Shown here: in pieces, positions 1-64,000 of the stretch
Layout: every line of letters begins with the position of its first letter
Numbering within the stretch: position 1 is the first letter of the stretch
NCBI GenBank assembly: GCA_021776335.1
Contig: JAJFGB010000011.1
Coordinates: 62,001-126,000 of the forward strand
Direction of reading: 5' to 3'
Length of the DNA stretch: 64,000 bases
Origin: Hyphococcus sp.
Lineage (GTDB): Bacteria > Pseudomonadota > Alphaproteobacteria > Caulobacterales > Parvularculaceae
Notes under the pieces: generated by a model
The model's input: the letters and a program-made list of their open reading frames with translations, nothing else
Databases searched by the model: none
Told to the model about the DNA's origin: nothing
Position numbers and translations under genes: made by a program

Positions 1-1351
1 CGGACGTCGGCACAATCATTTGTGACGAGAAATCTCTGAATGTCAGTGTGAATGCGTTGCCATCGGGCAATTCTTCATGGAGAAATTCGCCGCCGCAAAC
101 CTCCGATGCGCGCGCGACAATACGCAACGCCATCGGCATGTCCGACCCCTGGCTGGTCAAATAGTTTTCGATTTTTGTTAGTGGCTTTGTTTCTTCCACA
201 AACTGTTGTGAGGGCTTGGGCTGACCGTCATCGCGAAGCATCAGCGACACAATATCGTCTTGTTGCTGTAGCGTAAGCATCAGTTTCGACACGCCCACAG
301 GCCCTGTATTATAATAGTCGGCGAGGGATTGAATTGCCGTTTTTACAGCATATTCACTGGTTCTTATTTCTCCGGTCGACCCCTCCGTTGTCACCTTGAT
401 TCCGGCCTCGATCAATTCGCCCAAATCAGCAATCGCAGAAGTAACTGACGCCGGTTCTTCCTTGCGGCTCTCGACTTCGTCCAGACGATGGTAGATCAAC
501 AGGCTGTTGACGCTGCTGGCCAGATTCGCCGTCGCCTCCTTGATATATCGCGCGCTCTCAACGCCGGCCTCAGGGTCGTGTTGATCATTGTCACTTGCCA
601 GGCTGTCCATCACGATATCTGAAAAACCGCTGATCTGATGCAGGGGCGTTTTGACGAAATGAACCAGCATATTCAGCGCCGCGACCTTTCGCTGGTTGTC
701 CCGGCGTGCGTCTTTGAGAAGCGCGTTGAGTTGAATATTTTGTTCGCTGATTGTTTGCGTTTTAAGAAAATCGACTCGCTGATAACGCTGCATCAGGTAA
801 ACGCCCAGAAGAGCGATGACACCGACAAGAGCCACGTTTGTCGATTGCAGCAAGGCCGCTTGCTGTTCACTCATACTGCCCGCAACAATGACGAACTGCA
901 CAAAAGGTGCGCCGACAACTAGGCACATGGAATGAAAACTCAGGCGCAAGAGCACCGCCGCCATGATGTAGCTTTGGATCAACCCAAGATACCATGTGTT
1001 GTCGAGCGAAGGCTGAAGCCAGAGAATGACGTTAAGCGATGAACACATCAGCAGGACGATAACTGCAATCACCAAGTCATGGTGTTTTCTGATACGCGGC
1101 GACAACAGCGTCGAAAACAACAATGCGCTAAGCACAAAAGTGATAAGTCTGACAATTACCGGACGGGATGGATTTACGGTGTCTATGAAATCGGAAAAAA
1201 TATACAGAATAAAAACGCTTAAGCCGATGCCAATGCCCCAAGCATTGACCTTTATATTCCGCTTGAAAATATGCGCCTGAAACGCCGCTTCGCTTTTTTT
1301 GGATGCGAAGCGGGAGCTTAAAAGACTTATCTTGTCGGTTTCAGACAACAT
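1..1351 (-). CDS. Membrane sensor histidine kinase-like protein, C-terminus off the window; catalytic domain looks degenerate
   Basis: Not in ORF track (no stop inside window). Manual minus-strand translation from ATG at 1351: MLSETDKISLLSSRFASKKSEAAFQ..., hydrophobic N-terminus, H-box LVHFVKTPLHQISGFSDIV at about residue 231, open to position 2 in the same frame. Confidence 0.8.
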   Translation of the reverse strand, partial: MLSETDKISLLSSRFASKKSEAAFQAHIFKRNIKVNAWGIGIGLSVFILYIFSDFIDTVNPSRPVIVRLITFVLSALLFSTLLSPRIRKHHDLVIAVIVLLMCSSLNVILWLQPSLDNTWYLGLIQSYIMAAVLLRLSFHSMCLVVGAPFVQFVIVAGSMSEQQAALLQSTNVALVGVIALLGVYLMQRYQRVDFLKTQTISEQNIQLNALLKDARRDNQRKVAALNMLVHFVKTPLHQISGFSDIVMDSLASDNDQHDPEAGVESARYIKEATANLASSVNSLLIYHRLDEVESRKEEPASVTSAIADLGELIEAGIKVTTEGSTGEIRTSEYAVKTAIQSLADYYNTGPVGVSKLMLTLQQQDDIVSLMLRDDGQPKPSQQFVEETKPLTKIENYLTSQGSDMPMALRIVARASEVCGGEFLHEELPDGNAFTLTFRDFSSQMIVPTS

Positions 1352-1542
1352 CCTGGCTCACTGATTTCAGTGTCCGACATACCTTATTCGGTTTAGCTAT
1401 TGGTAAATGAGCACGCGTCGAATGCTGGTGCGCGCAATCATTTTGCTTTCAAAATGAAACCGTAAAAATAACGTCAGTATCGAAGCGAGCGCTTGCCGGA
1501 AGGCCGGCGGGGCCTTGTGGAAACTTCAAAAAGACCCTAGTG

Positions 1543-1557
1543 TTAACAATTAGTTAA
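1543..1557. promoter_or_regulatory. Perfect CtrA box TTAA-N7-TTAA (TTAACAATTAGTTAA)
   Basis: Exact match to TTAA-N7-TTAA, 30 bp upstream of the CDS at 1588. Confidence 0.65.
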
Positions 1558-1587
1558 CGGCGCTTTTGCAAGCGACTGTGTGAGTAC

Positions 1588-2325
1588 ATGATTGATATAC
1601 TGGAAAAGCAGTTTCAGCCAATATTAGAGGACTTTCTCGCGTCTTCTGCCATTCTGCATTTAACCTCCAGCAATCTCACCGTTGAGGCCTATCGATCATA
1701 TCTCAGACAAACCTTCTACTATGTAAGAGAAAACCCACAGCTTCAGGCTCTGGCGACGATATATTTTCGTGGCCGCCAGCGGGATATGGTCAAGAGCTTT
1801 TACGCTCATGCGTCCTCCGAAATCGGGCATGAACAATTGGCGCTGAATGATTTTGTCACGCTGGGCGGCAACGACGCCTACACACCTTATCAAAACCCGC
1901 TTCCGGCGACGACCGCGCTTACCTCATTTGCCTATTATCAGATCTATAACCAGAACCCGCTCGGCTATCTCGGCTATCTGTTTTTCCTTGAGTTTTTGCC
2001 GACACAGGCCGGAGAAGCGATCTCTCAGCATTTGAGGGCGGCTGGCGTTCCGGAAAATGCGATGACGTTTCTTCGGGACCATATGGAAATTGATGTCAGC
2101 CACAACAGGTTGATGAAACAATATGCAAAGAGGCTTTTGAAAACTGAAGCTGATCTCGCGGCGGTGCACTATGCGATGAAAACCACGGGGTATCTTTACG
2201 CCCAAATGATCGGCGCCGCATTTGAAGACGCGGACCAGCGCATGGATACCGGCTGGAACTGGGAAGAACTTAACGCTGACGGCATTACGCCAGGAGAGCT
2301 TTCAAAGACCAGAGTTGTTGCGTAA
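1588..2325 (+). CDS. Iron-containing redox enzyme family / haem-oxygenase-like diiron oxidase (TenA-like fold)
   Basis: 245 aa helical protein with E/H ligand-type motifs EIGHEQLALND, EFLPTQAGE, DHMEIDVSHNRLM. Confidence 0.7.
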   Translation: MIDILEKQFQPILEDFLASSAILHLTSSNLTVEAYRSYLRQTFYYVRENPQLQALATIYFRGRQRDMVKSFYAHASSEIGHEQLALNDFVTLGGNDAYTPYQNPLPATTALTSFAYYQIYNQNPLGYLGYLFFLEFLPTQAGEAISQHLRAAGVPENAMTFLRDHMEIDVSHNRLMKQYAKRLLKTEADLAAVHYAMKTTGYLYAQMIGAAFEDADQRMDTGWNWEELNADGITPGELSKTRVVA

Positions 2326-2368
2326 CAGCGCGTTCGCCGCAGGCGGCGCAAACGCGCTGCTGCCTTTT
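2326..2368. terminator. Hairpin between convergent genes, likely shared terminator
   Basis: CAGCGCGTT ... AACGCGCTG perfect 9-bp arms with inner GCCGC/GCGGC, followed by a short T-rich tract. Confidence 0.65.
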
Positions 2369-2371
2369 CCG

Positions 2372-3112
2372 CTAGGGTCTGATATAGCGCGCAACAATCG
2401 AACGGCGCTTATCAAAAATTCTTTGGTCAGATAAATCAACGCGCATGACAGCGACGTCCCCAAAACAAGGGTGAAGTTTGCTCGGATTTTGCACCTCAAA
2501 GCACATTCGCTCATAAAACGATACAAGGTGTTGATTGCAGTCCAGAAAACTCCAGGCGGCCCTGCGAGCCAACGCTATATTAAAACATTCCGCACTGAGC
2601 ATAAGCGGTAACAGCCTGCGGCGTTCGGATTTTACAACCATCAGCCGTGATGAAAAGGCCACGTTTTGGGGGTAGCTTGCTCCAGCCGTCTCAAGCTCGA
2701 GAAAATCTCGATAAAACCCGCAATTGCCGTCGGCGCAAAAGTTTATCCGGGCCGTGCCTGTTATTTTCCCATCTTTGAATGCGCCGATGTTGTAAGCATA
2801 GTCGTCAAACGGGTCTTTGATTGTTTTTTTTTCATGATCTGCGTACTGATCATTTCTTTGCATTTCCCCTTCATATATTTTGTAACGAAATTTGTAGATG
2901 TCCGGGGCGTCTTCGCCCGGCTTGAAGATGCGAAGCCCATGCGTTGCGCTCTTCGGTTGCTTCCGCCCTATATGACAGCGCGCGGTTGCGACGTTTCTTC
3001 GCTGCACGCCGGTACAACTTTGTGGAGAAAAGACTCTGTTTTCTGATTTGTTTAGGTGGCTTTCTCGACCCGACGAAGGCCACCTTGCTACGTCGCTATT
3101 ATACTCTGACAT
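2372..3112 (-). CDS. N-acyl amino acid synthase FeeM-like / autoinducer-synthase-fold GNAT acyltransferase
   Basis: GLRIFKPGEDAPDIYKFRYKIYEGEMQRNDQYADHEKKTIKDPFDDYAYNIGAFKDGKITGTARINF; the FRY.-Y..EM....D..D layout is typical of FeeM/LuxI-like acyltransferases. Confidence 0.7.
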   Translation of the reverse strand: MSEYNSDVARWPSSGRESHLNKSENRVFSPQSCTGVQRRNVATARCHIGRKQPKSATHGLRIFKPGEDAPDIYKFRYKIYEGEMQRNDQYADHEKKTIKDPFDDYAYNIGAFKDGKITGTARINFCADGNCGFYRDFLELETAGASYPQNVAFSSRLMVVKSERRRLLPLMLSAECFNIALARRAAWSFLDCNQHLVSFYERMCFEVQNPSKLHPCFGDVAVMRVDLSDQRIFDKRRSIVARYIRP

Positions 3113-3544
3113 GTAAGGCCCAAAAACGCGTGGCCTCCCCCGTGGGGGAAATTATGCCTGACAAATCACAAATATCAAAACGTTGACGGTTAACACACTC
3201 GCAGAACGGGCAGTGATCGATCAGGGTGAGCAATAGACGAGAGCGTTTATCGCCCTTCAAACAACCATGGCGGGAATTTGATTCTTTTCAATCAGACTGC
3301 GGAACAGATGGCCGAACTGCAGTTTCATCAAAATAAATTTCAGGCGCACTGATATGCATCCTGATGGGTTTGCGCTTTCTCTATTTTTCCTGACCGGCAA
3401 ACGGCTGCGCCCGATCCCGGGTTGGCTTTGACCGCTGTTGGCGCATTTCTCGAGTTGAAAGCGAGGCTTTCAACTACTAGACGCGTTCATCATGCATATA
3501 GCGCCGCCTGTCGGCGTTCAGAACGGTCGACAATACATCAGCGA

Positions 3545-3608
3545 GCAGGCGTAGCTCATGGATAGAGCAAAATCTTGCCAAGTTTAGGTCGTCTGATCGC
3601 CCGCTCCA
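3545..3608 (+). pseudogene. tRNA-Gly(GCC) remnant with deleted T-arm
   Basis: GCAGGCG-TA-GCTC-ATGGATA-GAGC-A-AAATC-TTGCCAA-GTTTA ... CGCCCGC-T-CCA: acceptor pairs 6/7, D-arm intact, GCC anticodon in a 7-nt loop, encoded CCA; about 11 nt of the T stem-loop missing and anticodon stem mismatched. Confidence 0.8.
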
Positions 3609-3610
3609 GG

Positions 3611-3625
3611 TTTAAACATTGTTAA
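3611..3625. promoter_or_regulatory. Near-consensus CtrA box (TTTA-N7-TTAA)
   Basis: TTTAAACATTGTTAA, one mismatch to TTAA-N7-TTAA, about 100 bp upstream of the kinase at 3724. Confidence 0.4.
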
Positions 3626-3723
3626 CCTTATCGCGGCCTGAAACCGCACACAAAGAGGCATCAGGCCAAGAGCTCCTTAACGATATCAGCCTATAAACTG
3701 CGCTTTAATCTTCTGGCGTAGGC

Positions 3724-5217
3724 ATGAGTCCCAACCGCAACCATCTTGCCAATCTTGCCAAGAGCGTCTTTGACGGTCTGTTTGGCAGCGTTGCGCCCGG
3801 TCAGATCGATTGGGCGTTGGCGCGATTTGCAGATCGTACGGAAGAGAAGAATTACCAACAACACCTTGTTGATATCGAATTGCCCAAGGATAGGTTGGTT
3901 AATTATCTCGGCATCACAATCTATATGGTTTTCGGTTTTCTGGACCTGATGACATTCCAGGAAAACCTGAATCAGGTGCTTATCCTGAGATGGGTTATTT
4001 GCACACCCATTGCCATCCTTCTAATCACACTGACTTTTTCGGATTCGATTAAGCGACATTTTCAACTCGTCACGATCGCTGTGATGGCGATCGGCTCTGG
4101 CTCCATGGTCGCGATGATTGGTTTGATGGGACCGGAGGGCGGGCCGCCTTATATTGTTGGTGTTCTTGCTATCTTTATTTTCTTCTCATGCATTCAACGC
4201 ATGCATTATCCAATCGCCGCCACAGTTTATATGGCAATCGTCGCTTGCTATTCGGCAACAATCGTCTTTGTCAGCCCAAAAAGCAGCGAAGAAATTATCA
4301 GCGGCCACTTCTTTATGATCTTTATCGCATCGGTTGCGCTTTTTACGACATATATGCAGGAAATCAGATCCAGGCTGGACTATTTTCAACGACGCCAACG
4401 TGAGCTCGACGCTGCCTATATTCAGGAGTTGTTGATAGAAGCGACGGCCGCGGACCGCGCAAAAATTAGTTTCCTTTCAATTCTAAGTCACGAAATGCGA
4501 ACGCCATTGCATCAAATTGTCGGGTTTTCCGAGGTCGTTCGCAATCAGTTGCAACAAACGCTCGTCTCGGACTCCGCAAAATACCTGGATGAAATTCACA
4601 GCTCTGCGACGGGTTTGCTGTCTACAATTGGAAAAATTCTGCGCTACGCTGACGCCACTGCCGGCAAAGTTTCGTATGAAATCGACACTTGCTCGATAAA
4701 ATACCTTGTTGAAACCGTTTGCGAACAGGCCTTGACGAAAGCGGAAGCAAAAAGAATTACCATTGACGTTAACAAAATTGAGCCGACGACGCTCCAAATC
4801 GACCATCCTCATACATGTTATGCGCTCGGGCACATTGTTGAAAATGCAATCAACGCCTCCGCAACCGGCTCTACCATCGAAATAAGCGGCGCTGCCGATC
4901 CCAATGGCGGCTATATCCTTTCAATACGAGATTATGGCTGCGGCATGACGGCTGCCCAGATTAAAGACGCCATGACGCCTTTCACTCAAACCGAATCTCA
5001 CAAAACGCGCAACCGGGTCGGTGTCGGTATTGGGCTAACACTCGCAAAGAAAATTCTCTCTGACCAGAAAGCACAATTAACCATCGAGTCAGCGCCGGAA
5101 AAGGGCGCCACGGCTTACGTCCATTTTGCATTAAGCGCGCAAACACCGACAGAGTCGGAAACCGCATTACCGTCCGGTGCTAGCGGCCCGGTTTATCGAG
5201 AACAAGAAAATGGATAG
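3724..5217 (+). CDS. Membrane sensor histidine kinase (multi-TM + HisKA + HATPase_c)
   Basis: Hydrophobic N-terminal segments; H-box SHEMRTPLHQIVGFSEVV; N-box IVENAINAS; G1 DYGCGM; G2 GVGIGLTLAKK. Confidence 0.9.
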   Translation: MSPNRNHLANLAKSVFDGLFGSVAPGQIDWALARFADRTEEKNYQQHLVDIELPKDRLVNYLGITIYMVFGFLDLMTFQENLNQVLILRWVICTPIAILLITLTFSDSIKRHFQLVTIAVMAIGSGSMVAMIGLMGPEGGPPYIVGVLAIFIFFSCIQRMHYPIAATVYMAIVACYSATIVFVSPKSSEEIISGHFFMIFIASVALFTTYMQEIRSRLDYFQRRQRELDAAYIQELLIEATAADRAKISFLSILSHEMRTPLHQIVGFSEVVRNQLQQTLVSDSAKYLDEIHSSATGLLSTIGKILRYADATAGKVSYEIDTCSIKYLVETVCEQALTKAEAKRITIDVNKIEPTTLQIDHPHTCYALGHIVENAINASATGSTIEISGAADPNGGYILSIRDYGCGMTAAQIKDAMTPFTQTESHKTRNRVGVGIGLTLAKKILSDQKAQLTIESAPEKGATAYVHFALSAQTPTESETALPSGASGPVYREQENG

Positions 5218-6625
5218 CATCAAGCGGATCTGAAAGAATTTGGACCCTGGCGTCATCAACGCCGCTCGCCATCGCCTTCATGTCATTTTCATTTCTGAAA
5301 TACAGCGTCCAATCGAGCACATACTCCATTGGCCACAATGTCCCGGTTCGCTTGTCATTGACGTTGCTTATGATCAAGCGGCCGCCAGGCTTGAGAAAAT
5401 CATACATCCGGCGAATAAAGCGCATCGCGAGCAACGGATTTAAATAGTCGACCAAGCCTGCAGAGTAGACAATATCCTGCTGAAATATTTGCGCGCCAAC
5501 AGGCGATGCGCCGAGCATATCCTTAAATGAAACGTTCAAGGCTGTTGCTCGTAGTCGCTCTGAACCAGGAAGCCCCATCGCCGATGTCAGCGCATAGTCA
5601 AGCGCTTCGGGCTCTTGATCGACAAGTGTCATCGCCCAGGTCGTCGAAGAAGGAGAGCTCGCGAGAATGGGCTCAAGCTCGCGTGCCGGCCCGCAACCAA
5701 TACTCATGACATTGACCGCTCTCGCAGCATCTTCACGTGTCGCTGCATGATCCACGATAAGTTGCGCAATCGTCTGCATCCGAGACACGATAGGTTTACC
5801 CGCTTCAACACCGAGCATGTGTAAAAACTTTGACCGTAGTGACGGCCCCACAGGCGTTCCGTCATACATAAAGTTCATGATGCTGTAGTCGCCGGGATAT
5901 CCCATTGGCTTGAAATAGCACCGCGCCCAACTGGCGCCGCCAACCAATTCACGGGTGACGACGCGTTCAGTAAAAGCCTTGAGGCTGTTGCGAAGCTCTT
6001 TGTCCGTATTACAGGGGATTACCAGATCATTGCCGTCCTCAAGCAACCGTCGCCACGGTTCGCTCGCGGCGCCAATCAGAGCGTCAATTAGTTCATGAGA
6101 TTCTTGGGGCGTTAATTTATCTTCTATCGGCGCCAGGTGCTGATCAATCCGATTGAGGTATCCGCCAACAAAATTCAAAACCTCGGCGCAATAACTTTTA
6201 TATATCTGAGGTGGTTCAGGAGCGGCATGTGGAGACACTGGTTCGAGCGCTAGTGTACCGGCATTTCTGCGCACCAGAGCGTCGAGGTCAAATTTCCGCC
6301 CCGTTAGAGCGACGCCAATACTGAAATCACCGCCGGTAATTTGCGAGCGAACCTGCACCGCCGGCGCGCTGAAGATTTCACGGCCATGCTGGGTCAAGCG
6401 TAACACACCCTCAATGGAACCCTCGGGCGGTTCATCCGCCAGGTCCAGATAACGGGAGGAACAGCCCGCACCGCTCACACTTATATTTATTAGATCAAAT
6501 TCGTTGCCGTCGAACCACGCCCGGGGGGGCATGCCCAAAAACAGCTTTTTTGCCTCAAAACGCTTTGGTCGAAAAAAACGACTGTTTCCATGCGCTCCTT
6601 TGAGATCCTCATATGTTTCAGACAT
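5180..6625 (-). CDS. PilZ-like domain + class I SAM-dependent methyltransferase, resembling PhcB-type 3-OH-PAME biosynthesis proteins
   Basis: N-terminal PilZ-like segment (ISVSGAGC...); FKPMGYPGDYSIMNFMYDGTPVGPSLRSKFLHMLGV; SAM motif VNVMSIGCGPARELEP; FLKPGGRLIISNVND. Confidence 0.75.
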   Translation of the reverse strand: MSETYEDLKGAHGNSRFFRPKRFEAKKLFLGMPPRAWFDGNEFDLINISVSGAGCSSRYLDLADEPPEGSIEGVLRLTQHGREIFSAPAVQVRSQITGGDFSIGVALTGRKFDLDALVRRNAGTLALEPVSPHAAPEPPQIYKSYCAEVLNFVGGYLNRIDQHLAPIEDKLTPQESHELIDALIGAASEPWRRLLEDGNDLVIPCNTDKELRNSLKAFTERVVTRELVGGASWARCYFKPMGYPGDYSIMNFMYDGTPVGPSLRSKFLHMLGVEAGKPIVSRMQTIAQLIVDHAATREDAARAVNVMSIGCGPARELEPILASSPSSTTWAMTLVDQEPEALDYALTSAMGLPGSERLRATALNVSFKDMLGASPVGAQIFQQDIVYSAGLVDYLNPLLAMRFIRRMYDFLKPGGRLIISNVNDKRTGTLWPMEYVLDWTLYFRNENDMKAMASGVDDARVQILSDPLDAIHFLVLDKPGR

Positions 6626-6666
6626 TCACGCGCTCGCCTACTGTTGCCCCCTCCGATGAATTATCT

Positions 6667-6681
6667 TTAATAAAGCGTTAA
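6667..6681. promoter_or_regulatory. Perfect CtrA box TTAA-N7-TTAA (TTAATAAAGCGTTAA)
   Basis: Exact match, 41 bp upstream of the minus-strand PilZ-methyltransferase, in the divergent intergenic region with fadL-like gene. Confidence 0.65.
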
Positions 6682-6836
6682 TTTCAACAGCTTTTTTCAG
6701 GGCGCAGTGCGATTAGGCGTTAATCATTGCAAAAACAACCCCGCGTTAACTATTGTAAACGAAGTTATCGGCGGCGCAGCTTGCAAAGCGCGCTTTTCCC
6801 TTTAAACGCAGGCCGCTCCAAAAAGGCTCAGAATCT

Positions 6837-8171
6837 ATGAAAACACAGAGTTTGCTCAGCATTACTTCATGGGCGGCGCTCAGTTTTGGCGCCCAGGCCG
6901 CTGGGTTTGCCCTTGAGCAACAAAACGCCGCGGCAATCGGCGGCGCTTATGCAGGCGCCCAAACGGAAACCGGTGATGTCGGCTTCATTTATTATAATCC
7001 CGCAGCGCTCGCAGATATCGAGGGCCTGCAGTTATCCGCCAATATCTCAGCAATCATTATCGATTCCGCCTACAGCAACGCCGCCGGTACGCTTCTTGGT
7101 CTGGCGCCGACAACCGGCCTCAACGCAGACAATGGCGCCCTCAAAGACACTGTTCTGCCCGCTGTCTTTTTCGGCATTCGGGTAAATGAGGCCCTGTCTC
7201 TGGGCTTTGGGGTGAACGCGCCGTTTGGGCTCAACTCCACTTATTCAACCAGCTCAATTGTTCGATACCATGCAACCGAAACAGATTTAAAGACAATGTC
7301 GTTTAATGCGGCGGCGGCCGTTAAACTATCAAACAAGCTTTCGATTGGCGGCGCCTTGCGGGTGCAACGGCTGGATTTCAAAGTTGGCAATGCGATCGAC
7401 TCGGCTGGCATTCTCGTTGCGAACACCGTACCCGGCTTTGTTCCCGGTACAGATGATGCTCTTGTCGTGCTTGACGGAAAAGATTTTGCAATAGGATACC
7501 AGATCGGTGCGATAAGCCAGCCGGCAGATGGTTGGAGCATCGGCGTCAACTATGCGTCAAAGATCGACCATGAATTTGACGGCGCGGCCAGTTTTGAAAT
7601 CATGTCTTCTCCGGCAAGCCAGTTGTTGAATGGATCATTCGGCCTGTTTCAAGACACAACATTTTCCAGCGCGCTCTCCACGCCCGCGAGTTTTTCAGTC
7701 GGCGTTGCTCATGATGCGTCGAAATCCCTCACATTAAAAGGGTCCGCTGTCTACACACTGTGGCACAGCTTTGAGGGCGTCGTCATTGCTTTTGATAATC
7801 CGGCGCAACCAACTGAAACATTGATGCAGGACTGGAAGGACAGTTGGGCTTTTTCTCTGGGCGGCGACTACCGAGTTGCAGAGCGAACAACGCTTCGAGC
7901 GGGTTTTATGTTCGATGCATCACCAGTAAATGATTCATTCGCTTCACCGCGCATCCCCGATGCAGATCGCTACTGGATCAATGCAGGCTTCACACAGATT
8001 ATCGGTGACAGAATGAAGCTGGATTTTGGCGCCGGATACGTGTTTGTAGATCAACGAAACATCTTGCAGCCTGCGGCGTTGCCAGAAAACCTCTTCCGCG
8101 GGAGCCTCACAAACAGCTACGACACGAATGCTCTCGTTGTGTCATTACGTTTGCTGTATCGTCGAAATTGA
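6837..8171 (+). CDS. Outer membrane long-chain fatty acid transporter, OmpP1/FadL/TodX family
   Basis: GFALEQQNAAAIGGAYAGAQTETGDVGFIYYNPAALADIEG start and beta-barrel pattern to YRR-terminus. Confidence 0.9.
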   Translation: MKTQSLLSITSWAALSFGAQAAGFALEQQNAAAIGGAYAGAQTETGDVGFIYYNPAALADIEGLQLSANISAIIIDSAYSNAAGTLLGLAPTTGLNADNGALKDTVLPAVFFGIRVNEALSLGFGVNAPFGLNSTYSTSSIVRYHATETDLKTMSFNAAAAVKLSNKLSIGGALRVQRLDFKVGNAIDSAGILVANTVPGFVPGTDDALVVLDGKDFAIGYQIGAISQPADGWSIGVNYASKIDHEFDGAASFEIMSSPASQLLNGSFGLFQDTTFSSALSTPASFSVGVAHDASKSLTLKGSAVYTLWHSFEGVVIAFDNPAQPTETLMQDWKDSWAFSLGGDYRVAERTTLRAGFMFDASPVNDSFASPRIPDADRYWINAGFTQIIGDRMKLDFGAGYVFVDQRNILQPAALPENLFRGSLTNSYDTNALVVSLRLLYRRN

Positions 8172-8201
8172 AGCGTTGCGATCAGGCAAAGGGCATAAGT
8201 T

Positions 8202-10580
8202 TTACGCCGCATCCTCGCCAACGAGAATTTCACGGCGGCCAGCGTGGTTTGCGGGCGAAATGACGCCCTCTTCTTCCATTTTCTCGATCAATGTCGCAGC
8301 CCGGTTATATCCAATCTGCAAGCGGCGCTGCACATAGGAGGTCGACGCCTTGCGGTCCCTTAAGACCACCGCAACAGCACGATCATAAAGGGCGTCTCCG
8401 GATGACGTATTGCCGCCAATGTCAAATCCGCCGCCGCCCTCGTCGCCTTCGCGCAATTCTGTAACTTCCTGAACATAGTCCGGCGCGCCTTGTTTTTTCA
8501 AAAACTTGACGATCTTTTCTACTTCATTATCCGAAACAAACGGCCCGTGAACACGCCGTAGGCGACCGCCCCCGGCCATGTGCAGCATGTCGCCCTGGCC
8601 GAGCAGTTGCTCTGCGCCTTGCTCGCCCAAAATCGTGCGGCTGTCGATTTTTGACGTCACCTGAAAGCTGATGCGCGTCGGAAAGTTTGCCTTGATGGTG
8701 CCGGTAATCACATCCACAGAGGGCCGCTGTGTTGCCATAATGAGGTGGATGCCCGCCGCACGCGCCATCTGCGCCAGACGCTGCACCATCGCCTCAATAT
8801 CCTTGCCAGCGACCATCATCAAATCGGCGACCTCATCAATGACCACGACGATGAAGGGCATTGGTTCGTATTCGAGATCTTCGGTTTCATAAACCGGTTC
8901 GCCGGTTTCTTCGTCGTAGCCAGTGTGAACCGTCCGCGACAGTGTTTCGCCTTTTTCCTCTGCTTCATCGACGCGGTCATTGAACCCTTCGATGTTGCGC
9001 ACGCCAACTTTTGACATCTTGCGGTAGCGCTCTTCCATCTCGCGCACAGTCCATTTCAGCGCAACAACGGCCTTGCGGGGGTCCGTAACAACCGGCGCCA
9101 GCAAATGCGGTATGCCGTCATAGACAGATAACTCAAGCATTTTTGGATCAACCAGGATTAGCTTGCATTGATCTGGAGACAGACGATAAAGCAAAGACAG
9201 GATCATGGTATTGATCCCAACCGATTTCCCGGAACCCGTGGTGCCTGCAATCAAGAGGTGCGGCATCCGCGCAAGATCTGCGAAAACCGGCTCGCCGCCG
9301 ATTGATTTCCCCAGCGCGAGGGTGAGGTCGCCGCCGGAATTTTCATACTCTGAGGCGCCCAGGAGTTCGCGGAGAAAAACCATCTCGCGATCCTGGTTCG
9401 GCAATTCAACACCAATCACATTTCTGCCCGGCACCAATGCGACGCGGCAAGCCACCGCGCTCATTGAGCGTGCGATATCGTCCGCAAGGCCAATGACCCG
9501 CGAGGATTTAACCCCTGCTGCAGGCTCCAGCTCATAAAGCGTTACGACCGGGCCCGGGCGTACATGGATGATTTCGCCTCTGACACCGAAATCCGCAAGG
9601 ACAGTTTCAAGCATGCGCGCATTTTGCTCCAGCGCATCATCTGAGATGACAGTCCGGCGGGCGCCGTTTGGCTTTGCAAGAAGGTTAAGCGGCGGCAATT
9701 CATAGGTGCCCGCTGAAAAAACAGGCAACACCGGTTGCGCCTCTCGCCGTTCTCGGCGGCTATCTGATGCTTTCAGATCTTTTCGAATAATTCTGCGCTT
9801 GCGGCGCGGCGCGGCGAGAACCGTATCCTCATCCTCATACTCGCCTTCTTCTTCGGTCCCATCCAGTTCGAACACCTCGCCACGCCCTTTGATCATTTCA
9901 AAGCGCGCGACAACGAAATCATGGACAAAATACCAACTGTCTTCGAGTGCCCAACAGGCTTCCATCACACGATCGCGCGTCAAGCCGCAGAGAATGGCGT
10001 AACTGACAATTCCGCCGATCGCAAAAACACCTGCAAGAAGTTGAGTGATCACGGGCAGCTCAAAGCCGGCCAGCAATCCTGTGAGGCCCGTCAGGATGGC
10101 ATCGCCAACGAACCCGCCCGGACCCGATGCAAACGGCCATGTTGCCGGCGCCGGAATAGCAGCGGCAAAAGCGGCCGCTGCCAGCAAAGCAACAGGCGCA
10201 AGCCCTAAACGAAGCCAGAAATCTCGTGGCGTTTCCTCAGGTGCGCCCTTGATAAACGCAACACCGCCCCAAATCGTCAGCGGCATAATCAATAAGAAGG
10301 ATGCCCCGCCAAGCGCCTGCAAAAACAGGTCAGCGGCGATGGCGCCAGCCGATCCGGCAATATTCTGCGCTGGCGCCGCAGTGGCAGTATTGAAACTGGG
10401 ATCGCTTATCGAAAAGGTCGAAAGCGCTGCGCATAGCCAAACCGCCAGCACCACCATCGCTACGCCGCCGGCGCGCATCAATACGCTGCGTGCGAACAGG
10501 CGTAGCCGCTCGATGAATTCTTCGAATTGATCTCGGTTTCGGGCGGAGCGGCGGGAAAATGTTCTGGTATGTCGCGACAT
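8202..10580 (-). CDS. ftsK: DNA translocase FtsK/SpoIIIE
   Basis: 792 aa; N-terminal TM segments; Walker [50 protein letters not shown]-terminal gamma wHTH. Confidence 0.97.
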
Positions 10581-10653
10581 GATACGGATACGGAATGTTA
10601 TGTTTTACAGTTTGGGGCGAATAACAATTGTGGCATGCTCTCGCTCAAAAAGG

Positions 10654-10669
10654 GTTAACGCACGTTAAC
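10654..10669. promoter_or_regulatory. Perfect inverted repeat GTTAACG-CA-CGTTAAC upstream of ftsK
   Basis: Direct read of 16-bp palindrome; resembles a CtrA box with N6 spacing. Confidence 0.45.
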
Positions 10670-10685
10670 TTTTGGAGCATTCGGT

Positions 10686-11936
10686 TTAATCGCCATGGGT
10701 TAAAGGCTCGCTGACTGGCGGCAGTCGCACACCGATTGTGTATCGAAGCGCCACCCACAAAAGTACGCCCATCAAAAAAGAAAACCCAGCGATACTGGCC
10801 GCGCCAACGATTTGGCCCAACATCCCTGCGTCCGGATTGGACCAGGGAACGATCAAAATGCCCCAAAGACCGCACATGAGATGGGCCGGAATGACAAATC
10901 CTGCATCGTCGATGCGATAGCGGTCGAGAAACGGCGGCGCCACCGTCACGATTACCCCGCCAACGGCGCCAATCATTACCGCCTGCCAAAGTCCGGGATT
11001 GAGGGGATCAGCTGAAATCGAAATCAACCCGCCGATCGCGCCGCAAAGAACAGTCACCAGACCCGCGCGTCGATAAACCGTCTGGGTCAAAAACAACGCC
11101 GCAAGAACGCCGCCAGCGGCGGCAAGCACAGCATTGACCGTAATAGAGGCAACAGAAATCACCGCTTCAGTCGATGAAAATGAGCGCCCCATAGCCGCCA
11201 AGACAACCAGCCAGCCTGCAAGCATCAGCACAACACCAAAAGCTGCAAGCGCTAATTCAGTTGACGCCGCCTGGCGCGGCGCCCCTTCGCTATATTTGCC
11301 GGGGCGCGGACCAACAATCATCGCCGCCGCAAGCGCCGCAGCGCCAGCCGTCACATGAATGACCCCGCCACCGCCATAATCATAAAAGCCCCAGCTGGCC
11401 GAAAGATATCCTCCACCCCAGACCCAGGACGCAACGATCGGATAAATCAGCCCACAAAATACGGCGGTGAAAAACACAAACGGCCAAAACCGGACGCGCT
11501 CTGAAAGGACACTTGAGATAACAGCCGCAGCGAGCGCCGCCAGCATCATTTGAAAGAACCAGAAAACGCCCGACGCATATCCCTGCGCGACCGGGTCTTC
11601 GTCCTGCAGCTTCCATATTTCGAGGCCGCCCAGGAGGCCGTCGCTTTCGATGCCGTAAATCAGATTGAACCCGACCAGCCAGAAAGTAATGGCGCTGATT
11701 GCGAAAATTGCGATCGTTCGTAAACAGACCGCCTGCGCATTCCTGGCGCGCGCGAGCCCCACGTCACGCATGCAAAAACCCGTCAGGACCAGAATTGCGG
11801 CAAGCCCCGCCGCCAGCAAAAGCCCGCTATCCAAAGCAAAGCGCGCAGTATCGGTCGCTGGCGCAATTTCTTGTGCCTGCGCTGACGATATCAGCGCGAT
11901 CAGGGCGCCCGTCGTAATCGTCAAGATCCGTTGCAT
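10686..11936 (-). CDS. Ammonium transporter (Amt/MEP family), divergent
   Basis: Signal peptide; SERVRFWPFVFFTAVFCGLIYPIVASWVWGGG; twin-His regions VIHVTAGAAAL and IPAHLMCGLWG. Confidence 0.85.
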   Translation of the reverse strand: MQRILTITTGALIALISSAQAQEIAPATDTARFALDSGLLLAAGLAAILVLTGFCMRDVGLARARNAQAVCLRTIAIFAISAITFWLVGFNLIYGIESDGLLGGLEIWKLQDEDPVAQGYASGVFWFFQMMLAALAAAVISSVLSERVRFWPFVFFTAVFCGLIYPIVASWVWGGGYLSASWGFYDYGGGGVIHVTAGAAALAAAMIVGPRPGKYSEGAPRQAASTELALAAFGVVLMLAGWLVVLAAMGRSFSSTEAVISVASITVNAVLAAAGGVLAALFLTQTVYRRAGLVTVLCGAIGGLISISADPLNPGLWQAVMIGAVGGVIVTVAPPFLDRYRIDDAGFVIPAHLMCGLWGILIVPWSNPDAGMLGQIVGAASIAGFSFLMGVLLWVALRYTIGVRLPPVSEPLTHGD

Positions 11937-11970
11937 GTCAGTCTCCTGTCCGCCGCAGCATCTTCCTGTT

Positions 11971-12077
11971 CTAGAGCAGGGTTTGATTCAAACAAAAACC
12001 ACCCTACGCCAGATTAGATTCTTCTCTGTTGTATAATCGAACCGAAAAACCGGCCCCGTCTTTCCTGATCACGCTCT
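11971..12077. repeat. Composite extragenic palindromic repeat, diverged copy
   Basis: CTAGAGCAGG...ATCGAACCGAAAAACCGGCCCCGTCTTTCCTGATCACGCTC, similar to element at 14996-15100. Confidence 0.6.
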
Positions 12078-12152
12078 TGTGCCGCGCTTTTCGCCGCAGT
12101 CGCAAGCGCGCCAGTAGACGACAGTCCGCAGAACGCGCAAAATCCTTCTCTT

Positions 12153-13400
12153 ATGGCGGAAAGAAATCAATTTGATATCTGCGTTGTTGGCGGCGGGCTC
12201 GCCGGCGGGCTGGCGGCGCTGGCGCTTGAGGCGCGTGGGTTTACCTGTGCTGTGATCGATGCACAGAACCCTGCTGCAATGCGCGGCCAAGGGTTTGACG
12301 GGCGCACAACGGCAATTTCCTATGCCTCTGCCCGGGTTTTCAAGCGGTTGGGCTTGTGGGACGGCATCGCGCCGGGCGCCGAAGCCATTCGCGATATTCT
12401 GGTCACCGACGGCCGCGCAAAAAACCGGTTTGACGAAGGCGCGGTTTCAACCTTTCAATTGCATTTTGATAGTCGAGAGCTTGGTGATGATCAGCCGCTT
12501 GGCTGGATTGTTGAAAACCAGCTTTTGCGGGAGACGCTGTTTGACGCGATCGCTGCTGCGGAAAATATATCGATGCTGGCGCCCGCGCGGCGGGCATCGA
12601 CGCATTATGAAAGCGCCCAGGCGGTAACGGCGCTTGAGGATGGGTGCGAAATCACTGCCGCGCTTGTTATCGCTGCCGACGGGCGCTTTTCAACACTGCG
12701 CGCCGAAGCCAATATCAAGGTAAATCAATGGCGCTACAAGCAAACCGGCATTGTTGCCACGGTCGCTCATGAACGCAGTCATCACGGTGTCGCCCAGGAG
12801 TTTTTTCTGCCGTCCGGGCCTTTTGCCATTCTTCCCCTTACGGATAATCGGTCTTCACTGGTCTGGACAGAGCGCAGCGACGCCGCGCCGGCCTTTCTTG
12901 CCCTCGACGAAAAGGCGTTTCAAAAGGAAATTGAAAACCGTTTTGGTCCCTATCTTGGCGTGCTTGAAGTTGTGGGCGGTCGCTGGTCCTACCCGCTCGC
13001 CTTTCATCTCGCGCAAAGTTACATTGCGCCGCGTCTTGCGCTTATTGGCGACGCCGCACACGCCATTCACCCTATCGCCGGACAAGGTTACAATCTTGGC
13101 GTCAAAGACATCGCCGCGCTGGCCGATGTATTGCTGGAGGCCCGGGAACTTGGCCTCGATATCGGTTCCGAAGGTGTGTTGGATAATTACCAGCGCTGGC
13201 GACGGTTTGACTCAGCCGCCCTCGCGCTCGGCACCGATCTGCTAAACCGTCTGTTTTCAAATGATATTGGCCCATTGAGACTGGTCCGCGATATCGGCAT
13301 GGGCGCTATCGGCAGGGTCGCTCCCTTGCGGAAAATCTTCATGCGCCAGGCCGGCGCGGATCTCGGAAAACTGCCAAGCCTGATGGCGGCGGAACACTAG
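12153..13400 (+). CDS. FAD-dependent ubiquinone biosynthesis hydroxylase (UbiH/UbiF/VisC/COQ6 family)
   Basis: CVVGGGLAGGLAALALEARG; ALIGDAAHAIHPIAGQGYNLGVKDIAALADVL. Confidence 0.93.
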   Translation: MAERNQFDICVVGGGLAGGLAALALEARGFTCAVIDAQNPAAMRGQGFDGRTTAISYASARVFKRLGLWDGIAPGAEAIRDILVTDGRAKNRFDEGAVSTFQLHFDSRELGDDQPLGWIVENQLLRETLFDAIAAAENISMLAPARRASTHYESAQAVTALEDGCEITAALVIAADGRFSTLRAEANIKVNQWRYKQTGIVATVAHERSHHGVAQEFFLPSGPFAILPLTDNRSSLVWTERSDAAPAFLALDEKAFQKEIENRFGPYLGVLEVVGGRWSYPLAFHLAQSYIAPRLALIGDAAHAIHPIAGQGYNLGVKDIAALADVLLEARELGLDIGSEGVLDNYQRWRRFDSAALALGTDLLNRLFSNDIGPLRLVRDIGMGAIGRVAPLRKIFMRQAGADLGKLPSLMAAEH

Positions 13401-13528
13401 GGCGCGGACTGACGATCAGCGCACAGCCCTGATTGCGGCATGCTTTCACATTGCAGGGGAGTTTTCCGTCTCAGATGGGCGGCAGCGCATCTCAAACCCA
13501 GATATTCAATAAACTTGTTGAATAATTA

Positions 13529-13906
13529 TTGACCTCAGGTTATTTTACAAATTCATTGAATGTCGAGAGGAGGACAGAGGTGCGGCAAGTAAGGTCAGAT
13601 CTGGACGGCGTGTTCACGGCGCTGGCCGATCCCACAAGACGAGCGATCCTGGCGCGCCTTTCGCTAGGCGATGCATATGTGACCGAGTTAACCGAGCCGT
13701 ATGACATGTCATTCGCTTCCGTCTCCAGGCATATTCAGGTTCTGGAAAAGGCAGGCTTGGCGCATCGCATCAAAGAGGGCAGGAAAATCCGCTGCCGCTT
13801 CAACGCAGCGCCGCTGATCGATGTTTTTGATTGGGTCGCTCTTTACCGTCAGTTTTGGGAGCACAAACTCGATGCGCTTGGTGAATTCCTTGAGGCTCAA
13901 GAATGA
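13529..13906 (+). CDS. ArsR-family transcriptional regulator (true start may be downstream)
   Basis: VFTALADPTRRAILARLSLGDAYVTELTEPYDMSFASVSRHIQVLEKAGLAHRIKEGR wHTH. Confidence 0.9.
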   Translation: MTSGYFTNSLNVERRTEVRQVRSDLDGVFTALADPTRRAILARLSLGDAYVTELTEPYDMSFASVSRHIQVLEKAGLAHRIKEGRKIRCRFNAAPLIDVFDWVALYRQFWEHKLDALGEFLEAQE

Positions 13907-14388
13907 GCCCGGGCGCGGGTCAAGCGACGGCCAGTGATCCGTTGCAGACGGTCAAGGTTAGCCGCGTCTATAATGCCTCCGCGGAAGCGGCATTCAACGC
14001 CTGGACCAGCGTTGCGTCATTAGAAAAATGGTTCGGTCCTCCCGGGTTTCGTGCGGAGGTGCTGATGCGCGATCTGCGTGTCGGAGGCGAGTGGCGATTT
14101 CGGATGATTGGTCCGGAGGGAGTCCTTCACCACCATTTCGGCGCCTATATCGAGATCAGCCCGCCGCGCAGGCTGGTGTTTACCTGGACCTCTGAAGAGC
14201 AGGTAGAGGGTTGGCGAGATGAAAACGGAGCGCCGACGCGCGTAACCGTGGACTTCAATCGCCACGTCGACGGCGTCAAGATTTGCATCACCCATGAGCG
14301 CTTGCAGTCCGATGAAGCACGCCGTGCGCTCACAGGCGGATGGGACGGCAGCCTTAAGGCGCTCGACAGTTTTTTAAAAGGATTATAG
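13903..14388 (+). CDS. SRPBCC/AHSA1-family protein
   Basis: VSRVYNASAEAAFNAWTSVASLEKWFGPPGF...; overlaps upstream ArsR stop. Confidence 0.9.
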   Translation: MSPGAGQATASDPLQTVKVSRVYNASAEAAFNAWTSVASLEKWFGPPGFRAEVLMRDLRVGGEWRFRMIGPEGVLHHHFGAYIEISPPRRLVFTWTSEEQVEGWRDENGAPTRVTVDFNRHVDGVKICITHERLQSDEARRALTGGWDGSLKALDSFLKGL

Positions 14389-14393
14389 AGCGA

Positions 14394-14999
14394 ATGAAAT
14401 TGTACAATGCACCTTCCGGTAACACAAAACGCGTGCGGATATTCATTGCGGAAAAGGGAATTGAGATCCCCCGCGTTGACCTTGATATCCCCGCCGGTAC
14501 GCGCTCGACGGAATTCCGGAAGATCAATTCGCTGGGCGAGCTACCGGTTCTTGAGCTTGATGATGGTCAGGTTATCACCGAAAGTCTGGCCATTTGCCGC
14601 TACCTTGAAGCCGCGTTTCCCGAGCCGCCCCTAATGGGAAGAGATGCGGCGGAGCAAGGACACATAGAGATGTGGAGCCAACGGATCTACGGACAGATCT
14701 TCATGCCCTACGGCCTGTTCGTCCGTCATTCCCTCTCCCTGTTTGCAGACATCGTCGACCAGGTTCCCGCCTTCGCCGAGGCGCAAGTCAAGGCGATACC
14801 GGAGAAATGGTCCTGGCTGGATCGCGAAATATCGGACGGCAGACCTTTCATCGCGGGAGAGGCGTTCACAATGGCCGATGTGCACGGGATGACGGTTCTT
14901 ATGCTTGCGGATGCGTTCGATCTTCCCATTCCGGATCATTGCGACAATGTGAACAAATGGGCGCGCGCCATGCGTACACGATCCAGTTGGGACGCCTAG
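14394..14999 (+). CDS. Glutathione S-transferase family protein
   Basis: N-terminal thioredoxin-like MKLYNAPSGNTKRVRIFIAEKGIEI; LGELPVLELDDGQVITESLAICRYLE. Confidence 0.9.
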   Translation: MKLYNAPSGNTKRVRIFIAEKGIEIPRVDLDIPAGTRSTEFRKINSLGELPVLELDDGQVITESLAICRYLEAAFPEPPLMGRDAAEQGHIEMWSQRIYGQIFMPYGLFVRHSLSLFADIVDQVPAFAEAQVKAIPEKWSWLDREISDGRPFIAGEAFTMADVHGMTVLMLADAFDLPIPDHCDNVNKWARAMRTRSSWDA

Positions 15000-15100
15000 A
15001 GCGGTTTAACCGACCTGCTATTCGGTTCACCCGCTCTAAATTATTGCTTGATCGCGTTTTCGAACCGCGAAACCGGCTCCACTTTCGCTGAAAACGCTCC
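14996..15100. repeat. Composite extragenic palindromic repeat
   Basis: Two adjacent palindromic modules: GAGCGG...CCGCTC and GCGTTTTCGAACCGCGAAACCGGCTCCACTTTCGCTGAAAACGC. Confidence 0.75.
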
Positions 15101-15121
15101 AGTCGTGGTCCGGAAACTTCA

Positions 15122-15670
15122 CTAGCCCCTCAAAATCAACTCACCGCCGCGGGCTTCAACGCTTTCAAGGCGCGACAGAAAACTCATACCAAGTAAATTG
15201 ATCGCGAGCTGCTCATCCTGAAGGATATAGGCTTTTACGCCTTCGATCCTGAGCCCATCTATTTCAATTTCATCAAGCGTGACAACCGCTGCCTTGGTTT
15301 CACCGTTCGCTGTATGCACTGACCACGTATAGTCCGCCCAGGATGTATATATCCCGGCATTGCGCGCATCAGAGTCGCGCAGCGCCACAAACCCGGCGCC
15401 GGTGTCCACAAGGAACCTTGCCGTGCTGCGGTTAACTTCGGCATTGACATAAAACTGGTGGTCCGGTGCGGCGCTGATGCGCACTTCGTTTCCGAATTGG
15501 GGTTGAACGGTTGCAATTCGCGGCGCGGGCGCACTGGCCTCTGCACTATCGCGAGCCTGATCGCGCACGGCAGCGTTCCGGAATTTTCCGCTGTCGACAT
15601 CGTTGAGGCGCCCAACGACCAGGACGGCGATGATGATGACCGCTGCGGCAGTGAGGATTTCGTTACGCAT
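15122..15670 (-). CDS. Retropepsin-like aspartic protease, TIGR02281-type
   Basis: ARFLVDTGAGFVALRDSDARNAGI; NLLGMSFLSRLESVE; N-terminal TM. Confidence 0.88.
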   Translation of the reverse strand: MRNEILTAAAVIIIAVLVVGRLNDVDSGKFRNAAVRDQARDSAEASAPAPRIATVQPQFGNEVRISAAPDHQFYVNAEVNRSTARFLVDTGAGFVALRDSDARNAGIYTSWADYTWSVHTANGETKAAVVTLDEIEIDGLRIEGVKAYILQDEQLAINLLGMSFLSRLESVEARGGELILRG

Positions 15671-15686
15671 AAGGACCCTTTCGCAA

Positions 15687-15733
15687 GCGCATTCCCGGAA
15701 AGGTGTGAAGCGGTTTTCCGACCAGAAATGCGC
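15687..15733. repeat. 47-bp extragenic palindrome (REP-like)
   Basis: GCGCATT...AATGCGC perfect outer arms; same core as 14996-15100 second module. Confidence 0.75.
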
Positions 15734-15748
15734 CAGCCATTATAATTT

Positions 15749-15797
15749 GGGCGTTTCCAGACGATAAACCGGGAACCTCTTTACCTGGGAAACGCCC
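15749..15797. repeat. 49-bp extragenic palindrome (REP-like), inverted relative to 15687-15733
   Basis: GGGCGTTTCC...GGAAACGCCC arms. Confidence 0.75.
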
Positions 15798-15885
15798 TGG
15801 CCCTAACCTTGCCACGCGCTGGTTGAGGGAGCGTCGTCCTGATCGTTTCAATTACAGTTAAATTGTGCGCAATTTGCGCACCCGG

Positions 15886-16710
15886 CTATGACGCTGCGGC
15901 GTCCGCAAACCCCAGCACATCACGCATTGAATAGAGCCCCGGCGCCTTACCGATCGCCCATTTTGCCGCGGCTACTGCCCCGGAAGCAAATAAAGCGCGG
16001 TCAATTGCCCGATGAGACAGCGTAATGCTTTCCGCTTCACCGGCAAAAGTCACATGGTGCTCACCAACAATCCCGCCGCCGCGTGAGACCGCAAAACCGA
16101 TATCGCCCTTTTCGCGCGCGCCATTCCGGTCGCCCCTCAGCCCTGTGGTGTTTTCGTCAAGTTTAATCCCGCGCGCACGCGCTGCCGCGGCCGCGAGCAT
16201 CAACGCAGTACCCGAGGGCGCATCGACTTTATGCCGGTGATGCGCATCGAAAATTTCAATATCGTAGTCATCGCTCAATATTTTTGCGGCCTCTTCAACG
16301 AGCGCCGTCAAAAGATTGATACCAAGGCTCATATTACCGGATTTGACGATCGGGATTTTAAGCGCAAGCGCTGCAATTTCCGTTTCGTCATCTGACGAAA
16401 ACCCGGTCGTGCCGATGATATGCGCAACACCGGTCTCCGCCGCATCCCTGGCGTTACCCACAGAGACCTGCGGCGCCGTAAAATCTATCAACGCGCCGGC
16501 GCGTTTCAGGCCTTTTACCGCAGCGTCCTCTACATGAAGGCCGATGGCGTCGAGCCCGGCAAGAACGCCGATGTCCTTGCCGATGTCAGGCCCGCCAGGG
16601 CGTTCAAAGCCCCCGGCAAGCGTTGCGCCGGGCGTGCGCAAAACCTCTGCGACCACAGCTTTTCCCATGCGCCCCCCGGCGCCGGCGACAAGGATTGATG
16701 TTTTGGGCAT
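15886..16710 (-). CDS. dapB: 4-hydroxy-tetrahydrodipicolinate reductase
   Basis: ILVAGAGGRMGKAVVAEV; EIFDAHHRHKVDAPSGTALML. Confidence 0.97.
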   Translation of the reverse strand: MPKTSILVAGAGGRMGKAVVAEVLRTPGATLAGGFERPGGPDIGKDIGVLAGLDAIGLHVEDAAVKGLKRAGALIDFTAPQVSVGNARDAAETGVAHIIGTTGFSSDDETEIAALALKIPIVKSGNMSLGINLLTALVEEAAKILSDDYDIEIFDAHHRHKVDAPSGTALMLAAAAARARGIKLDENTTGLRGDRNGAREKGDIGFAVSRGGGIVGEHHVTFAGEAESITLSHRAIDRALFASGAVAAAKWAIGKAPGLYSMRDVLGFADAAAS

Positions 16711-16760
16711 AGCGTTTGCCTATTCGTGTTGCACTTTGGATCAGGGGTAGATGATTGTGA

Positions 16761-17270
16761 TCAAAGCGCAACCTCCATAAGGCGCAGACCCGGCCGCGCA
16801 CCACCGACGTCAACCCAGCCTTGCGCCAGATAAAACCGGATCGCGCGGGCATTACGCACCGTCACATTAAGGCGCGCGCGGACAAAACCAGCGCGCCGCA
16901 GCGTCGAGCGTGCATAATCATCAAGAAGGCCACCGAAGCCCCGGCCGCGGTGAGAGGTTCTGACATAGAAATGATGCACATGGCCGACGGATTTGTTGCT
17001 GCGGTCCGCGCCAAGAACCGCCATACCGATGACCTTTTTGTCTTCCGTCAAAAATGCTGCAAAGGAAGGATCGGCTGCGGCGCATGCGGCAATCCAAAAC
17101 GGAAATCGCTGTCCGCGCTGACCGAAATCGCGCCGAAATCCGGCCTCATCGCCAAGGCTCTCGGCATAAAGGCCGCGACCAAAAGCAATCAGCGTTTCCG
17201 CATCAGCGACAGGGTCGGCGGGCCGGAAGCCTATGGTCTTGGCGTAATGATAGGGCGCGCCGCCGGGCAT
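16761..17270 (-). CDS. GNAT family N-acetyltransferase
   Basis: HHFYVRTSHRGRGFGGLLDDYARSTLRRAGFVRARLNVTVRNARAIRFYLAQGW. Confidence 0.9.
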   Translation of the reverse strand: MPGGAPYHYAKTIGFRPADPVADAETLIAFGRGLYAESLGDEAGFRRDFGQRGQRFPFWIAACAAADPSFAAFLTEDKKVIGMAVLGADRSNKSVGHVHHFYVRTSHRGRGFGGLLDDYARSTLRRAGFVRARLNVTVRNARAIRFYLAQGWVDVGGARPGLRLMEVAL

Positions 17271-17459
17271 AAGCGAAACCTTTCTGAGGTTTCAATATAG
17301 GGACGGCGGATAAGGATTGCGACCTGCAGGTGAAATATCTTTTGCGAGAGAAGTTGCGCAGGAGGTTTTGTTATTTACTCTCTGTACAAATGAAAATGGC
17401 GCCATTGAAGCTAATGCTTTCAACAGCGCCGTTTGCAATATGGAATTTGGATAAACCTC

Positions 17460-17732
17460 TTACGCGGCTTCATCCTGCGGGAAACAGACGGAGAGCGCCT
17501 CTTGTGCGGATTCGCTGAGGTTATCGGTATCTTCCGGCGACGCCAGGGCGAGAATTTCTTCTTTCACCGCGGCATTGGCTTCGCCGACCTCTCCGACACA
17601 AGAGCATGGTTCAGTGCTCCCCATGTCATTGCTGGTTACAAAGTCTACGCAAAAATCTTCGGTCTCATTTGCGGACGCCGGCATGGCGACAGCAGCGCCT
17701 AAAAAGACGGCAGTTAAAAGAATCTTTCTCAT
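17460..17732 (-). CDS. Small secreted Cys-containing protein of unknown function
   Basis: Signal peptide MRKILLTAVFLGAAVAMPASA and FCVDF...EPCSCVGEV; own upstream region. Confidence 0.6.
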   Translation of the reverse strand: MRKILLTAVFLGAAVAMPASANETEDFCVDFVTSNDMGSTEPCSCVGEVGEANAAVKEEILALASPEDTDNLSESAQEALSVCFPQDEAA

Positions 17733-17931
17733 GGTTTTTCCTTTTCTTTATCCGATTTTATTTTTTGCCCTTCAGCCCGCCGCATCCATGAACGCAACTT
17801 CATGGCGGACGTAAATCAGCACCCGCACCCTGACGCGGATAATAAAAATCCGTCAACGGTCTAAACGGTTAATCGCCGCCGAGATGCGACAAGGCGTTCC
17901 TTTTGCTGTCATTTGGAAATGAAGCGAAGGC

Positions 17932-18282
17932 TCAGCCGTATTTTGAGCCCCAGTCGCGCATGGCGCCGATGATGCCGCTCATTTTCCTGCCCTTGGCGGT
18001 CAACAGATATTCAGCGCGGGGCGGATGATCTTCATAAAATGACCGCGCAACGATGCCGCTTTCTTCCAGCATTTTGAGGCGGTTCGACAGCGTGTTTGGC
18101 GGGATGCCGTCAAGCGCATCCTGAAAATCCTGGAACCGGCGCGCGCCGTTTTCCAACAGCTCGCGCATAATCTGCGCCGTCCAGCGCGATCCAAGGATCA
18201 GCGCCGCACGCGCAATCGGGCATCCGGGGGTCGCATCGCTCATGCCCGCATCATAGGCGTGCGACATCGATTTGACTAGCAA
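17932..18282 (-). CDS. HxlR-family transcriptional regulator
   Basis: CPIARAALILGSRWTAQIMRELLENGARRFQDFQDALDGIPPNTLSNRLKMLEESGIV. Confidence 0.93.
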   Translation of the reverse strand: MLVKSMSHAYDAGMSDATPGCPIARAALILGSRWTAQIMRELLENGARRFQDFQDALDGIPPNTLSNRLKMLEESGIVARSFYEDHPPRAEYLLTAKGRKMSGIIGAMRDWGSKYG

Positions 18283-18287
18283 CTACA

Positions 18288-18301
18288 GTTATTATAGTAA
18301 C
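18288..18301. promoter_or_regulatory. Candidate HxlR operator (near-palindrome GTTATTATAGTAAC)
   Basis: Located between divergent hxlR-type and MAPEG genes. Confidence 0.45.
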
Positions 18302-18323
18302 TTCTGAAAAGGGAGTGAGTGAT

Positions 18324-18722
18324 ATGTCCGTTGAATTTCAGGCGCTGTTCGGCGTCGCTGCAATGCTGCTGGTTTTGCTGTTCATCCAGGGCGGGTTAGC
18401 TCCCGCGATCCACGGTTTTAAATGGGGGCTCGGCCCGCGCGACGAGCCGCGTGATCCTTCGGTCCTGCAGGGGCGCATGAAGCGCATCGTCGCCAATCAC
18501 CTTGAGGGCATGGCGATCTTTGTCCCATTGATCTTGATTGCGCATCTTAGCGGCGTCTCGACGCCGCTCACCGTCGCGGGCGCCGTTCTCTTCCTGACCG
18601 CGCGCGCCGCCTTCGCAATTATTTATATGATCGGCGTGCCGGTGTTGCGTTCCGCCGCCTGGGGCGCAGGATTTGTCGGCCTCGCAATGATCGGTTTTGA
18701 GCTTGTGAGGGCAGGATTTTAA
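18324..18722 (+). CDS. MAPEG-family membrane protein
   Basis: GRMKRIVANHLEGMAIFVPLILIAHLSG; ARAAFAIIYMIGVPVLRSAAWGAG. Confidence 0.88.
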   Translation: MSVEFQALFGVAAMLLVLLFIQGGLAPAIHGFKWGLGPRDEPRDPSVLQGRMKRIVANHLEGMAIFVPLILIAHLSGVSTPLTVAGAVLFLTARAAFAIIYMIGVPVLRSAAWGAGFVGLAMIGFELVRAGF

Positions 18723-18791
18723 ACGGATGACCAACGGAGAGCCCGTAAAGGGAAGCGACGACCGATTAAGATCATCAGAAGTCGTGGACGG

Positions 18792-19433
18792 TCACTGGCA
18801 CGCAAATCCGTTGGCGTTTACCTCACCCCTCTCAGCCTGAATAACCTGGCGTTCTATCTCAACAAGCTCGGTGTTAACGACGTCCGCGGTAACACCATGA
18901 TAACCTGACAGATAGTCCCTGGCCTCACTTCTCTCGGGCGGACGAACGTAACGTATGCGGCCTCTATTGCCCGTGAATGAAAACCTGACATCGCCGACAT
19001 TGTTCACTTTCCCTGGCAAAACAGTGAATTTTCGCGTGCTGCAAAATATTGTCGTTGCCGAAACTTGACTGTGCCAGCGATTAATCCGCTCAATGACATA
19101 AACGCCCGGCGTTAATTCGGTCAGGTGGTGGCGCTTTACAGTTGATTTGCGAATTTCAGAGATCGCGCGAAAACCAAAAGCATCCATCGCATTCATTCCT
19201 AAATTGATGGGCTCGCCCGTTGTGTTTGTATCGACATCGAACGGCGCAATCGTAACAACATAGGAATGGGGTGGATCATGGTCGAATTCCAATTGCACTA
19301 ACAGCAATCCGTTTGCACTCTGGTCGGAAAACACAAGCCCCTTTCCGGCATTGGTGGCCGTCGTGGTGCAGGATGCGGTGAATATGAAAATGCTCGCGAG
19401 CACAACCAGGCGTGCAGCAATAGAAAATGTCAC
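18792..19433 (-). CDS. Putative lipoprotein of unknown function
   Basis: IFIFTASCTTTATNAG lipobox. Confidence 0.7.
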   Translation of the reverse strand: MTFSIAARLVVLASIFIFTASCTTTATNAGKGLVFSDQSANGLLLVQLEFDHDPPHSYVVTIAPFDVDTNTTGEPINLGMNAMDAFGFRAISEIRKSTVKRHHLTELTPGVYVIERINRWHSQVSATTIFCSTRKFTVLPGKVNNVGDVRFSFTGNRGRIRYVRPPERSEARDYLSGYHGVTADVVNTELVEIERQVIQAERGEVNANGFACQ

Positions 19434-19531
19434 GTGACCCCCATCATTTTGATACGCGCCAACAAAAGAAAGGCGCTGTATTTGTGGGAAGACTAAGGGC
19501 GGGACAGTAAACTGGCAAGCCGCGCTGCTGT

Positions 19532-19595
19532 CCGTCGGTCACATCATCCGGAAGTTTTTTGCGTGCTCGAAAGAGCCCGGTGATTGCAGGCAGCT
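19532..19595. repeat. Diverged copy of the dnaJ 3' end
   Basis: CCGTCGGTCACATCATCCGGAAGTTTTTTGCGTGCTCGAAAGAGCCCGGTGATTGCAGGCA aligns with dnaJ 3' end at about 20313-20375. Confidence 0.65.
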
Positions 19596-19646
19596 TTCGT
19601 TACCGCCTTCTTGCGCTCGCTTGCCCCGTCACCGATAATAGCGCGC

Positions 19647-20267
19647 ATGAGCATTGAACTCTGGCTTATTTACGCCGCCACGGTCGCCGCGTTGATGTCA
19701 ACGCCGGGACCCAGTCATCTTCTGATGCTGTCGAACAGTCTCGCCCATGGCTTTCGCCGGTCCCTTGCGACAGCGGCGGGCGATCTCACCGCAAATATGG
19801 CGCAGATGCTGTTTGCAGGCTTCGGCCTTGCAGCCCTTCTCATGCAGTTTGAGAACGCGCTTTTTTACATCAAATGGGCCGGCGTTTTCTATCTTGCCTT
19901 TATGGGCATACAGATGATGTTGGCGAAAGAAAAACTAACCGGCAGCGGGGCCGCGCCGAAAACCAGCCGGCGAAAGCTGTGGTTGCAGGGCTTCATCACT
20001 TCGGCGTCAAACCCCAAAGCCGTGATCTTTTTCGCAGCCCTGTTCCCGCAATTCATTTCCTCTTCGGCGCCCTTCTGGCCACAATTTCTTATTTTATCCG
20101 CCACCTATATCGCCATGGACGCGTTCATGCTGTCGCTCTATGGCGCCGGCGCCGACTGGATCGCCGCACGCGTCACGCCGCATATGCAGGGCCGTCTTAA
20201 AAAAATCGGGGGCGGGTTCATGGTCGGCGCTGCAGTGTTGCTGGGGCTCAAGCCGGTTGAACGGTGA
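19647..20267 (+). CDS. LysE/RhtB-family amino acid exporter
   Basis: TPGPSHLLMLSNSLAHGFRRSLATAAGDLTANM; multi-TM; MSIELWLIYAATVAALMSTPGP start. Confidence 0.9.
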   Translation: MSIELWLIYAATVAALMSTPGPSHLLMLSNSLAHGFRRSLATAAGDLTANMAQMLFAGFGLAALLMQFENALFYIKWAGVFYLAFMGIQMMLAKEKLTGSGAAPKTSRRKLWLQGFITSASNPKAVIFFAALFPQFISSSAPFWPQFLILSATYIAMDAFMLSLYGAGADWIAARVTPHMQGRLKKIGGGFMVGAAVLLGLKPVER

Positions 20268-20305
20268 CTCGCTGAATTGGCAAGAAAGCGCTTCAAGTGG
20301 ACGCC

Positions 20306-21448
20306 CTACCGCCCGTCGGTCACATTATCCCAAAAGTTTTTCGCGCGCTGGAAAAAGCCCTGTGACTGCGGGCAACAATCCTCGCCGCCGCCAGCTTCAC
20401 AAAACTGGCGAAGCAAGTCTTTTTGTTCGGCGTTAAGGCCCGTCGGCGTTTCCACCTGAACCTCGACAAAAAGATCGCCGCGGGTTTTTTGGTTGAGCTG
20501 CGTCATGCCCTTGCTGCGCACGCGAAACCTTTTGCCGGTCTGGGCGCCTTCAGGCACGGAAATTTTCACCCGTCCGCCGTCGATGGTCGGGGCTTCAAAG
20601 TCGCCGCCCAGCGCCGCCGTCGTCATGGGGATCGGCATGGCACAATAAAGATCGCGGCCGTCGCGCTCAAAGAGGTCATGCTCAGCAAGGCCGATAAAAA
20701 TATAAAGATCGCCCTCGGGCCCGCCGCGTGGGCCCGCTTCGCCTTCGCCGGAAAGGCGAATGCGCGTGCCGCTTTCAATACCTGCCGGGACGTCAACGGA
20801 AAGCTGGCGTTCTTTACGCACCCGGCCCTGGCCGCTGCAATCCGCACACGGATCAGCAATCACCCGGCCTTCGCCGTGACAAGCAGGGCAGGTGCGCTCA
20901 ATCGTGAAAAAGCCCTGTTGCATCCGAACCCGGCCTGCGCCCTTACAGGTTCCGCAATCGGTTGGGCCTGAACCCGGTTTCGCGCCTGAGCCCTCGCAGG
21001 TTTCACAGGCGACGGAGCCCGGCACATGAATCTCTGCTTTTTTACCGTGGAACGATTCTTCAAGCGTGATCTCGAGATTATATTTGAGGTCGGCGCCGCG
21101 GCCGGGACCACCACGACGAGCGCCGCGCCCGCCCATAAATTCGCTGAAGATATCTTCAAAAACGTCGGAAAAGCCGCCGGCCCCGGCCCCGCCAAAGCCG
21201 CGCGCGCTGGCGCCATTACCGTTTTCAAACGCTGCATGGCCGAACCGGTCATAGGCCGCGCGTTTTTGATCGTCAGAGAGAATCTCGTAGGCCTCGCCGA
21301 GCTGTTTAAATTTTTGTTCCGCTGCCGGATCGTCCTGATTGCGGTCAGGATGATATTGCATTGCGCGCTTGCGAAATGCCGATTTGACCGCCGCCGGATC
21401 GGCGCCGCGCTCAACGCCGAGCGTTTCGTAGTAGCATTGTTGCGCCAT
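20306..21448 (-). CDS. dnaJ: Chaperone protein DnaJ
   Basis: J domain with HPDRNQ; G/F region; four CxxCxGxG-type zinc repeats. Confidence 0.98.
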
Positions 21449-21483
21449 ATACCGCGCCGCCCTTTACACCAGTCAGCTGTCGC

Positions 21484-21509
21484 GCCCTGTTTTGTCTGCG
21501 AAACAGGGC
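21484..21509 (-). promoter_or_regulatory. dnaK-dnaJ intergenic hairpin 2
   Basis: GCCCTGTTT / AAACAGGGC perfect arms. Confidence 0.6.
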
Positions 21510-21523
21510 CGCCTTGAGAAAGC

Positions 21524-21547
21524 GGCGGCGCGTTTCATCGCGCCGCC
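21524..21547 (-). terminator. dnaK-dnaJ intergenic hairpin 1 (attenuator-like)
   Basis: GGCGGCGCG-TTTCAT-CGCGCCGCC perfect 9-bp stem 9 nt past dnaK stop. Confidence 0.6.
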
Positions 21548-21555
21548 TCTCATTT

Positions 21556-23481
21556 CTAGTCTTTCTTCTCGCCGTCGACTTCTTCGAAGTCGGCATCGAC
21601 AACATCGCTGTCATCATCATCGTCAGCGTCCGCTGCGGCGTCAGCCGCCGCATCGCCTTCGGCGGCAGCGGCGCCTTCTTTGTACATCGCTTCGCCCAGC
21701 TTCATCGAAGCCTGCGCCAGCGCCGTCGACGCAGTGTTAATGGCTTCAAGGTCAGCGTCTTCTTTTTCCAGCGTCTCTTTCAGCGTGACAAGCGCTTCGT
21801 CAATTGCCTGCCTGTCCTCGCCGGAAACCTTGTCGCCATATTCTTCAAGGTTTTTCTCGGTGGAATGAACCAGCGCTTCGGCGCGGTTTTTCGATTCGAC
21901 CGCTTCACGGCGCTGCTTGTCAGCATCCGCATTGGCTTCAGCCTCTTTGACCATATTCTCGATGTCATCATCGGAAAGCCCGCCGGAGGCCTGGATGCGG
22001 ATCGACTGTTCTTTATTGGTCGCCTTATCTTTGGCCGAAACATGAACAATGCCGTTGGCGTCAATATCAAACGTCACCTCGACCTGCGGTATGCCGCGGG
22101 GCGCCGGTGGAATGCCCACAAGATCGAATTGGCCGAGCATCTTGTTATCGGCCGCCATTTCGCGCTCGCCCTGGAATACACGGATTGTCACCGCCGACTG
22201 ATTGTCTTCAGCGGTTGAAAAAGTCTGGGACTTTTTCGTCGGAATTGTTGTGTTGCGATCAATAAGGCGCGTGAAAACACCGCCCAACGTCTCAATGCCA
22301 AGCGACAATGGCGTTACGTCAAGAAGCAGGACGTCCTTGACGTCACCCTGTAGAACGCCTGCCTGAATGGCGGCGCCAAGAGCGACAACTTCGTCTGGGT
22401 TAACGCCCTTATGAGGCTCTTTGCCAAAGATTTGCTGAACTGTTTCCTGAACTTTCGGCATCCGCGTCATGCCGCCGACGAGAATAACTTCGTCGATATC
22501 GCCAGGCGTGAGACCGGCGTCTTTGAGGGCCGCCTTGCAAGGGTCAACCGTGCGCTTGACGAGATCTTCAACCAGGCTTTCGAGCTTTGCGCGCGTCAGC
22601 TTCATGGTCAAATGTTTCGGACCCGACTGGTCCGCCGTTATAAACGGCAGGTTTAATTCATACTGCGAGGTCGACGAAAGTTCTTTCTTTGCTTTTTCCG
22701 CCTCTTCTTTCAGGCGTTGCAGCGCGAGTTTATCCTTGCGCAGATCAATACCCTGATCTTTTTTGAATTCACTCGCCAGATATTCGACAATACGCATATC
22801 GAAATCTTCGCCGCCAAGGAACGTGTCGCCATTGGTCGCGAGCACTTCAAAGACGCCGTCGCCGATCTCAAGGATCGACATGTCAAAGGTGCCGCCGCCG
22901 AGGTCGTAAACAGCAATTTTCTTGGCGCCTTTTTTATCAAACCCATAGGCAAGCGCTGCAGCTGTTGGCTCGTTGATAATCCGAAGCACTTCGAGCCCGG
23001 CGATTTTGCCGGCGTCCTTCGTCGCCTGACGCTGGGCGTCGTTAAAATAGGCGGGGACAGTGATAACGGCCTGAGTAACCTCATCGCCGAGATAGGCTTC
23101 GGCGGTTTCTTTCATCTTCTGCAAGATAAAAGCAGAGACTTGTGACGGGGCGTATTTCTCGCCGCGACTTTCGACCCAGGCGTCATCATTGTCGCCTTTG
23201 ACAATCTCGTAGGGGACCATGCCTTTATCTTTGGCGACCATGGGGTCTGAAAACGGGCGCCCGATCAGGCGCTTAATTGCAAAAAAAGTGTTTTCAGGGT
23301 TGGTGACCGCCTGACGCTTCGCCGGCTGGCCAATCAATCGCTCGCCATCATCACTGAACGCGACAACCGACGGCGTCGTCCTGACGCCCTCAGCATTTTC
23401 AACAACTTTCGGCTCTTTTCCTTCCATGACGGCGACACAAGAGTTCGTCGTCCCGAGGTCGATGCCAATGACCTTACCCAT
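21556..23481 (-). CDS. dnaK: Chaperone protein DnaK
   Basis: [42 protein letters not shown]. Confidence 0.99.
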
Positions 23482-23740
23482 AATCCTTATTCTCCTTCCA
23501 GCGAGCCGCCCAGTTATTCCTGGCCTTCAATCGGCGCCATCGGCAAAAACCGACAATGCGCCTGAAAAGCGCCGGGAGTGGGCGAACCCCATTTTTAGAC
23601 ACTAAATTTCCAGCGCCGCCGGTATCCGGCGCTGCTTTCTGGCGGGATATAAGGAGCAAGGCCAAGCCCCGCAACCCGTGACGGTCACGACAGCGCTAAA
23701 AAACCTGGGACATTAACGTTGCGGTAGGAAATGCCCCACC

Positions 23741-25552
23741 TCAATCCATATCCCGCGCAACGCGGAAGCCATTGTCATATTCCCGGGCGGTCTGGTCCTT
23801 GGCAATCCTGTGCGCGGATCGCAAGCGCCACCCCCCGGTGTTCCACGCGCCGCCTTTTAAAACCCGCATCCCGCAATTGCCGCCGCGTGCGGTTCCGTCC
23901 GATGGCAGGCCGCCATGGCTATCTGACCAACAGTCAGCAGTCCATTCCCAGAGATTGCCGTGCATGTCGAAGATACCAAACGCGTTGGGGGCAAAGCTTG
24001 CAACCGGCGTTGTGCGCACGCGATTGATCCCGCCGGAAACGCCGTAGGCATGGTCGCCGTTAAAATTCGCTTGCGCCGTCGATATGGTCCCGCCGAAAGA
24101 AAACGCCGCCGCAGCGCCGGCGCGGGCGGCATATTCCCATTCAGCCTCACTCGGCAGGCGATAGCGATGACCGGTTTTAGCCGATAGCCAGTCCGCATAA
24201 GCTTGCGCGTCTTCGAAAGAAACATCGACAACCGGTCTGTCGCCCCGGCCCCACCCATGATCGTAAGGCGCATGCCCCTTGCAGCCGCCGTCATCGACGC
24301 AGGCAAGCCATTGGGCAAAAGTCACTTCGGTCGCGCCCAGTGCAAAGCCCTTTGACAGCACGATGCCGATGAGGGGTCCTTCGGCAACATGGCGCGCCGG
24401 TTCGTCGGTCGGCGAGCCCATGGAAAACCCACCTGCGGCGAGTGCGGCCATATCAGGGCAGGTTTCGCAGTCCTTGAAATAGTCGCCGGCCGCAATGCGA
24501 TCTATCGACTCATCTGTGGACGGATCAGTATCTTCCGGCGCGGCCTTGGATGTCGTCGCAGCGACAAGGTCTTCCAGCGCGGCGTCATCCGGCATAACCG
24601 AAGTGAGATCTATTTCTGTCTCGGCCGGCGCTTCTGTTTCTGGCGCCGCTTTTTTGACGGATTTTTCCGTATCCGGCGCGTCAACACTATTTCCGGCGCC
24701 ATCAACCGGCGCCATAAGCGCCAACGTTGCTGTCGGCGTTGCATTTTCGACACCATCGTCCGCATCTGAAATAGCAGCGGCGTTTTCCTCTTCATCAACG
24801 GCAACCGGCTTGACAAAAGCGAGCGTCGCCGGCGTCGCCGTTTCGGGGGGCGGCGTGGTGCTCGCTATTTGTGCCGGCGATGACAAAAATATCGGCGCCA
24901 ATATCGCCGCCGCCGCCGTCAGAACGGCAAGACCAAGGCTCGCGCCAATCGCCACATGAATCGGTTGAAAGCCAGCGGGATGGCGCTGAAGCACATAGTC
25001 CGGCGACTCCGATGAAATTTCTTCGCGGGCGAAATCATCATCGAATTCCGCGTCGAAGACTTGATCATCATTTTCCGGCGGCCATTCCGCATCCAATATT
25101 ATCGCAGAAGCCGGAACGCCGGTTTCGTTTTGCTGCTCCTCAGCAATAGCATCCGCCCAAACCGCGCCATCTTCCAAAATATCCCGGTGCGCTGCGACAT
25201 CAATTTCACCAAGCACAAAACGCCATCGAGGGTCATCAACGGCGCCGGTCCATCCAGAAAGGTCGACAGGTGGAAGATTTTCAAACCCGCGTGGCGGCAA
25301 TGCGTCGCCGAGCGCAACCGGGATCAATGCGCCACGCGCCAGCGCTTCGCGCGCCTGTTCATGGATGCGCGCCAGCTTTGCCGCCGCCCCCGACCACACG
25401 ACAATCGCCAGATTGTCATCAAGGCCGAGATCGCCGGACAACGGATCTCCGCTGTGACGCTTAACTTTGTGGCCGTCGCGCGAAAGCGCATCGGCAATCT
25501 GTTCGCCAAAGCGTGCGTCGCCAGGCGCGTGGATGATAGAAATGGCAGACAT
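23741..25552 (-). CDS. TIR-like domain + TM + FGE/SUMF1-type domain protein
   Basis: N-term AISIIHAPGDARFGEQIADALSRDGHKVKRHSG...IVVWSGAAAKLARIHEQAREALARGALIPVALGDALPPRGFENLPPVDLSGW (TIR-like); TM IHVAIGASLGLAVLTAAAAILAPIFL; C-term AAGGFSMGSPTDEPARHVAEGP...GFRVARD (FGE-sulfatase). Confidence 0.85.
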   Translation of the reverse strand: MSAISIIHAPGDARFGEQIADALSRDGHKVKRHSGDPLSGDLGLDDNLAIVVWSGAAAKLARIHEQAREALARGALIPVALGDALPPRGFENLPPVDLSGWTGAVDDPRWRFVLGEIDVAAHRDILEDGAVWADAIAEEQQNETGVPASAIILDAEWPPENDDQVFDAEFDDDFAREEISSESPDYVLQRHPAGFQPIHVAIGASLGLAVLTAAAAILAPIFLSSPAQIASTTPPPETATPATLAFVKPVAVDEEENAAAISDADDGVENATPTATLALMAPVDGAGNSVDAPDTEKSVKKAAPETEAPAETEIDLTSVMPDDAALEDLVAATTSKAAPEDTDPSTDESIDRIAAGDYFKDCETCPDMAALAAGGFSMGSPTDEPARHVAEGPLIGIVLSKGFALGATEVTFAQWLACVDDGGCKGHAPYDHGWGRGDRPVVDVSFEDAQAYADWLSAKTGHRYRLPSEAEWEYAARAGAAAAFSFGGTISTAQANFNGDHAYGVSGGINRVRTTPVASFAPNAFGIFDMHGNLWEWTADCWSDSHGGLPSDGTARGGNCGMRVLKGGAWNTGGWRLRSAHRIAKDQTAREYDNGFRVARDMD

Positions 25553-25705
25553 CGCAATAAGTTTCCGGCAAGAGGAAAATGCGCCCTTATCAAGCGGCGC
25601 GGATACAATTTGTAACGCCCCTATAAGGTGACTCTCATCACCTCCGCGACCGATCGAAGCTTACAGTTTCGCAAGGAAACAGCTGGGGAAAACAAAAATC
25701 CTGCT

Positions 25706-27586
25706 TTAGCCGGGCAGATTCAACGGCTTGGAGATATAAAGCAGGCGCCAGTCCATATTTTCCATCAGCATGGCCTGTGCCGCCTCTTCGACCCGCACAC
25801 GAAGGTTGCGCAATCGAGGCGCATCGGCTTCCGCCAGCGCCTCGAACTTTTCTGCTATGTTTTTTAGCTGCGTCGCCGTCGCATGGGACCGTTCCGCCGT
25901 TGATCCGAATTCGCCCTGCACGCGAATACCGAAAAATGCCGCGCCGAGCGCCGGCAGAAACCCGGTCATCATGGTGACCCAGTTTTTTGCTATTTTTTCC
26001 GCCTTGTACGTAAAGGCTTGCGCCGCGCCGCCATCTTTGTCGCCGTAGAACACGAGAAAAAGATAGCCGAGACAAATGAGCAACGTCGTGGCAAAGGCCA
26101 TCTCGCCCAAAATATGCAAGCGGTGCTCCATTACATGAAGCGTTGCCGCCTTGCGATCGTGATAAGCGATCTGCGGGCGTATCTCCTCGCGCAAGACTGT
26201 TTCTGCTATTACACATATGTTGGCGGCGTCAAAGCTCCCGGATGTCATACCCGCTTCTCGACGCGTCGCGGCAAAATACCAGTCAACCCAGCCAGCCGCT
26301 TCACCGCCTTCGCCCTGCGTAAAGTCATCAACACCAGTCTTGCGTCCCAAGGTCAGAAAATACAGCCGGTATTGGCGCATTTCCTCTGCAAGCTGACGGT
26401 AATCGATCCATTTTTCGTGCCATCGCCCTCGCTTACCGGCGGTCGTGACGCCGAGGATCATGATGATGAGCACCACTTCCGTCGTGATCCAGATCGTCTT
26501 GCTGCCAAAACCAAACCCATCGGCGACAAGGTGGAAAAGCGCCAAAAACACGGCAATCGCTGCAAACAAATAGTTGAAGAAATAAGATGAACGATAAAGG
26601 TTGCCGTAGTGGATAGCGAGGTGATCGGCCCATACAAATCGCGGAATGATCAGTTCGTCAAAGACCTCGCGGTCATGGAGCGTCGCCTCAACTTTATCCG
26701 CAAGCGTTGTTTTTCGCGCATGGGCAATTTCCGTTTCGGGCGAGGGGCTGAAAAGCCTGACCGCAAAAGGCCACCTGCCAGCGAACACGCGCTCCCAAAA
26801 TTGAAAAAATGATCCATAGTTAAAGGTGTGGCTGTCTTCTTCCGCATAGTCTCGATAAGCCGCACGTGCGTGGGTTTTTTTGCCGGAAAAAGCGTGTTCA
26901 ATCTCCGCTTCGGGCGGTGGCGCCGCCACCGCATCCACTGCGGCGTAAACCGCATCAGCATCAAACGAAGCCTCGGTCCCGTCTGCACGCAAAAATACCG
27001 GCTCTTTATCCGCGGCGGCGTTGATCCACACAACCAGTTTGCCGACCGCAAGCGCCTCTTCCTTGATCATTGCAGTACCGCCGACACCGCGCGCTTCTTC
27101 ACCGTCCCATATCGCAATCACGAAGTCGGATTGCATGATCGTCATAACCCCAGCCTGCAGATAAGCTTTTTCTTCAAGTGCCGGGTTGTCGCGAAGACCG
27201 TCGAGTTCGGTCACTGCATCTGCGTGCGCTAACAATGCATCAAGTTCCCGGCGATCTTCAGCCGAGAAGTCAGCGGCATAAGCTTCTTTGCTGAAGGGCA
27301 GGGGCGCCAGCAGCCGCCAGTTTTTTTTAAGCGCCCTTTTTGCCGCCAACGTATCGGCCCCGTCGGCGAGCGCGCTGACAAAATAGAGCTTCGCCGGCGC
27401 CTCAGCGTATTCCGCTTGATACTTCGCAGCCGTTCGCGCAACGCCCGCAGCAACAATGTCGAGCACCGCGTCAACCTGGCCGTTAATGCGCGCGATCTGG
27501 TCAGACGCCAGACGCGACTGACGGTGGCCAGTGACGCCGACGCGCAGCGCAATAATGGGTTTTGGCGGCGATACTGAATAGGTCAC
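25706..27586 (-). CDS. SLOG-like nucleotide-sensing domain + SLATT-like multi-TM protein
   Basis: N-term LRVGVTGHRQSRLASDQIARINGQ...LYFVSALADGADTLAAKRAL...VIAIWDGEEARGVGGTAMI; two separate 2-TM modules, first followed by WHEKWIDYRQLAEEMRQYRLYF. Confidence 0.75.
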   Translation of the reverse strand: MTYSVSPPKPIIALRVGVTGHRQSRLASDQIARINGQVDAVLDIVAAGVARTAAKYQAEYAEAPAKLYFVSALADGADTLAAKRALKKNWRLLAPLPFSKEAYAADFSAEDRRELDALLAHADAVTELDGLRDNPALEEKAYLQAGVMTIMQSDFVIAIWDGEEARGVGGTAMIKEEALAVGKLVVWINAAADKEPVFLRADGTEASFDADAVYAAVDAVAAPPPEAEIEHAFSGKKTHARAAYRDYAEEDSHTFNYGSFFQFWERVFAGRWPFAVRLFSPSPETEIAHARKTTLADKVEATLHDREVFDELIIPRFVWADHLAIHYGNLYRSSYFFNYLFAAIAVFLALFHLVADGFGFGSKTIWITTEVVLIIMILGVTTAGKRGRWHEKWIDYRQLAEEMRQYRLYFLTLGRKTGVDDFTQGEGGEAAGWVDWYFAATRREAGMTSGSFDAANICVIAETVLREEIRPQIAYHDRKAATLHVMEHRLHILGEMAFATTLLICLGYLFLVFYGDKDGGAAQAFTYKAEKIAKNWVTMMTGFLPALGAAFFGIRVQGEFGSTAERSHATATQLKNIAEKFEALAEADAPRLRNLRVRVEEAAQAMLMENMDWRLLYISKPLNLPG

Positions 27587-27766
27587 GGAAGGGCCCCCGG
27601 AAAATCTCTTGCTCTTTCATGCCTTACTCGGGCTATGCGCAAGGCGGCGTCAAGGCGGCAGTTTACGCTGTTGGGAGTCGCCAACTCAGATAACACACTG
27701 TTCTTGTAATGTTCTCATCTGTGTTTATGGTAAAAGCAGTCGCCTTTAAGCCGTCCGGAGGTCGCC

Positions 27767-29320
27767 GTGGTCGCCCAGGTTACAACATTTGCGTTTCACG
27801 GCGTCGACGCACGACCGGTGACGGTGCAGGTGCAGTTAACCAATGGCTCCAATCCGTTCACCATTGTCGGTTTGCCGGACAAGGCCGTTTCGGAGGCGAG
27901 AGAACGTGTGCGCGCCGCTCTGGCTGCCATTGGCCTCGGGCTTCCCGCTAAGCGCATCACCGTAAACCTCGCGCCGGCTGACCTGCCCAAGGAAGGCAGT
28001 CATTTCGACTTGCCCATTGCTCTTGGGCTTTTGATGGAGATGGGCGCAGCGCCGCATGATGCTGCAGCAGGGTATGCTGTGATGGGTGAGCTGGGGCTTG
28101 ACGGCTCAATCACTGCCGTTGCCGGCGCCCTGCCTGCAGCTGTTGCCGCAAATGCCTTGGGGCTGGGGCTCATCTGCCCGGCCGCAAGCGGCGCTGAGGC
28201 GGCATGGGCGGGCGGGGACGCCGCTATTTTGGCGCCGAAATCACTGATCCAGCTGATCAATCACATCAAGGGCGCGCAAGTTTTGTCACCACCAAAGCCA
28301 GGCGCTCTGGAAGCCCCGCTGGCCATACCCGACCTGATCGAGGTCAAGGGCCAGGAAACCGCCAAGCGCGCCCTCGAAATCGCGGCGGCGGGAGGCCACA
28401 ACCTCCTGATGGTTGGTCCGCCGGGCGCCGGCAAATCCATGCTGGCAGCGCGATTACCGGGTCTGTTGCCGCCATTGACGCCTGCGGAGATGCTTGAGGT
28501 TTCCATGGTTCAGTCTCTGGCTGGTTTGCTTGAAGGCGGTCGCTTGACGCGTGCCAGACCCTTCCGGGCGCCGCATCATTCTGCCTCAATGGCGGCGATG
28601 ATCGGCGGCGGCGTGCGCGCCCGGCCCGGTGAGGCGTCACTCGCCCATCACGGCGTGCTTTTTCTTGACGAACTGCCGGAATTTACAGCGCCAGTCCTCG
28701 ACAGTTTGCGTCAGCCCCTCGAGACCGGCGATGTTTTAATAGCCCGCGCGAATTTTCATGTCCGTTACCCGGCGCGGTTTCAACTCATTGCCGCGATGAA
28801 TCCATGCCGATGCGGTTATGGGCGCGCGAGCGGGCGCGCCTGTGGGCGCGGCCCCAATTGTGAGGCGGTTTATCAATCCCGCATTTCCGGCCCCTTGCTT
28901 GATCGTATGGATCTCACAATTGAACTACCGGCAGTGACGCCTGCCGATTTGGCGGCGCCTTCACAGGGCGAAAATACATCCGCGGTAGCGGCCCGGGTTG
29001 CTTCGGCGCGCGACCTCCAGATCAACCGAACCGGATCAACAAATGCGACGCTTACGGATGCCGGGCTGGCAAAAATCGCCGGGCCCGATGCTGAAGGCGC
29101 CGCGCTTTTATCGCGCGCCGCCGAAGCGCTTGGTTTATCTGCCCGCGCTTATACCCGCATTTTGCGCGTTGCCCGCACGCTTGCCGATCTTGACGGCGAT
29201 GACAGCGTCAGGCGGCGTCACATTGCTGAAGCCATAAGCTTTCGGCGGCGTGAGGGCGGCGGCGCCTCAATAAATGCAACGGAAGCGCGTGAAGCGTCGG
29301 CATTTTATCAATCTCGTTAA
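27767..29320 (+). CDS. YifB/ComM-family Mg chelatase-like AAA ATPase
   Basis: VTTFAFHGVDARPVTVQVQLTNGSNPFTIVGLPDKAVSEARERVRAAL; GPPGAGKSMLAARLPGLLPPL. Confidence 0.97.
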   Translation: MVAQVTTFAFHGVDARPVTVQVQLTNGSNPFTIVGLPDKAVSEARERVRAALAAIGLGLPAKRITVNLAPADLPKEGSHFDLPIALGLLMEMGAAPHDAAAGYAVMGELGLDGSITAVAGALPAAVAANALGLGLICPAASGAEAAWAGGDAAILAPKSLIQLINHIKGAQVLSPPKPGALEAPLAIPDLIEVKGQETAKRALEIAAAGGHNLLMVGPPGAGKSMLAARLPGLLPPLTPAEMLEVSMVQSLAGLLEGGRLTRARPFRAPHHSASMAAMIGGGVRARPGEASLAHHGVLFLDELPEFTAPVLDSLRQPLETGDVLIARANFHVRYPARFQLIAAMNPCRCGYGRASGRACGRGPNCEAVYQSRISGPLLDRMDLTIELPAVTPADLAAPSQGENTSAVAARVASARDLQINRTGSTNATLTDAGLAKIAGPDAEGAALLSRAAEALGLSARAYTRILRVARTLADLDGDDSVRRRHIAEAISFRRREGGGASINATEAREASAFYQSR

Positions 29321-29324
29321 CCAT
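29317..29324 (+). promoter_or_regulatory. CtrA-type half-site TTAACCAT
   Basis: Exact read upstream of hybrid kinase at 29382; overlaps stop region of upstream gene. Confidence 0.3.
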
Positions 29325-29381
29325 GCCTTTCAACTAAATTTCAAACCCGCGGCGGCATTCTGACAACAGTGTCTCAAGGGG

Positions 29382-31277
29382 ATGGCCGCTTATATGCCTC
29401 GCGTTGATCAAGATGTGCGCGGCGACGTCAGTGAACTGATTGTCTTGTCTGACGAAAGTGGATTGATCCGCTTCGTTTCAAGAAGCTTTGCGTCGTTTTT
29501 CAGCACACCTGTCGATATTTGGCTTGGCCGTTCATTCGCGCCCGGTGAAAACGCGGCGGCGCGTGGGCTGCCTGCCTGTTATCGCACAACAGCGCAGTCA
29601 AGCGGACGTGACTATATTGTAGACTGGACCGAGACAGTACTGGGAAGCGGAGAACGCCTTTATGTGGGCGCACCCTGTTTGGATGGCGTAGAAGATACGT
29701 CGTTGCCGACACAATCTGTGTACGATCCAAAAAGCGCCGCGAGAATCGAAGCCGCCGCCAACTCAAAAATGCGCTTTTTGGCAACGATGAGCCATGAAAT
29801 GCGGACGCCGCTCAACGGCATTCTCGGCATGACCAGCCTGCTGCTCGACACCGCCCTCGAACCAAACCAGCGGGCCTATTCCGAGTCTGTGCGAGAATCG
29901 GGCGTTGCTTTGCTGGCGCTCATTAACGACCTTCTTGATTACTCGAAAATAGAAGCGGGCAAACTCGAAATACAGCATGCGCCATTCAGCCCTCAGGCGC
30001 TGGTTCAGGGCGTTGCAGAGCTCTTGTCGCCCAAGGCTGCGGAAAAGGGCGTTGAGATTACATCTTTCGTCGATAGATCGATGCCGGACAAGCTCTATGG
30101 TGATGAAGCACGCTTGCGACAGGTACTCATCAATCTTGCCGGCAATGGCGTAAAGTTCACCGACGCAGGCGGTGTGAGCATTGAGGCGCGGCTCATTCGC
30201 AGCCAAGACAATGTTGCTCGGATCTCTTTTGACGTGCGCGATACCGGCATTGGCATCCCCGAAGATATGCTTGTCTCAATTTTTGAGGAATTCGCACAGG
30301 CAGATTCTGGGGCGGCGCGCAAAAATGAGGGCACAGGTCTGGGACTTGCCATCGCACAAAAGATTATCCGCGCCATGGGCGGAGATATTCATGTCGCCAG
30401 CGCAACAGGGAAGGGGAGCGCTTTTACATTTGAGGTTGATCTCGAATTCGAAGAATCGGAGCAGAAAACCCCCCCTGAATTTGAGTTTCCGATCATCATT
30501 GCTACGCGTTCTCCAGTTCTTTCCCGCAGCCTCGAGCGCCAGCTTGAAGCTGTTGGCGCGATGAAGATCATTACCGTTTGGTCCGCCGATGAGGCTCATC
30601 TCGCGATTGGAGATAATCCCGACGCAACTCTCCTTTGCGACATTTACCTGGCTGGCGAGGGTGAAAAACCGCTCGCAGAGGCTGCTGTTCGTTCCTTCGT
30701 TCTTGTCTCACCGCTCGCGCGTGCGCGACTTGCCGAACTGCGCGCGGCCGGGTTTGCAGGGTATTTCATAAAACCCATACGTCAGTCTTCTTTGTATGAG
30801 CAGATCATGGCGCCGGATGAAAAACTCGCGGCGCCCGTACCGTCGCGAGAGCCGGAGCCGAAGGAATCCCCTATGCGAGAAAAGTCGCTGCGCGTGCTTT
30901 TGGCTGAAGACAACAAAATCAACGCTGTCCTTGCAACCACAGTGATCAAGCGCGCCGGACATAGTGTTGATGTCGCACAAAATGGCGCGGAGGCTGTCGA
31001 TGCGGTGGCCGCTGCGCATTATGACGTCGTGCTGATGGATATGCATATGCCCGAAGTTGACGGCATCGAAGCGACCCGGCGCATTCGCAAGCTTGACGGC
31101 GACGCGCGGCGCGTGCCGATCGTCGCCCTGACTGCCGGCGCGATGGCGTCCGATCGCCAGAAATGCATCGCCGCTGGTATGGATGACTTTCTCGCTAAGC
31201 CGTTCGAACCAAAGGATCTGACGGCCTTGCTCGCCAAGTGGGGTGACGCGAAGAGCAATCTTTCCGAAGCATCCTGA
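29382..31277 (+). CDS. PAS-like / HisKA / HATPase_c / REC hybrid histidine kinase
   Basis: SHEMRTPLNGILGMTSLLLDT; NLAGNGVKFTDAG; GTGLGLAIAQKI; REC LLAEDNKINAVLA...VVLMDMHMPEVDG...LAKPF. Confidence 0.95.
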   Translation: MAAYMPRVDQDVRGDVSELIVLSDESGLIRFVSRSFASFFSTPVDIWLGRSFAPGENAAARGLPACYRTTAQSSGRDYIVDWTETVLGSGERLYVGAPCLDGVEDTSLPTQSVYDPKSAARIEAAANSKMRFLATMSHEMRTPLNGILGMTSLLLDTALEPNQRAYSESVRESGVALLALINDLLDYSKIEAGKLEIQHAPFSPQALVQGVAELLSPKAAEKGVEITSFVDRSMPDKLYGDEARLRQVLINLAGNGVKFTDAGGVSIEARLIRSQDNVARISFDVRDTGIGIPEDMLVSIFEEFAQADSGAARKNEGTGLGLAIAQKIIRAMGGDIHVASATGKGSAFTFEVDLEFEESEQKTPPEFEFPIIIATRSPVLSRSLERQLEAVGAMKIITVWSADEAHLAIGDNPDATLLCDIYLAGEGEKPLAEAAVRSFVLVSPLARARLAELRAAGFAGYFIKPIRQSSLYEQIMAPDEKLAAPVPSREPEPKESPMREKSLRVLLAEDNKINAVLATTVIKRAGHSVDVAQNGAEAVDAVAAAHYDVVLMDMHMPEVDGIEATRRIRKLDGDARRVPIVALTAGAMASDRQKCIAAGMDDFLAKPFEPKDLTALLAKWGDAKSNLSEAS

Positions 31278-31355
31278 CCTGTCGGTTTCAGCCTTTCCCA
31301 ATCCGCGAATACGCCTAATGTCCGCCTCATTCACAGTTTATGGCGGAGACCACAC

Positions 31356-33020
31356 ATGGCCGCGGCAAAAAAGTACAGTTGGAAAGATTTAGTTCGGGCG
31401 CTCGGCCAGCGAAAAACGGGCGCCATGTTCGTGCTCGGCTTTGCGGCAGGTCTTCCTTACGTATTGATCACAGGCACGCTCAATGCCTGGTTTACAAACG
31501 AAAATATAAGCGTCGCAACGATCGGCGTGTTTTCGTGGATCATTATTATTTATAGTTTCAAATTTTTATGGTCGCCGGCTGTGGATCGAGCGCCGACGCC
31601 AAAAATTTTCAACATGGGCCAAAGGCGGGCCACCATTCTTCTGCTGCAAGGCGTCATTCTTGCGGCGCTCTTTGCAATATCTACAATAAATCCGACCACG
31701 CAAATCGGTCTCATCGCTATCGCTGCTGTTACTTGCACTTTCGCGTCTGCGTCCCAGGACGTTCTTATCGACGCCTGGCGGATAGAAGTCGCCGATGAAG
31801 AAGTTACAATTGACCTTTTGTCGGCTGTCTATCAACTCGGCTATCGAATGTCCGTTATTCTCGGCGGCGCCGGGGCGCTCATTATGGCCGCGCGCATCGG
31901 CTGGAATGATACTTTCGTCGCCCTCACTTTCTTGATGGCAATCGCTGTCAGCGGCGTTTTCATTGCGGCTGACAGCACTGTTGCCGAACGCAACCGATCC
32001 CTCGGCGCAGCGCCGCCGCCCTTGTGGCGCAATCTGGCGTTGACCCCTGTCATCCTTGGTTGGGCCTGGTCTTTTGCCGCACTCTTCGGATTTATGGCAT
32101 TTGCCCTGAGCTCACCTGGCGACGCAAATGCGCGCGTATTTACACGCGAAACCGGGCCATTAATCATTCTTGCGTCTATTATCGCTCCGGTCATAGCGGC
32201 ATCGGTGATGCTCTACGTCCAGGGGCGAAAAAACCCCGGCGCAGCGGCGCACAAAGTCTGGCCAGGCCAGAAAATCTTTGACGCTCTATATGGTTCTGTG
32301 CTGGCGCCGATGATGGATATCATCCAACGCTTAAAACTTGCGGCTATTCTCGTTCTCGTTCTCGTTCTTTCCTATCGGTTTACTGATTTGGTTTGGGGCG
32401 CCTTCGCATACCCGTTTTATCTGGGCCAGAACTACGGCGCGTTGGGTCATACCCTGGATGAGGTTGCGATCGCTTCGAAGTTATTTGGAGCATTGATGAC
32501 TTTTGTCGGCATCGGCGTCGGCGGCGCGGCTATTTTGAAGATTGGCCGCATGCCGTGTTTGTTTTTCGGGGCCGTACTTGCAGCCGCAACAAATTTGCTG
32601 TTTGCAGACCTGGCGCTTGGGGGCGCCCGCACTGATGCTTTTATGTCTTTTACGCATCTTTATGCAGCATTTAACTTCATGCAGCCGCTCGCCAATTTTC
32701 TGCAGCTCGATGTAACGGCTAATGAAGCATTAGCCCGATTAATGGTTGTCATTGCTGCTGAAAACCTCGCTGTCGGTTTTGCAAGCGCCGCAATCGTTGT
32801 CTACCTCTCTTCCATCGTCAATAAGCAGTATGCAGCAGTACAGTACGCTCTTTTGGCCTCTCTCGGGTTTCTTCTTGGATCGCTTGGGCGTGGAGCATTA
32901 GGCGAGCTGATAGAAGAGCGTGGATTCGCCTATGTGTTTTACCTGACAGCAGCGCTTGGATTGGTTGCTGTCGTTGCATCGGGGGCAGAGTGGCTGCGCC
33001 AATCCCGAACCCCCACCTAA
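31356..33020 (+). CDS. MFS transporter, AmpG-like (PAT family)
   Basis: MFVLGFAAGLPYVLITGTLNAWFTNENISVATIGVFSW; ASASQDVLIDAWRIEV. Confidence 0.85.
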   Translation: MAAAKKYSWKDLVRALGQRKTGAMFVLGFAAGLPYVLITGTLNAWFTNENISVATIGVFSWIIIIYSFKFLWSPAVDRAPTPKIFNMGQRRATILLLQGVILAALFAISTINPTTQIGLIAIAAVTCTFASASQDVLIDAWRIEVADEEVTIDLLSAVYQLGYRMSVILGGAGALIMAARIGWNDTFVALTFLMAIAVSGVFIAADSTVAERNRSLGAAPPPLWRNLALTPVILGWAWSFAALFGFMAFALSSPGDANARVFTRETGPLIILASIIAPVIAASVMLYVQGRKNPGAAAHKVWPGQKIFDALYGSVLAPMMDIIQRLKLAAILVLVLVLSYRFTDLVWGAFAYPFYLGQNYGALGHTLDEVAIASKLFGALMTFVGIGVGGAAILKIGRMPCLFFGAVLAAATNLLFADLALGGARTDAFMSFTHLYAAFNFMQPLANFLQLDVTANEALARLMVVIAAENLAVGFASAAIVVYLSSIVNKQYAAVQYALLASLGFLLGSLGRGALGELIEERGFAYVFYLTAALGLVAVVASGAEWLRQSRTPT

Positions 33021-33397
33021 CCGGCGGCAAGGCAGTCTGAAAGAACAGGTTTTTCTAACCCAGAATGCTTCGCCGCCGTATCGATATGTGCTGCACGGCG
33101 CACGCCCTGATCGTTCGGATACAGAACAACAATCAGTTCGCACTGGCTAAGTGTATATCGGCGAAATTCACCGTCGCCCTCGCGGCGGGTGAGCGCAGGC
33201 ACACCCAACAGGCCGTCGATCTCTGCGGACGTAGCGCCCAATATGTCTTCAACTAAATGGGTTGAAGCGGGCGGCTCGATAAGATCGGCAGGTCGCGCAT
33301 CTCTTAGGGGCAGACTTGCACACCCCCCTGCCAGCGCCAAACAAGCAGCCGTCATAGCGAGTGCCGGATAACCAGCGGGTCTCGAAAACAACAACAA
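33017..33397 (-). CDS. Putative lipoprotein, unknown function
   Basis: ACLALAGGCASLPLRDARP lipobox. Confidence 0.65.
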   Translation of the reverse strand: MLLFSRPAGYPALAMTAACLALAGGCASLPLRDARPADLIEPPASTHLVEDILGATSAEIDGLLGVPALTRREGDGEFRRYTLSQCELIVVLYPNDQGVRRAAHIDTAAKHSGLEKPVLSDCLAAG

Positions 33398-33567
33398 AAT
33401 ACCGATTCTCGCCTTGTTCTGGTTCTTAGAGTGGGAATCTTACCGCGCTTTCAAGCATGCGCAAATGAACATACTGACAATTTCGAAAGACGTGGGGCGG
33501 CCTTGCGCTCATATGTCCGCCTTTCTATAAGCGCGAAACTCAATCAGCAGCCCGCCAGGGGATATTC

Positions 33568-34566
33568 ATGCCACAAACTGCTCTCGACGTCATTGGCGTC
33601 GGCAACGCCATTGTCGATGTGCTCGCCAAAGCCGACGACAACTTTCTTAAGGCTCACGATATCCCGAAGGGCGGCATGATCCTGATCGACGAGGCGCGGG
33701 CGGCAACGATCTATGACGGCATGGCCGCGGCTGTTGAAATTTCCGGCGGCTCAGCGGCCAATTCCATCGCTTGCGTTGCCTCGCTTGGCGGCAAGGGTGG
33801 CTTTGTCGGCAAAGTCGCCGACGATACGCTCGGCGAAATATTTCGCCATGATCTGCGCGCCATGGGCGTCGATTTCAACACGGCGCCCCTTGACGAGGGT
33901 CCGGCCACCGGTCGGTGTCTAATCAATGTAACGTCCGACGCTCAACGATCGATGACCACCTTTCTCGGCGCCGCGGGTTTTGTCGCACCAAGCGACATCG
34001 ATCCAGAGCAAATCAACCGTGCAGCGATAACCTTTTTCGAAGGCTATCTTTTTGAGCAACCTGTAGCGCGCGAGGCATTCATCAGGGCGTGCAGCATTGC
34101 CAAAGACGGTGGCAAGCGCGCAGCGCTGACACTGTCAGACTCAGGCTGCGTCGAACGCCAGTTTGACGCCTTTCATTCCTTTATCGGCGCTCATGTGGAC
34201 ATTTTGCTGGCGAACGATGTTGAGGCGGCGGCTTTGTTCGGAAGCCACGATATCAGTGTCATTGCTGAAAAAGCCCGTGCGCTTTGTCCTTTAACCGCCG
34301 TTACGCGGTCTGAAAAAGGGTCAGTCTTGATACCCCGCGACGGCGAAATCGTCGAGATTGAGCCGATCCGTCCGAACGCTCTTGAAGATACAACCGGCGC
34401 TGGCGATGCTTATGCGGCCGGCCTGTTATTCGGACTGGCGAAAGGTTTTGACCTTAAGCTCGCCGGCAACCTCGGATCACTTGCTGCAAGTGAAGTGATC
34501 AGCCATTTCGGCGCGCGTCCGGCTGAGTCGCTAAAATCACTGGCGGAAAAATCAAACCTGCTTTAG
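33568..34566 (+). CDS. Adenosine kinase-like PfkB-family carbohydrate kinase
   Basis: DVIGVGNAIVDVLAKADDNFLKAHDIPKGGM; NALEDTTGAGDAYAAGLLFGL. Confidence 0.93.
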   Translation: MPQTALDVIGVGNAIVDVLAKADDNFLKAHDIPKGGMILIDEARAATIYDGMAAAVEISGGSAANSIACVASLGGKGGFVGKVADDTLGEIFRHDLRAMGVDFNTAPLDEGPATGRCLINVTSDAQRSMTTFLGAAGFVAPSDIDPEQINRAAITFFEGYLFEQPVAREAFIRACSIAKDGGKRAALTLSDSGCVERQFDAFHSFIGAHVDILLANDVEAAALFGSHDISVIAEKARALCPLTAVTRSEKGSVLIPRDGEIVEIEPIRPNALEDTTGAGDAYAAGLLFGLAKGFDLKLAGNLGSLAASEVISHFGARPAESLKSLAEKSNLL

Positions 34567-34576
34567 TTTTTTGTCG

Positions 34577-35449
34577 ATGAAGCGTTGGCAACTCACTACG
34601 ATTGGCGTCATCACGCTCGCGGGCATACTGTACCTCAATCGCGAACCGGCAATGATGCGCTTTCTTGATGCGCAAACGCCAAAGTCGCCCATTGTCGCAC
34701 ATCAACAATTTGTCAGTGATGGGGTTGAGATATTGTATCCTGATGCTGGCGAACCGCCCTTTCCCGTCGTTTTACAGTTTCACGGTTGCGCGGGCGTCAG
34801 GCGTCCGTTTCAGCTTCAATGGGCGGAAGTTGCAAACCGGGCCGGTTATGCCGCAATGATTGTCGACAGCATGGGACCACGCGGCATCTCGCGCGACGAA
34901 GCGCTTGAAACTGTTTGCGCCGGCAAGAAATTGCTGGGCCAGGAGCGTGCCGGCGATGTTCTGGCCGCAATTAAGCTGGCTGAGGCAGACCCGGCCCTGG
35001 ACGCAGATCATCTTGTCGTCGCTGCCTGGTCACATGGCGCGTGGTCTGTAATGGATTACCTGACCATGGACATGAAACGCCGGTGGCCGGCCGGTATTAC
35101 GCATGCCGCCACTGACGTTGCTGCTATCGACGGCGCTATTTTATTTTACCCCTATTGTGGCCCCGGAACACTTTCACGCTTTCGCGCATGGACACAAACG
35201 CCGCCAGTCTTAGCGCTCATCGCGGGCCAGGATACCATCGTGGATGCAAAGGTCTGTATAAAGTATTTTGATCAGCGGCGTGAAGACGCGTTGGTTGATT
35301 TTGTGGTCTACCCCGAAGCCCAACATGTGTTTGACGACCCGTTTTTAGAGCCAGAATGGATTCACTGGTATAATGAGAAATATTTTACCGATGCGAAAAC
35401 ACGTTACGAAGGCTTTTTAATCAACCTTCCGGCGATGGCGCCCCAATAA
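34577..35449 (+). CDS. Dienelactone hydrolase-like alpha/beta hydrolase
   Basis: PVVLQFHGCAGVRRPFQLQWAEVANRAGYAAMIVDS; AAWSHGAWSVMDY; QHVFDDP. Confidence 0.8.
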   Translation: MKRWQLTTIGVITLAGILYLNREPAMMRFLDAQTPKSPIVAHQQFVSDGVEILYPDAGEPPFPVVLQFHGCAGVRRPFQLQWAEVANRAGYAAMIVDSMGPRGISRDEALETVCAGKKLLGQERAGDVLAAIKLAEADPALDADHLVVAAWSHGAWSVMDYLTMDMKRRWPAGITHAATDVAAIDGAILFYPYCGPGTLSRFRAWTQTPPVLALIAGQDTIVDAKVCIKYFDQRREDALVDFVVYPEAQHVFDDPFLEPEWIHWYNEKYFTDAKTRYEGFLINLPAMAPQ

Positions 35450-36029
35450 GATCAGCGTAAATCCTTGCGGTTAATTTTTGTGTTTCTTCAAGCGCCTGGT
35501 CAGTAGCGATCACATAATCTGCTTTCGCGCGCTTTTCTTCATCGGGCATTTGCTGCGCAAGAATGGCGTTTAGCTTTTCCTCACTCATGCCGGGCCGCGC
35601 CAAAACGCGCGCGCGCTGAATTTCTGCCGGCGCGCTCACGACGATAACAATGTCGAACAACCGTTCCGACCCATTCTCAAACAAAAGCGGGATATCCAAT
35701 ACGACCATTCGGGCGCCGCTTTGGGCGGCCGCGCCCATAAATGTCTCGCGGTCAGCAGCAACCAGGGGATGAACAACGCTTTCAAGTTTTTTCAGCTTTT
35801 CCGGCGCGCCCAAGGCCAACGCGGCGAGGCGCGGCCGATCGACCGCGCCGTTGACGATCGCTTCTGGAAATAATTCGGTTAGTGGTGCAATAGCAGCGCC
35901 GCCTTTTTCATACATCCGGTGAACAGCGCCATCTGCACTCCACACCAAAGCGCCCAACTCAGCAAACATTGCAGCGACCGTGGATTTTCCCATGCCTATA
36001 GAGCCGGTGAGGCCGATCTTGATCATCAC
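35421..36029 (-). CDS. coaE: Dephospho-CoA kinase
   Basis: IKIGLTGSIGMGKSTVAAMFAELGALVWSADGAVHRMY. Confidence 0.97.
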   Translation of the reverse strand: MMIKIGLTGSIGMGKSTVAAMFAELGALVWSADGAVHRMYEKGGAAIAPLTELFPEAIVNGAVDRPRLAALALGAPEKLKKLESVVHPLVAADRETFMGAAAQSGARMVVLDIPLLFENGSERLFDIVIVVSAPAEIQRARVLARPGMSEEKLNAILAQQMPDEEKRAKADYVIATDQALEETQKLTARIYADLIGAPSPEG

Positions 36030-36871
36030 CGCGCCCGCCTTGCGAGTTCGCTCACAAGAGCCTCGCGCAAGTCATTGTCTACCATTGCCTCCACGTCAAA
36101 CCAGGTTCGAAATCCCGGCGCCGCCTGATGCATCAACATAGAAAGGCCGTCAGCGGTCGTGCAGCCGCGCTGTCGCGCGGCTTTCAAAAGCGGCGTGTCG
36201 AGCGGCGCGTATACGACATCAGTAACAACGGTGTTTGGTTTTAAATTTTTTGTTTCAACATCGAGCGACGGCTGCCCTGTCATGCCAAGGCTTGTCGTAT
36301 TGATCAATAAGTCCGTGTGAGGAATAACGACGTTGCGACTTTCCCAGTCAACTACCGTAAGGTCAAACTCCGAGGCCATCGTTTCTGCTTTTTCACGGGT
36401 CCGGTTTGCGATATGCAAATCTGAAAACCCATAATCTCTCAACGCTATAACAACCCCGCGCGCCGCACCGCCAGCGCCGAGAATCAACGCCGCCCCATTC
36501 CGGGCCGGTTGGCCAAAACATTCCTTAAGGACATTGAAAAACCCTTCTACGTCAGAGTTTTCTGCATATGCCCCTTGTTCTTTGAAGGTCAGCATGTTTG
36601 CGGCGCGCGCTTTTTTTGCTGTCTTGCTCGCGGAGGTCGCATAGCGCAAAGCGTGCTCTTTATGAGGCAACGTCACGTTTACGCCTTTAAACCCAAGCGC
36701 GATTAGCGAATCCATGGCGCGGGCAAATTCAGCATAAGTCGGCGGAATTGCAAACGGAATATAATAGCCGTCAACGCTGGCGCGAGCCGCCCAGGTGGTG
36801 TGAATAAGGGGTGAAAGGGAATGCTCTATCGGCCAGCCGACCACACCCGCTAATATTGGTCCACCAACCAT
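36026..36871 (-). CDS. aroE: Shikimate dehydrogenase
   Basis: GVVGWPIEHSLSPLIHTTWAARASVDGYYIPF; GVNVTLPHKEHAL. Confidence 0.97.
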   Translation of the reverse strand: MVGGPILAGVVGWPIEHSLSPLIHTTWAARASVDGYYIPFAIPPTYAEFARAMDSLIALGFKGVNVTLPHKEHALRYATSASKTAKKARAANMLTFKEQGAYAENSDVEGFFNVLKECFGQPARNGAALILGAGGAARGVVIALRDYGFSDLHIANRTREKAETMASEFDLTVVDWESRNVVIPHTDLLINTTSLGMTGQPSLDVETKNLKPNTVVTDVVYAPLDTPLLKAARQRGCTTADGLSMLMHQAAPGFRTWFDVEAMVDNDLREALVSELARRAR

Positions 36872-37473
36872 CAGAACGTGATCGCTTTCTCGCGGCGCAG
36901 TAATTCGAGAAGAGGAAAGAGTGATAACCCCAGGACCGCATAATGATCACCCTCGATACGATCGAACAGCCTGCTGCCAAATTTTTCAATTTGATAAGCG
37001 CCTACGCTATGAAGTATTTCCTCGCCCGATGCTGCAAGGTATTCATCTATTTCCCTCTCGGTTAAAGCGCGCAGAAACAGCGTCGGCCGATCAATGTGGC
37101 GCCAGATGATTTCCCCGTCGCGGGCAACAGCAATTGCATTAATCAGCGTGTGCGGTGCGCCCCGCATCTCCATCAGGCGTGCTTTCGCGGCGGCCAGGTT
37201 TTGTGGTTTGTCATAAAGTCGCCCTCTAAATTCGAGGATCTGATCTGACCCAATAACAATCCCCGCCTGTTGGTGCGCCACATCACGGCATTTGGCCTCG
37301 GCCAGCATCATGGCTGTTTGCTCAGGGTCAAGGCCGGTTTTTGCGGCGTCTTTTTTCAATTCAGCTTCATCAACGTCAGGCTTTACGATATCAAAGACGA
37401 TGCCTGCACCGTGCATAATGTCAGCGCGAATGGCGCTTCCGGAAGCCAATATGATGCGCCTCGGTTTGTTCAC
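36871..37473 (-). CDS. maf: Maf-like nucleoside triphosphate pyrophosphatase
   Basis: RRIILASGSAIRADIMHGAGIVFDIVKPDVDE; GSDQILEF. Confidence 0.95.
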   Translation of the reverse strand: MNKPRRIILASGSAIRADIMHGAGIVFDIVKPDVDEAELKKDAAKTGLDPEQTAMMLAEAKCRDVAHQQAGIVIGSDQILEFRGRLYDKPQNLAAAKARLMEMRGAPHTLINAIAVARDGEIIWRHIDRPTLFLRALTEREIDEYLAASGEEILHSVGAYQIEKFGSRLFDRIEGDHYAVLGLSLFPLLELLRREKAITF

Positions 37474-38348
37474 CGGTTTTGCCTCGCTGACAGTTTTGTC
37501 AAAATGGAGGCGGCGGTTTCCTCGACAGATTTTCTTGTGACATCAATCACTGACCAGCGGTTTTTTGCGTAAAGACGTTTTGCGCGAAGCACTTCTGCGC
37601 GAATGACGTCAAGGTCGGAATATTCTTCCGCTGCGCTGGTCGCTTGCATTTCGCCAAGGCGGCTTTTGCGAATTTGCGCCAGGCGTTCCGGACTTGCAAT
37701 CAGGCCAACAATTAGCGGTTTACGCAAGGTGAAGAGCTCAGGGGGCGGTTCTGATGTTGGGACCAAAGGAATGTTTGCCGCTTTCACCCCGCGGTTTGCC
37801 AGGTACATACAGGTCGGGGTTTTGGATGTTCGGCTAACGCCTACGAGAACAACATCTGCCGGCTCCAGGTCCCACACCATCTGCCCGTCATCATGTGAAA
37901 GTGTGTAATCAAGCGCGCTAATTCGCCTAAAATAAGCGTCGTCCAGCTGGTGTTGGGCGCCTGGCCGGAGAGACTGCTGCAGCCCCAGATACTCAGTAAA
38001 GGCGTTGAGGAGGGGGTCGAGGATGGAAATCGCGGGCGTTTGAATTTCGCTGCAGCGTATTTCAAGTAAGCGGCGCAATTCGGGATTAATAACCGTGTAA
38101 AGCACCAGGCCTGGGGAGGCTTCGATTTCCGCCAGGGTTTTTTCCATCTGGGCCCGTGATCGCACGAGCGCGTAGATGTGTTCCAGCGGTTTCGCGGCCG
38201 CAAATTGCGATGCCGTCGCCTTTAGCATGGCGTTTAATGTTTCGCCGGTTGAATCAGAAACCAGATGAACATGAAAATAGCTCGCCAGTGGCTGGGCTTT
38301 TTGTGAGGGGCCCGTCTTCGTCTTCTGATTTTCTCTGCTTGCTGGCAT
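37470..38348 (-). CDS. PEP synthase/PPDK regulatory protein, DUF299 family (kinase-pyrophosphorylase)
   Basis: FHVHLVSDSTGETLNAMLKATASQF; VLVGVSRTSKTPTCMYLANRGVKAANIPLV. Confidence 0.97.
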   Translation of the reverse strand: MPASRENQKTKTGPSQKAQPLASYFHVHLVSDSTGETLNAMLKATASQFAAAKPLEHIYALVRSRAQMEKTLAEIEASPGLVLYTVINPELRRLLEIRCSEIQTPAISILDPLLNAFTEYLGLQQSLRPGAQHQLDDAYFRRISALDYTLSHDDGQMVWDLEPADVVLVGVSRTSKTPTCMYLANRGVKAANIPLVPTSEPPPELFTLRKPLIVGLIASPERLAQIRKSRLGEMQATSAAEEYSDLDVIRAEVLRAKRLYAKNRWSVIDVTRKSVEETAASILTKLSARQNR

Positions 38349-38475
38349 GGTGGGGAGTTATAGGGGAAAAACGGTCATAATCGCGAGGTGTAATAATCGG
38401 CTGTTTAAAAGCGGTGCGGTCATACCAACCTAGCCCCCATGGATATCTGAAAACCTGGCTTGGTCATACTTTTTA

Positions 38476-38488
38476 TAACAGATTGATA
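38476..38488 (-). promoter_or_regulatory. IHF-consensus site (TATCAATCTGTTA)
   Basis: Perfect match to WATCAANNNNTTR on minus strand. Confidence 0.6.
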
Positions 38489-38593
38489 AATTTCCTTGGA
38501 TGACCGATCTTCCAAAACTTATTCCAAGGCTTAGTTTCTTCCTGTTCTAAGCCTTGTAACGCTTTTCAACAGTGTTGTGAGGACTTATTGCTG

Positions 38594-38602
38594 TGTGGAG
38601 AA
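38594..38602 (-). promoter_or_regulatory. DnaA-box-like site (TTCTCCACA)
   Basis: One mismatch to TTATNCACA. Confidence 0.5.
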
Positions 38603-38681
38603 AGTTTGGGATTGTGCCGGAAATCATGCGGGAGAAGATTTTTCTTTTTCTTTTCCCCGGGATTCCGTCTGACTCCTTAAA

Positions 38682-38696
38682 TTAATCCTTTCTTAA
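38682..38696. promoter_or_regulatory. Perfect CtrA box TTAA-N7-TTAA (TTAATCCTTTCTTAA)
   Basis: Exact match; flanked by GANTC sites at 38671-38675 and 38697-38701. Confidence 0.75.
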
Positions 38697-38738
38697 GATT
38701 CCTTTATAGAAGATTAACAAGGAAAGTTTGACATAAAG

Positions 38739-39776
38739 ATGCGTGATTCAAGTTTCCTGCGAACATTGAATGGCGAAGTTTCAGCCATACCGCCAATCTG
38801 GTTTATGCGGCAAGCTGGACGATATTTGCCGGAGTATCGACAATTAAGGGCAGAAGCGGGGTCCTTCATGGAACTCTGTTTCAACCCCGATCTTGCCAGT
38901 GAAGTGACGCTCCAGCCTATTCGGCGATTTGATTTAGATGCGGCTATTTTATTTGCAGATATTCTCTTAATCCCGCATGCGCTGGGTCAAAACTTGTCCT
39001 TTGCGGAAGGTGAAGGTCCTGTCCTGAAGCCGAAGCTAACGCCAGAGATATTAAAGGGATTTCGGGATCAAAATATTCTTGAAACCTTGGCGCCGATATT
39101 TGAAACCGTGCGAAAAACGCGCGTGGGACTTGGCGCCGATAAGGCGCTTATTGGTTTTGCGGGCGCGCCGTGGACAGTTGCAACCTATATGTTGAATGGT
39201 GGCTCTTCACCTGATCCGGCGGCGTTGCGGGAACGGTACTACTCTGAGCAGCCGTTTATTTCAGACCTCATTGAAACGCTCGCAGAACATACGATTGATT
39301 ATCTTGTGGCTCAGATCGATGCGGGCGCAGATGCGGTTCAGCTATTCGATACATGGGCGAGCGGTTTGCCGTGGCCGGTTCTGGATGCGGTCTCGGTAAG
39401 ACCTATGGATAAAATAGCTGTAGGGGTAAAAAAAGTGCGGCCGGGAACACCCGTTATTATGTTTCCAAAAGGCGTTGGTGAAAAAGCGACCGAATATGCG
39501 ACATTGTCGAGCTGTGACGCCATAGGAATCGATTATGCGATGGATCCTGCCTGGGCGAGACAGCATTTAAGTCCTCACGCCGTTGTACAGGGGGGCCTTG
39601 ATCCCTTGTTGATGATACAAGGCGGAGAGCGGATGAAAAAATCCGCCGCAACTTTTCTAAAGCTCTTTCATGACGTGCCTTATATTTTTAATCTGGGGCA
39701 TGGGTTTACGCCGCAAACGCCGCCGGAACATGTTTTGGAACTGGTCGACTTTGTGCACCGCGAAGGGCAGGACTGA
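38739..39776 (+). CDS. hemE: Uroporphyrinogen decarboxylase
   Basis: PPIWFMRQAGRYLPEYRQLRAEAGSFMELCFNPDLASEVTLQPIRRFDLDAAILFADIL. Confidence 0.99.
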   Translation: MRDSSFLRTLNGEVSAIPPIWFMRQAGRYLPEYRQLRAEAGSFMELCFNPDLASEVTLQPIRRFDLDAAILFADILLIPHALGQNLSFAEGEGPVLKPKLTPEILKGFRDQNILETLAPIFETVRKTRVGLGADKALIGFAGAPWTVATYMLNGGSSPDPAALRERYYSEQPFISDLIETLAEHTIDYLVAQIDAGADAVQLFDTWASGLPWPVLDAVSVRPMDKIAVGVKKVRPGTPVIMFPKGVGEKATEYATLSSCDAIGIDYAMDPAWARQHLSPHAVVQGGLDPLLMIQGGERMKKSAATFLKLFHDVPYIFNLGHGFTPQTPPEHVLELVDFVHREGQD

Positions 39777-39779
39777 TAA

Positions 39780-40226
39780 ATGCTGGCGTTTCTTCAATCG
39801 GGCTATCTGTGGATCAAGGCTGTACACCTTGTTGCTGTTATCGCGTGGATGGCGGGAATGATGTATCTGCCGCGGCTTTTTGTTTACCACCACCAGTCTG
39901 AAAAGGGCGGAGAAGCAGAACGGTTTTTTACATTGATGGAACGGCGACTGCTAAAAGGGATTATCAACCCCGCCATGATCGCCGTCTGGATTTTGGGAAT
40001 TTTAATGCTGGTGGCGAACCGGGAAATTATCACCACAGGATGGTTTCAGATAAAATTTGGGCTGGTCCTTGGGATTTCAGGGATCCATGGGTTTTATGCA
40101 GCCGCGCGACGGCAGTTTGAGGCTGGTGAAAGACCCAGAACCGAGAAATTCTGGCGCGTGATGAACGAAGCGCCATTTATTGCGTTGGTCGCTATCGTGA
40201 TCCTTGTGATCGTCAAACCGTTTTAG
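39780..40226 (+). CDS. hemJ: Protoporphyrinogen IX oxidase HemJ-like membrane protein
   Basis: LWIKAVHLVAVIAWMAGMMYLPRLFVYHH. Confidence 0.93.
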   Translation: MLAFLQSGYLWIKAVHLVAVIAWMAGMMYLPRLFVYHHQSEKGGEAERFFTLMERRLLKGIINPAMIAVWILGILMLVANREIITTGWFQIKFGLVLGISGIHGFYAAARRQFEAGERPRTEKFWRVMNEAPFIALVAIVILVIVKPF

Positions 40227-40389
40227 GCAAGATACCCGGTCAGGCATTGACGGGACGGCTCCCTGACCTATATCTAGCCCAACTTTCCTATTCGCCGCGC
40301 GGCATCCGTCTGCGCGAAGGCGCTATTTTCCATTGCTGACACTGAACACTCGCTCGAGCGCGAGCATTATCCACCATTGAGGTCCCACC

Positions 40390-41661
40390 ATGCTGCCCAC
40401 TAAAATGACACTTGATGAGCTAAAAGCAAAACCACCTGCCGACTTGCTGGCGTTTGCCGAAGAGCTTGAAGTGGAGAACGCGTCGACGATGCGCAAGCAG
40501 GATATGCTCTATGCTATCCTCAAAGAGCTTGCCGATCGCGACGTTGAAATCTCAGCCGGCGGCGTTCTGGAGGTTTTGCTGGACGGGTTTGGGTTTTTAC
40601 GCTCTCCGGAAGCAAATTATCTGGCGGGGCCAGACGATATTTACGTTTCGCCCACCCAGATTCGGCGGTTTGCCCTGCGAACCGGCGATACGGTGATTGG
40701 TGAAATTCGAAGCCCGAAAGACGGGGAGCGGTATTTTGCGCTTTTGCAGGTTGGAACCATCAATTTTGAGGAGCCGGAAAAGGCGCGCCACAAGGTTCAC
40801 TTTGACAATTTGACCCCGCTTTATCCCGAAGAGCGCCTTAAGATGGAGATCGATGACGAAACCGCGAAGGATCCAACCGCGCGGGTTATCGATCTTGTGG
40901 CGCCTCTCGGCAAAGGCCAGCGGGCGCTCATCACCGCACCGCCCCGTACCGGTAAAACCGTCATCCTACAGAATATTGCGCATTCAGTCGCGACAAATCA
41001 CCCGGATGCTTACCTCATCGTTTTGCTGATTGATGAGCGACCCGAAGAGGTAACCGACATGCAGCGTTCGGTTAAGGGTGAGGTTGTTTCCTCAACGTTT
41101 GACGAGCCGGCAACGCGCCACGTTCAGGTTGCTGAAATGGTTATAGAAAAAGCCAAGCGCCTGGTAGAGCATGGCCGCGATGTTGTGATTCTTCTCGACT
41201 CCATTACGCGCCTCGGGCGTGCTTACAACACGGTTGTGCCCTCTTCAGGCAAGGTTTTGACCGGTGGTGTCGACGCTAACGCACTGCAGCGGCCGAAACG
41301 ATTTTTTGGCGCGGCGCGGAACATTGAAGAGGGCGGATCGCTGACAATCATCGCCACGGCGCTGATCGAAACCGGCTCAAAAATGGACGAAGTTATCTTC
41401 GAAGAATTTAAAGGTACGGGCAATTCCGAGATTATTCTTGACCGTAAAGTTGCTGATAAGCGCACCTATCCGGCGATTGACATTGCGAAATCCGGCACGC
41501 GGAAAGAAGAATTGATCACACCGAAAGGCGACATGACCAAGGTCTTCGTTTTGCGCCGCATTCTCTCGCCCATGGGCGTTTCCGACGCCATCGAATTCCT
41601 GATCGACAAGCTGAAGCAGACCAAGACGAACAAGGATTTCTTCGATTCCATGAACACTTAG
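40390..41661 (+). CDS. rho: Transcription termination factor Rho
   Basis: [54 protein letters not shown]. Confidence 0.99.
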
Positions 41662-41745
41662 GCGGTTTTTGGGGATAGTCTCTGCACACACCAAAACAAT
41701 ACTGTCTTTTTTTTACCCCGAGGCTATGATGGCTTTTCTGTCAGC

Positions 41746-42345
41746 ATGGAGGGGATAATGAAAAAGCTACTATTGATCAGCGCAGCGCTGTCTGTTGGCG
41801 CCTGTGCAACAGTAATTCGCGGCACAAAAGACAACGCACATTTTGAAAGCACACCGTCGGGTGCAACCGTCACCGTTGAGTCGATCAGCGCCGACAGGTT
41901 GGGGCCGTTCTCGTGTATTACGCCATGTGAGCTTGAACTAAAGCGGAAGCGCGACTGGAGCGTGCTGTTTGAGCTGGATGGATATAAACCAGTAACCGGT
42001 ACGCTTGAACCAAAGGTAACCGGCGGGGGCGTTGCTTCCGGGGCTGGAAATATTATTGCGGGCGGAATCATCGGTATTGGTGTTGACGCAGGCACCGGCG
42101 CCAATCTTGATCTGCGGCCAAACCCACTGATTGCCCAGCTTGAGCCAACCGATTCTGATCTCGACTCGCGTATTATTTCTGAGACTGACGATGAGGCTGA
42201 GGTTGAAGCTGAAGCTGAAGCTGAAGCTGAAGCGGTCACCGACCCGGAAGCCGATGAACAGCTTGATGCTGCGCCAGAAGAGCAAGCTGTAGAAGATGCC
42301 GTTGTTGACGCGGCGGCTGAATTGGAACCTGAAGACCAGAACTAA
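41746..42345 (+). CDS. Lipoprotein with acidic repeat tail
   Basis: MKKLLLISAALSVGACATVIRGTKDNAHFESTPSGATVTV; tail EVEAEAEAEAEAVTDPEADEQ. Confidence 0.85.
   Translation: MEGIMKKLLLISAALSVGACATVIRGTKDNAHFESTPSGATVTVESISADRLGPFSCITPCELELKRKRDWSVLFELDGYKPVTGTLEPKVTGGGVASGAGNIIAGGIIGIGVDAGTGANLDLRPNPLIAQLEPTDSDLDSRIISETDDEAEVEAEAEAEAEAVTDPEADEQLDAAPEEQAVEDAVVDAAAELEPEDQN
42205..42233. repeat. Hexanucleotide tandem repeat (GAAGCT)4.8
   Basis: Direct read; encodes (EA)n within lipoprotein. Confidence 0.95.
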
Positions 42346-42431
42346 CGTCGAAGACAGGCCGCGGTGCTAAAGGTCGTTGCCTAGAATGCGTCTTTGCGCG
42401 ACCCTCGCGGTGATAATGCCGCGAGGGTGAT

Positions 42432-43244
42432 ATGGATATCATAGATGTCTGGGCGCAATTACCGACGGCGCGGTTTATGCGCGAGCCTTGGCTTTCCAGC
42501 CTTTTGCGCTGGACGGGGCAAGGCGGCGATGCACAGATTCCCACGACGGCGTATTTTCTCGCGGAGATGAACGCCGCCAGCATCTCCATATCGCTTCTTT
42601 CTGCCTGGCATGGTCCATCGGGCGACCTGATATCCAATGACGATGTTGAGTTGGCCGTTGATACGGCGCCCGAGCGGTTTCGCGGGTTTATTTCGGCAGA
42701 CCTTCAGAACCCCATGAGCGCGGTGCGAGAAATTCGTAGCCGCGCAAAAACGGGAAAGTTTATCGGGGTGCGGATTATACCCTGGCTTTGGGATTTACCG
42801 CCCAACGACCGGCGCTATTATCCGGTTTATGCGGCATGTGTGGATGCTGGTTTGCCATTCTGTACACAGATTGGACATACAGGCCCCCTAAAGCGCTCCG
42901 AAACGGGTCGGCCGATACCATATCTTGAAGATGTGCTGCTCGATTTTCCTGAGCTCGTTGTCGTTGGCGGCCATGTTGGGTTTCCGTGGGTAGACGAAGT
43001 TGTATCGCTGGCGCATAAATTTCCAAATTTCTATATTGATACAAGCGCTTATGTGCTGCACAGGCTTCCGGCAGACTTTCTGCGCTTCATCAAAAATGAG
43101 GGCAAAACACGGGTGATGTTCGGCACGAATTGGCCGATGCTAAGCGCTGCTCGATGCCTCGCGAAGCTTGATGTGCTTGCACTGGAAGAGGACACAAAGG
43201 CGCTTTTTCTCGGCGCAAATGCTCGGCGTGTCTTTAGTTTGTAA
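42432..43244 (+). CDS. Amidohydrolase-2 family metal-dependent hydrolase
   Basis: MDIIDVWAQLPTARFM; VVGGHVGFPWVDEVVSLAHKFPNFYIDTSAY; RVMFGTNWPML. Confidence 0.88.
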   Translation: MDIIDVWAQLPTARFMREPWLSSLLRWTGQGGDAQIPTTAYFLAEMNAASISISLLSAWHGPSGDLISNDDVELAVDTAPERFRGFISADLQNPMSAVREIRSRAKTGKFIGVRIIPWLWDLPPNDRRYYPVYAACVDAGLPFCTQIGHTGPLKRSETGRPIPYLEDVLLDFPELVVVGGHVGFPWVDEVVSLAHKFPNFYIDTSAYVLHRLPADFLRFIKNEGKTRVMFGTNWPMLSAARCLAKLDVLALEEDTKALFLGANARRVFSL

Positions 43245-43267
43245 TTGTCCTCGTAAAGGGAGTTGTC

Positions 43268-43885
43268 ATGACGCTAAGGCTTATCCATTTTCCGCAATCC
43301 CGGTCTCTGCGTGTCGTCTGGGCGCTTGAAGAATTGGGCATTGGTGCAGAAATTGAAACCCGAAACCTCGATCGGCGGTATCTGAAGAGCGCGGACTACA
43401 AATCACTGAACCCGCTCAGTAAGGTTCCGGTCTTTTTTGATGGTGATGTGCGGATCATCGAATCTACAGCGATTATTGAGTATATCGCAAAAAAATACGC
43501 AGACGGACGATTAACGCGTGGCGCTGAAGACGATGATTTCGGGGCTTATTTGCAGTGGCTGCATTTCGGCGAGGCTGGCATGGGTGGCTACGTTAATATG
43601 CTGATCGCCCAAACGGCCTTGTTGCCGGAGGACCAGCGCATTCCAGCAATGAAAGTTTGGGCGGTGAGAGAAACTGAAAACTGTCTCAGTTTTGTTGAGG
43701 AAAGCCTGGTCGATAACAGTTACCTTCTTGGGGAATTTTCTCTGGCCGATATCTCGTTGGTTTATTTGTTATTTCTCATCAAAATAACGCGCAATGGCCA
43801 CATGCTTGGCGAGAAAACAAATGCGTATTTTAAGCGCGCAACCGAAAGACAAGCCTGGAAAACATCGTGTGCGCTTGCGCCCTAA
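43268..43885 (+). CDS. Glutathione S-transferase
   Basis: LRLIHFPQSRSLRVVWALEELGIGAEIETRNLDRRYLKSADYKSLNPLSKVPVFFDGDVRIIESTAIIEYIA. Confidence 0.93.
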   Translation: MTLRLIHFPQSRSLRVVWALEELGIGAEIETRNLDRRYLKSADYKSLNPLSKVPVFFDGDVRIIESTAIIEYIAKKYADGRLTRGAEDDDFGAYLQWLHFGEAGMGGYVNMLIAQTALLPEDQRIPAMKVWAVRETENCLSFVEESLVDNSYLLGEFSLADISLVYLLFLIKITRNGHMLGEKTNAYFKRATERQAWKTSCALAP

Positions 43886-44037
43886 TCTTTCTGAGAGCCG
43901 GGCTGTGACATATGTATGGGACGCGAAAATCCTACACAAAATCGTGACCATTGACCCCGACGCTTGCGATGAAGCGAACTGGCGTTGCGATGTGCGGTAC
44001 GGCATGGTGGATCGTTGCTTAAAGGCCTCCCCGACCC

Positions 44038-45447
44038 TTGCCTGATAAGAAAGCTAAATTCCTGCACGGCGATCTGATGCGCCACATCGTCGTCATGTCG
44101 TTGTCGGCGAGCGCGGGGCTTGTCTCGATTTTTCTGGTCGATTTTGTCGACCTGTTCTTCATTTCACTGCTTGGTCAGGCGGAACTTGCTGCAGCTGTGG
44201 GGTTTGCGGGAACACTGATTTTTTTCAATATGTCGATCACAATCGGACTGATGATTGCGATGAGCGCTCTGGCCGCCCAACGCATCGGCCGCGGCGAGAC
44301 CGATGAGGCCCGTCGGATAGCGACCAGTGTTGTCACGGTCGGCGTCGTGATTGGCGTCGTCATAGGCGTAGCCTTTTGGCTCAGCGCACCGTTGCTGCTT
44401 GATCTGATTGGCGCCGTGGGAGAAACGAAAGCACTCGCGGTTCGGTATCTGCGCATTGTGGTTCCAACGCTGCCCATCATGGCGCTGTCGATGGTGTGCT
44501 CGGGGCTTCTGCGCGCTCATGGGGATGCGCGCCGGGCGATGAACGCGACGCTTGCGGCGGGCGCCGTTAATGCGGTGCTTGATCCTATTTTTATCTTCGG
44601 GCTGGGGCTCGGTCTCGATGGCGCCGCCTATGCTTCGGTGGCGGCTCGTGTGGCGATGGCGGTAACTGCACTTTACCCTATCATCAAGCATTACGGCGGC
44701 TTTGCGCGATTTGACGCCAACCAGTTTCGCGGCGATCTGAAGCCTATTTTCGGGATTGCGGCGCCGGCGATCCTCACGAATATAGCAACACCGGTGGGTG
44801 GTTTTATCGTGACCCGGGCCATAGCGCCCTTTGGGGATGCTGCCGTTGCCGGTTATGCCGTGGTGGGGCGGCTGACCCCTCTCGCATTTTGTGTGATTTT
44901 TGCGCTTTCCGGTGCGGTGGGGCCGATCATAGGCCAAAATTTTGGCGCTGGAGACTACCCCCGAGTGCGAGAGACCTTGCGCAATGCGATGCTGTTTACT
45001 GGCGCTTACACCGCAATCATGTGGGTTGTCCTGCTTTTGCTGAATGGATTGGTTGCTGACTGGTTTGGGTTGGAGCCGGCCGGGCGCACCCTGGTCTTTT
45101 GGTTTGCAGTTTTTGTGACGCCATTGTTCTTTTTCAATGGGGCGCTCTTTATCGCTAATGCAGCTTTTAACAATTTGAACCGGCCCATCTGGTCGACCTG
45201 GCTCAACTGGGGCAAAAATACTATTGGTGTTGCGCCTTTTGTTTGGTTTGGTGCGATGAGCGGGGGCGCATCAGGCGTCCTGATTGGTCAAGCTGTGGGT
45301 GGTATCTTTTTTGCCCTTTTGGGCATTTGGCTTGGATTCCGGCTGATCGCCGGTTATGAAAGCGGCGGCGCCGATCCGGATAAAGGTTCAACCATCAAAC
45401 TGATGCGGCCGCGCTCGACATCGCCCTTCTCTTCACCACGCGCATAA
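44038..45447 (+). CDS. MATE-family efflux transporter (TTG start)
   Basis: Twelve-TM-type; FLVDFVDLFFISLLGQAELAAAVGFAGTLIFF; GPIIGQNFGAGDYPRVRETL. Confidence 0.92.
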   Translation: MPDKKAKFLHGDLMRHIVVMSLSASAGLVSIFLVDFVDLFFISLLGQAELAAAVGFAGTLIFFNMSITIGLMIAMSALAAQRIGRGETDEARRIATSVVTVGVVIGVVIGVAFWLSAPLLLDLIGAVGETKALAVRYLRIVVPTLPIMALSMVCSGLLRAHGDARRAMNATLAAGAVNAVLDPIFIFGLGLGLDGAAYASVAARVAMAVTALYPIIKHYGGFARFDANQFRGDLKPIFGIAAPAILTNIATPVGGFIVTRAIAPFGDAAVAGYAVVGRLTPLAFCVIFALSGAVGPIIGQNFGAGDYPRVRETLRNAMLFTGAYTAIMWVVLLLLNGLVADWFGLEPAGRTLVFWFAVFVTPLFFFNGALFIANAAFNNLNRPIWSTWLNWGKNTIGVAPFVWFGAMSGGASGVLIGQAVGGIFFALLGIWLGFRLIAGYESGGADPDKGSTIKLMRPRSTSPFSSPRA

Positions 45448-45587
45448 AGTCAGTACACGGTTAAAATGCTGCCTCGCGGAAAAGCCGCGCCAGCACGCGG
45501 TGTTGATTGGCGGTCGAGTTTTGCCAAAACTTCAGACGGTTACAAAGCCGCCGATAATATTCCTGCCCGTTTAATGCGAAATGCGGC

Positions 45588-46598
45588 TTAGCCATTGATT
45601 TTATTGTTGTTTTCTAGCCCACATACACCATCCAAGGCGGCTCGCCCGGCCGCCGCCAACGCCGCATAGGCCTCGACGGGTCGATCGGTTGCGATGATGT
45701 CTGCGCCATCACGCGCGATGTCGGCATAAAGGGCGTCATAGCCGGATCGGGCAATGTCGCTGTCAATAGAATCGCGGCCGCCGAGCGTGCCGAAAATAAC
45801 TTCCACATCTCGTTTATCGAGCAGGGAAAAGAGACGCGGCTGTGGATCTTTCGTGCCGGTAAAGCCAAGCAGCCGATTATCAGGAATACCCGAAGCAACC
45901 GCGCGATTGAGCTCCGACTGCGAGTTGAGGGAGAGTGAAATCATGGCGTCTGGCAAAAGCCTGTGAAGTTTTGCAGCTGCCGGCATGGAATAGGCAATGA
46001 GAATGACGCGGGGTTGCGCGTTCTGGCGCCGTATTTCACTCGCAACATCTTCGTAGCTAGTGGTGGGTTTGAAGTCGACCTGCAGGATGGTTCGGCCGTT
46101 TGCCCACGCGAGCGTTTCGTCAAAACGCGGCGGAGCGAAGTGGGTTTTGCGCCCGCTTTCATCAACAAGGCGGAGCTTGTGAATCTCGTCCCAGTTAAGT
46201 GCGCCTGCTTCGCCGGAACCGGTTGTCGTCCGCCCCAAGCGGTCATCATGCATTAGATAAAGAACGCCGTCGGCCGACGTCGCCACATCGATTTCCATAA
46301 CCGCGGGTATCTTTTCAAGGATGGCCGACATGGTTTCGAGAGCGTTTTCCGGATAACCGGGATAAGGGCCGCCACGATGCGCAGAGACCAGCGTTGCACC
46401 TTCGTCTCTAAGACAGTCAAAGAACGCGTTGAGATCACCACCCGATCCGATGGACCAGCCGGGACCGAGGTCGTCACCTAATCCGTGGGTTTCCGGCGCG
46501 GGCCCATTGCAGGCGGTTAACGCTAACCCCACAAGACCCGACAAAACAAGAAGGCGGCATAGCGCAGGACGGCGGTCAGACGGTTTTTGTTCAGGCAT
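45588..46598 (-). CDS. Glycerophosphodiester phosphodiesterase-family lipoprotein
   Basis: GLALTACNG lipobox; LVSAHRGGPYPGYPENALETM; MEIDVATSADGVLYLMHDDRLGRTTTGSG. Confidence 0.92.
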   Translation of the reverse strand: MPEQKPSDRRPALCRLLVLSGLVGLALTACNGPAPETHGLGDDLGPGWSIGSGGDLNAFFDCLRDEGATLVSAHRGGPYPGYPENALETMSAILEKIPAVMEIDVATSADGVLYLMHDDRLGRTTTGSGEAGALNWDEIHKLRLVDESGRKTHFAPPRFDETLAWANGRTILQVDFKPTTSYEDVASEIRRQNAQPRVILIAYSMPAAAKLHRLLPDAMISLSLNSQSELNRAVASGIPDNRLLGFTGTKDPQPRLFSLLDKRDVEVIFGTLGGRDSIDSDIARSGYDALYADIARDGADIIATDRPVEAYAALAAAGRAALDGVCGLENNNKING

Positions 46599-46764
46599 GA
46601 GCGCCCCTCGATGAGATACTGTTCAACGGCTTTGCCTTAACGGTCGTGTCCATTGAGGTCAAAAAACCTGTGACATGCGACCAAGCGTGGGTTTGCCGGG
46701 CTAGTCTGTGTTGACCGCAGCGGCGTGCGCCCGAAGACTCCGGTGGGAACAAGGGAGGCGAGTG

Positions 46765-47472
46765 ATGATGTTACGAACTTTGGCTGGTATATTGGCCCTG
46801 TTGTTGGCCGGCATTTCGCCGGCGGGTGCGCAGGCCTTGGAGGGTGATGCGGCGGCGATCGCTGCAATCGACCGCATGATTGAGCGGCTCGGAGGCAAAG
46901 AGTTCTGGTCCGGCGCCCGCTCGCTTTATCTCGAATATCATGGTTGGCGCACCGACCCCAATGAGCCGGTGGTCGAGCGCGCCTGGCGTGATTTGCAGGA
47001 GCCCTATCAGCATGTAATTTTCGAAGGCCGCAGTTTTGAGACGAAATTTTCCATGACGCCGAAGGCTTCCTGGCTCACCCGCGTAACGGGTCAGCGGCGG
47101 TTCACAGAAGAGGAACACGCAGTCAACCTCGATTTCTGGAATTATGACTTCTACACGATTATTCGAAGCCTGGCCGCCGCAGATGAGCGGATCACCGTCA
47201 AAACGTCCGAGGACGGACGAATATTGATTACCGGGCCGGCTGGCGCCGATTGGGGTTGGTTTGAGATTGACGGAACCGGTCAACCCATTCGCTGGGGCGC
47301 GCCGGACGGCGATGACGCGCTTGAGTATCTTTACGGGCCCGTCAAATCTTTTGGGAATGTGAATTTCCCCGCCTGGGGAACTGCACGCGACGGGTTTTGG
47401 CGGTTTGAATATGTGGTTGTTGACGTCAGTCGAGACCCTATCCCTGTGACCTTAAAGGCGCCGAAAAGGTAA
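46765..47472 (+). CDS. Secreted protein of unknown function
   Basis: MMLRTLAGILALLLAGISPAGAQA signal peptide. Confidence 0.75.
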   Translation: MMLRTLAGILALLLAGISPAGAQALEGDAAAIAAIDRMIERLGGKEFWSGARSLYLEYHGWRTDPNEPVVERAWRDLQEPYQHVIFEGRSFETKFSMTPKASWLTRVTGQRRFTEEEHAVNLDFWNYDFYTIIRSLAAADERITVKTSEDGRILITGPAGADWGWFEIDGTGQPIRWGAPDGDDALEYLYGPVKSFGNVNFPAWGTARDGFWRFEYVVVDVSRDPIPVTLKAPKR

Positions 47473-47640
47473 TAAAAACAACCAACTAAGATTGTGCTCC
47501 GATGACGGTAGGATCTGCACGGCCACAAACGGGCAAGGGCGCTGCCCATTATGTCCGCCGCGCGCCCGTGCGCCATTGACCACTTTCATATTGCGGCGAG
47601 CAGTCCAGGGCGAGTAGGTCTAACGTCAAAGGAGATACAG

Positions 47641-47889
47641 ATGAAATTCACCGTCAATATCGATTGCACGCCACAGGAAGCGCGAAGTTTTTTCGGGATG
47701 CCTGATGTTGAGCCGCTGAATAAGATGATTGTCGATGAAATGTCGCGGCGCGCCAAGGACAACATGGATACGCTTGCTGATCCAGAGCGTTTGATTGCCG
47801 CCTGGGTCAATATGGGCGGTAAAGGCCTGGAGCAGTTTCAAAACCTGATGGGCACGGCGATGTCGAGCGCTGGCGGAAAGAAAAAATAG
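47641..47889 (+). CDS. Small conserved protein (DUF6489-like)
   Basis: MKFTVNIDCTPQEARSFFGMPDVEPLNKMIVDEM. Confidence 0.75.
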   Translation: MKFTVNIDCTPQEARSFFGMPDVEPLNKMIVDEMSRRAKDNMDTLADPERLIAAWVNMGGKGLEQFQNLMGTAMSSAGGKKK

Positions 47890-47980
47890 AACCGTGTCGT
47901 CAGTCGTCGCGGATGTGGCGGGCTCATCACATCGCTTATGATGGCGCCAGGGGCCGCCGTGGTTCGGCCGCGAGGGTATC

Positions 47981-49324
47981 ATGACAAGCGTTAACGATAC
48001 GATTTTTGCAAAAGCGTCAGGCGCTGGCAAAGCTGGTGTTGCGGTTTATCGCCTGTCGGGTGGGCAAGCGCACAGCATCGTCAACAGTTTAGTTGGTAAA
48101 CGGATTATTTACCGCCGGGCGGAGCTTGTTGCTTTTCGCGATCCTCACGATGGATTGTTGATCGATCGCGGTTTGGCCATACTTTTCAAGGGGCCGCAAA
48201 GTTATACCGGCGAGGATGTCGCCGAGCTTCACTTGCATGGCAGTCGGGCTGTGGAGGCGTCCCTCTATGAGGCGCTCCTGGCGGCCGGTGCGAGGCCAGC
48301 GGAGGCTGGCGAGTTCACGCTGCGCGCCCTTAAGAACAACAAGATAGATTTGGCGCAAGCAGAGGCCCTTGCAGACCTTATCGATGCCGAAACAACCCTA
48401 CAAAGAAAGCAGGCTTTGGGTCAGCTGGAGGGGCGGCTGTCGGCGCTGGCGGAGGCTTGGAAAAACCGGCTTTTGGCGGTGATGGCGCCCCTCGAAGCCG
48501 ACATTGATTTCCCCGATGAGGCCGATATTCCTGCCGCGATTGCCGCGCGCGCAGGTCCCGCGATCGCGAACCTTAAAACTGAATTAACCAAGTTTCTTCT
48601 CGATTCTGGACGTGCACGGACGATACGCGAAGGAGTTTCAATTGCGGTGATTGGCCCGCCTAATGCCGGCAAGTCCTCTCTTGTTAACACTCTTGCTGGT
48701 TCGGAGATCGCGATCGTCTCCGACATTGCCGGCACTACGCGCGATGTCATAGAGGCGCGTCTCGATCTAAATGGGGTTATTGCAACCATCGCGGATACAG
48801 CTGGCCTTCGCGAAGCGGCCGGCGATTCGATTGAAGAAGAGGGTATGCGCCGGGCGCGCGGTAGGGCCGACAGTGCCGATACCCGTATTGCGGTCCTCGA
48901 CCCATTAAGCGCCTTTATTTCCAGGGAAACCCTGGCCCTACTCCGGCCTGGCGATTTTTTGGTCTGGTCACGGGCGGACTTCAACCCGGTCATCCCCGAA
49001 GATATTGTTCCGGAGGGTGTTAAAGCCTTTGTTTTATCTACGAAAACTGGTCAGGGCATGGAGCAGCTGATTGAAGCTATATCTGTAACTGTGACTGCGC
49101 ATAATAGAGATGACGGCCCCGCTTTGACCCGGCTGCGTCACGTAAAGGCGGTGGAAACCGCAATCGAGGCGCTTGACCGGGCTGAGCGCAATCTCACGGT
49201 TGCCTCTGAGCTCGCCGCGGAGGATGCCCGCCTTGCCGCCCGTGCATTAGGGTCAATTACTGGCGCGGTAGGCGTAGACGAAATCCTGGGCGAGATTTTT
49301 TCAAGTTTTTGTATCGGAAAGTAG
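47981..49324 (+). CDS. mnmE: tRNA modification GTPase MnmE
   Basis: DTIFAKASGAGKAGVAVYRLSG; GPPNAGKSSLVNTLAGSEIAIVSDIAGTTRDVIEARL; C-terminal FCIGK. Confidence 0.98.
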   Translation: MTSVNDTIFAKASGAGKAGVAVYRLSGGQAHSIVNSLVGKRIIYRRAELVAFRDPHDGLLIDRGLAILFKGPQSYTGEDVAELHLHGSRAVEASLYEALLAAGARPAEAGEFTLRALKNNKIDLAQAEALADLIDAETTLQRKQALGQLEGRLSALAEAWKNRLLAVMAPLEADIDFPDEADIPAAIAARAGPAIANLKTELTKFLLDSGRARTIREGVSIAVIGPPNAGKSSLVNTLAGSEIAIVSDIAGTTRDVIEARLDLNGVIATIADTAGLREAAGDSIEEEGMRRARGRADSADTRIAVLDPLSAFISRETLALLRPGDFLVWSRADFNPVIPEDIVPEGVKAFVLSTKTGQGMEQLIEAISVTVTAHNRDDGPALTRLRHVKAVETAIEALDRAERNLTVASELAAEDARLAARALGSITGAVGVDEILGEIFSSFCIGK

Positions 49325-49353
49325 GGCCAGGCGCCGGCGCAACCCTGGGCAAT

Positions 49354-49623
49354 TTATGTTCGCTGTCGAAGCGCCGATTTATTCACAAGTCTGCGTTGTG
49401 TGATCGTCTTTAGTTTGCGGGCGGCCAGGTAAAGTGCATTGGCTGCGTCTGTTTCACCGCTCTCCTCCAGATCTCGTGCAGCCCGCTCATAACCAGTGAT
49501 TTTTTCGCGTAGCCTGCGCGCTAGCAACAGCTGGACGCGGCGACGATCGAGCTTAAAATCTACTGAGCCAGTACCGGTATAACGCTTATGCTGTTTCAAT
49601 GATTTCGCCTCAGAAATGGTCAT
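49354..49623 (-). CDS. Small protein of unknown function
   Basis: ATG at 49623: MTISEAKSLKQHKRYTGTGSVDFKLDRRRVQLLLARRLREKITGYERAARDLEESGETDAANALYLAARKL. Confidence 0.55.
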   Translation of the reverse strand: MTISEAKSLKQHKRYTGTGSVDFKLDRRRVQLLLARRLREKITGYERAARDLEESGETDAANALYLAARKLKTITQRRLVNKSALRQRT

Positions 49624-49821
49624 GACCTTGTCCTTCTGAACTTGTTGCGGAGCCTTGTGGGTTGATGGTTGCAGTTCGCGTGCCAGAGAGGAAAAGCTCC
49701 ATATTGAAGCGGTCCGTATAAGGATAATATGGTTAATTTGCCGAGCGAGATTACAGGCAACGCGCCCCGCACGATGAAATGAAAAGGAGCGAGCCTTGAA
49801 TCGCCCGACGGCAACTTTCAA

Positions 49822-49837
49822 TGTTTCACGTGAAACA
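49822..49837. other. parS centromere site (TGTTTCACGTGAAACA)
   Basis: Perfect 16-bp match to canonical parS, non-coding. Confidence 0.95.
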
Positions 49838-50274
49838 AATTTTTGAAATATGCGGTTTCATGGAGAGACCTGCGCTTGGAAAAGTGGGTGGGCAGCAGCG
49901 CGAATAATTTCGTCGGCCAGGGCAAAGGGGTGCGGTAGTACTCAATTGGCAGGTCAAAGAGTGATGTGATTAGCAATGCTGATTTCCATGATATTCAATT
50001 TGCGCCCTGCCCTCCCGTCCGGTGCTTTTGGGCGCGTAGGCGCCGCTGTGTTTCTGGGTGTCCATCGAGAAGTGGCTTCGTGCAAATCTTTCATGCTGGA
50101 GCAATTCCCATGAGGCGGCGTGTCCCCTATAGGGGCGGTCGAGGACAAGGAAATGAAGCGCATAGACGATATGACCGTGATCGACGGCGGGCACCCCGCG
50201 CGCAGAGGCGCGCAGATCTTGATTTGCATGCCCGCCATGTTGGGGCGCAAAGCGCGGGCATCTGGATGGAATCG

Positions 50275-52239
50275 ATGAAAAGCTACGACGTTATAGTCAT
50301 TGGCGGCGGGCATGCGGGCTGTGAGGCAGCCGCGGCGGCCGCGCGCGCCGGCGCAAAGACACTACTTGCAACCCACCGCCTCGATACGATCGGTGAAATG
50401 TCCTGCAACCCTGCAATTGGGGGATTGGGCAAGGGCCATCTCGTGCGGGAAATCGATGCGCTTGACGGCCTCATGGGCCGGGTCATCGACCGGGCGGGAA
50501 TCCAGTTCCGGATGCTCAACCGGTCTAAGGGTCCCGCAGTGCGCGGTCCTCGCGCCCAGGCTGACCGGGCGCTTTATCGGCGACACATGCAACAGATGCT
50601 GGCTGAAGTCGAAAACCTCGACATCGCTGAAATTGCGGTAGAGGATCTGCGGGTTGAAAATGTTCCACGTGGAACAGTTGAAAAAAGCGACCCATCGGCA
50701 AGCGATGCAACTGCCGGGAATGTGGACCCGGCAGGGTCGCAAACACGCGTGACCGGCATTGTTGGCGCTGATGGGGCTGAAATCGCAGCCGGCGCCGTGA
50801 TCCTGACCACCGGCACGTTTCTAAAGGGCGTCATCCATATTGGAGACCAACGGATTCCGGCGGGCCGGGCCAACGCTCGAGCTGTGGGCGGCGTGGAACC
50901 GCCGGCGCTGGGCCTCTCGGAAAGGCTTTATGTGAGTGGCCTGCGCATGGGCAGACTTAAAACCGGCACCCCTGCCCGTCTTGATGGTCGAACGATTGAC
51001 TGGACCGGCCTTGATATGCAGCCCGCTGACGCTGAACCGGTCCCGTTTTCTTTCCTCACCGACCGGATTGACGTGCCGCAAATACCTTGCGGCGTTACCG
51101 GGACCACTCGGCAAACCCATCGGATTATCGAGGAAAATATCAATAAGTCAGCTGTTTATGGAGGCAGCATTTCGGGGCGCGGCCCTCGATATTGCCCATC
51201 GATTGAAGATAAGGTTGTTCGCTTTGCAGAGCGCGACACGCATCAGATATTCCTTGAGCCCGAAGGGTTGGAGGATCACACGGTTTACCCAAATGGGATA
51301 TCTACCTCTATGCCGGAGGCGGTGCAGGCCGCCTTTCTACAGACCATTCCTGGTCTCGAGCGCGCCGAAGTCATCCGTTATGGATATGCAATAGAGTATG
51401 ATTTTGTCGATCCACGAGGGCTCTCCCCAACCCTCGAGGTGCGGACACTGCCAGGCCTTTTTCTCGCAGGCCAGATCAATGGCACCACAGGATACGAGGA
51501 GGCGGCGGCGCAGGGCCTGATGGCCGGCGTTAACGCCGCTCGCGCGGCCGGCGGCAGCAACCCGTTTTTCCTGGATCGGTCAGAAGCCTATATCGGCGTT
51601 ATGATCGATGACCTTGTAACTCATGGAGTTACAGAACCATATCGCATGTTCACCAGCCGCGCGGAGTACCGCCTCTCCCTTCGAGCTGACAATGCTGATC
51701 AGCGGCTAACCCAGCGCGGCGCCGATATTGGAATCGTCGGATGTGACCGCCTTGAGAAGTTTCAGGTGAAACAGGACTTGTTGGCCAGGGCGCGGGCCTG
51801 GGCCGAGGAGACATCGTTGACGCCCAATGAAGCAGCGAAGCATGGCATCAAGTTGAATCAGGATGGCCGGCGGCGAACGGTTATTGACCTTCTGGCGCTT
51901 CCTGAAGTGAAGTTCGAAGCGCTCGCCGCCATCTGGCCGACCCTGGCGGCGATGCCAACCCTGATCTCCGAGCAGCTTGCTTTCGATTCGCTTTATGCCG
52001 GATATCTTCACCGGCAACAGGCAGATATCGTGGCGTTCAAGCGAGACGAATCGTTACGACTTCCAGACGATCTTGATTATGCGTTGATCAAAGGCCTCTC
52101 CAATGAGGTTCGTCAAAAGCTAATGGATACACGTCCAGCGACCTTAGGCCAGGCCGGGCGCATAGAAGGTGTGACGCCGGCAGCCCTCGCTTTGTTGCTT
52201 GCGTGGACGAAAAAGCAACAACAAAAGGTAGCCTCGTGA
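50275..52239 (+). CDS. mnmG: tRNA uridine-5-carboxymethylaminomethyl modification enzyme MnmG/GidA
   Basis: [62 protein letters not shown]; start at 50275 or 50266 rather than ORF-track 49966. Confidence 0.98.
50661..50676. other. Variant parS-like palindrome (TGTTCCACGTGGAACA) within mnmG
   Basis: Perfect 16-bp palindrome differing from parS by a symmetric T>C / A>G pair. Confidence 0.7.
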
Positions 52240-52859
52240 CGCCTGAAGAGTTTGCAGCATCAGTGCATGTTTCACGTGAAACAATGTCGCGGCTTGAAGC
52301 AATGGATCGCGTACTGATTGTATCTTTAGCGCAGCACAACCTGATTGCGCGCTCAACGATTGAGGACCGCTGGCAGCGGCACTACCTTGATGCGGCGCAA
52401 CTTGTTCCGCTTTTACCGGGTGGTGCGAAGAGTCTTTTTGACCTTGGGTCAGGCGCCGGCTTTCCTGGTCTTGTTTTGGCGGCGATGCTCGAAGAAAAGG
52501 ACGTATGCGTCACATTGATCGAGTCGACGGGCAAGAAGGCTGCATTTTTGAACGCGGCGGCGGCGGCGATGGGCCTTTCCAATGTGACGGTCATACCAGC
52601 GCGTGCCGAAAGTTTGTCGATACGGGATCGGCCCGCAATCATCACTGCTCGCGCCCTCGCCCGGCTCGACAAGTTGCTTGGCTATGCATCTGGAATCGCG
52701 GATAAATCGACGCAGCTTTTTTTCCATAAAGGACAAGATGTTGAGGAAGAATTGACCGAGGCATCTAAATCTTGGCATATGGAGGTCATACGCCATCCCA
52801 GTATTACGAGCCCGGGCGCGACTATTTTGGAGATAGGAAATTTACGCCGTGTCCCATAA
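52236..52859 (+). CDS. rsmG: 16S rRNA (guanine-527-N7)-methyltransferase RsmG/GidB
   Basis: GTG overlapping mnmG stop; [46 protein letters not shown]. Confidence 0.97.
52268..52283. other. parS centromere site (TGTTTCACGTGAAACA) within rsmG 5' end
   Basis: Perfect 16-bp match; in frame it encodes part of HVSRETM. Confidence 0.95.
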
Positions 52860-53661
52860 TTCGAGCGGTTCGCCCCCCAGAATAATTGCCATCGCCAATC
52901 AGAAAGGCGGTGTCGGCAAAACGACGACAGCAATCAACCTGTCGACCGCCCTCGCCGCGGTTGGCGAGCGCGTGCTGCTGATCGATCTTGATCCTCAAGG
53001 CAATGCTTCCACGGGTTTGGGCAGGCGCGCTTCGGATCGCGCGGTTACGACCTATGATGTCATCAGCGGAGAATACAGGCTGGAAGCAGCGGTATTTGAA
53101 ACAGATATTCCGGGCCTGCTGCTTGCCCCTGCAGGCGTTGATCTTGCCGGCGCTGAAGTCGAGCTGATCAATGCGGACCGACGGCATTTTCGCCTCGCTG
53201 ACGCCATTGAAGAATATAGCGCATCAAATGCTGTGACCTATATCCTGATTGACTGTCCGCCCTCCTTAAGCCTTCTGACGGTGAATGCTCTAGCGGCCGC
53301 GGACGCAGTGATCATTCCGCTGCAATGCGAGTTTTTTGCGCTAGAAGGTCTTAGCCAGATTCTCCGCACTATCGATACGGTCCGTGAACGGATTAATCCG
53401 AAAATCGAACTGCAGGGCGTTGTGTTGACCATGCATGATAGCCGCAATAATCTGACAAATCAGGTTGAGGAAGATGTGCGCGCACATCTGAAAGATAAAG
53501 TTTATCGCACGGTTATTCCGCGCAATGTGCGCATTTCCGAAGCGCCGAGCCACGGCAAGCCGGCGCTGCTTTATGATCTCAAATGCCCCGGCAGCCAGGC
53601 CTATATCCAGCTTGCGAGCGAGGTTATTCAGCGCGAGCGCGCGCGCCTCAAAGCAGCGTAA
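52849..53661 (+). CDS. parA: Chromosome partitioning ATPase ParA
   Basis: IAIANQKGGVGKTTTAINLSTALAAVGERVLLIDLDPQGNASTGLG. Confidence 0.99.
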   Translation: MSHNSSGSPPRIIAIANQKGGVGKTTTAINLSTALAAVGERVLLIDLDPQGNASTGLGRRASDRAVTTYDVISGEYRLEAAVFETDIPGLLLAPAGVDLAGAEVELINADRRHFRLADAIEEYSASNAVTYILIDCPPSLSLLTVNALAAADAVIIPLQCEFFALEGLSQILRTIDTVRERINPKIELQGVVLTMHDSRNNLTNQVEEDVRAHLKDKVYRTVIPRNVRISEAPSHGKPALLYDLKCPGSQAYIQLASEVIQRERARLKAA

Positions 53662-53688
53662 TGCGACTATAAAGAAAGGGACGCCATC

Positions 53689-54606
53689 ATGGCCGCCGCG
53701 GAGAAAAAAAAGAGCCATAACAAAGGCTTAGGCCGAGGGCTCGACGCCCTCCTCGGCGATGCCCCGTCGGTAAGAGAGGCTCAAGGCGCTGGCGACGGCA
53801 AGCGCGAGTTGCCGATCGAATTTCTGAAACCCAACGCCGATCAACCGCGCCGGATCTTCGACAAGACAGCAATTGAAGAGCTGGCTGCGTCGATTAAGGC
53901 GCGTGGACTTTTGCAGCCGATTCTGGTCCGGCCCAGAGGGGGCGACAGTTACGAAATTGTCGCCGGCGAACGACGCTGGCGCGCCGCCCAAATGGCGAAC
54001 CTTCATAATGTTGCTGTTATCATCCGTGAGCTGACGGATGAACAGGCGGCTGAAATAGCTCTTATCGAAAATGTGCAACGCGTTGATTTGAATCCCGTTG
54101 AGGAGGCCATCGCTTATAACCGGCTTGCTGATTCTTATGGTCGCACACAGGAAGAAATTTCAAAAGCAGTTGGCAAATCCCGCAGCCATGTCGCCAACAT
54201 GATGCGGCTCACAAACCTGCCGGAAAAAGCACTTAACGCACTGAGCGCTGGCGCCATTAGCATGGGGCATGCGCGCGCCCTTTTGGGAAGCGCTGATCCC
54301 GACCTCGTATGCGAAAGGGTTGTTAAAAACGGCCTCTCAGTGCGTGAAACTGAGCGTCTCGTGAAAGAATTTGACGGCAGCGATCCAGTCAAGCTTAAAA
54401 AGGGCAAAAGCCAAGCAAAAACAACGGCATCGCTCGCAAGCAAGGACGCTGATACGCGGGCGCTGGAGCGCGATCTGGCGGCTATTTTGGGCCTTGAGGT
54501 CAATATTGACCACAAATCCAAGGGCGCTGGCGCAGTGACGCTGAAATACATGACCCTCGATCAGCTTGACGACATTTGCCGCCGCCTCATGGGCGCCCGC
54601 GCTTAG
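53689..54606 (+). CDS. parB: Chromosome partitioning protein ParB
   Basis: KGLGRGLDALLGD; YEIVAGERRWRAAQMA; ALIENVQRVDLNPVEEA. Confidence 0.99.
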   Translation: MAAAEKKKSHNKGLGRGLDALLGDAPSVREAQGAGDGKRELPIEFLKPNADQPRRIFDKTAIEELAASIKARGLLQPILVRPRGGDSYEIVAGERRWRAAQMANLHNVAVIIRELTDEQAAEIALIENVQRVDLNPVEEAIAYNRLADSYGRTQEEISKAVGKSRSHVANMMRLTNLPEKALNALSAGAISMGHARALLGSADPDLVCERVVKNGLSVRETERLVKEFDGSDPVKLKKGKSQAKTTASLASKDADTRALERDLAAILGLEVNIDHKSKGAGAVTLKYMTLDQLDDICRRLMGARA

Positions 54607-54660
54607 TTGACTCTGGATATTTTCTTTATACTGACCGTAAGCACGATCGGAAATAGCCAG

Positions 54661-55716
54661 TTATCGTTGTGCCATGACCGCAAGTCGCAACGCTGCGCGC
54701 TCGGCGATTTCTTTTTGCGGCGCCCCGGTTGTCTTTGCCTCAAGCTCGGCGTCGATCAGCATCCGCAGCGCAGCATCGAGGCGTGCGCCACGCCATTTGT
54801 GGAGCCGCGCTTCAAACGCGCGTTGTTCGGCAAAAAACACTGGCGGCCGCAGCTTTTTCATGGCGCCTGCCGGGCTGTCGCCCGCTTCAACTAGCTTATT
54901 CGCCGCTTGTAACCGTGCGAAACTGCGTTGCAGAGCGCGCAAAAGACCAATTGGGCTCGCACCCGCTGCCGCCGCCTTGTGGAGCGCTTTTGCTAGTCGG
55001 CGCGGCGCGCCATCCGCGCAGGCGCCTGCGGTGTCGTCCATGGCGTCGCCGAGACCGTCGACAAGAGATGCGCGAACATCTTCGAGTGTCACCGTGCCGG
55101 CGCCAGATCGGAGATTTTTGGGTCCTTTGTAAAGGATGAGTTTATTGATTTCGGCGCGTGAAACGCCGTGATCTTCCCCCAGAATGGAAGCGAGAAGGTC
55201 AAGCGCGTCGTCATCAAAGCCTAAACCCTCGGCGCGGGCAGCTTCGGTTGCCATATTGCGTATATCTGCCGGGCCATCGGGATAACAAGGAAGTGCAGCG
55301 CCGCGCTTTGATTTCTCAAAGGTCTTTCGAACGCCTGAGCGCGGCGTGAGTTCGCCAGCTTCTATGACGACAACGCCATTTGCCTTGACGTGCCCGCCAT
55401 CAAGACCACCAAGGAGATTCGCGATTGCCTTTGCCGACGCCTCGCCAGCTGTCCGCAGGCGGATCACCCGCTCTCCGCCCGCAAATGACAGCGCCGCGGC
55501 TTCATCGCTGAGGCGGCCAGGCTCCGCTTTGAGGTCAGCATCGGTCAATTCGATGTAATTGAAGGGATCTTTGAAGTCAGGAACGATTGCGCGTGCGATT
55601 AAGTCGGCCCGCTCGCGGACGAGCCCTGCGTCAGGTCCGTATATAAGAACAGCGCCAGTGGACTTGTCACGGTCCGCGATGAAGCTATTGATCGCCCGTC
55701 CCTTCAGCGCGACCAT
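54661..55716 (-). CDS. holA: DNA polymerase III subunit delta
   Basis: AVLIYGPDAGLVRERADLIARAIV; position next to lptE/leuS. Confidence 0.95.
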   Translation of the reverse strand: MVALKGRAINSFIADRDKSTGAVLIYGPDAGLVRERADLIARAIVPDFKDPFNYIELTDADLKAEPGRLSDEAAALSFAGGERVIRLRTAGEASAKAIANLLGGLDGGHVKANGVVVIEAGELTPRSGVRKTFEKSKRGAALPCYPDGPADIRNMATEAARAEGLGFDDDALDLLASILGEDHGVSRAEINKLILYKGPKNLRSGAGTVTLEDVRASLVDGLGDAMDDTAGACADGAPRRLAKALHKAAAAGASPIGLLRALQRSFARLQAANKLVEAGDSPAGAMKKLRPPVFFAEQRAFEARLHKWRGARLDAALRMLIDAELEAKTTGAPQKEIAERAALRLAVMAQR

Positions 55717-56315
55717 TATTTTTCCGTGTCTATCCAGGGGGATGGTTCAGGTTCGTCCGGCAGGACGCTGTCGGGTTCAGTTTCTTCTTCGCCGGAAGTG
55801 TCTGCGACGGATGTTTCATCCGAGAACTGGATCAATAAATCCCGCTCGATTTCTTCAGCCAATAGTCGCGACGCTTTTTCCTGCGCTGTTCTTTCGGCGT
55901 AAAGCGTCGAATATTGTGAGCTCACGATATTATAAGAAGTGACGGCATGGGCGCTGCCACTGCTGCGCTTGCCGCTCTCCAAATTGATCAGCACGTAATT
56001 CGCGCGGAGCCGATAATTATAGCGCGTTACAGTGGCGTCAATCTGAACGGCAAGGCGCTCCGCACTCTCCTTAGCGTTGACATAAAGATCGTATTTTGGC
56101 TTCTCTCCGTCCTTAAGAATGATGCGGTCGTTCAATGCATCAGTAATCAGGGTGCGGATGGTTTCCGGAGCGGCAACCTGACGCACCGCGACAAGTTGAT
56201 TGAGCGGTGGAGCGCCATCTGGTGACGTTGCGTAAATAGGACGAAATCCGCAGCCCGTCACGACCAGCATGCCAGCCAAAATCCCTGTGGTAAGGGCGGC
56301 TCCTGAAAGTTTCAT
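55716..56315 (-). CDS. lptE: LPS assembly lipoprotein LptE-like
   Basis: GMLVVTGCGFRPIYATSPDGA; between holA and leuS. Confidence 0.92.
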   Translation of the reverse strand: MKLSGAALTTGILAGMLVVTGCGFRPIYATSPDGAPPLNQLVAVRQVAAPETIRTLITDALNDRIILKDGEKPKYDLYVNAKESAERLAVQIDATVTRYNYRLRANYVLINLESGKRSSGSAHAVTSYNIVSSQYSTLYAERTAQEKASRLLAEEIERDLLIQFSDETSVADTSGEEETEPDSVLPDEPEPSPWIDTEK

Positions 56316-56340
56316 CGATGCTCCTTACATTGAAGCGGCG

Positions 56341-58926
56341 TCAGTTTGCGACAATATTGACGATCCGACCCGGCACCACGACGACCTTGCGAACGGTCTT
56401 GCCGTCAATATGCCGCTTTACGCCCTCCGCCGACAAGGCCAGTTTTTCAACTGTTTCATTATCGGCGTCGACGGCGACCTCTAATTCGGCGCGGCGCTTG
56501 CCATTGACCTGGACCCCAAGGACTAGCGTGTCTCTGGCGAGCAGCGCTGCATTGGCCTTCGGCCAGGGAGCGTCGCAAACAAAGCCGTTTCCGCCAAGCG
56601 TCTCCCAGCACTCTTCGGCCAAGTGGGGCGTAAAGGGGGCAATCATCTGGGTAAGGCTTGCGAGGGCCTCCGCACGCGCCCAATCATCAACATCCGGCGT
56701 CTTTTTAAGGACATTCAAGAACTCATAGATGCGGGCGATGGCCTTGTTAAAGCGGAAGTTTTCGATGTCATCAGTCACGCCAGCGATGGCGCCATGGGTT
56801 GCTTGGCGCATCGACTTCTCGGCGGCGTCAGCAGCCGGTCTCGACAGATCGACCTTTTTCAACAGGCCTTTTGCGGGGCAAACCGTATCCCAAATGCGTC
56901 CAACGAGACGCCATGCGCCGTCGACGCCGGCGTCGGTCCACTCAACATCGCGTTCCGGCGGCGAGTCCGACAGCATGAACCAGCGTGCTGCGTCCGCACC
57001 GTAGGTCTCGGCAATGGCCTCCGGCGAGACGACATTCCTTTTTGATTTCGACATTTTTTCGATTGGGCCGATGGTCACCGGGGCTCCGGTGTCAGCGCGT
57101 CGCGCTGCGCCCTTTTCGACAACCACGTCTTCAGGCAAAAGCCAATCGCCATTCTCATCGCGAAATGTGTGGTGGACGACCATGCCCTGCGTAAACAAAT
57201 TTGCAAATGGTTCGTCTACAGACAGGTAGCCGCACTTCTTCATCAGGCGCGTGAAATAACGCGCATAGAGAAGATGCAGGATCGCATGTTCAATGCCGCC
57301 GATATATTGATCAACCGGCAACCAGTAATCAGCAGCGGTTTTATCAACAGGCGCATCGGGTGCAGGCGCTGCAAAGCGCGCAAAATACCATGAAGAATCG
57401 ACAAATGTATCAAACGTATCGGTCTCACGCGTTCCCTTACCGCCGCACGCCGGACAGTCGACATGCTTCCATGTAGGGTGCCGGTCGAGAGGGTTTCCGG
57501 GTACGGAGAAATCAGCCTCTTCGGGCAATTTTACTGGCAGATCTTTTTCGGGAACAGGGACTATACCGCATTTATCGCAATGGATCGCGGGTATAGGGCA
57601 GCCCCAATAGCGCTGGCGAGACACCCCCCAGTCGCGCAGACGGTATTGGGTTGTGCCCTCACCCCACCCCATCGCTTCGATTTCGGTGATGGCGGCGGCA
57701 ATCCCGTCTTCAATGGAAAGTCCGTCGAGAAACCCTGAATTGTACAACGTTCCCGGGCCAACATAGGCCTCATCGTCGATCTTGAAGGTTGCGCGATCGG
57801 CATCGGGCGGCAACACAACCGGCAAAATGTCGAGGCCATATTTATGGGCAAAATCGAGATCGCGCTGATCGCCGGCCGGACAACCGAAAATCGCGCCGGT
57901 CCCGTATTGCATCAACACAAAGTTGGCGACGTAGACGGGCAGGCGTCGGTCTTCAAATGGATGGGTCACCTGGGCCGGCAAAAGGAAGCCCCGCTTTTCG
58001 GCCTTTTCGACGGCCTCCTCGGATACGCCGGTTTTCAATGACTCTGCGATGAACGCCTGCAATTCAGGATCGTTGTGAGCATAATGCGCGGCCAGTGGGT
58101 GGTCCGGCGCGACAGCGCAAAAGCTGGCGCCAAAGAGTGTGTCGGGGCGTGTTGTGTAAACCTCAAGTCCGCCTTCAAATTCATGCGGCGGAAGGTGTTG
58201 AGATGTTCCGTCAGCGAAACGGAACTTCATCGTCAAGCCTTTTGACTTGCCGATCCAGTTGCGCTGCATCAGTTTCACATTGTCGGGCCATCCGGCTAGC
58301 CGACCGTCATCCAGCGCCGCTAAAAGATCATCAGCCTCATCTGTGATTTTTAAAAACCACTGTGAGAGTTTGCGTCTCTCGACTGGCGCATCGGAGCGCC
58401 AGCCCTTGCCGTCGATCACCTGCTCATTGGCGAGCACGGTTTGGTCAACTGGATCCCAATTGACATAGCTTTCTTTGCGATAGGCAAAGCCGCGACGCCA
58501 GAAATCAAGAAACAGGCACTGCTGTTGCTTGTAGTATTCAGGATCGCAGGTGGCGAATTCCCGGGTCCAGTCAATCGCCAGCCCCATACGCTTCAGCTGA
58601 TCGCGCATGGCGTCAATATTGGCGTAGGTCCATTTTGCCGGGTGGGAGTCGGTCTGCATCGCCGCATTTTCGGCCGGCATTCCGAATGCATCCCAGCCCA
58701 TGGGGTGAAGGACGTTGTAGCCAGACGCCTTTTTGTAGCGCGCAATGACATCGCCCATGGCGTAATTGCGCACATGACCGATATGGATACGGCCCGATGG
58801 ATAGGGAAACATTTCGAGAACGTAATAGTTGGGTTTGTCACTGGCGGTTTGGGCATTGAAGCACGCTGCTTCGTTCCAGCGGCTGCGCCACTTTGGCTCT
58901 ACTTCTTTTGGGTTGTAGCGGGACAT
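56341..58926 (-). CDS. leuS: Leucyl-tRNA synthetase
   Basis: [54 protein letters not shown]. Confidence 0.99.
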
Positions 58927-59083
58927 CAGGAATGTCTTTCGAGATGGTGCGACGCACAAAAACTGCGCAGCCGGGCGTTTCCAGTCAGCCAGTGATCTGT
59001 TTTCTCTGGAATTGCGCCAATAATCCAGTTTCACCCGTGATTCAATCAATCACAGTCGAGCGGCCGGTTATTGGCTTGCGCTC

Positions 59084-59638
59084 TTAGCCGTCGATGACAT
59101 TGAGCCGTAGTTGGCGCGCTCGGGTGAGAATCGCATTTTCGATTTCACGGCCTGTCGCCGGATTAACTGATGCGTCAATCCACTCACTTTCGCCGGCCTG
59201 GCGCTCCTGACGGAACACCGAGACGCGTAAAGCGTCAGCGCGGAGGACGTTGTCCAGAATATAAACATTGGTTTTGAAACGCTCGGTTGGCAGCTCAGGA
59301 TTTACATACCATTCCGTAATGATCAGCCCGGCGATCGGATCGGCAGAAAAAACGGGCAGAAAATCAAGCGTTTCCAGCGAAGCAGCCCAAAGGTACCGGT
59401 TGACGGTGGTCGCCTGGGCGCCCTTTCCGTCCGAGTATGCCGCAAGCGTAGCATTACGATCATTTGACTTGCTGGCGCCGCCACACGCGGCGAGCGTCGC
59501 CGCGCCGCACACAATTGCTAACACCTTGAACATACTGATATTTTCCGAATTCATAATTTTGACCTTGATCCAAATGCGGCCTCTCGCCAGAACGGTGGCA
59601 GGCCGTGGCTTTCCTACCACAACATCGCGATTAGACAA
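59084..59638 (-). CDS. DUF3576-family putative lipoprotein
   Basis: VCGAATLAACGGASKSN lipobox; VNRYLWAASLETLDFLPVFSADPIAGLIITEWY. Confidence 0.85.
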   Translation of the reverse strand: MSNRDVVVGKPRPATVLARGRIWIKVKIMNSENISMFKVLAIVCGAATLAACGGASKSNDRNATLAAYSDGKGAQATTVNRYLWAASLETLDFLPVFSADPIAGLIITEWYVNPELPTERFKTNVYILDNVLRADALRVSVFRQERQAGESEWIDASVNPATGREIENAILTRARQLRLNVIDG

Positions 59639-59936
59639 CGGCCTTAACCGAAGAACGCTTGTTTCCGGGCCCGTCGGGCGCCATTATCTCAATGGTCGTT
59701 GGGTTGTTAACCAAGCGCGCCTTAAGATCGCGGGCTATTTCATGTGGCGGGATTTTGGCAGCGACGGGCTTACAGCGTTACGGTTTTGGAGTGTGGGCGT
59801 TGCGGGGGTGACGATTGCCGGGGTTCCGGCTTGGAAATAAGTCGCTTGAGGCAATTGCGGGGGCAGTTGTTACAGGCGCAGAACTTGCGACGCGGTTTCT
59901 GATGAAAATGATCAGAGCCCAAACTGAAACGGACCG

Positions 59937-61154
59937 ATGACCCTTTTGCGTAAAGCATTATTAGGCGTTTGTGCGACGGCATTGTCTGCTGGCGCCGCCT
60001 ATGCTGCCGATCCGGTCGAACTAGAGATCGAAGGTGAAGTTAGCGCTGTTGCCGGTGTTACCGACGGTGACGCCAAGGCTGACGTAAATGCAGAAATCAC
60101 CGCTAAGGTTTCAACGCTTCTGGATAATGGCATAGAAATCGGCGCGGCTGTTGAAGCCCGCCTTGATGCTGATCAGCCGGCACAGCGTTATGGCGGCGGA
60201 CGTTATTCCAGCCTTTTGATCGGCGGGCCGCGCGGCATAGGTCCACTGGACAGCGACGCCTATATGCAAGGCGCTTATGGATACGTTAAGGGCTCTTTTG
60301 GACAGATCACTGTTGGCCGCGATCAGGGTGTTGCGCGGACACTAGCCGTGACATCGCCGACAATTTTCCGGGCGGTAAATATCAATGATTGGCAGTCGGA
60401 TTTATCCGGGTTGAACGATGTCCACACGGTCAATGATTTCACCGGTTACTCAACAAAATTCACCTATATGCCGCCCGCCAACTTCCTCGGCGGCGCTTTT
60501 GGCGGGTTGCAGTTGGGTGTTTCCTATTCGCCTGTATTGCGCAATTGCGGAGATCGTCTGTGTGCGCCGGAAGCTGGATTCATAATCGCGCCGGACGGCA
60601 CAATGCTGACAGAAACGGCGCGCTGGGATGACGCCGTTGAAGCAGCGCTTTATTATCAAAAAGGCATCGGCATTGGTTCTGACCGGCTGTTTGTGGGCGT
60701 TGGCGCCAGCTATATAACCGCCGACGAGGATACGCTTGCGGGGTCACTGGTTTTTGCTGATTATGAGGCCTATTCTGTCGGCCTCAACCTTGCCTACCGC
60801 GGCATTACGCTGGGCGGCTCGGTAAAAACGACGAACGCCGGCCTCGCTTCTTTTGAAGATGATGGCTATCTGGCGTTTGACGCGGGAATTACCTTCCGCA
60901 CCGGCGAAGATGAGGGCGATGTCGCCATCATGGTCGGTTACGGACAATCGGAAGCCAATGCGATTGGCCCCAACCCGCTTGATCCAACTCTTTATCAGGA
61001 TACGCGAACCGCGCAGGCGGGCGTTACATATACTATTACACGAGGCGTTACTGTCGGCGCGGCTGCACAGTATGTCGAATCCAATAAGCCAGTTGCCGTC
61101 GGCGGCCCCGAAGAAGCCGCCACGGTTGTGATCGAGAGCTCGATCAAATTCTAA
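59937..61154 (+). CDS. Porin (alphaproteobacterial gram-negative porin family)
   Basis: Signal peptide ...AAYAADPVELEIEGEV; SFGQITVGRDQGVARTL; C-terminal beta-strand ending in F. Confidence 0.9.
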   Translation: MTLLRKALLGVCATALSAGAAYAADPVELEIEGEVSAVAGVTDGDAKADVNAEITAKVSTLLDNGIEIGAAVEARLDADQPAQRYGGGRYSSLLIGGPRGIGPLDSDAYMQGAYGYVKGSFGQITVGRDQGVARTLAVTSPTIFRAVNINDWQSDLSGLNDVHTVNDFTGYSTKFTYMPPANFLGGAFGGLQLGVSYSPVLRNCGDRLCAPEAGFIIAPDGTMLTETARWDDAVEAALYYQKGIGIGSDRLFVGVGASYITADEDTLAGSLVFADYEAYSVGLNLAYRGITLGGSVKTTNAGLASFEDDGYLAFDAGITFRTGEDEGDVAIMVGYGQSEANAIGPNPLDPTLYQDTRTAQAGVTYTITRGVTVGAAAQYVESNKPVAVGGPEEAATVVIESSIKF

Positions 61155-61189
61155 GTTCTATGCGCCTAGGCTTAGAGGGGATATGATGT

Positions 61190-61222
61190 GGGACGGCGTT
61201 TTTCGCCGTCCCATTTTCTTTT
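61190..61222 (+). terminator. Rho-independent terminator after porin
   Basis: GGGACGGCG-TTTTT-CGCCGTCCC-ATTTTCTTTT. Confidence 0.92.
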
Positions 61223-61260
61223 GTCCCATTGAGGATAAAGTTCAATGAGATTGATGGTTT

Positions 61261-61725
61261 TTGCGGCCCATAAGACTTCTGTTGCGATGCATGCTTGCAT
61301 GCCTCGCAGTTTTTTCAGGCTGCTCAATGCAAACTGACGGCGCTCCGCCAACAACTCAGGATCAAACTATGACGCGTACAAACAATCACATTGACTATGT
61401 GGAACTCGCCGCCGAAGACCTCGGCGTTGTAAAAAAGTTTTACAGCGAGGTATTTGGGTGGGAGTTCCAGGATTGGGGCCCCGACTATATCAGCTTTTCG
61501 TCTGCCGGCCTTGAGGGCGGGTTTCGTGGCGGCGAAACGCCAATTGCAGGAAGCTCACTTATTATTCTTTATGCAGAAGATTTGGACGCGAGCGAACAAA
61601 GAGTAGCCGCGGCGGGCGGTGAAATAACCGAGCACCATGAATTTCCGGGCGGCAAGCGGTTTCATTTTCGCGACCCTGCAGGCAATGTGCTTGGTGTCTG
61701 GACCATATTTGAAGCCTCGGAGTAG
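61261..61725 (+). CDS. VOC/glyoxalase-family protein with possible lipoprotein signal (alternative start at 61369)
   Basis: LACLAVFSGCSMQ lipobox-like; HIDYVELAAEDLGVVKKFYSEVFGWEFQDWG. Confidence 0.85.
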   Translation: MRPIRLLLRCMLACLAVFSGCSMQTDGAPPTTQDQTMTRTNNHIDYVELAAEDLGVVKKFYSEVFGWEFQDWGPDYISFSSAGLEGGFRGGETPIAGSSLIILYAEDLDASEQRVAAAGGEITEHHEFPGGKRFHFRDPAGNVLGVWTIFEASE

Positions 61726-61728
61726 CTG

Positions 61729-62355
61729 TCAGGTCAAAAATGCGCCAATTGCTGCAATCCCTGCGATATTAGGGCCAGTAAGTTGTTGCGCATTATTTTC
61801 GGTAACGCCGCCCAGAGCAATTACCGGCGCCGGCGCCGTTGCGGCTAGTTTCAGGAATTTATCAGCGCCGAGCGATGGTGTGCCGGGATGGCTGGACGAT
61901 GGAAACACCGGCGAAAGCAGCACTGCATGAACGCCCAGCGCAGCTATGCTTTTGAGATCGGCAGCATTGTGACAAGAAGCCGTGGTGATACCGCCTGGCA
62001 TCTCATCATACGGCCCATCATACCAGGTCGGAAAATGCTGACCGTCCGCGCCAATTTTTTTGCCAAGGTCCGGATCGGCGCCGACCAGCAGAAAGAGGCC
62101 GCATGCGTCGCAGACCGACTTTAATTGCGCCGCCAAAGACGTTCGGTCTTTGTGACGATAATCGCGCAAAATGACAGCCGCGCCGCGTGGCAGGGCACGG
62201 GCGATTAGGTGTGGTTGCGGGGCCCGATCCTCGTCCGTCAGGAAGGCGAGGCTGAAAGGCGCTGCTGCGCCAGAATGGCGTTTGAGTGATTGGGCAGCGG
62301 CTGCTAACTTGACGCTGCGCGCAACAAGCTCTTCATGTCCGTTCTCATGCAACAA
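61729..62355 (-). CDS. Thiamine phosphate synthase (ThiE/TenI)-like protein
   Basis: GVHAVLLSPVFPSSSHPGTPSLGADKFLKLAATAPAPVIALGGVTENNAQQL. Confidence 0.85.
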   Translation of the reverse strand: MLHENGHEELVARSVKLAAAAQSLKRHSGAAAPFSLAFLTDEDRAPQPHLIARALPRGAAVILRDYRHKDRTSLAAQLKSVCDACGLFLLVGADPDLGKKIGADGQHFPTWYDGPYDEMPGGITTASCHNAADLKSIAALGVHAVLLSPVFPSSSHPGTPSLGADKFLKLAATAPAPVIALGGVTENNAQQLTGPNIAGIAAIGAFLT

Positions 62356-63045
62356 TCTGATCCCTCAAGCGATAATGTCGACCCTGCCCGTAATCTTGGA
62401 CTAATCAAGGAAGAAATAAAGACAGCGTTAGATGAAGCGGGCCGCGCAACGGATGTCGTGACGGTGACTGCAGTTTCAAAGCAGCATGATGAGGCGCGCA
62501 TTCTTCCATTGCTTAAGGCGGGCCATCGGGTTTTCGGCGAAAACCGGATTCAAGAGGCGGCGTTGAAATGGCCGCCGCTTCGCGCGCAATTTCCAGATAC
62601 CGAGCTTCGATTGATCGGTCCGCTGCAATCTAACAAGGCTAAGGAAGCCGTTGCGTTGTTTGACGTGATTGAAACAGTCGATCGGCCCAAAATAGCAGCT
62701 GCTCTGGCGCGCGAGATGGCCGAACAAGACCGTCACCCACGTTTGCTGGTTCAGGTTAATACTGGCGAAGAGCCGCAAAAAGCGGGCGTTTTGCCGACGG
62801 AAGCCGATGCGTTTATTGAAAAGTGCCGCACCGAATTTGGCTTGCAGATCGATGGTCTCATGTGCATTCCGCCGGCGGATGACGCGCCGGCGCCGCATTT
62901 TGCGCTGCTGGCGAAAATCGCCCAGCGGTGCGGCCTCAGGCAGTTGAGCATGGGTATGAGCGCGGATTACGCGCTAGCGTCGCAGCTCGGCGCGACCCAT
63001 GTTCGAATAGGAACGGGTGTTTTCGGCGTCAGAAACAGACGCTGA
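62335..63045 (+). CDS. YggS-family PLP homeostasis protein
   Basis: VTAVSKQHDEARILPLLKAGHRVFGENRIQEAALKWPPL; LSMGMSADYALASQLGATHVRIGTGVFG. Confidence 0.97.
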   Translation: MSVLMQQSDPSSDNVDPARNLGLIKEEIKTALDEAGRATDVVTVTAVSKQHDEARILPLLKAGHRVFGENRIQEAALKWPPLRAQFPDTELRLIGPLQSNKAKEAVALFDVIETVDRPKIAAALAREMAEQDRHPRLLVQVNTGEEPQKAGVLPTEADAFIEKCRTEFGLQIDGLMCIPPADDAPAPHFALLAKIAQRCGLRQLSMGMSADYALASQLGATHVRIGTGVFGVRNRR

Positions 63046-63253
63046 TGATTGGAAAATCAGTAACATTCGCGGGTTTTGAGCATCAAATGGAGCAAAACGG
63101 CCTATTTGGCGGAAAAGAGCGTAAGGCAAACGGTAATGCTACATAAAGATAACGGATTCTGACGAAAAGTTGTGCGTATGTGAATTCCAATTTTGGGTTG
63201 TTTAGCGGTAAGACGCCGTCCAACAAGACCAATAAAGTGGGAAGAGAGAAGAG

Positions 63254-63943
63254 ATGACGCGGGCGAAAAAAATTATACTTGTCGACGACGATGAATTGCT
63301 GCGTGAGACGTTGCTTGAACAGTTTAATGTTCATGACGAGCTTTCCGTTGAGCCAATTGAGACCGCGAATGCCGCGATCGAACGCGTCAAAGAAGAGGCG
63401 CATATTGATTTGATGCTGCTCGATGTCGGCCTCCCTGATATGGACGGGCGCGAAGCATGCCGGATCATGCGCAAGAACGGCTTTAAATCGCCCATCATCA
63501 TGTTGACGGGTGCTGACAGTGAGGCGGACACGATTTTGGGGCTCGATGCGGGCGCGAATGATTATGTTTCAAAGCCCTTTAAATTTGGCGTCTTGCTTGC
63601 GCGCGTGCGTGCGCATCTAAGAAGCCATGAACAGAGTGAAGACGCGGTATTCAAAGTAGGCCCATATGAATTCAGGCCGGCTGTGAAAATGCTGGTAACT
63701 CCGGAAGACAAGAAAATTCGCCTCACAGAAAAAGAAACATCAATCCTGAAGTTTCTGTATCGCGCGGGCGGCAAGCCGGTGACACGCGATGTTTTATTGG
63801 ATGAAGTCTGGGGATATAATTCCGGCGTTACCACACACACGCTCGAAACGCATGTTTACCGTTTGAGGCAAAAGATCGAACCTGATCCTTCCAGCGCATC
63901 CATTCTATTAACCGAAAGCGGTGGGTACAGACTATCGCTCTGA
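63254..63943 (+). CDS. OmpR-family response regulator
   Basis: KKIILVDDDELLRETLLEQF; LLLDVGLPDMDG; C-terminal wHTH THTLETHVYRLRQKIEPDPS. Confidence 0.97.
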   Translation: MTRAKKIILVDDDELLRETLLEQFNVHDELSVEPIETANAAIERVKEEAHIDLMLLDVGLPDMDGREACRIMRKNGFKSPIIMLTGADSEADTILGLDAGANDYVSKPFKFGVLLARVRAHLRSHEQSEDAVFKVGPYEFRPAVKMLVTPEDKKIRLTEKETSILKFLYRAGGKPVTRDVLLDEVWGYNSGVTTHTLETHVYRLRQKIEPDPSSASILLTESGGYRLSL

Positions 63944-63959
63944 CGGAGGAAGGTGTTTT

Positions 63960-64000
63960 ATGACAGTAACGATCTATCACAATCCGCGATGTTCGAAATC
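63960..64000 (+). CDS. ArsC-family reductase, truncated by window end
   Basis: MTVTIYHNPRCSKS- N-terminus. Confidence 0.75.
   Translation, partial: MTVTIYHNPRCSK

Follow-up and report, generated by a model that had tools for sequence, protein, structure and literature searches.

The pherotype loci agr, comQXP and comCD are Gram-positive and use peptide signals. Enzymes of the haem-oxygenase-like diiron oxidase superfamily take part in signal and toxin biosynthesis, among them MboA for mangotoxin and those for diazeniumdiolate signals, e.g., valdiazen and the Pvf signal. The Phc system, with the published gene order phcBSRQ (PMC8578825), is described as mainly betaproteobacterial (PMC10653808). 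N-acyl alanine methyl esters occur in marine alphaproteobacteria, and for these (PMC11580390), as for many N-acyl metabolites, the synthase genes are not known.

The locus described here lies at the left end of a 64,000-nucleotide stretch of Hyphococcus sp. DNA (the window; assembly GCA_021776335.1, contig JAJFGB010000011.1, positions 62,001 to 126,000). Judged by sequence, it consists of two modules, A and B, rather than one pathway. Module A comprises the membrane protein HK1, the diiron oxidase HDO and a FeeM-like acyltransferase, and module B comprises the kinase HK2 and a PhcB-like methyltransferase, often with a desaturase and sometimes with FadL.

Gene layout and distribution of the modules

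The six genes of the region are real and correctly read; the open reading frames are placed as in the original prediction. That prediction did not contain the two-module split, the degenerate tRNA-Gly repeat or the pseudokinase status of HK1. The features are as follows, in window coordinates unless L002 is given:

L002 11846-11920, left of the window: intact tRNA-Gly (ARAGORN)
L002 11990-13351: complete HK1, 453 aa, with the 3' end falling just outside the left edge of the window
2..1351, minus strand: HK1, predicted membrane sensor pseudokinase of module A, running past the left edge of the window; the sensor half (~residues 1-205) is 737-1351 and the output half lies to its left
1588..2325, plus strand: HDO, 245 aa, predicted haem-oxygenase-like diiron oxidase, divergent from HK1
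2372..3112, minus strand: predicted FeeM/LuxI-fold N-acyltransferase, 246 aa
3485..3608, plus strand: degenerate second copy of tRNA-Gly(GCC) with upstream sequence, a direct repeat
3724..5217, plus strand: HK2, membrane sensor histidine kinase of module B, 497 aa
5180..6625, minus strand: PhcB-like SAM methyltransferase, 481 aa
6837..8171, plus strand: FadL/TodX outer-membrane lipid channel (Toluene_X/FadL, PF03349, 6.7e-77), the neighbour originally predicted
8202..10580, minus strand: ftsK, outside the system, the conserved gene that borders the exchanged locus on the right

In these marine Parvularculaceae, both modules use one site, with tRNA-Gly/proX at one border and ftsK at the other, and ftsK is ~74-90% identical and syntenic throughout the genus although the cassette differs. 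Module A is bracketed by the intact tRNA-Gly, which ARAGORN called in L002, and by the degenerate copy in the window, where it called no tRNA. As a direct repeat they span 101 nt at 84% identity, 3699 bp apart, and the degenerate copy can be matched over a greater length to the corresponding tRNA region in relatives. The repeat also takes in sequence that precedes the tRNA, which suits recombination between two homologous alleles better than an integrative genomic island; no integrase was noticed at the site. The spacer between the acyltransferase and HK2 genes, considered as a possible place of a desaturase remnant, holds none and has the tRNA-Gly remnant instead. The methyltransferase gene overlaps the 3' end of HK2 by 38 bp, and the GC content is 49-52%, versus 55-57% just downstream. 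The site has no response regulator or transcription factor gene. A lipid-synthesis cluster is found a few kb from the locus.

Among 28 congeners, 16 carry module A only, 10 module B only, two both and none neither; the genome studied is one of the two with both, in tandem. With module A in 18/28 and B in 12/28, an overlap of 7.7 is expected and 2 was observed (hypergeometric p 5e-6, uncorrected for kinship). The alternation is phylogenetically clustered, so that the 28 genomes are not 28 independent events; on the LeuRS tree it requires at least three to four changes of module state. Most of the relatives are MAGs, several from one project, and strain chimeras are possible in single cases. Amphiplicatus metriothermophilus CGMCC 1.12710 is an isolate that carries module A, and the system is directly testable there.

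The original prediction was of a single pathway, in which an acyl compound is N-acylated, oxidised and methylated and is sensed by two kinases, with c-di-GMP input. This genome has all the genes side by side, as very nearly does the one designated G017, and one conceivable product would be an N-acyl amino acid methyl ester like that of Roseovarius, the marine alphaproteobacterial N-acyl alanine methyl esters being still without a known synthase gene. Nevertheless, such a pathway is highly improbable. The acyltransferase/oxidase set and the methyltransferase are found in different genomes in 26 of the 28 congeners, which indicates that neither set needs the other to work, the two halves of the tandem meet at the tRNA repeat, and the c-di-GMP RxxxR motif is absent from the methyltransferase, although a (D/N)xSxxG-like motif is present. 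The expected co-occurrence in relatives holds within each module, HK1 and HDO being kept together in 19/19 family loci and the methyltransferase and a membrane kinase being adjacent in 15/15 module B loci, but fails between the modules.

Enzymes and sensors

HDO matches Haem_oxygenas_2 (PF14518, 5e-20), and profile matches were obtained with PDB entry 3dde (E 2.6e-27) and with MboA, 9ypi (E 2e-10). Residues E78, H81, E135, H165, D169 and H172 are invariant across 20 orthologues and align with 3dde. The PF14518 match and these conserved Glu, His and Asp residues, the predicted metal ligands, place the protein among the haem-oxygenase-like diiron oxidases, as had been proposed.

The acyltransferase matches the Pfam family FeeM (PF21926, 5.5e-9, 36.4 bits with a cut-off of 27). 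Its model has a pLDDT >90 over most of the core, and the best PDB matches in a fold search are the AHL synthases BjaI, MesI and LasI, with FeeM close behind (2g0b: E 2e-7, TM (target) 0.72). The modeled structure has the LuxI/FeeM fold that was originally predicted, and its N-acyl product is putative. The folded core begins at ~residue 57, so that the true start may be downstream. The protein is not among the PF00765 (LuxI) matches of the genome, the sole one being C8:122046. The HDO-FeeM pair is present in a few distant MAGs; a broad linkage was rejected, as at the 30 best HDO loci from 399 Pseudomonadota genomes a FeeM or kinase gene lies within 1.5 kb only at two family members.

FeeM-like and OlsB-like acyltransferases have related folds. 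This relationship and the lipid-synthesis cluster nearby would agree with a membrane aminolipid pathway, in which a lyso-aminolipid resembling ornithine or glycine lipids is formed by the acyltransferase and then hydroxylated by the oxidase, with the kinase monitoring the state of the envelope. Such a role is very unlikely: an OlsB-type aminolipid synthase identity was rejected at 13 bits against a cut-off of 350, a second (O-) acyltransferase is not at the site, and allelic variation in step with a sensor domain would be unexpected for a structural membrane lipid.

Two membrane kinases had been predicted, and both proteins are indeed membrane sensors, but HK1 appears from its sequence to be a pseudokinase. 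Pfam gives only a sub-threshold HisKA match. All 19 HK1 sequences keep the phospho-acceptor His231 and the phosphatase Thr at +4, while the kinase Glu at +1 is replaced by Phe and the N, G1 and G2 ATP boxes are lost. In histidine kinases, the Glu at +1 serves kinase activity and the Thr/Asn at +4 serves phosphatase activity (PMC3510030). HK2 matches HisKA (PF00512, 3e-11) and HATPase_c (PF02518, 1.8e-16), and its H-E, N, G1 and G2 boxes are essentially intact in 13 orthologues, with minor variants only. The sensors of HK1 and HK2 are homologous (hhalign probability 98.9, E 3e-17). The H-box signature TPLHQI-GFS, previously noticed in both kinases, recurs as H..(R/K)TP(L/I/V)HQI in 32/32 aligned kinases of both modules from Parvularculaceae. 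The sensor half of HK2 also resembles PhcS-like sensors (hhalign probability 89, E 2e-6; ~0-1% for the Amt control).

The methyltransferase aligns with those of phcBSRQ-type operons over 368 columns (hhalign 99.7%, E 8e-26). The predicted likeness to PhcB is upheld in this sense, as it rests on methyltransferases from operons that run MT-HK-(receiver+HK)-receiver, as in phcBSRQ, and not on a named Ralstonia PhcB sequence. The module B enzyme is, on this alignment, a full-length homologue of the methyltransferase of a phcB-phcS-phcR-phcQ-type operon, with a putative methyl ester product. Pfam gives a sub-threshold match to Methyltransf_12. The model (pLDDT 84.6) contains a β-barrel, PilZ-like N-terminal domain and a long helical linker, and a PDB fold search with it matched chiefly generic methyltransferase folds. 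The PilZ domain originally assigned has no Pfam match in the window protein and reaches 16 bits in one orthologue (cut-off 22.5); with this sub-threshold domain and no RxxxR motif, the suggested c-di-GMP input is not supported.

FadL adjoins the methyltransferase gene in genome G031 and HK1 in Amphiplicatus and two other loci, and the sister genome G017 retains a degraded remnant of it in this position. It is probably an uptake or export partner.

Exchange of the oxidase and the sensor half

HDO and the sensor half of HK1 have one shared history (8/13 splits), which conflicts with both the species marker LeuRS and the HK1 output half. Between genomes G010 and G020, identity is 94% for LeuRS and 96% for ftsK, but just 57, 41 and 36% for HDO, HK1 and FeeM, respectively. 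G010 and G026 are 91% identical in LeuRS, yet have the allele in common at 92-94%. Uniformly fast evolution as the source of the divergence was rejected on the contrast between these 92-94% and 36-57% identities and on Amt, which is as divergent as HDO and tracks LeuRS at 0.75, versus 0.12 for HDO.

Within HK1, residues 1-210 correlate with HDO (rho 0.6-0.7) rather than with LeuRS (0.13-0.35), and residues 271-450 show the reverse. On the sensor data, the cost in lnL is 14.8 for the HDO topology, 387 for that of the output half and 558 for that of LeuRS; on the HDO data, it is 22.7 for the sensor topology and 215-396 for the others. The LeuRS topology is rejected on the output-half data, with one clade discordant (AU 0.0045), so that vertical inheritance of this half is only approximate. 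Module B has also been swapped: the sisters G000 and G017 share 91% in ftsK and 92% in HDO, but 47% in the methyltransferase and 43% in HK2, for which their sisterhood is rejected (AU 0.0018 and 5e-7, respectively). To judge by these trees, the HDO/sensor pattern is the one known from polymorphic signal/receptor loci, agr and comQXP among them, with the putative maker and the sensor on one side and the species and the output domain on the other.

HDO is divergently adjacent to the sensor-coding end of HK1, so the co-exchange could reflect linkage alone. The HK1-HDO intergenic region would then recombine often, the enzymes would belong to ordinary lipid metabolism, and the sensor would follow passively. 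Conserved flanks (the kinase DHp region, ftsK, the tRNA) would supply the homology, and the HDO/sensor correlation decays with distance along HDO, from 0.73 to 0.35. FeeM recombines separately: its inclusion in the co-exchanged block is not supported (rho -0.01 and 0.14 with the HDO/sensor history), which would be surprising for two enzymes with a common product. Linkage alone is nonetheless rather unlikely, as it leaves unexplained the deep alleles persisting beside a 96% identical ftsK, the occupation of this site by another module whose enzymes differ but whose sensor is homologous, and the change of history at the sensor/output junction.

Toxin-immunity loci also typically show polymorphic alleles with a matched partner. 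A locus for antagonism, in which the oxidase and acyltransferase make a toxic or antibiotic lipid, the pseudokinase is a self-sensing or immunity regulator and competition drives diversity, would fit such alleles and the match of the oxidase to MboA of mangotoxin biosynthesis. Against it, no transporter, immunity or resistance gene was noticed at the site, and the enzymes of module B are similar to a known signal synthase, which makes this explanation quite improbable.

Proposed model and relation to known systems

The two modules, their shared site and alternation, the homologies and the exchange can all be read in the genomes, and the locus is probably one site with alternative acyl-signal synthase/receptor cassettes under diversifying exchange. 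Acyl-signal-type chemistry, as first predicted, is supported; the extracellular signal nature of the product, its structure and the direction of phosphate flow are inferred. In module B, the PhcB-like methyltransferase would make a fatty-acid (methyl) ester signal, its chain altered in many genomes by the adjoining desaturase, and the PhcS-like HK2 would sense it. In module A, the FeeM/LuxI-fold enzyme would make an N-acyl compound, and HDO would oxidise this compound or a partner substrate, e.g., by oxidative decarboxylation or N-oxygenation. HK1 would sense the product and, under the control of this ligand, dephosphorylate a response regulator encoded at another locus or serve it as a scaffold for phosphotransfer. 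Where FadL is present, it would carry the lipid through the outer membrane. HDO would move between species together with the sensor half of HK1 as one specificity block, the output half mostly staying with the species and its downstream partner.

Joint swapping of the sensor half and the oxidase gene between species is what one would predict for a pair that defines a private chemical language, and the evolutionary pattern singles out HDO as the enzyme whose product the receptor most likely reads. It is tentatively proposed, at slightly less than even confidence, that this is a new kind of quorum sensing, in which a lipid signal of HDO and the FeeM/LuxI-fold enzyme is read by a pseudokinase and the HDO/sensor alleles are private dialects, which are exchanged at the tRNA-Gly locus and even give way there to a complete Phc-type module. 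If true, it would be a Gram-negative, small-molecule, lipid-type counterpart of the agr/com peptide pherotypes, would give a role to a large, mostly uncharacterised oxidase family and would provide a receptor functioning without kinase activity. Natural HK1 sensor chimeras are available for testing receptor specificity.

Like Phc of Ralstonia and other Betaproteobacteria, module B has a full-length homologous methyltransferase beside a membrane kinase with a similar sensor. Unlike Phc, the locus is alphaproteobacterial, the enzyme and kinase genes are convergent and not operonic, phcR and phcQ do not adjoin them, and the genome has no PhcQ-like protein. The kinase H-box is HEMRTPLHQI as opposed to HEVNNP in Phc, and the neighbours are a desaturase or FadL. 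The module A acyltransferase shares the predicted fold of LuxI- and FeeM-type synthases and scores above the Pfam FeeM cut-off, but its sequence is far from LuxI, and it is accompanied by a diiron oxidase and a membrane pseudokinase in place of LuxR or a fee cluster. HDO belongs to the same metalloenzyme superfamily as the enzymes of signal and toxin biosynthesis, as in the match to MboA, and is partnered by the FeeM-like acyltransferase, not by an NRPS-like system. As in agr, comQXP and comCD, a matched maker/sensor block is swapped inside conserved flanks and the output domain is retained. In contrast to these loci, the signal would be lipid-like and made by a metalloenzyme, and the site is shared by entire alternative modules that encode different enzymes.

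Two modules at one site

The original prediction of six consecutive genes agrees with gene calls and Pfam matches for this stretch (G000:C3:62001-126000 of a 4.18-Mb genome), and the genes form two modules. Module A comprises HK1, a membrane pseudokinase, HDO, a haem-oxygenase-like diiron oxidase (Pfam match 5e-20), and a FeeM-like acyltransferase (Pfam FeeM family, 36.4 bits, cut-off 27). Module B comprises HK2, a membrane histidine kinase that is canonical by Pfam, and a PhcB-like methyltransferase, here together with FadL (7e-77). HK1 and the methyltransferase score under the Pfam cut-offs, and HK1 extends slightly beyond the window's left edge, its full length being contained in L002, a fetched stretch reaching further left. 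The GC content is 49-52% over the first 8 kb versus 55-57% immediately to the right.

When the acyltransferase, methyltransferase and oxidase were each used as query against 60 relatives, the matching genomes for the methyltransferase were complementary to those for the other two. Within the genus, module A occurs in 18 of 28 genomes and module B in 12; none of the 28 lacks both, and only the genome studied here (G000) and its sister G017 carry both (2/28; overlap p 5e-6, uncorrected for kinship). The fetched neighbourhoods place both modules between proX/trx and ftsK/amt/ubiH. On the tree of LeuRS, the species marker, the distribution of the modules in the genus cannot be explained with fewer than 3-4 changes of state, so that the 28 genomes are non-independent, yet there was more than one switch. 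A fatty acid desaturase lies beside or near the kinase in nine module B loci, and a Coq4-like gene is present in eight module A loci:

L027 15623-16441, Coq4-like protein (PF05019) next to module A
L034 10305-11090, the same
six further module A loci, the same

In G017, a degraded FadL remnant with a stop (L025 4390-4458) is found between ftsK and the methyltransferase, where the window has an intact fadL.

Beyond this genus, module A is present in further genera, including the isolate Amphiplicatus metriothermophilus, with FadL adjoining HK1 in three loci; module B extends to three other genera, in one case with FadL. A few MAGs of Gamma- and Deltaproteobacteria also contain FeeM-HDO pairs. 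In one MAG, labelled Rhodospirillaceae, the oxidase adjoins a FeeM-like acyltransferase that carries a cyclic-nucleotide-binding domain as a C-terminal fusion (L121 8797-9900), and in a Pseudomonadales MAG consecutive genes encode a FeeM-like protein, HDO and a fatty acid desaturase (L125 9195-11907), with Coq4-like genes close by.

Exchange of cassettes and the tRNA repeat

Between genomes G010 and G020, identity is 94% for LeuRS and 96% for the neighbouring ftsK but drops to 57% for HDO, 41% for HK1 and 36% for FeeM, while G010 and G026 share an allele 92-94% identical despite LeuRS at 91%. In blastn comparisons, homology is interrupted at the cassette between high-identity flanks. In a comparison of 16 genomes with module A, the output half of HK1 tracks LeuRS (rho 0.73). 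Neither its sensor half (0.25) nor HDO (0.11) does so, but these two track each other (0.71, and 0.71 controlling for LeuRS; 0/2000 permutations). A sliding window places the switch of history at residues ~210-270 of HK1, the sensor/DHp domain junction. The HDO and sensor trees have 8 of 13 splits in common, including a deep two-group split, and LeuRS shares one with each. Imposing the HDO topology on the sensor data lowers lnL by 14.8 units, versus 387 for the output-half and 558 for the LeuRS topology; imposing the sensor topology on the HDO data lowers it by 22.7, versus 215-396 for the others. The two topologies are near rather than identical (AU 0.029 and 0.0097). The sensor, HDO and FeeM data reject the species clade G006/7/10/20/26, and the output half does so more weakly. 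The neighbours Amt (as divergent as HDO), FtsK, UbiH and Trx track LeuRS (0.62-0.75); ProX does not (0.11, 10 genomes). For module B, the sisters G000 and G017 are 91% identical in ftsK and 92% in HDO, but 47% in the methyltransferase and 43% in HK2, and neither their methyltransferases nor their HK2s are sisters. At the level of sequence, the anatomy of the locus and the exchange of its cassettes are thus demonstrated.

The modules are joined at a repeat:

L002 11846-11920, intact tRNA-Gly(GCC) gene, just left of the window
window 3485-3608, degenerate copy of the tRNA-Gly(GCC) stretch (101-nt direct repeat, 84%)

No tRNA was called in the window copy. Module A lies between the tRNA gene and this remnant. 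A tRNA-Gly is located between cassette and proX in most of the congeners for which the fetched stretch extends as far as proX. Because the copy also includes sequence upstream of the tRNA, homologous recombination of two alleles would explain the join better than classical integration. Module A loci from other genera have a tRNA-Val(GAC) gene nearby instead (L113 11464-11538, L115 11372-11446, L041 6671-6745), hinting that tRNA sites are used repeatedly.

A candidate signal/receptor locus

The core of the acyltransferase structure model is confident, and in the PDB the model matches the AHL synthases BjaI, MesI and LasI best, followed by GNATs and FeeM (2g0b). By profile, HDO matches 3dde (E 2.6e-27) and MboA of mangotoxin biosynthesis (E 2e-10), with Glu, His and Asp invariant at the expected ligand positions in 20 orthologues. 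In 19/19 HK1 sequences the phospho-acceptor His and Thr+4 are retained, whereas position +1 is Phe rather than Glu and the N, G1 and G2 boxes are lost; HK2 retains Glu+1 and all three boxes, minor variants aside. HisKA kinases require an acidic +1 residue for kinase and Thr/Asn at +4 for phosphatase activity (PMC3510030), which makes a signal-gated phosphatase or a scaffold the most likely role of HK1.

Alternation and swapping within conserved borders, the matched histories of enzyme and sensing half and the homology to known acyl-signal makers are most simply accounted for by a polymorphic signal/receptor locus. The separate history of FeeM suggests HDO as the stronger determinant of what the receptor senses, or FeeM as the source of a common precursor. 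The adjacency of HDO and sensor could be responsible for part of their shared pattern, and the signalling reading is favoured with modest confidence.

A candidate bacterial sphingolipid synthesis cluster, judged by sequence reading, is located left of the window (G000:C3 ~51.5-57.7 kb):

L002 1539-7689, acyl-ACP ligase-like, epimerase/CerR-like, ACP, alpha-oxoamine synthase (Spt-like) and GNAT-like (390 aa) proteins

A LuxI-family gene, patchy in the genus, is found elsewhere (G000:C8:122046-122396; PF00765, 52 bits), so ordinary AHL signalling may coexist with the module systems.

Relationship to the Phc system

The phc cluster is known mainly from Betaproteobacteria (PMC10653808). PhcR and phcQ are absent as neighbours at the module B site, and a PhcQ-like protein was not found in the G000 genome. 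The methyltransferase N-terminal domain, predicted to be mostly beta strands, lacks the RxxxR motif. The H-box of Phc-type kinases is HEVNNP, unlike that of the module kinases. A search of 399 Pseudomonadota genomes returned, among the best outside methyltransferase matches (E 1e-35 to 1e-31), operons encoding methyltransferase, kinase, receiver-kinase and receiver, clearest in the fetched locus L154, in the same order as the published phcB-phcS-phcR-phcQ (PMC8578825). In profile comparisons, the module B methyltransferase matches those of these operons at 99.7% (E 8e-26, 368 columns including the linker), the HK2 sensor matches the sensors of their kinases at 89% (E 2e-6) and the HK1 sensor matches that of HK2 at 98.9% (E 3e-17), with the Amt control in the sensor comparison at ~0-1%. 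By these sequence criteria, module B is Phc-like.
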